This document shows, piece after piece, positions 1-21,219 of a DNA stretch of 21,219 nt. The first letter of the stretch is position 1; each line of letters starts with the position of its first letter. The position numbers were made by a program, and so were the translations under genes. Location: positions 1 through 21,219 of IMG/VR virus record IMGVR_UViG_3300027777_000181. One strand, given 5' to 3'. This stretch comes from a virus. The notes beneath the pieces were generated by a model. That model was not told the origin of the DNA, did no database searches, and saw nothing but the letters and a program-made list of their open reading frames with translations.

Positions 1-11
1 ACTAAAGTTGA

Positions 12-956
12 TTATCCGTTTGTAGCAGATGTCTGGATCTGGTAAAGAGCCGCTGTACGAAGGATGTTGAAGCCACCGAAGTAGTACCAACCGATGGTGT
101 GGTAACGACGGAGTGCGTCAATCTGAGGGCCGACAACTGTTGAGATGTCTTGTCCCTGAGCTTCTGCAAGTGCTTCACGACCAGCAACAACCGCCTTGTA
201 GACGTTAACTGCTGGTGAGTTTGTATTCACTGCAAAAGGCACACGAGGTGTCTCTACAACGAATGCGCCTTCAATTACGCCAACTGCGCCAGCCACGAAT
301 GGTGTGCGGTCTACGTACTTTGAAAGCTCCTGGAATCCACCTGTACCAGTTTCAGCACGAAGATCGGCTGTCTGACGTGGGTGTAGGTATGCAGCGTAGA
401 GTTCACCAATACGAGGCAAAGCCTTGTTTGTGCGAAGTTCTGTAACAGCCTGACGGATCTTAGATACAGACATTGTCGCTGCTGCTGTGATTGTGTTTGT
501 TGTTGTTGCTGTGTTTCCACCGTAGATGATGTTTGTGTTGCCTGCGCCTGTGAGCACAGCTGCTACTACAGCATCAATAGAATCTGCAGCGTTGTATGCG
601 ATGATGTCAGCAAGTGCTGTGTCAACATCGTTGAAAGAAGTCATATTGAGCTTCTTTGTTGTTGTTACGGCTGAGCCGTATTCTTGAAGTGTTACTGTAA
701 TCTGATTAGGATTACCAAGTGCAATAGAAGATACATCTGAAGATTCTGTCAATGTAGAAGTAGCCTGAGCTAGGTCTGAATAGATTGAGAATACAACTGA
801 TGAACCTGGCATTGCTTGCTGTACTGGCTTAACATCTGCAAGAGCACGCATTACTGGAATGCTACGAAGTGCCATACGAACGTACTGATCGTACGCTGTT
901 TGGACTAGATTGCTAATTGCGGATGTGCCGGTAAGCGTACCTGTAGGAATTGCCAT
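12..956 (-). CDS. Major capsid protein, N4-gp56-like family
   Basis: A 314-residue protein that should form the phage head shell. It resembles the N4-gp56 family of major capsid proteins: an N-terminal helical arm (about residues 15-40, with YDQYVRMALRSIPVMRALAD), a beta-rich segment with QEYGSAVTTTKKLNMTSF near residues 91-108, and an Ala/Thr-rich middle and C-terminal half. Length is normal for the family. The ATG is preceded by GAAAGG about 8 bases upstream. It lies directly downstream of the scaffold gene, the usual order scaffold then capsid. TAA stop is complete; the 11 bases beyond it to the window edge hold nothing. Family assignment is from sequence resemblance read by eye and was not searched. 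Confidence 0.85.
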   Translation of the reverse strand: MAIPTGTLTGTSAISNLVQTAYDQYVRMALRSIPVMRALADVKPVQQAMPGSSVVFSIYSDLAQATSTLTESSDVSSIALGNPNQITVTLQEYGSAVTTTKKLNMTSFNDVDTALADIIAYNAADSIDAVVAAVLTGAGNTNIIYGGNTATTTNTITAAATMSVSKIRQAVTELRTNKALPRIGELYAAYLHPRQTADLRAETGTGGFQELSKYVDRTPFVAGAVGVIEGAFVVETPRVPFAVNTNSPAVNVYKAVVAGREALAEAQGQDISTVVGPQIDALRRYHTIGWYYFGGFNILRTAALYQIQTSATNG

Positions 957-980
957 TAGGTTTGCCTTTCGGTTAGTTGG

Positions 981-1451
981 TTAGAGTCCAGACTGCCTAA
1001 TAATGTCGTCCAGTTCTTCCTTGCTGTTAGCAGACATAAGGCGACGCATAATGTCATCTGACGCATCAGGCGTTAGCCCTTGGTCAGTAACATTATTCAT
1101 CTTCTTATATGCCGCAGCATCGGCTGGGTCAACGACAGGCTGGTTGGAATCAGTGGCTGTAAAACCGAAAACGTCGCCGTTATCGTCTAGCCACTTAGAC
1201 AAAGACTCTTCAGTTGAGTCTACGTCCGATGGAATGAACTTAGCGATTTTGCTATTCACTCCGCGAGATTCGAGGACATCTTTAATAGATCGTTCTCTCT
1301 GCGCTTTGGATACGTTTTCAAACTGAGCACGAAGCTCAGCAAGTTCTTTATCCTTCTGCTTTGTTGCTTTACGCAACTGTTTTACTAGATCGTTAGACGT
1401 ATCGTTTGTAGTGATATCGTCTTCGTCATCCTCGTACTCGAAATTGGACAT
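981..1451 (-). CDS. Capsid assembly scaffold protein
   Basis: A 156-residue acidic protein with a strongly acidic N-terminus (EYEDDEDD), then a charged helical or coiled-coil stretch (about residues 22-60, rich in K, E, Q, R), then a motif of the type SRGVNSKIAKFIPSDV followed by LSKWLDDNGDVFGF. This arrangement is typical of the small scaffold proteins encoded just before the capsid gene in actinophages; such proteins guide prohead assembly and then leave. I chose the internal ATG at 1451, not the longer start at 1469, because GGGAG sits about 8 bases before it and the longer start has no ribosome site. The stop lies 24 bases before the capsid start. Function is inferred from position and composition. 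Confidence 0.72.
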   Translation of the reverse strand: MSNFEYEDDEDDITTNDTSNDLVKQLRKATKQKDKELAELRAQFENVSKAQRERSIKDVLESRGVNSKIAKFIPSDVDSTEESLSKWLDDNGDVFGFTATDSNQPVVDPADAAAYKKMNNVTDQGLTPDASDDIMRRLMSANSKEELDDIIRQSGL

Positions 1452-1486
1452 AGTCCATCTCCCATTCATTAGTTAATCGCAGACCT

Positions 1487-1512
1487 CATATAACTTTGGG
1501 GATTGTTATATG
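1487..1512 (-). other. Inverted repeat in the leader of the scaffold-capsid genes
   Basis: CATATAAC and GTTATATG form a perfect 8-bp stem around a 10-base loop, 35 bases upstream of the scaffold start. It is A/T-rich and lies in the 123-base gap between the 421-aa gene and the scaffold, the largest gap in the late operon. It could be an mRNA leader hairpin or an operator for a promoter that boosts capsid expression. No convincing -35/-10 pair was found here. Confidence 0.4.
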
Positions 1513-1540
1513 GCTTCTACTACCAGTCTTTGGTTTCACT

Positions 1541-1565
1541 CCTTGGGCGCTGGTCTGTCCCAAGG
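1541..1565 (-). terminator. Possible attenuator hairpin after the 421-aa gene
   Basis: CCTTGGG and CCCAAGG form a perfect 7-bp stem with an 11-base loop, starting 10 bases after the stop of the 421-aa gene on the minus strand. No T-run follows, so a classical intrinsic terminator is not supported. It may protect the 3' end of the upstream message or attenuate transcription, which would separate the virion-protein message from the scaffold-capsid message. Confidence 0.35.
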
Positions 1566-1574
1566 TAGGTCTAG

Positions 1575-2840
1575 TTAGTACAGGCCAGTCTGGCCTTGTA
1601 TTAATCCATAGGCTGCTTTATCGCGGCCTAACGCTCCGACTCCTGATTGGCCACTAAATTGTGCCTTCTCAAGTTCGGTAAGTTTCTTGCGCTTTGCTGT
1701 AGCGGCTGCTGCACCTGCTGTATTAAATACTTCTGCTTCTGCAGTTCCTTGTGTATAAGGCTGTTGTCCATAAATATCAGCAAGTTGTGAACCGCGTGGC
1801 ACCATCTCAGCTACATTTGTATAACCCTGTTGAGCCTGAGCTTTAGTAATGCCCTGACCTGCTAGTGATTCTGCAGTACCACCATTAGCCTGTAGACCTT
1901 GAGCAAGGGCAGCTCCACCGATTTCAGCGGCTGTTACTTTGCGCTTGATATTAGCAAGTGCATTCTGTGGGTCAAGTGTGTAAGCAAGAATATCTGCATT
2001 ACCCAAGTCTGGGTAGAACTGACGCAGTGCCTTAAGCACTTCTGGGTTTGTATTAAGGACGCGCTGTTGCGCCGTAGCAATACGATCTTCTAATTCAGAT
2101 GCAGATACGTCATTAGCAAGAAGTTTCTCAAATCCTACCTGCTTACCAGTAGTATCTTTAGCATAGTAAGATGCTGGTAACCCATAGTTACGCATAAGGT
2201 TCTGGTATTGGTCTTCCATAGCAACGTACTCAGCTGGGCTAAGCGCTGCAAGACCTGCATTGATGCGAGCATCATTGGCCGCAAAGCGTTCCTTATATTG
2301 TGGAGTCTGGCGCAAGCGAAGCGCAAATTCTGAAGCAGGAGTTCCATCAGTAAGAAGACCTTTAATTCCATCTACTAGGGAACCTAAGCCGTACTGGCTA
2401 AATTGCTCTTTAAGAATGTTAAATGCACTGACTCTTTCAGTCTGTGCTGCTGCATCTGCTAGTGCCTTATCAGATGCTGACTTTGCATTAAGAGCATCTA
2501 TATATGATTGAACACTTGGGTCAATACCAGCAACCCCTTGAGTTGATGCACCACTTGTTCCTGCTGGCTTTGAGCCAGGAAGGTTAGTATTTGCTTTATT
2601 ACCACCAGTAGTTGCAGTTGAAACTGGTCCTACAAATCCAGCCTCTCCAGGTTTAACTGTTTGTGTTGGGTATTGAGTTGTCGGTGTAAAATTTGGAACT
2701 TTATTTGCATTTGCTGCAGTTGTTGCTGCAGCCTCTGCTGCTAACTGTGCAGCAGTCTTAGTTGCATTAGGAGATGTTGATGTTGATTTAGTTGGTGTTA
2801 ATGAAGTGCCATATTCGTCTGCAGATGCTCTAGCCATCAT
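1575..2840 (-). CDS. Putative virion-associated protein, Ala/Thr/Gly-rich N-terminus
   Basis: A 421-residue protein of unknown function. Residues 1-105 are low in complexity (Ala, Thr, Asn, Pro, Gly, Ser; for example AAQLAAEAAATTAANANK) and probably disordered. Residues about 110-395 are predicted helical, with Q/A/Y-rich segments and repeated hydrophobic spacing. The C-terminus is a basic then Gly-rich tail (KRKKLTELEKAQFSGQSG). Its ATG overlaps the TAA of the 302-aa gene by one base (TAATG) and GGGG lies just upstream; a second ATG follows at once, so the true start may be 2837. Coupling to the 302-aa and 1536-aa genes suggests all three are made in fixed ratio and packaged together, as for podovirus internal or ejection proteins. 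That role is inference. Confidence 0.6.
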   Translation of the reverse strand: MMARASADEYGTSLTPTKSTSTSPNATKTAAQLAAEAAATTAANANKVPNFTPTTQYPTQTVKPGEAGFVGPVSTATTGGNKANTNLPGSKPAGTSGASTQGVAGIDPSVQSYIDALNAKSASDKALADAAAQTERVSAFNILKEQFSQYGLGSLVDGIKGLLTDGTPASEFALRLRQTPQYKERFAANDARINAGLAALSPAEYVAMEDQYQNLMRNYGLPASYYAKDTTGKQVGFEKLLANDVSASELEDRIATAQQRVLNTNPEVLKALRQFYPDLGNADILAYTLDPQNALANIKRKVTAAEIGGAALAQGLQANGGTAESLAGQGITKAQAQQGYTNVAEMVPRGSQLADIYGQQPYTQGTAEAEVFNTAGAAAATAKRKKLTELEKAQFSGQSGVGALGRDKAAYGLIQGQTGLY

Positions 2841-3748
2841 TACCCCATAAATCCAAAGTCTTTGAGCACTGTCGTAGCAACACTTGCTGCCTGTTGACGT
2901 GCATTATTTGTGTATTGCCAACGTGGATCTTGGCGTAGTTCTTTTTCAAAATCGTAGATTGACTTGGTTCCAACCTTGCCATCTGGAGTTGTAAACGCCA
3001 TAGCACTACGAATCTTAGGGTCAAACAAATCAATACCAGTATCTGGTATCTCAAGGATATTGCTCATTGACTGGATATATGGGTCAGCCAAAGTCTTAAG
3101 ATTGATACCTTGTTTAATCTTTTCGCCTAGTGCTGGGAATGCGTTAGCCGCTGATTCTCGAATAGTATTATATGCAGTATTATCATCAATAACCCCAGAT
3201 GCAATATCTGTAGCATATTTCTGTGCTGTTGCATCTGAAAGATTTAATCCATTATCTGCTGCAAGATTTTTAATTGCTACAAAGTATTTACCTGCTGGAC
3301 CTTCTGGAATACCAAGTTTATTAATTACCTGCTTACCAGACTCAAGTTGACCTTGAACTTTGCTATCAAGCCAAGTCTTAGGGTCAGTTCCTTCTGCAGT
3401 AAGGTACTCAGTATTAACAAGATTGCCAGCCTTATAAGTTCTTTTGACTGTGCTTTTTGTTTGACCAGATTTAGAAGTATATTGCTTCTTAAGCTCTGGG
3501 AGTAATGAAGCCAATTCAGTCTGGCTTGCATTTCTGCCATAGTACTTTTGGAATACTGAGTCTGCATAACCTTGAAGAGCTTCATCATTTGGGATGCGGC
3601 TAGATGTCTCGGTACTGGTATAGGTACCAGACTTAAGAGGCTTTGTGCTAGTACTGGGACCAGCAGGTGTGGCATTTTTACGTGCAGCATCTGCTTGTTC
3701 CTTAGTCATAAGATCAGCAGCTACCAGTGAATCATAAAGGTCAGCCAT
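2840..3748 (-). CDS. Putative virion-associated protein (middle member of a coupled trio)
   Basis: A 302-residue protein that I do not recognise. It has an N-terminal helix (MADLYDSLVAADLMTKEQAD), a Ser/Thr/Lys-rich linker (about residues 25-55), then a mainly helical globular region with FQKYYGRNASQTEL near residue 70, a form seen in the repeated helical segments of large phage structural proteins. The C-terminal segment has EKELRQDPRWQYTNNARQQA. The ATG overlaps the stop of the 1536-aa gene (TAATG). Its own TAA overlaps the ATG of the 421-aa gene. The chain of one-base overlaps argues for co-translation and for membership of one virion sub-complex. Function beyond that is not known. Confidence 0.6.
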   Translation of the reverse strand: MADLYDSLVAADLMTKEQADAARKNATPAGPSTSTKPLKSGTYTSTETSSRIPNDEALQGYADSVFQKYYGRNASQTELASLLPELKKQYTSKSGQTKSTVKRTYKAGNLVNTEYLTAEGTDPKTWLDSKVQGQLESGKQVINKLGIPEGPAGKYFVAIKNLAADNGLNLSDATAQKYATDIASGVIDDNTAYNTIRESAANAFPALGEKIKQGINLKTLADPYIQSMSNILEIPDTGIDLFDPKIRSAMAFTTPDGKVGTKSIYDFEKELRQDPRWQYTNNARQQAASVATTVLKDFGFMG

Positions 3749-6700
3749 TATTTAGTACCCTTCTTGGTTACTACTGGAGTAAGGTATTTATCAACAATGA
3801 GATCTTGTGATAAGAACCTATCGTAAAGATATGAAAACCCAATAGGGTCATCCTTTTTTAACTTAGCAACAACAGCATCATAAGCATAACGCAAATCAGT
3901 ATTTGATTTTGCATCTATAGATTTTGCTTGGCGTTGTTCTAATTCTTTTGCAAATGCTTGGCGTACATCAAGATAAGTAGATACAGATTTCCACATTGGA
4001 TTATTCTTATGGTCATCAATAAACTTTGAATCCATAATTTTTCCAAGTCCAACAATCACTTTGTTAGTCTTTGAACCATCTGAATCTAGGTAATCGTCAT
4101 ACCAGGCAGTCTGAACATATTGTCCAGTTTTTTTATCAAAGACTGGCTTTCCTTCAGAATCTGTTTGTACAGATAATTTAGAAACTACTGCTTCTTTGAC
4201 TGCCTTAAGATCTTCTGCACCCTTTTGCTGTACTGAAGTTAATCCACGATTTTTAAGTTCTGCATCAAGAATTGTGTTCAACTTGTTATATTGAATCCAG
4301 CCTTTATTTGCTTCATTCTTACGCTGCGCTTCAGCAGGGCTTTGAGATGAAAGGAATTTGGTAGGGGCATCAGGTGAGATTCTCTTGTTGTAAAGGTAAT
4401 CGTAAGATGCTTGAGAAAATTCATATCCCTTTGGGTCATTGACTACAAGACCAATAAGTTTAGGATCAACATTTACTAACTCGCTAATAAGCGAACCATA
4501 CTTCTTTACATTTTGTACAGCATTTACTGAATACTGTACAGAAGTAGGGTTGCTTGAAAGGCTTGCTGAGAATTCAAAGAAATCTGGATAGTCCTGCAAG
4601 AACTTAGCGTCTGCTTCAAGGCCATATACTCGCTTATATTCACGAGACTTATCAAGATAATATTTATATGGGCTATCAAAGCGTGGGGCAAATGGCATAA
4701 GCAAGTTTGCTGCTGTACGCATATTCCAGTAATCCTTGGTCATATCAAGAATTTTTCCAGCTTTAACTGGAGGCTCACCATTGCGCTTAGCCTTCATCTG
4801 TTCTGTGTTCCAGATTAGTTGGTAACTTCTAGCAAACTGTGGGTCATTAAGACCAGCTTGTTTGACCTGTTGCTTTTGAACCCAAGAAGGCAAGAACCCT
4901 GAAATAGCATTTTTTGATGGACCATAAGGTAGCGCCCACTTAAAAGCATCTTCAAGATTTGGTTGATTCTTTACAATCTCAGATACTGGAACACCAATAT
5001 ATGGACCTATTGGAAAGATATCGCTAAATACATTTGGATTTCCTTTATTGTAAAGTACATCCATACCACCTTGAAATATGATATCCAAAGATTGCTTTGG
5101 TATACCCATTTGAGTTAGTGAACCAAGACCAGGTAGTTTTTGAATACCCTTAGGAACTCCAACCCAAATAACATCGCTGCCACTTGTTTGACCTGGTGGA
5201 ACAATCTTTCCATCTTGATCTGTAACAAGCCCTGCTTTATTAGGAGCCTGCCATACCATATAGCCACGATTAACAATCTGTGGGTTAGCAATCGCTAACT
5301 TACTCCAAGTCTTGTAAGCGTTCTCTTGTGCAGAGAAGAATGGGCTGATGTACTTCATTGCTGCAGCAAGGTTGCTACGGCGTTCGATATTAAAAAGAAT
5401 TTCTTTCATCTGACGCTGTGCTACTTTGTGAGCAATACCCATAATTGCTTCTTGGTCTGCTACAGAAAACTTATCTCCAAGTTGTTCAGCCATAATGTTG
5501 ACACGACGTTCAGCTTCCTTGCGGTATAACTGGATATATAGCGGGTTACGCGCCCAAGTGTCTTCTGGAAGGGTTCCTAAGAAGTGGAAAAGTGTATTAA
5601 TAATCTCTCGACCTTTAATCTGAGAGGTATTAAAAAGGCTTTCCTCAAGCAAGTGACCGTGAATTACTGGTAACTCTGTTGGGTCAGTAAATGCAGAACG
5701 CAAATCTGCAGCAGTAATATCTTTAATTTTACTGCGTAGCCCAGAAGTTTCCGGTAGATACTGGTCTAGGAATCCATTAATCTTTGTAACATACTCATCT
5801 GCTTCAGAAGATGGAATGCTCAAACGACGGCGAAGGTCACGACCTTCTGGTGAATTACGAAGCCACTTAATAGTATCTTCAATAGGCTCACCGCTAATAA
5901 TTTTATTTACAACTCTTGAGTTACCAAATTGTTGACGAAGTGTTTGCGCCCACTGGTCAAAGTATGCAGGATCTGTAGGGCGAATCTGCTGGATTCCCTT
6001 AGATGTAAGCATACGTGAATACATATCAGTATTACTATCAACCATACGCTCAAATGAATTACCAGATGAGGCAATTTTGCGGAACATATCACTAAGTGGC
6101 CCACCAAAGGCATCGTGCAAAACATACTTTTTGCCATCAGAAGTTGTTACTTCAAATGACCCAGTACCGATACGCTGCTTTTCGGTCTTTCCCTTATGGC
6201 GATTAAGCACATCCGAGTAATGCTTATAGACTGCTTGCTTTTCTTCTTGAAGAAGTTTTTCGGTATTAAGTTTACCAGCTAAGTCAACATCATCTGGATT
6301 CAAAGATAGCTTTGCTTCTGTTTCAGCAATTTGTGATTTCAAATCTGTAAGTTCACGAATTACGGAAGTATGTGATTGTTGAACTTCTCTAATTGTCATA
6401 TTAGAATCTACTGGCAAATACCTGTCAATAAGGCGAGCAGGAACTGCAATAGAGTTATTAAGAATATTCTTAAGACCAGGACCAAGATGGCGAAGAGTTG
6501 TCATAGCGCCAACAGATGCTGCAATACGAAGCTGTGAATCAATAGCGTTACGCTGTGTGTATCCAAGGCGAAGCAGTGCTCCTGCCTTGAAAGCATCTTG
6601 AAGGATATCTACATAATGTAAAGTTGTATCAACTGCTCTTCCACCAAGTGCATTAAGAGCACTTTTGTTTTGCTTAAGCAACTTATTTATTAATGGGAAA

Positions 6701-8358
6701 TCCATAATAGGAAGATAATCAGCAGACTGTGATTCCAGTTGTGGCACCTTTAAGATTGACCCATCGTAGTCAACCATAAAGCCTTTATCTTTAACTGAAC
6801 GAAGTGCAGATGTTCGAGCACCTACATAATTATTATAAAGATTTTCAGCAAGTTTTTCATCAGTAATTCCGTGCTTAGCCATAATTGTACGAAGAGCAGC
6901 GCCCTCCATAATCATAGTTGCTGTATATCGTTCTTCTGGCGTTGCTGCCTTGATATAACTATCAAGCATAGAACGGCTTTGCTCTGGAGTAAGATTGACT
7001 AACTTCTCAAGCTGATTAATTGTTGCAACAACTTCTTTGTAAGAATCTGGATCATTAAAATCTACAAGGCCAGCTGGACGCTCTCCCGCAGCCCAAGAAA
7101 TCTTTTGATAAAGGCGATGAAAAGGTGTTGGCTGAAATACTTCAACTGATGGAGTTCCAACTGCTTTATCGTAGAACTTAATAGCACGTGACTGCGCTAC
7201 AAAATCTTCTGCCTTTTGAGCAAGTTTTCCAGTAGTGCGTGTAAGCGTTCCGCCACCTTCACCAATTTGCATTAACTTTGCAAAGTACTGGTCTTGCTGA
7301 GCAAGGGCTGCATAGTTTGCTTTAGCAGATTCTATAACAGCAGGTGTGTCATTAAGGAATGGAATCATTCCTGTTCCATCTGGTGCTGAGAATAACTTGT
7401 ATTCATCAACTGTAGATAGATCACCACGTGCTGCTTCAAGAGCATCTGTAATATCTATACGCTTTAAGCGAAGTTCATCCATAGCAGCAGGATCACCTAG
7501 TGCTGAACGAAGAATCTGTGCTGTCTCAGTATTATCTGCTGACTGACCTAGTAGGTGAGCAAGAAGTCCAGGTTGTGTAGATGACTTTACCATTGGGTGG
7601 TTAAGTGCATATACTGAATCATTTTTAGTAAAGTCATCAATTACTTTAGTAAAACGATTCTTTACACCATACTGCGCTCTAGTAATATCTTCAGCTGCTT
7701 TAGCAACAGCGTCAGCATTCTTAAGAGCACCTGTAACATACTCAGTTGCTTTAAGTCCTTTTGCAACCTTACCTCCGGCAAGAGTTACATCTCCAAAAAA
7801 TTGAAGGCCAAGATCTAATCCACCTGAAGCAACTTTTCCCCAAGCACTTTTCTTAAATGCTGCTTCACGCTCACGTGGGTCATAAATATTAAACTTTGGG
7901 TCATATGAGTTGCGTATATAACCAGCAACTGATTGTCCAAAAGAAATTGTCTGAGCGCCTTCGTAGGCTTTCTTCCACTCATTAGGGTCAAAGAAAGATG
8001 CTCGTCCGTGATCAACGTCGCCTTCTACAAGTGAAAATGTAGTTAAGGGTTCGCGGATGTATTGCTGGTTAATATTATTAATACGTTCAAGTGTTGGCTG
8101 AAGTCCTGGGACTTTCATAATAGCGCCACCAGCTGATGCGTATGGAGCGACTATGTTTGTTTCGTTCTTTGAGACAGCGCTTTTGATTGTATTAGAAAAT
8201 CCATTATATGCTTCAGCATCATTCCAAGGAGCTGTTCCTACATCCCAAGCAAATTGTGCTACACCTTTAGCAGACCCAAGAACTTGTCCACCAAACTTGG
8301 TAGCATCTTTTGCAACAGTTGAGGCTACATCACCGATTCTGTTCCAAATGCTACTCAC
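3748..8358 (-). CDS. Giant virion protein, probable internal or DNA-ejection protein
   Basis: At 1536 residues this is the largest protein in the window. The N-terminus (residues 10-45) is Gly/Ala/Val-rich and may be amphipathic. A long charged coiled-coil-like stretch lies at about residues 656-721. Near residue 1000 is YISPFFSAQENAYKTWSKLA followed by a Pro/Gly-rich hydrophobic segment (about 1030-1150), a pattern I associate with large internal proteins of short-tailed phages. No peptidoglycan hydrolase motif, collagen repeat or tape-measure-like repeat is visible. Start is GTG at 8358, overlapping the preceding TGA (GTGA); GGGA lies 7 bases upstream. Alternatives are a minor structural protein or polyvalent protein. 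Size, position between the portal region and capsid, and coupling with two smaller proteins support an ejection role by inference. Confidence 0.6.
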   Translation of the reverse strand: MSSIWNRIGDVASTVAKDATKFGGQVLGSAKGVAQFAWDVGTAPWNDAEAYNGFSNTIKSAVSKNETNIVAPYASAGGAIMKVPGLQPTLERINNINQQYIREPLTTFSLVEGDVDHGRASFFDPNEWKKAYEGAQTISFGQSVAGYIRNSYDPKFNIYDPREREAAFKKSAWGKVASGGLDLGLQFFGDVTLAGGKVAKGLKATEYVTGALKNADAVAKAAEDITRAQYGVKNRFTKVIDDFTKNDSVYALNHPMVKSSTQPGLLAHLLGQSADNTETAQILRSALGDPAAMDELRLKRIDITDALEAARGDLSTVDEYKLFSAPDGTGMIPFLNDTPAVIESAKANYAALAQQDQYFAKLMQIGEGGGTLTRTTGKLAQKAEDFVAQSRAIKFYDKAVGTPSVEVFQPTPFHRLYQKISWAAGERPAGLVDFNDPDSYKEVVATINQLEKLVNLTPEQSRSMLDSYIKAATPEERYTATMIMEGAALRTIMAKHGITDEKLAENLYNNYVGARTSALRSVKDKGFMVDYDGSILKVPQLESQSADYLPIMDFPLINKLLKQNKSALNALGGRAVDTTLHYVDILQDAFKAGALLRLGYTQRNAIDSQLRIAASVGAMTTLRHLGPGLKNILNNSIAVPARLIDRYLPVDSNMTIREVQQSHTSVIRELTDLKSQIAETEAKLSLNPDDVDLAGKLNTEKLLQEEKQAVYKHYSDVLNRHKGKTEKQRIGTGSFEVTTSDGKKYVLHDAFGGPLSDMFRKIASSGNSFERMVDSNTDMYSRMLTSKGIQQIRPTDPAYFDQWAQTLRQQFGNSRVVNKIISGEPIEDTIKWLRNSPEGRDLRRRLSIPSSEADEYVTKINGFLDQYLPETSGLRSKIKDITAADLRSAFTDPTELPVIHGHLLEESLFNTSQIKGREIINTLFHFLGTLPEDTWARNPLYIQLYRKEAERRVNIMAEQLGDKFSVADQEAIMGIAHKVAQRQMKEILFNIERRSNLAAAMKYISPFFSAQENAYKTWSKLAIANPQIVNRGYMVWQAPNKAGLVTDQDGKIVPPGQTSGSDVIWVGVPKGIQKLPGLGSLTQMGIPKQSLDIIFQGGMDVLYNKGNPNVFSDIFPIGPYIGVPVSEIVKNQPNLEDAFKWALPYGPSKNAISGFLPSWVQKQQVKQAGLNDPQFARSYQLIWNTEQMKAKRNGEPPVKAGKILDMTKDYWNMRTAANLLMPFAPRFDSPYKYYLDKSREYKRVYGLEADAKFLQDYPDFFEFSASLSSNPTSVQYSVNAVQNVKKYGSLISELVNVDPKLIGLVVNDPKGYEFSQASYDYLYNKRISPDAPTKFLSSQSPAEAQRKNEANKGWIQYNKLNTILDAELKNRGLTSVQQKGAEDLKAVKEAVVSKLSVQTDSEGKPVFDKKTGQYVQTAWYDDYLDSDGSKTNKVIVGLGKIMDSKFIDDHKNNPMWKSVSTYLDVRQAFAKELEQRQAKSIDAKSNTDLRYAYDAVVAKLKKDDPIGFSYLYDRFLSQDLIVDKYLTPVVTKKGTK

Positions 8359-8786
8359 AAATTATCCCACAAGTCTGCTATTGCCTGACGAGTTTCAGGG
8401 GATGTATTTGGATTATCAGCAATAAAATTTAATACTGGCTTGTATGATGTTAAAGCAGCACGAAAGTTGCTATCATCTGGCTTACGCATCATAAGTGCAT
8501 CAGAACCTGCACCTGCTCCTACATCTACGCCGTGTGTTACTGGCTCATTAGGACGAGCTGTTGGCTCAAACATTCCTGTTACTGGAGCCTGTGGTGCTGC
8601 AACTTGTGGTGCCTGTGAAAGCATTGGTGACTTTGGTGCAGTCGCTAGTGGCGCACCTGATTTAGCTGCGTTGTATGCAACTCCGTCACCATAAGATTGT
8701 GACTGGTATGAAAGATCTGTACGCTTTGCGTATGGTCCAGGACCTGATACACCCTGCATAGGGTTTCTAGCGTCTTCAAGCGCCAT
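8355..8786 (-). CDS. Small Pro/Ala-rich virion-region protein of unknown function
   Basis: A 143-residue protein. Residues 1-95 are Pro/Ala/Gly/Ser-rich and probably disordered (for example QAPQVAAPQAPVTG). The last 45 residues look folded and helical (FRAALTSYKPVLNFIADNPN, then ETRQAIADLWDNL). The ATG has a strong ribosome site, AGGAGG, 6 bases upstream. It overlaps the preceding gene by 11 bases and the next (1536-aa) gene by 4 bases. The layout of a long disordered arm plus a short C-terminal helical domain resembles small head-to-tail or scaffolding accessory proteins, but I cannot name a family. Confidence 0.6.
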   Translation of the reverse strand: MALEDARNPMQGVSGPGPYAKRTDLSYQSQSYGDGVAYNAAKSGAPLATAPKSPMLSQAPQVAAPQAPVTGMFEPTARPNEPVTHGVDVGAGAGSDALMMRKPDDSNFRAALTSYKPVLNFIADNPNTSPETRQAIADLWDNL

Positions 8787-8991
8787 CTGTATCCTCCTGA
8801 ATAGTTTCTAAATCTGTAGCAAAGTCTTCCCAGACCTTGTTTAATTCTGTGGTTCGGTTAGCGTTATAGATAGACAGTTCTAATAAGTCTTCTGTCGCTG
8901 CCGTAAATACCTGCATTATGTTATATGTAAGTTCTGCACCTACAACTAAGAAGTCAGCGAAGCGTACTGGACGACGAACTTTGTTATCCAT
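8776..8991 (-). CDS. Small helical protein of the late operon, unknown function
   Basis: A 71-residue protein, mainly helical, with a basic N-terminus (MDNKVRRPVRF), a hydrophobic middle (FLVVGAELTYNIMQVF) and an acidic C-terminus. I chose the ATG at 8991 over the upstream GTG at 9000, because the AGG of GCGAGG lies 8 bases before the ATG but is too close to the GTG. The hydrophobic middle is interrupted by E and N, so a membrane segment is unlikely. It sits between the 46-aa and 143-aa genes in the stretch between portal and internal proteins; function unknown. Confidence 0.6.
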   Translation of the reverse strand: MDNKVRRPVRFADFLVVGAELTYNIMQVFTAATEDLLELSIYNANRTTELNKVWEDFATDLETIQEDTDGA

Positions 8992-9018
8992 CCAGTACAC
9001 CTCGCTATCTAAAGTTAT

Positions 9019-9159
9019 TTACTTCTTTACTGCTTTACCTGGCTTTGGTGCTCCAGCGAAAGGCATCTTGACGTCGCCGCCTGTTACCTTTGCTCCTGCT
9101 CCTGCTGCGCCGTGAATTGGCTTAGCCATTGGTGCTGGTGCTTGTGATCCTTTGTTCAT
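9019..9159 (-). CDS. 46-aa Ala/Gly/Pro/Lys-rich basic protein
   Basis: A short gene between the portal and the 71-aa gene. The 46 residues are almost all A, G, P, K, with M and V (start MNKGSQAPAPMAKPIHGAAG, end KPGKAVKK). No fold can be inferred. The evidence for coding is a strong ribosome site (AGGGGGTG, 5 bases before the ATG), a good fit in the gap between 9000 and 9178, and the same strand as its neighbours. The composition suggests a disordered, nucleic-acid- or capsid-binding peptide. Function is unknown. Confidence 0.6.
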   Translation of the reverse strand: MNKGSQAPAPMAKPIHGAAGAGAKVTGGDVKMPFAGAPKPGKAVKK

Positions 9160-9177
9160 ATTTCACCCCCTTAGAAG

Positions 9178-10926
9178 TTATGCTGCGCCGCCGATTGATG
9201 CGAGCAATGATGCGATATCTGGTTTGCCTTGTGGACCGCCAGCAGCAGGGGCTGCACCGCCAGGTTGTTCCATACTTGGCTGCGAGGCAGAGGCGGGAGC
9301 CATACCTGCTACTGGAGGCTGAGGCTGCATCGCTGCTGTCTCAGGCTGTGCTTCAGGCGTAAACGCCTTTTCCACAACACTTTCAATACTCATTCCCTTT
9401 TGGCGGCCTTTAATCATTTCCGCAAAGGAGCCGAGAATCTTAGAAGGGTCTTGACCTTGTGCAACCATCTGTGGGATTGCAAGAGCTGTCTGCCCGATTG
9501 CAGCCCGTAGTGCATCGCGCATCTCTTCAATATCAACTTTCTGTTCTTCCTGACCGACGTTAATTTCGATTGGAAGTTCACGACGTACGTAGTCGCGTGA
9601 AACAAGTTTATCTGAACGCATCTGTAGCAAGGCTACTGTTGCATTGTTTGGATTCATACCAGACATAATGCCGTAACGGACATCTACTGTGTAGTCACCG
9701 TTGATTGCCTTAGCTGGGCTGTACTTAATTACATACGGTGTGCCATCATCAACGCCACGAATCTCTTTAACCCTGTGATCAAATATCTTTTCATCAGTCT
9801 TAAAGCAAAGACCAATAAGTTCAACAAACATACGAGCAAAGTGTGACTGTGCTGCCTTGATTTGTGTATCAAAGCCAGCTTGTAGGGCTTGAACACCACG
9901 ACCTGTAACGATAGATGCGTCTGAGTTACCGCCACGTGTCTCTGGGTAGCGAGCACCTGTACGAAGTTCACGTTCTAGGACACCTGATTCACCGAATACA
10001 CCGGCTGGAAGTTCAAGCGGAACGCGACGAATACCCTGTGGGTTAGCAGAACGCATAATAGAATCTGGTCCGAGAGCAAGTTCTTGCACATCTTGTGGAA
10101 TAGCAATAGGTGCTTGGATAGATTTCTCTGCTGCTTGAATCTGTAAGACTGCAAAGCGAGCACGAGCAAGCTGTACGCCTAGTACATCATCGTATTGACC
10201 GCGTGCTTCACCATCAATAGATGGGCGCATAGCCACACGGACCATACATTCACCGATTGGGTTAGGTGTATTAGATAGAACTAAGTCTTTGCGCTCAGGT
10301 AAGTAGATAAGGTCTTGGTCTTTATCGTGGTAACGGACCAAAGATAGATAAGGAGAACCTGGTGTGTACTGGTTTCGTCCAACGATATCGTTGTAGAACT
10401 CAGGGTACATAGATGCCAAGGTCTGTGCATCCATACCCACAATCTGGGTAAGAGATAAACAACGACCAAATCGGTCAATCTCAGGGTAAGAACCAAACGG
10501 ATTGATTAACTTAATGATTGGGTTGTCGTTCTCGTAATCGAGTTCAACGCGACCAATAAGCATTCCGTAGGTGTTAAACCAATCAGCGCCGGTATACATC
10601 TGTACGCCTAGTTCTGATCTGTCTACATAGAAGTTTGCAATTCGACCACGTAGGTCTGCAGCCTTGCGGGCTGTATCAGAGACAGTATTAGATGCTGAAC
10701 AGTTAAATGAAGGTAGCGGAGCCATAGATTCCGCAAGGTCGCGTGCGGCAACGTCAATGATGTTAGCAACGAGTGGCTTTGGGTACTCATCAGAAAACAT
10801 AGATGGGTATACCTTTGAGATATCCCCTTGACGTACCGAAAGGACGTCACGCATACGACCATCACGCGCTGCGTATTTGGTCTGTAAGCGAGATACCTTG
10901 GCGGTAACCTCTTTAATTGTTAGCAT
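9178..10926 (-). CDS. Portal protein
   Basis: A 582-residue protein that should form the dodecameric ring through which DNA enters and leaves the head. It follows the terminase and a 60-aa gene. Portal-like features are the N-terminal helical region, the central WFNTYGMLIGRVELDYENDN then NPFGSYPEIDRFGR (about residues 115-155), a long helical stem region (about 255-380) and a Pro/Gln/Ala-rich tail after about residue 525. Length is usual for podovirus- and siphovirus-type portals. The ATG at 10926 is well placed, but the AGGATTACA before it is only a moderate ribosome site. Family inference is by context and motif feel; confidence is high because the terminase precedes it. Confidence 0.82.
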   Translation of the reverse strand: MLTIKEVTAKVSRLQTKYAARDGRMRDVLSVRQGDISKVYPSMFSDEYPKPLVANIIDVAARDLAESMAPLPSFNCSASNTVSDTARKAADLRGRIANFYVDRSELGVQMYTGADWFNTYGMLIGRVELDYENDNPIIKLINPFGSYPEIDRFGRCLSLTQIVGMDAQTLASMYPEFYNDIVGRNQYTPGSPYLSLVRYHDKDQDLIYLPERKDLVLSNTPNPIGECMVRVAMRPSIDGEARGQYDDVLGVQLARARFAVLQIQAAEKSIQAPIAIPQDVQELALGPDSIMRSANPQGIRRVPLELPAGVFGESGVLERELRTGARYPETRGGNSDASIVTGRGVQALQAGFDTQIKAAQSHFARMFVELIGLCFKTDEKIFDHRVKEIRGVDDGTPYVIKYSPAKAINGDYTVDVRYGIMSGMNPNNATVALLQMRSDKLVSRDYVRRELPIEINVGQEEQKVDIEEMRDALRAAIGQTALAIPQMVAQGQDPSKILGSFAEMIKGRQKGMSIESVVEKAFTPEAQPETAAMQPQPPVAGMAPASASQPSMEQPGGAAPAAGGPQGKPDIASLLASIGGAA

Positions 10927-10935
10927 TGTAATCCT

Positions 10936-11118
10936 TTAGTAAGTAAGTCCGTTGACCTTAGTTGGCCATTCGACCTTATCTGTTGCAAGTGCTTGTGCCT
11001 TGCCTGCTGAATACTTAGCGTCTACTTCTGGGTTTATCTGAGGTGTAGTTACTGCACCCTTGTCAATGTATTCTTCTTCACCTTCTGCGTTGGTCATCCA
11101 ACTTGGTGTTAATGCCAT
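10936..11118 (-). CDS. 60-aa protein between terminase and portal
   Basis: A 60-residue protein, acidic in the middle (NAEGEEEYIDKG) with hydrophilic ends and no membrane segment. AGGAGAT lies 5 bases before the ATG, so translation is well supported. It lies 9 bases after the terminase stop and 9 bases before the portal start. Small acidic proteins at this place can be head-completion or neck proteins or translation-linking peptides. I recognise no family. Confidence 0.6.
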   Translation of the reverse strand: MALTPSWMTNAEGEEEYIDKGAVTTPQINPEVDAKYSAGKAQALATDKVEWPTKVNGLTY

Positions 11119-11127
11119 TTTTATCTC

Positions 11128-12987
11128 CTATACGAATGTTGTCTTCTGAGCTGCAAGCGCCTCATCAATGTTGATGACAACGCGTTTTCCCAGCTCTGCA
11201 CGAGATAGGAAAGGGTTTTTAAGGTGGTGCGTGGCGTACTGTCCGTAGTTGAGCATCTCTCTTGCTCTAATCTCACAGAACCAGAGAGCCATTACGATAT
11301 CGGTCTTACCCTTAGTAGTAGGAGTCCAGGTAATCAACTGCTCTACTAGGGCTTTAATGTTCTCTGTCTGATCACTAGGTAGGTGTATCAGGTTATCTCT
11401 ATGGTGTTTGCCATCTTGCTGCTTGGTACCAAATAAGGTAGCCATAGATGCAACACCGAATCCGGTATCCCACTTGTTGGAACCGGTATGGTGCTCACGC
11501 AATACCACGCCACGTCCTGCAAGGAACTGGCGGATACCTTCGTCCTGAGTCAAGAAGGCCTGAAAAGCGTTCTTCTCAATAATCCACTCGGACGGGCTGT
11601 ATAGCTGAGTCCAGTTAATAATGATGTCACGAATCTGTTGCGGTGACGGACGCGTAATTTTCATAACGTCTACGATGTAGCGCTTACTAGTAGATCTATC
11701 AATGGCGTAACAGACTGCAGCGGTATCTCCTACAATCGCTGGGTCCATACCACAGATAAAATTGAAGCCACTTAAATCTTTGGGATGACCTGGGTGTCCC
11801 ATCTCCAGACGTCCTGCTTTACGCATACCATCCATAGAACCACGAACACATACTGGGTCGAATGCAGCGTTCTCGGACACATCCTGTTGCTGGTAGACCA
11901 AAGCCCACGTACTCGCATCCATAGCCTGACGCTCGTTGTAAAGATTGCGTCCAGACCATCTAGGGTAGAGACCGTTCTCGTCCTTATCGGCTTCTTCCTG
12001 TCCATCAAATGGAGCATCGGATGCGGGCCATAAGGTAACCCACTTGTCGGGGTCCTCATTTATTTCTAATAGTGCTGGCATCGCAAGATACTTCCAAGGA
12101 ACAAGACCACCTGGGTATCTATCCTCTTGGCGTAGCTCGCGGTACAAATCTACCGAGGCTACACGCGTTCCGATGACTACAAGTTTACCTGTAGGGTTAA
12201 GACGAGATCGTACATCCTGGGTTAGCCAGCGTATCTGCTTCTCAAACTCATTTGCGTTCTTAAGCGTTACCGCATCGTCTACGATAATCATATCGGCACG
12301 TTTGCCGTAAATCTGACCGCCGATACCGACGGCTTCAATGTTCGGGTCTTTTTCAGATGACTCACGGAGTTCATCACCGAAGGTGACGCGGGTTGCCTGC
12401 CAGGAGGCTGTCTTAGAGTTAAACCCTACACCAGCAGCATAAGCACTTTGAAGGTCTGCATACATAGGATGCGTTAGTCTTTGCTTGATGGCGTAGAGAA
12501 AGTCTGCAGCTAACTGCTGCGTCTGGGATACAATCAGAACTCGGAAGTTTGGGTTCTGGGCTACTTTCCACGTCACATAGTCTACGGTGACCGTAATGGA
12601 CTTGGCGTGGTTGGGCGGAATGTTAATCAGGACGCGGTTACTAGCCAGCCCTGGTTCAAACTTCATACTCGGATGAAGCCAGCTAGGTTCTCTGCCTTCA
12701 ATCACGTCAATCAGGTTTACCTGATGGGGGAAGGTCTGGCTATGCAAGAACTTCTTGCGGAACTCCACGAAGTCAATATCGTGAACGTCGCCGGAGGCAA
12801 AGGCCTTGTCCTTTAGACCAAGGCGGGTTCGATCTACCTTATCTGCAAAAACTTTATCGGTGCGGCGGTAGTACTCGTACGTCTTCATTGACTTGCCAGC
12901 CGAACTGCAAGCGGCGTCAATGGTCATACCTTCTGCTACACAGCCGAGAATAATTCTCTTGGCTATATCTGCTGAGTTCTCTGCCAC
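11128..12987 (-). CDS. terL: Terminase large subunit with an N-terminal TerS-like helix-turn-helix
   Basis: A 619-residue packaging motor and nuclease. The Walker A-like motif is IPPNHAKS (123-130), Walker B is MIIVDD (233-238), and a coupling-type motif VIGTRV is at 271-276. The RNase H-like nuclease residues are D415 (CGMDPA), E471 (IIEKNAF) and D563 (KTDIVMALW). The first 60 residues resemble a helix-turn-helix of terminase small subunits: an IAKRIILGCVAEGMTIDAAC helix pair, then SSAGKSMKTYEYYR and FADKVDRTR. No separate small-subunit gene is seen in the window. The start is GTG, with AGGGAG 7 bases upstream. Other TerL proteins may have an extra N-terminal helical region, so the fusion idea needs structure modelling. 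The TerL assignment itself is secure. Confidence 0.93.
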   Translation of the reverse strand: MAENSADIAKRIILGCVAEGMTIDAACSSAGKSMKTYEYYRRTDKVFADKVDRTRLGLKDKAFASGDVHDIDFVEFRKKFLHSQTFPHQVNLIDVIEGREPSWLHPSMKFEPGLASNRVLINIPPNHAKSITVTVDYVTWKVAQNPNFRVLIVSQTQQLAADFLYAIKQRLTHPMYADLQSAYAAGVGFNSKTASWQATRVTFGDELRESSEKDPNIEAVGIGGQIYGKRADMIIVDDAVTLKNANEFEKQIRWLTQDVRSRLNPTGKLVVIGTRVASVDLYRELRQEDRYPGGLVPWKYLAMPALLEINEDPDKWVTLWPASDAPFDGQEEADKDENGLYPRWSGRNLYNERQAMDASTWALVYQQQDVSENAAFDPVCVRGSMDGMRKAGRLEMGHPGHPKDLSGFNFICGMDPAIVGDTAAVCYAIDRSTSKRYIVDVMKITRPSPQQIRDIIINWTQLYSPSEWIIEKNAFQAFLTQDEGIRQFLAGRGVVLREHHTGSNKWDTGFGVASMATLFGTKQQDGKHHRDNLIHLPSDQTENIKALVEQLITWTPTTKGKTDIVMALWFCEIRAREMLNYGQYATHHLKNPFLSRAELGKRVVINIDEALAAQKTTFV

Positions 12988-13010
12988 GTAGCGCTCCCTA
13001 AAAAATGTAG

Positions 13011-13052
13011 GCCCAAGCGATTTAGTCGCGTGACTAGGGATCTCTCTTGGGC
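13011..13052 (-). other. Nested hairpin in the terminase leader
   Basis: GCCCAAG and CTTGGGC form a 7-bp outer stem. Inside is TAGTC-GCGT-GACTA (13023-13036), a 5-bp stem with a 4-base loop. It lies 24 bases upstream of the terminase GTG, so it would be in the 5' leader of the late message. It may be a translational control structure or part of a packaging site. No T-run follows it. Confidence 0.4.
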
Positions 13053-13086
13053 TTCTAAAAATCGGCTGACGTGGTGACGTCTGCTA

Positions 13087-13105
13087 GGTGAATTTGTAAT
13101 TCACC
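13087..13105. other. Perfect 19-base inverted repeat, possible operator
   Basis: GGTGAATT-TGT-AATTCACC has 8-bp arms around a 3-base centre. A related short hairpin, GACGT-GGTG-ACGTC, lies 6 bases away at 13068-13081. Both are about 80-120 bases upstream of the terminase. The symmetry is right for a repressor or sigma-factor-linked operator, or for a small stem-loop in the leader. The protein that might bind is unknown. Confidence 0.4.
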
Positions 13106-13145
13106 CGCCGTGATTGGATTTCATTTATACTAGGGAAGTTGAGTT

Positions 13146-13178
13146 TTTATACTGGGCAGATTGTCTCATATAATGAGA
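13146..13178 (+). promoter_or_regulatory. Candidate plus-strand promoter with an overlapping inverted repeat
   Basis: A perfect TATAAT at 13169-13174 lies 17 bases after TTTATA (13146-13151), a weak but plausible -35 hexamer. The -10 lies inside TCTCAT-ATA-ATGAGA (13164-13178), a 6-bp inverted repeat that could be an operator. If used, the transcript would start near 13182, about 760 bases before the first plus-strand gene, so it would have a long leader or produce a small RNA. The -35 fit is moderate and no experimental support exists. Confidence 0.3.
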
Positions 13179-13230
13179 TACTAGTGATCTACATTTAGAT
13201 AGACCTATCCCATAGTTTAGCGGTACAGCT

Positions 13231-13273
13231 CGCTTCGCCCTAGGGGGCTACGCGTAGGGTTTCACCCGAAGCG
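13231..13273. other. Long hairpin in the hub, possible structured RNA or cruciform
   Basis: CGCTTCG pairs with CGAAGCG (7 bp), and directly inside it CCCTA pairs with TAGGG (5 bp) with a 12-base loop; a short unpaired bulge lies on the 3' side. Two palindromes are contained, CCCTAGGG (13238-13245) and CTACGCGTAG (13248-13257). The structure lies between the promoter candidate and the A/T-rich part. It may be an RNA element in an early leader or a DNA cruciform at an origin or packaging site. Confidence 0.35.
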
Positions 13274-13515
13274 TACGGGTCGTAAATCGGACCACTTCCC
13301 CGCTTTACTCCCCTACTATATATAAGGCGCGAAAAATAACGTCGTTCGCGTATTTGCTTCTGTGATTTAGAACACAATACTATAACCGCAGGTCAGAAGC
13401 TATATTGATCCGTTTGACTTTAGCAAATATTTCTTTTTGGGGAGTATATATACCCGCGCCCTGTTTTTTTAACACAGGGGGTCGCCGTCTGCGCCGCGCC
13501 CGACCGCGTTGTCAG

Positions 13516-13560
13516 CCGTCCACAGTACTGTCCACAGGCTGTGGATAAGGTTGTGGATAA
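13516..13560. promoter_or_regulatory. Four DnaA-box-like sites at a 12-base pitch with dyad symmetry (origin candidate)
   Basis: Four 9-mers begin at 13516, 13528, 13540 and 13552, exactly 12 bases apart. The first two read CCGTCCACA and CTGTCCACA on the plus strand (7/9 and 8/9 matches to the actinobacterial box TTGTCCACA). The last two read TGTGGATAA, the exact reverse complement of the consensus TTATCCACA. The array is symmetric about position 13538, where TCCACAG-G-CTGTGGA is a perfect inverted repeat. An A/T-rich segment lies about 70-200 bases to the left. DnaA boxes open replication origins in bacteria, and phages can use host DnaA. The sites are directly visible; origin function is inferred. 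Confidence 0.65.
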
Positions 13561-13722
13561 CTTTTGCAGAAAATTGCGGGGCGGACTAGATAGCTGGCAC
13601 TTATACCCTATAGATATTGCAGACATAAACGGCAGCTCTTGCCAGCTGCAACCCCTTAGATATAAGGCAGCAATATGTAAAGGCAGGGCGATAAGGAATC
13701 GGTACTAGATAGACCGCAGATG

Positions 13723-13776
13723 CCAGGCCTGGATAGATAGCTCCATCTCATTACCTGCAGCAGCTGCCAGGCCTGG
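13723..13776. repeat. Two copies of the palindrome CCAGGCCTGG
   Basis: Identical 10-base palindromes lie at 13723-13732 and 13767-13776, 44 bases apart. Each joins a CCAGG to a CCTGG, both CCWGG pentamers, and they begin a tract unusually rich in CCWGG that runs to about 16440. They sit between the DnaA-like array and the first early gene and could be binding or methylation sites. Confidence 0.6.
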
Positions 13777-13942
13777 CCGCCTTGTATCCCTGGCAACCCT
13801 GGCCGCTGCCCTGCCCGCCCTCGATTCTCGATCCACAGCGCCAGGCTCGAATAGCTGCCTTTCAATAGTTGCATACGGTAGAGAGCCGTACTATCATTAA
13901 GGCAGCGGGACAAGCTCGCAAGCTATGAAAAGAGGATCATAA

Positions 13943-14281
13943 ATGTCTAATAACATCGAGATGAAAGAATTCGATGCACCGTTAAATAAGAATCGGCACG
14001 ATATTAAAAGCGTGCAGGCGCTTATCGAATCAACCGCACCCGCAGGCTCTTGCGTTACCTGGAACTATCCAGGCTATACATCGATAGTGTTAAGTAATGG
14101 CGTAGAGATTGCATTCGGTGATTCCCTCGATGATGAATCGGGTTATACCTGGAATTCATATGATGCAGACGGCGCTTGCAATAATTGCGGATACTTTTCG
14201 GAGCCTGCAACTATTGAAGAGATACCTAATAAATTATGGCAGCAAGCCGCTGCCCTATTACCTGGAAAAGAGGATAAATAA
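13943..14281 (+). CDS. First early gene, 112-aa protein of unknown function
   Basis: A 112-residue acidic protein and the first gene of the plus-strand block. It has VTWNYPGYTSIVLSNGVEIA (about 38-57), suggesting a small beta-sheet domain, an ACNNCGYF motif (one CxxC pair at 79-82) and a helical end. No zinc partner pair is seen. The ATG has GAAAAGAGGATCATAA upstream; closely similar text precedes the genes at 14282 and 14882. Its last codons (GKEDK, then TAA) form the GGAAAAGAGGATAAA that serves as ribosome site for the next gene. I do not recognise the family. Confidence 0.65.
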   Translation: MSNNIEMKEFDAPLNKNRHDIKSVQALIESTAPAGSCVTWNYPGYTSIVLSNGVEIAFGDSLDDESGYTWNSYDADGACNNCGYFSEPATIEEIPNKLWQQAAALLPGKEDK

Positions 14282-14671
14282 ATGAGAGCACTAGATGTAC
14301 AGGTTAAAGGGCTGCGCGGTAAAGCCTTAAAAGAATTCGAGCGAAAAGAATCCATCAAGAGATTGCGTAAGCTCTTTATAGGTGATGAATCTCCCGTAAT
14401 TCATACCATCAACCGCCACACATCATCGAGCGGCTTAACGCGAGATATATCTTTGCTCTATATCAAAGGCGGCGCTATTCATAACATCACTTACAGCGCA
14501 GCTCTTGCCTTAGAGTGGCCGTTATCGGAAAAGAGCGGCAATCGTGCCATAAGAGTAAGCGGCGTCGGGATGGATATGGGTTTCCATACCGTTTACACAC
14601 TTTCCAGGGTGCTCTATCGAGACATCCAGGGCACCGATGCAGGCTATTGCTTAAAGCAAGAGTGGTTATAA
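14282..14671 (+). CDS. Conserved phage protein with GMDMGFHTVYTLSRVL motif
   Basis: A 129-residue protein. From memory, small phage proteins of unknown function share its pattern: INRHTSSSGLTRDISL (43-58), HNITYSAALALEW (67-79), then RVSGVGMDMGFHTVYTLSRV (91-110) and DAGYCLKQEW at the end. The N-terminal 35 residues are basic and helical. It starts directly after the previous stop (TAA then ATG) with AAAAGAGGATAAATAA as its ribosome site. Its own TAA is followed at once by the ATG of the membrane protein, with no intergenic base. The family is widespread in phages but its function is not known to me. Confidence 0.7.
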   Translation: MRALDVQVKGLRGKALKEFERKESIKRLRKLFIGDESPVIHTINRHTSSSGLTRDISLLYIKGGAIHNITYSAALALEWPLSEKSGNRAIRVSGVGMDMGFHTVYTLSRVLYRDIQGTDAGYCLKQEWL

Positions 14672-14803
14672 ATGGATGCCGTTATGTATCTTTTATCGGT
14701 GCTCTTGTCCCTGGCAGCGTGGATTGCTATTGCCTGGATAGCCTGGCAGGGCGTGGAGCTTGTCTATCGAATCTATTGCAAGCTGCGGGGCATCAAGTAT
14801 TAG
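14672..14803 (+). CDS. 43-aa single-span membrane protein
   Basis: This short gene encodes MDAVMYLLSVLLSLAAWIAI followed by AWIAWQGVELVYRIYCKLRG and a short end. Residues 4-30 are a clear Trp/Ala/Leu/Ile-rich transmembrane segment with a basic C-terminal tail, so the tail should face the cytoplasm (N-out, C-in). It begins in the base after the preceding stop, so translation is probably coupled; no strong ribosome site was found. It lies 78 bases before the clamp-like gene. Possible roles are a small holin-like or membrane anchor or superinfection-exclusion protein; none can be chosen from the sequence. Confidence 0.55.
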   Translation: MDAVMYLLSVLLSLAAWIAIAWIAWQGVELVYRIYCKLRGIKY

Positions 14804-14814
14804 AGGCGTACTAT

Positions 14815-14838
14815 CGCGCACCGCTTAGGCGGTGCGCG
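14815..14838 (+). terminator. Strong 10-bp hairpin between the membrane-protein gene and the clamp-like gene
   Basis: CGCGCACCGC and GCGGTGCGCG form a perfect 10-bp stem with the loop TTAG. It is followed by a second hairpin, TCTGCA-ACTA-TGCAGA (14843-14858), and then the ribosome site of the clamp-like gene. No T-run follows, so a plain intrinsic terminator is doubtful. It may act as an attenuator, RNA-processing site or mRNA stabiliser. Confidence 0.45.
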
Positions 14839-14881
14839 GTGGTCTGCAACTATGCAGAATCTATGAAAAGAGGATAAGAAT

Positions 14882-15493
14882 ATGGAAACTATGCAATCAA
14901 CCGATACGGCCAGCGCTACCGCGCAGCTAGGCGACATCCTGGAGCTATTGGAGGGCGTCTCGACGCACGCGGATAAGCGCAAAGATTACCTGCCGGTGCT
15001 TAACGCGGTGCGAATCTATAGCGAGGGCGGCCATCTATTCGCAGCTGCAACCGATAGATACCGCCTAATAAGCGGGCGAATCGAGGCCGATACGATTCTC
15101 GATCTTGAAAAGGGGCTTGTGCCCCTGGCCGATATCAAGCGAATCACCGCACTATTAAAAGGTGAGGGCGCCCGTATGGATAGTCTGCCCGTTACCTTTT
15201 CCCGTGTTGCGAATATGCTCACCGTATCGGTGCGCGGTAATGCCGTCACCGTCGAGCTATTAGCGGGGAATTTTCCCCCTATCGGATATCTATTAAAAGA
15301 TGAATTCCAGGTGCATCCCCTGGAGATGGTAACTATTAACCCCGCATTTATGGCCGATTACGCAAAGATTGCGGGTAAAGGTGAGCCTGTATCGGTTACT
15401 TTTACGGGCGCAGGTAAGCCGTTGCGCATCGCCATCGCAGGCAACCGCGTATCCTGGCGGGCGCTCTTGATGCCTATGCGCGATAAGCGATAA
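14882..15493 (+). CDS. Truncated beta sliding-clamp-like protein (about one and a half domains)
   Basis: A 203-residue relative of the bacterial DNA polymerase III beta clamp (DnaN), which is normally about 370 residues in three domains. Residues about 16-140 align by eye with domain 2: LPVLNAVRIYSEGGHLFAAA, then ATDRYRL (56-62) and LLAGNFPPIGYLL (126-138). Residues 148-200 align with the second half of domain 3: TINPAFMADY and ALLMPMR. Domain 1 and the first half of domain 3 are absent. These are the parts that form the dimer interface. Residues equivalent to the clamp-binding-peptide pocket remain (T57, R61, L62, P132, N153, M197, R200). It has a GAAAAGAGGATAAGAAT leader and is followed by two hairpins. 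It may be a minimal clamp or a decoy that binds clamp-binding peptides; a mis-trimmed start is unlikely because the reading frame has a good ribosome site. Confidence 0.75.
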   Translation: METMQSTDTASATAQLGDILELLEGVSTHADKRKDYLPVLNAVRIYSEGGHLFAAATDRYRLISGRIEADTILDLEKGLVPLADIKRITALLKGEGARMDSLPVTFSRVANMLTVSVRGNAVTVELLAGNFPPIGYLLKDEFQVHPLEMVTINPAFMADYAKIAGKGEPVSVTFTGAGKPLRIAIAGNRVSWRALLMPMRDKR

Positions 15494-15519
15494 GCCCTAA
15501 TCGGTGCGTTATCTATCCT

Positions 15520-15540
15520 CCCCTGGCCTGGCGCCAGGGG
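15520..15540 (+). terminator. Hairpin 3' of the clamp-like gene
   Basis: CCCCTGGC and GCCAGGGG form a perfect 8-bp stem with loop CTGGC, 26 bases after the clamp-like stop. It is directly followed by another hairpin at 15548-15563. No T-run follows either stem. The pair probably reduces read-through or protects the message end. Confidence 0.45.
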
Positions 15541-15547
15541 CGGGTGG

Positions 15548-15563
15548 AGGGCGGCACCGCCCT
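15548..15563 (+). terminator. Second hairpin 3' of the clamp-like gene
   Basis: AGGGCGG-CA-CCGCCCT is a 7-bp stem (6 bp with a 4-base loop is more likely sterically). With the preceding stem it makes a tandem hairpin between the clamp-like gene and the 56-aa gene at 15596. Confidence 0.42.
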
Positions 15564-15595
15564 AAGCTAACGGAAAAGAGAGAAATAAGGAGAAT

Positions 15596-15766
15596 ATGAA
15601 AGTACAAGAGAGCAAAGTAATAAATGGCGCGCGATTGCATAAGAATAGTAAAGGCTTATGGGTAAATGATGAAGGATCGAGCGGTTACCATACGCGCCTA
15701 ACGGGAGCCTGGATATGTTATGCCTGCGGGCATCTTTGCGATTGCGGAGAGGGAGAGGGCGAATGA
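15596..15766 (+). CDS. 56-aa Cys-rich microprotein, likely zinc ribbon
   Basis: A 56-residue protein with a CYACGHLCDC motif (C41, C44, C48, C50, H46) that could bind one zinc ion. The first part is basic and polar, with NSKGLWVNDEGSSGYHTRL, and may be a small beta domain. AAGGAG lies 4 bases before the ATG. The last codons are GGA GAG GGA GAG GGC GAA, then TGA; they give the tail GEGEGE and also form the purine-rich ribosome site for the next gene, whose ATG overlaps this TGA (ATGA). Confidence 0.6.
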   Translation: MKVQESKVINGARLHKNSKGLWVNDEGSSGYHTRLTGAWICYACGHLCDCGEGEGE

Positions 15767-15978
15767 TGGAGATAGATACCCATAACCATACTTTTCGCAT
15801 CGACTTAATTGAAGAGATATGCCTAGTGATTGAAGAGATTGAATCGGATCGAGAACTAGGGATAATCGGGGCAGCTGCCTATCGGCAGCGCAAAGAGAGC
15901 ATATGGGATACGGCCAGGCGGGAGAGTCTCGACCTGGCAGCTATCAAGGCACGATTAAGAGAGAGAAAAGGGGAATAG
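15763..15978 (+). CDS. 71-aa helical protein of unknown function
   Basis: A 71-residue highly charged protein: FRIDLIEEICLVIEEIESDR, then AAAYRQRKESIWDTARRESL and IKARLRERKGE. Two amphipathic helices and a basic end suggest a small helical or coiled-coil protein. I chose the ATG at 15763, which overlaps the preceding TGA (ATGA) behind GGGAGAGGGCGA, over an upstream in-frame start at 15715 within the previous gene; the ATG directly after it (15766) is an alternative. No family recognised. Confidence 0.55.
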   Translation: MMEIDTHNHTFRIDLIEEICLVIEEIESDRELGIIGAAAYRQRKESIWDTARRESLDLAAIKARLRERKGE

Positions 15979-15988
15979 TTGCGTAGCG

Positions 15989-16017
15989 CCCTACTCTACT
16001 TATGCGGTAGAGTGGGG
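15989..16017 (+). terminator. 11-bp hairpin between microprotein genes
   Basis: CCCTACTCTAC pairs with GTAGAGTGGGG (one G-U pair) around loop TTATGCG, 10 bases after the stop of the 71-aa gene. A further stem, TATCG-ACAAG-CGATA inside TCTGC/GCAGA, lies at 16021-16050. No T-run follows. Together they fill the 91-base gap before the 16070 gene and may mark a processing or attenuation point in the long early message. Confidence 0.45.
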
Positions 16018-16069
16018 TACTCTGCACCTATCGACAAGCGATAAGGCAGACTAGAGAGAGGGAAAGTAA

Positions 16070-16285
16070 ATGACACTACTAGAGATAGATGAACTACTAG
16101 ATTCAACCGATAAATTCGATACTCATATCGAGAGCCTGGAGAGCTTAGACCGCCAGGTAATCGATCTTATGCATACCGTGCTCAATGCGGATGGAGCAAG
16201 CCTTAATAATATGCAGATATTGGCATATATTGACGAGCTTATGGATGCAGCTAAGTACTATAAATCCAGGAAAGAGGGAAAGTAA
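16070..16285 (+). CDS. 71-aa acidic helical protein
   Basis: A 71-residue acidic helical protein: LLEIDELLDSTDKFDTHIES, LDRQVIDLMHTVLN, NMQILAYIDELMDAAKYYKS. No Cys and no membrane segment. The ribosome site is GAGAGGGAAAGTAA before the ATG, close to the purine-rich cassette used throughout this block. Its last codons encode RKEGK and its TAA shares its final A with the next ATG (TAATG). Function unknown. Confidence 0.6.
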   Translation: MTLLEIDELLDSTDKFDTHIESLESLDRQVIDLMHTVLNADGASLNNMQILAYIDELMDAAKYYKSRKEGK

Positions 16286-16410
16286 TGATCGCTAACCTTT
16301 ATACCTGCCAGGATTGCAAGCTAGTTTATTCATTAAGCCAGGAAAGAATTTCCCAGGATTTACCGTCGCTTGATTCTTTTATCTGCGATATCTGCGCGGA
16401 TGGTGAGTAA
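16285..16410 (+). CDS. 41-aa zinc-ribbon microprotein
   Basis: A 41-residue protein with TCQDC (C8, C11) and ICDIC (C34, C37), a clear two-knuckle zinc-ribbon pattern. Between them is LVYSLSQERISQDL. The start shares a base with the preceding stop (TAATG) and its TAA shares its last A with the next ATG, so it sits in a chain of coupled starts. Such small zinc ribbons can bind nucleic acid or proteins; the target is unknown. Confidence 0.62.
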   Translation: MIANLYTCQDCKLVYSLSQERISQDLPSLDSFICDICADGE

Positions 16411-16556
16411 TGAGCTATTACGACGGTGACGCCTGGACTTATCACGAGCTTAACGAGATTAAATGCGCCGAATGTGGCGATGAATTCGACCAGCAAGATC
16501 GAGAGGGGGGCAATATCTGCCCCGCTTGTATAGACAAAGAGGGAGAGAGTAAATGA
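16410..16556 (+). CDS. 48-aa zinc-ribbon microprotein
   Basis: A 48-residue protein with KCAEC (C19, C22) and CPAC (C37, C40), a typical zinc ribbon, after an N-terminal acidic/aromatic segment (MSYYDGDAWTYHELNE). The tail EGESK is encoded by GAG GGA GAG AGT AAA and is at the same time the GGGAGAGAGTAAATGA boundary sequence (16541-16556) that forms the ribosome site for the next gene, whose start overlaps this TGA (ATGA). Confidence 0.65.
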   Translation: MSYYDGDAWTYHELNEIKCAECGDEFDQQDREGGNICPACIDKEGESK

Positions 16557-16702
16557 GTCTATTAAAAACGATTGAAAAGGAACTAGCTATAGTTGAGGAG
16601 GCTATAGCCTCACAAAGTAACCAGGATAAAGAAATGCTTGGAGGATGGGCAGATGCGCTCGTTTGGGTAATAGGGGAAATAATGAACGAAGGGAGAGAGT
16701 AA
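16553..16702 (+). CDS. 49-aa helical microprotein
   Basis: A 49-residue protein: SLLKTIEKELAIVEEAIASQ, LGGWADALVWVIGEIMNE, ending GRE. An acidic N-terminal helix is followed by a hydrophobic C-terminal helix (WADALVWVIGEIM) that could be amphipathic. No Cys. It overlaps the preceding gene by four bases (ATGA), and its TAA is followed at once by the ATG of the next gene. Function unknown. Confidence 0.58.
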   Translation: MSLLKTIEKELAIVEEAIASQSNQDKEMLGGWADALVWVIGEIMNEGRE

Positions 16703-16900
16703 ATGAAGTGTAAATGTTGCAACCTTAATGTAGAGGTAAATGACGCAGCGCAGCTATGTCATTACTGTTACCTGCGCGATTGCAGCGCAAACCCTGGAAA
16801 GTGCGGTAATGCACTTACCGATTGGAGCAAGCCTCACGATTATTGCGATGATTGTGGCCAGGTAGAGTGGTTATGTATATGTAAGGGAGAGAGCAAATGA
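16703..16900 (+). CDS. 65-aa Cys-rich protein, likely multi-zinc
   Basis: A 65-residue protein with 11 Cys (3, 5, 6, 19, 22, 27, 34, 48, 51, 58, 60) and His at 20 and 45. The pairs CKCC, CHYC, CDDC and CIC suggest two or three zinc sites. The start follows GGGAGAGAGTAA with no gap after the previous stop, and its tail GESK comes from the third copy of the boundary sequence. The ATG of the next gene overlaps its TGA (ATGA). It may be a nucleic-acid- or RNA-polymerase-binding protein, but the target is unknown. Confidence 0.65.
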   Translation: MKCKCCNLNVEVNDAAQLCHYCYLRDCSANPGKCGNALTDWSKPHDYCDDCGQVEWLCICKGESK

Positions 16901-16995
16901 TATGTAAAGAGTGCGAGGGAGATGTATGCACTATGTGTACCGTGTTCTGTGGCGATTGTTTAACACCTATTGAAAATTGTGGGTGCTTACTATGA
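16897..16995 (+). CDS. 32-aa microprotein with 8 Cys
   Basis: The 32 residues include Cys at 3, 6, 11, 14, 18, 21, 28 and 30, a quarter of the chain. The pairs CKEC, CTMC, CGDC and CGC could hold two zinc ions. The start overlaps the preceding stop by four bases (ATGA) behind GGGAGAGAGCAA. Its TGA at 16993 lies 14 bases before the next start. The density of paired Cys on an in-frame coupled ORF argues that it is real; such a tiny size makes it likely to be missed by normal annotation. Confidence 0.55.
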   Translation: MICKECEGDVCTMCTVFCGDCLTPIENCGCLL

Positions 16996-17009
16996 GAGAG
17001 GGAGACACA

Positions 17010-17129
17010 ATGCAGGAAAGAATGCAGCAAGAACACGATGAGATGTTAGCTACGCTCAACCTAGCTAACTCAGCGCTTATGCGTATCTTTGGCATAGGAG
17101 AGGGAGAAGGCGAGGGAGATGATGAGTGA
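17010..17129 (+). CDS. 39-aa helical microprotein with Gly/Glu tail
   Basis: A 39-residue protein with Met/Gln/Glu-rich helix (MQERMQQEHDEMLATL), NLANSALMRIFGIG and a GEGEGEGDDE tail. I chose the ATG at 17010 behind GAGAGGGAGACACA. The upstream ATG at 16992, overlapping the previous stop, gives six more residues (MREGDT) but lacks a ribosome site. The tail is encoded by the same purine-rich bases that provide the ribosome site for the next gene. Function unknown. Confidence 0.5.
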   Translation: MQERMQQEHDEMLATLNLANSALMRIFGIGEGEGEGDDE

Positions 17130-17343
17130 CACAATTCTAGTTAAGAGTAGACCCTGCACGGTCTGCGGAGAGTATGAAGTTTGGAGCTTAGACCGGCAGG
17201 CTGTAACTAGATGGCAAGAGGGAGAGAATATCCAACGCGCCTTCCCTGATATGAACGCCGGAGATCGAGAGATACTTATATCCGGAACGCACCCTGCCTG
17301 TTGGGATAAATTATTTCCAGGAGAGGAGGAGGACGATGATTAA
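17122..17343 (+). CDS. Conserved small phage zinc-ribbon protein
   Basis: A 73-residue protein with CTVC (C12, C15) and HPACW (H57, C60), joined by RWQEGENIQRAFPDM and REILISG. From memory this matches small actinophage proteins of the form CxxC...W..G..IQ.AFP...ISG..P.CWD, with the second knuckle here HxxC rather than CxxC. I chose the second ATG of ATGATG (17122) behind GAGGGAGATG; 17119 is possible. The acidic tail (GEEEDDD) is encoded by GGAGAGGAGGAGGACGATGAT, which is the ribosome site and start of the next gene. Function unknown. Confidence 0.7.
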   Translation: MSDTILVKSRPCTVCGEYEVWSLDRQAVTRWQEGENIQRAFPDMNAGDREILISGTHPACWDKLFPGEEEDDD

Positions 17344-17503
17344 AGAGATTGAATTAGAATATACATCTTATAATCTTGTGAAGTTAGCAAGAGATAAGTG
17401 GGGCGATAACGCTACTGAATACCTAGCTGGAAGGCTAGAGAGCGTTATCACTTACAGTCAAATGAAAGCATTGATAGATAGCTTAAAGAAAGAGGGTAAG
17501 TAA
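17336..17503 (+). CDS. 55-aa microprotein of unknown function
   Basis: A 55-residue helical protein: MIKEIELEYTSYNLVKLARD, KWGDNATEYLAGRLESVITY, SQMKALIDSLKKEGK. The ATG lies in the strongest ribosome site of this block (AGGAGGAGG, 3-6 bases away) and overlaps the preceding stop by 8 bases. Its TAA shares its last A with the ATG of the next gene. The end KKEGK repeats the coupled tail pattern. Confidence 0.6.
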   Translation: MIKEIELEYTSYNLVKLARDKWGDNATEYLAGRLESVITYSQMKALIDSLKKEGK

Positions 17504-17745
17504 TGAGTAATGTCATAGCCTTTCACCCGCCTAAATCAGAGCTAATCCTGCTCTATGAGGTGGTAGACGCCAGCGGTAAAGCTGAATGGGGTGGCAATTC
17601 AGAGAGAGAAGCTCTCGCGTGGATTGCCAGCTCACCAACTGCTACCCGTATACTTGTATCGGGGTGGGAGAGCGATGAAGAAGATGCTCAAATAATCGGG
17701 CAGCCCTTAGATATAACTACGATTGTGAGAGAAGCCAGTAAATGA
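17503..17745 (+). CDS. 80-aa small protein, unknown function
   Basis: An 80-residue protein: ELILLYEVVDASGKAEWGGN, SEREALAWIASSPTATRILV, SGWESDEEDAQIIGQPLDIT. It looks like a small alpha/beta fold with an acidic middle. The start overlaps the preceding TAA by one base (TAATG) behind AAAGAGGGTAAG. It overlaps the next gene by four bases (ATGA). No family recognised. Confidence 0.6.
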   Translation: MSNVIAFHPPKSELILLYEVVDASGKAEWGGNSEREALAWIASSPTATRILVSGWESDEEDAQIIGQPLDITTIVREASK

Positions 17746-18026
17746 GTGATAAAAAAATTGAAGCTGCCAAAAGGCAATATGTACATAACCGTAACTGGCG
17801 CAGGGCGAGGGATCGTGCGCTTGTCAAACTAGCGAGAATACACCGAGATGAATATCGGGAGTTGCTCAAGAGGGAGAGAGCGTATGACGAAGTTCAAGGT
17901 CGCAAGTGGATTGATATTGACGGCACTACTAATGATGTGGGTATTCAATCCACTACCACCGTTAATGCCCAAGCAGAATCCAGTAATCACAGCACGAACC
18001 AAAGCTACAATGGAGGAGAAGCGTGA
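17742..18026 (+). CDS. 94-aa basic helical protein whose 3' end overlaps the transglycosylase gene
   Basis: A 94-residue protein. Residues 1-60 are strongly basic and helical (RQYVHNRNWRRARDRALVKL, EYRELLKRERAYDEVQ, then GRKWIDIDGTT) and, from memory, resemble small phage proteins with an RRARDRAL...DE..G..W.D core. The C-terminal 32 residues are Ser/Thr/Asn-rich and low in complexity. The last 143 bases (from 17884) are also read in another frame by the transglycosylase gene. Its TGA overlaps the GTG of the 101-aa ORF (GTGA). The recognised core lies mainly before the overlap, which suggests this gene is older here. Confidence 0.6.
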   Translation: MSDKKIEAAKRQYVHNRNWRRARDRALVKLARIHRDEYRELLKRERAYDEVQGRKWIDIDGTTNDVGIQSTTTVNAQAESSNHSTNQSYNGGEA

Positions 18027-18315
18027 AAATAGACGAACAATTCGAGAATATAGTCAAGCTCTCGGATATACGAGCAGAGAGGCAAAGTGCCTCGACACCC
18101 TTTGGTCCATTGAATCCCGCTTCGACCACCTTGCTCGCCCAAGAAATCTTCAGGGCAAACCAAGAAGCACGGCTTACGGAATTGCTCAGCTCCTTGGAGA
18201 GCGTAGTTCAAGACCTGAATTACAAGTCCTTCACGGTATACGATACATTCAACACCGCTATAGAGGATCTGCGTGCCGCGCTCTTGCCTGGCACGGAAGA
18301 CACCATTGGTACTGA
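17884..18315 (+). CDS. Lytic transglycosylase-like lysis protein with N-terminal membrane segment
   Basis: A 143-residue protein that should cleave peptidoglycan. Residues 6-24 (VASGLILTALLMMWVF) form a membrane segment or signal anchor, then a basic linker. Residues 66-143 match an SLT-type transglycosylase: catalytic E77 in LWSIESRFD, STAYGIAQLLGE (95-106), GIRYIQHRYRG (118-128) and HWY at the end. The segment is short compared with most SLT domains. ATG at 17884 has GGGAGAGAG 3 bases upstream, and the stop TGA is shared with the ATG of the methyltransferase (TGATG). The whole gene overlaps two other ORFs in the other two frames. It may be the endolysin or a virion-linked lysin. Confidence 0.78.
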   Translation: MTKFKVASGLILTALLMMWVFNPLPPLMPKQNPVITARTKATMEEKRENRRTIREYSQALGYTSREAKCLDTLWSIESRFDHLARPRNLQGKPRSTAYGIAQLLGERSSRPELQVLHGIRYIQHRYRGSACRALAWHGRHHWY

Positions 18316-18328
18316 TGCTGATATTTGA
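18023..18328 (+). CDS. Possible 101-aa protein overlapping the transglycosylase gene
   Basis: A GTG-initiated ORF with an excellent ribosome site (GGAGGAGA, 4 bases before the GTG), which overlaps the preceding TGA (GTGA). The product has balanced composition (IDEQFENIVKLSDIRAERQS, TELLSSLESVVQDLNYKSFT, then FNTAIEDLRAALLPGTED), not the Arg/Cys/Ser-rich look of a shadow ORF. All but its last 13 bases lie inside the transglycosylase gene. I cannot name a family. It is a real candidate for overprinting; whether it is translated is not decided by the sequence. Confidence 0.45.
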   Translation: MKIDEQFENIVKLSDIRAERQSASTPFGPLNPASTTLLAQEIFRANQEARLTELLSSLESVVQDLNYKSFTVYDTFNTAIEDLRAALLPGTEDTIGTDADI

Positions 18329-18938
18329 TTTATTTTCTGGTACCGGAAGTTCGACTCAAGCATTTAAGGATGCAGGTCATACAGTAATTTCTTTCGAACT
18401 GGATGAATCCTTTGAAGCTACTGAACATATCAATATATTTAGCTTACAATCCGGAGAGATGCTTGTTAAGTATGGGCGGCCTGATTTTATATGGGCTAGT
18501 CCACCTTGCACAGCTTTCAGCGTGGCCTCTATTGGCCATCATTGGAAGGGCGATGCAAAGAGTAAAGAACCAAAGACCGAGTATGCAAAGTTATCCCAGG
18601 ATCTTGTGGCGCACACGCTGCAGCTTATTAAAGAGCTGAACCCTAGAGGATGGATAATGGAGAATCCTCGTGGCATATTGCGTAAGTTAAATGTAGTCCA
18701 GGGATACCCATTACACACCGTTACCTATTGCACTTATGGTGACACTCGTATGAAACCTACTGACTTGTGGGGAGAAGTTCCAGGATGGAATCCTCGATCC
18801 GCTTGTAAAAATGGTATGCCTTGCCACGAAGCTGCACCTAGAGGTGCACGAACTGGTACTCAGGGGATAGTCGGCGCTAAAGAGAGAAGCCGTATACCAT
18901 ACGCGTTAGGCGAAGAACTATTGGAAGCTATGCTATAG
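18315..18938 (+). CDS. DNA cytosine-5 methyltransferase, short form
   Basis: A 207-residue protein that should transfer methyl groups from S-adenosylmethionine to cytosine C5 in DNA. Motif I is FDLFSGTGSS (4-13), motif IV is SPPC (62-65; C65 is the catalytic Cys), and motif VI is ENPRG (116-120). YGDTRMKPTDLWG (141-153) and RSRIPYALGEEL (191-202) are other family signatures. It is shorter than Dcm-type enzymes (often over 400 residues) and there is no clear target-recognition domain between motifs. I chose the ATG at 18315, which shares a base with the transglycosylase stop (TGATG); the longer 18273 start adds residues that do not fit the motif-I N-terminus. It may be an orphan phage methylase or part of a modification pathway. 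Confidence 0.85.
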   Translation: MLIFDLFSGTGSSTQAFKDAGHTVISFELDESFEATEHINIFSLQSGEMLVKYGRPDFIWASPPCTAFSVASIGHHWKGDAKSKEPKTEYAKLSQDLVAHTLQLIKELNPRGWIMENPRGILRKLNVVQGYPLHTVTYCTYGDTRMKPTDLWGEVPGWNPRSACKNGMPCHEAAPRGARTGTQGIVGAKERSRIPYALGEELLEAML

Positions 18939-18964
18939 TTCGCAAGCCTTCCTTTTGTGGCACA

Positions 18965-19009
18965 ACTAGCCCTCACCGGAGTTTACCTCTTTCGCCGGTG
19001 GGGGTTAGT
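18965..19009. terminator. Bidirectional terminator-like hairpin at convergent gene ends
   Basis: A 15-bp stem (two G-T/U pairs) with a 15-base loop: ACTAGCCCTCACCGG pairs with CCGGTGGGGGTTAGT. It lies between the methyltransferase stop on the plus strand and the FmdB-type gene on the minus strand; the TAA of the latter (19005-19007) is inside the stem. There is no clear T-run. The convergent location supports a two-way transcription stop. Confidence 0.6.
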
Positions 19010-19184
19010 GCTTGGAATCGGTGGAATAAAATCCATTGCCCGTAAATACTACAGTGGGAGCAGACCACAAACGGCTCATAGGTTTATGGCAAAGACTGCA
19101 CTGCGGGAACTCTTCCGGATCTGTCATCCGGCGTTCCATTGTGTATCTATCTCCACACTTACTGCACTCATACTCATATGTCAT
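19005..19184 (-). CDS. FmdB-type small zinc-ribbon protein
   Basis: A 59-residue protein with MTYEYECSKC (C7, C10), CSLC (C29, C32) and SAPTVVFTGNGFYSTD (41-56). This is the CxxC-CxxC-VVFxGxGFYSTD layout of the FmdB putative regulatory zinc ribbon family, well known in actinobacteria and their phages. The ATG overlaps the stop of the nuclease-like gene by four bases (ATGA), with GAGGAGG 10 bases upstream inside that gene. It is the last gene of the right minus-strand operon. Function of the family is uncertain; it may bind nucleic acid or a protein partner. Confidence 0.8.
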   Translation of the reverse strand: MTYEYECSKCGDRYTMERRMTDPEEFPQCSLCHKPMSRLWSAPTVVFTGNGFYSTDSKH

Positions 19185-19564
19185 AGTTTTACTGCCTCCT
19201 CTATATCCAAGTACCCGACTATCTTATCTATCTTATTAGTGTTCTCAAACTCTGTAGTTGCTGGCATAGGTTGGGTGAACCACTCTGGTTCATCTAAGTC
19301 TGTAAGATCGAACGAGTAAATACCAAGCGGTGTGCTGTTGATATAGAAGGGCAACAGGTCGCGGTGGTAGGCTTGCTCAATCAGTTTGCGATACTTATTT
19401 TGCTGTATAAGTAGCGTAGAATAATGGGTTTGGCGACACTTCAGTTCAATGAAGTGACCGGCCTTGGCACTGTGGCAGTCGAAGGCATCATAGATTCCAG
19501 GAGCACGCTGTAAGTCTGGGTAAAGATTAAGTTTAAGAAAATCAAAGAGTACTAACTCGTTCAC
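19181..19564 (-). CDS. PD-(D/E)XK-like nuclease or resolvase-like protein
   Basis: A 127-residue protein. The central GIYDAFDC then GHFIELKCR gives D26/D29 and E40-x-K42, the spacing of a PD-(D/E)XK active site. QNKYRKLIEQA follows as a helix. This pattern resembles a family of small phage proteins that I think are nuclease-like. The start is GTG, overlapping the preceding TGA by four bases (GTGA), and the ribosome site is weak (GGTGG). It lies in the same operon as a sigma-like factor, HNH endonuclease and primase-like gene, which fits a role in DNA processing. Specificity is unknown. Confidence 0.6.
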   Translation of the reverse strand: MNELVLFDFLKLNLYPDLQRAPGIYDAFDCHSAKAGHFIELKCRQTHYSTLLIQQNKYRKLIEQAYHRDLLPFYINSTPLGIYSFDLTDLDEPEWFTQPMPATTEFENTNKIDKIVGYLDIEEAVKL

Positions 19565-20193
19565 TGGTAAGGACTCGGTCCACCAAGTTTCTCGTTCAGG
19601 TTACGCAAGGCTCGGTCACACCTGCGGTCTGCAGTTGAGTGGTGGACTTCTAGTATCACACCTATCTCTTCCAGCTTTAAGTTCTCGTGATAGCGCAGCA
19701 TAAGAATATGTTTATCTTCCTGCTCTAACTCTTCATAACACTTCTTAATATCAATGAGCATAGCAAGCAGGTTGCCACCTTCTGCTGGACTTGACGAGCC
19801 TTTAGGTTGACCATCTCTGATCATCTCCTGTGCTTGCTCTAGCACTGTGCCATCTAGCACTGATGCAATAACGAAGGGCAGTAGCTGTCCTAGTACACCA
19901 GTCTGATAGTAAGCCTCATCTGCAAGTTGATAACCAGACTTGATAGCCTTCTCCTTGCGTGCGTAGCGTTCTGCTACGCGCTTCATCTGCCACGCTATCT
20001 TCTGTTCGTTATGTCTGCGCTCAGTAGTATCTTCTACCTCTAACTGCTCGTTGATATAAGCGATACGAGTAAGCGCCCACTGTATGCACTCTTGTTTCAA
20101 ATCATCTCTGTCCACATACTTGTTGTACTGGTTATGTACAACGCGAGCAATACTGGGTACGATATCGTAGATAGCTGGGTTTAATTCAGTCAC
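19561..20193 (-). CDS. Sigma-70-like factor
   Basis: A 210-residue protein. Residues 27-44 (VDRDDLKQECIQWALTRI) resemble sigma region 2, with the DL.QE pattern. Residues 157-205 resemble region 4: LEQEDKHILMLRYHENLKLE, then EIGVILEVHHSTADRR and CDRALRNLNEKL, a helix-turn-helix for -35 recognition. The linker (about 60-150) is longer than in ECF factors and contains a low-complexity segment (PKGSSSPAEGG). GTG start with GGAAG 7 bases upstream, overlapping the Nmad1 gene by 8 bases. It may direct phage middle or late transcription, or be a sigma-like regulator that does not bind core. No consensus it might recognise was found. Confidence 0.72.
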   Translation of the reverse strand: MTELNPAIYDIVPSIARVVHNQYNKYVDRDDLKQECIQWALTRIAYINEQLEVEDTTERRHNEQKIAWQMKRVAERYARKEKAIKSGYQLADEAYYQTGVLGQLLPFVIASVLDGTVLEQAQEMIRDGQPKGSSSPAEGGNLLAMLIDIKKCYEELEQEDKHILMLRYHENLKLEEIGVILEVHHSTADRRCDRALRNLNEKLGGPSPYQ

Positions 20194-20587
20194 TATCTAC
20201 TTCCGGAACTTCAGGCCATACGCCATCGAGTACCATCATTGCGATAGCAGAGTAGTTAAGTAGGTCTAGGTATGAGTCACGCAACGACTCGTTGCTTGGC
20301 TTGACACCTGAATCTAATAGGTTGTTAATGCGAGCAATCTTGTCCCACATACGCACACGCAAACCATTAAGCGGTCCACCTGGTGAGTGCGCTATATTCT
20401 TTGGGCCGTAGTCGTGGTGCTTACGCACGAGCAGGTTGCCAGCTTGGTCCATAATGCGCCAGACATCAGCAACAAAAGCATCATCTACCTTGTCGGTATA
20501 GGCCGCACTACTAAGGTCTCTGTTTCCATATTGATCTCTAGGATTTGAAAGCCCATAGTATGCAAAGTCTGTATCATCTGTTGCCAT
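20186..20587 (-). CDS. DUF1599/Nmad1-family protein
   Basis: A 133-residue protein with HHDYGPKNIAHSPGGPLNGL (57-76), RVRMWDKIARINNLLDSG (77-94), and SYLDLLNYSAIAMMVL (105-120). These are the signatures of DUF1599, also called nucleotide modification associated domain 1. The family is often near phage base-modification genes and is thought to act in nucleotide or DNA modification; its reaction is not established. Residues 1-35 are a variable, acidic N-terminus. AAGG lies close to the ATG. It overlaps the sigma-like gene by 8 bases. Confidence 0.82.
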   Translation of the reverse strand: MATDDTDFAYYGLSNPRDQYGNRDLSSAAYTDKVDDAFVADVWRIMDQAGNLLVRKHHDYGPKNIAHSPGGPLNGLRVRMWDKIARINNLLDSGVKPSNESLRDSYLDLLNYSAIAMMVLDGVWPEVPEVDSD

Positions 20588-20593
20588 TCTGCC

Positions 20594-21037
20594 TTATCCA
20601 TTCTTCTCACTGCTACCCTTTTTAAGGTTGCACTTACCGTGTGCTGGTCGCACGTTATCAATTGTATCAGGGCCACCTTTAGATATAGGTATAAGGTGGT
20701 CTAAATGCAAGCCTGTTTCCCAACCCTTTTTGCCTACTTTTCTATTAGCTTTAAGGTTAATCAAGTCGCCACATATATGACAGTTCTTGCCATATTTTTT
20801 GATAACTTCTTTAACCGTGTAAGGTACGTGCTCAACACTGTTTTTGTTAGCCCTTCTTTTTCGATTAAATTCTGCTGCTTTTTCTGGGTTCTTAGCCCAG
20901 TACTTCTTTTGTTTGGCCCTGAACTTAGCTGGGTTCTTAGCCCTATATATCTTTTGATAAGCAAGCAGCTTCTCACGATTGGCTACCCAATATTTTTTCT
21001 TGCGTTCACTCTCTCGCTCTTTATCAGTGGCTGGCAC
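20594..21037 (-). CDS. HNH endonuclease with N-terminal KKYW/KNPEK repeats
   Basis: A 147-residue protein. Residues 85-140 hold an HNH domain: CHIC (C86, C89), GLHLDHLIPISKGGPDTIDN (H114, N128), VRPAHGKCNLKKG (H133, C136). Zinc pairing is C86, C89 and C136 with one more ligand. The N-terminal 60 residues are very basic with three repeats, KKYWVANREK, IYRAKNPAK and KKYWAKNPEK, likely DNA-binding. The start is GTG at 21037, overlapping the primase-like gene by 14 bases; a later start cannot be excluded. It may be a free-standing homing-type endonuclease or a packaging-linked HNH, but it is distant from the terminase. Confidence 0.82.
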   Translation of the reverse strand: MPATDKERESERKKKYWVANREKLLAYQKIYRAKNPAKFRAKQKKYWAKNPEKAAEFNRKRRANKNSVEHVPYTVKEVIKKYGKNCHICGDLINLKANRKVGKKGWETGLHLDHLIPISKGGPDTIDNVRPAHGKCNLKKGSSEKNG

Positions 21038-21219
21038 TAGGCTCGCCTACGAGTAAGGTTCTAGTTGCATCAGCACCGTATGCAAGGTAATAATCATTAA
21101 CATCCATACCTGGTGGCAAAGTAACAATTACACTGTTCAATACCTCAGACGCCACGCGCTTAGCAAACTCAGCTCCAGGATTAGAGCCGTCTTCTTTGAC
21201 GTCGTTATCTCCTACGATA
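21024..21219 (-). CDS. C-terminus of a primase-like (Toprim) protein, cut by the window edge
   Basis: 64 residues before the stop are visible. They read IVGDNDVKEDGSNPGAEFAK, RVASEVLNSVIVTLPPGMDV, then NDYYLAYGADATRTLL. The GDND at the start, helix, VTLPPGMDVND pattern match the end of a Toprim domain as in phage DnaG-like primases. The start lies outside the window. It overlaps the HNH GTG by 14 bases. It probably belongs to a primase or primase-helicase for phage replication. Confidence 0.62.
   Translation of the reverse strand, partial: IVGDNDVKEDGSNPGAEFAKRVASEVLNSVIVTLPPGMDVNDYYLAYGADATRTLLVGEPSASH

Follow-up and report, generated by a model that had tools for sequence, protein, structure and literature searches.

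The peptide-binding pocket of a sliding clamp is usually considered useful because the ring keeps the bound partner on DNA. In bacterial DnaN (the beta clamp), for example that of E. coli or Mycobacterium tuberculosis, which is about 366-400 residues long, the residues of this pocket and those of the dimer interface, I272/L273 included, have been published (PMC11139829); a monomeric mutant of the full beta retains DNA binding yet does not render Pol III processive (PMC11139829). PCNA and T4 gp45 are trimeric clamps whose subunits are shorter than that of beta and consist of two complete domains. The herpesvirus proteins UL42 and UL44 are PCNA-type two-domain proteins. They have been described as processivity factors, clamp relatives which bind a polymerase without forming a closed ring (PMC9690074).

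In this work we have analysed a protein of 203 residues encoded on an IMG/VR virus contig of 21,219 bases, whose completeness is unassigned and the whole of which we call the window. The minus strand of the window carries genes for the major head protein, the portal and the large terminase. The protein, which we refer to as the mini-clamp, is a DnaN relative in which clamp domain 2 runs straight into the second half of domain 3. Its subunit is thus short, as in PCNA and gp45, but has one and a half domains instead of two and belongs to the beta lineage. The open reading frame starts with ATG and has no internal stops; its features are as follows.

14869-14874, plus strand: predicted ribosome-binding site AGAGGA, read from the sequence, 7 bases 5' of the ATG
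14882-15493, plus strand: mini-clamp open reading frame, 203 residues plus stop, with a Pfam DNA_pol3_beta_2 match and relatives of the same length on viral contigs
14909-15271, plus strand: complete clamp domain 2, residues 10-130 (Pfam match at 31-132; order of strands and helices in the AlphaFold2 model, at a pLDDT of about 95; alignment to E. coli beginning at 125)
15050-15067, plus strand: pocket segment T57-L62, E. coli T172-L177 (T57 and R61 in 63/63 members, L62 in 59/63)
15275-15292, plus strand: pocket segment P132-L137, E. coli P242-V247 (P132 in 63/63, L137 in 60/63)
15317-15322, plus strand: junction at which the first half of domain 3 is missing (alignment gap between residues 146 and 148; the 52-residue segment is present in 0/62 relatives)
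15320-15484, plus strand: second half of domain 3 of the clamp, residues 147-201 (PF02768 in 16/19 members; modelled as helix 154-164 plus three strands at a pLDDT of about 90)
15338-15340, plus strand: pocket residue N153, E. coli N320 (63/63 members)
15470-15481, plus strand: pocket MPMR, residues 197-200, E. coli M362-R365 (M, P and M in 63/63, R or K in 60/63)

Kinship with DnaN had been claimed in a sequence-only reading of this DNA, together with the loss of domain 1 and of the first half of domain 3, and both claims are borne out. The central beta-clamp domain of Pfam (DNA_pol3_beta_2, PF02767) matches residues 31-132 with an E-value of 1.2e-7 and 32.4 bits against a cut-off of 27, and it matches 19/19 family members (E up to 1). 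The third domain (DNA_pol3_beta_3, PF02768) gives a weak match in 16 of these 19, and the NCBIfam dnaN model (TIGR00663) matches all of them, the window protein scoring 33.4 bits, which is below the equivalog cut-off of 137.65. The top phmmer matches of the window protein are solved mycobacterial clamps (E 6e-6). The profile search which that reading had proposed as a check found the kinship with a probability of 99 and an E-value of 3.6e-17, in a global profile-profile alignment of 63 members against a DnaN profile made from 80 actinobacterial DnaN sequences and that of E. coli (81 clamps). With this 81-clamp profile hhalign also placed the C-terminal half, which was not placed with the single E. 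coli sequence. A single large stretch is missing from the query in this alignment, at about E. coli 262-313; it amounts to the first half of domain 3, with I272/L273 of the dimer interface in it. Domain 1 has no counterpart in the window protein, in which domain 2 and one half of domain 3 account for all 203 residues, and the N-terminal clamp domain (PF00712) had no above-cut-off match in 12 phage records. The mini-clamp is therefore a member of the beta-clamp superfamily by descent which shares domain 2, the second half of domain 3, the fold and the peptide pocket with bacterial DnaN, and departs from it in domain 1, the full domain 3, the equivalog score and the known dimer interface.

Is this simply a normal clamp damaged by a frameshift or an assembly deletion? 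This alternative, raised in the same reading, is ruled out by the relatives of the same length which that reading had advised searching for in phages. Scanning viral contigs twice yielded 21 and 118 loci; the loci kept, once near-copies had been removed, amount to 62 distinct relatives, all 194-210 residues long, and further proteins of 185-215 residues with the mini-clamp fold are present in BFVD. Copies of the window family were not found in bacterial genomes; with REQ2, one of the isolated phages discussed below, as the query, all 80 bacterial loci kept have DnaN reading frames of at least 381 residues. A WhiB gene is carried by each of the 11 relatives on contigs of 34-41 kb, whereas among the control genomes it occurs in Corynebacterium only, and the hosts are therefore probably Actinomycetota. 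In the window record there is no WhiB match, and the record stops short of the place of that gene in the relatives.

Modelling of the monomer, another check suggested beforehand, gave a clamp fold. The AlphaFold2 model from 63 sequences has a pLDDT of 91 and a pTM of 0.88 (pLDDT 79 from 19 sequences) and superposes on E. coli beta 123-366 with a Z-score of 19.6 and 2.3 Å over 185 residues, as well as on mycobacterial clamps (25-27% identity); since AlphaFold was trained on many clamps, this fold is expected given the homology, and the arrangement is a single-chain prediction. The model contains three long helices of the clamp half-domain type, at residues 16-27, 82-93 and 154-164. Could three half-domains still be built into a ring? 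In PCNA four half-domains per subunit form a trimer and in beta six form a dimer, so that a mini-clamp with three would form a tetramer, each ring having 12. The mini-clamp could then be a true sliding clamp, closing a ring or arc by a new stoichiometry and replacing or competing with the host clamp on phage DNA, with two subunits contributing their orphaned half-domains, paired two-fold, to one rebuilt full domain. It would fit this explanation that exactly one half-domain was removed, that the model has no strand at residues 147-153, before the last helix, as though a partner sheet had been taken away, that conserved basic residues lie on two helices and that the relatives sit amid replication and recombination genes. 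However, the protein has neither of the elements known to form the dimer interface, which are domain 1 and, in domain 3, the part with I272/L273, and the DNA-binding tails of relatives would be needless on a topological ring. Overall we regard a ring or arc as doubtful, though a serious contender, and its more specific version, a four-subunit or otherwise unprecedented phage clamp with orphaned half-domains pairing across subunits, as distinctly unlikely. If the tetramer were true, a clamp of 12 half-domains would have a third solution beside the trimer of PCNA and the dimer of beta. The edge of domain 2 which faces domain 1 in full clamps is retained, and it might serve for contact with host DnaN, the mini-clamp inserting into or capping an open host clamp and re-targeting it to phage DNA. 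There is no sequence evidence of a host-clamp interface, and the half-domain 3 is without the dimer surface, so we consider such a hetero-oligomer very improbable.

By alignment, the partner-peptide pocket is the best-conserved feature of the mini-clamp family. The equivalents of the E. coli residues are T57 (T172), R61 (R176), L62 (L177), P132 (P242), L137 (V247), N153 (N320), M197 (M362) and R200 (R365), in agreement with the earlier proposal that the pocket positions are conserved or similar, and those of T172, R176, P242, N320, M362, P363 and M364 are invariant in 63/63 members. Invariant positions make up 8/15 of the pocket and 27/193 overall (hypergeometric p 2e-4), and a rank test likewise places the conservation of the pocket far above that of the remaining residues (p 3e-6); this p-value is a guide only, as the sequences share kinship. 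Equivalents of R152 and V344 are not kept in the aligned mini-clamps; V344 is not conserved among clamps either (PMC11139829). We conclude that the mini-clamp is a reduced beta-clamp derivative, probably retained for its partner-binding pocket.

What might a phage do with such a pocket? Three models are live, the ring discussed above, a decoy directed mainly at the clamp-loader delta subunit, and an adaptor on DNA. An intact pocket in a protein which has lost the ring parts would suit a soluble decoy that soaks up clamp-binding peptides, especially that of delta, and so blocks host replication or repair. The affinity of delta is about 50-fold higher for monomeric beta than for the dimer (PMC11139829), and overexpression of the full-length Waterfoul phage clamp has a toxic effect in M. 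smegmatis (PMC9339283). In the eleven relatives of 34-41 kb, however, we found no match to DNA polymerase families A, B and C (DNA_pol_A, DNA_pol_B, DNA_pol3_alpha), and for phages of this kind a block of host Pol III would be self-harming unless it were timed late. The full clamp is also absent from these eleven relatives, the DNA_pol3_beta matches being only two, below threshold and inside the mini-clamp gene. This suggests that the phages have neither a polymerase of these families nor a full clamp of their own, with the reservation that the contigs may be incomplete. The DNA-binding fusions and recombination-gene neighbours of the relatives described below also suggest action on DNA, and we consider a free decoy unlikely. 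Another toxic phage protein, Adephagia gp35 (L107:4360-5568), which has been called a sliding clamp and very toxic (PMC11373665), was rejected as clamp evidence; in Pfam it matches no clamp domain, and a metallophosphatase only weakly.

Genes for a DnaB-like ATPase and Toprim are carried by G001, which is the closest of the long relatives. Among the other proteins of four relatives, no clamp-binding motif was conserved in a replication protein. A QATLL sequence in a structural protein of 735 residues is probably a chance occurrence.

The reading that we tentatively prefer, with a little less than even confidence, is that the mini-clamp is a DNA-associated adaptor which, though not a classical ring, uses its clamp pocket to recruit clamp-binding enzymes of the host; it is a third possibility beside the monomeric decoy and the mini-ring put forward in the sequence-only reading. 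Host enzymes would dock in the pocket by their clamp-binding peptide, foremost DNA polymerase III alpha and perhaps also a Y-family polymerase or the clamp-loader delta, and the captured enzymes would be held near phage DNA without a ring loaded by the clamp loader, in the manner of UL42/UL44. The phage would in this way make use of the host polymerase. The likeness to UL42/UL44 concerns only the proposed mode of action: their partner is a viral polymerase, their clamp lineage is unrelated, and DNA binding by the mini-clamp is something that we infer. The non-processivity of monomeric beta means that a mini-clamp which is not a ring would need another way to help.

The 1.5-domain core also occurs in isolated phages of Rhodococcus, Mycobacterium and Gordonia, and probably in Arthrobacter phage Zaheer. 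REQ2 Orf51, Tortellini 57, Jace 60, Matteo 40, Horus 57 and Nyceirae 49 share this core and the family phrog_12598 with the window protein (its own match to that family has an E-value of 1e-16), but are only 20-30% identical to it and most of them are extended by a Lys/Arg-rich tail or by FtsK-gamma. In the Gordonia phages Hedwig, Nyceirae, Ewald and Bowser (L103, L104, L112 and L113) the core is followed by a C-terminal FtsK-gamma (E 4e-23 in Hedwig 56, 3e-19 in Nyceirae 49), a winged helix which binds DNA sequence-specifically (PMC8190038); the segments carrying it are acidic overall. The K/R-rich tail is C-terminal in REQ2, Tortellini and ten Tortellini-type copies (net charge of the Tortellini type +3 to +5) and N-terminal in Matteo and Horus. 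RecE-type and RusA genes lie near Tortellini 57, and BigNuz 51 and Xeno 51, in which the clamp part is weak, are sited between RecT and RusA. The repeated fusion of the core to DNA-binding parts, in some cases beside recombination genes, argues for a DNA-anchored recruiter over a free decoy. Our confidence in the adaptor is limited because the fused relatives are distant, and these relatives may have diverged in use, which would count against it.

Two side observations concern the appended parts. In REQ2 Orf51 (L023:5968-6768) the tail after residue 198 contains AQLWLDFL, resembling a hexameric clamp-binding motif, followed by a Lys/Ala/Pro-rich stretch; this motif could bind the protein's own pocket or the host clamp. 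Segments resembling FtsK-gamma also match inside RdgC or recombination-associated exonuclease genes of Vibrio and Pseudomonas phages.

It speaks against the adaptor that the window family is without appended DNA-binding parts and has a net charge near zero (median -2). If the adaptor reading is right, its tail-less proteins might be held on DNA through conserved basic residues, K86, R87, K93 and K162 (K or R in 63/63) and K166 (K or R in 98%), the placement of which comes from the sequence alignment only. Alternatively, they might associate with DNA as a self-dimer formed at the exposed half-domain. A large phage family with the ring parts discarded, the pocket strongly conserved and DNA-binding parts added in relatives would mean that pocket and ring are separable, and the mini-clamp would be a natural tool for recruiting or blocking Pol III. 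The actinophages which share the core can be cultured, and this makes the proposal testable.

The mini-clamp is not without precedent among deposited proteins. Databases already contain short relatives, under the names 'DNA polymerase III sliding clamp', 'FtsK-like' and 'RusA-like'; the FtsK-gamma fusions of the four Gordonia phages go by one or another of the names FtsK-like translocase, RusA-like resolvase and sliding clamp. Their 1.5-domain nature, however, has gone unremarked in the papers searched, which contain no description of a truncated phage clamp or of this architecture; many subscription papers lie outside that scope. The label 'RusA-like Holliday junction resolvase' is given to mini-clamps in phrog_12598, phrog_3007 and RefSeq phage records. 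The domain content does not bear this assignment out, as neither the window protein nor the RusA-named relatives have a Pfam RusA match and the model is a clamp; Tortellini, BigNuz and Xeno each have a RusA gene close by, from which the label may have passed to the mini-clamp. The name FtsK-like translocase is likewise unsupported, since the window protein has no FtsK match and the relatives have the gamma domain only, fused to the core. The present analysis, if true, would correct these misleading database names.

Scans for promoters and terminators gave no signal exceeding chance. The mini-clamp gene lies between two GC-rich inverted repeats, at 14818-14841 (GCACCGC..GCGGTGC) and 15519-15541 (CCCCTGG..CCAGGGG), with no T-run after them. 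Elsewhere in the window, on the minus strand, 3748-8358 encodes a protein of 1536 residues (phrog_10618, function unknown) which is kept in the relatives G001 and G006, and 19561-20193 encodes a Sigma-70 region 4 protein which is kept in 4/4 relatives compared.
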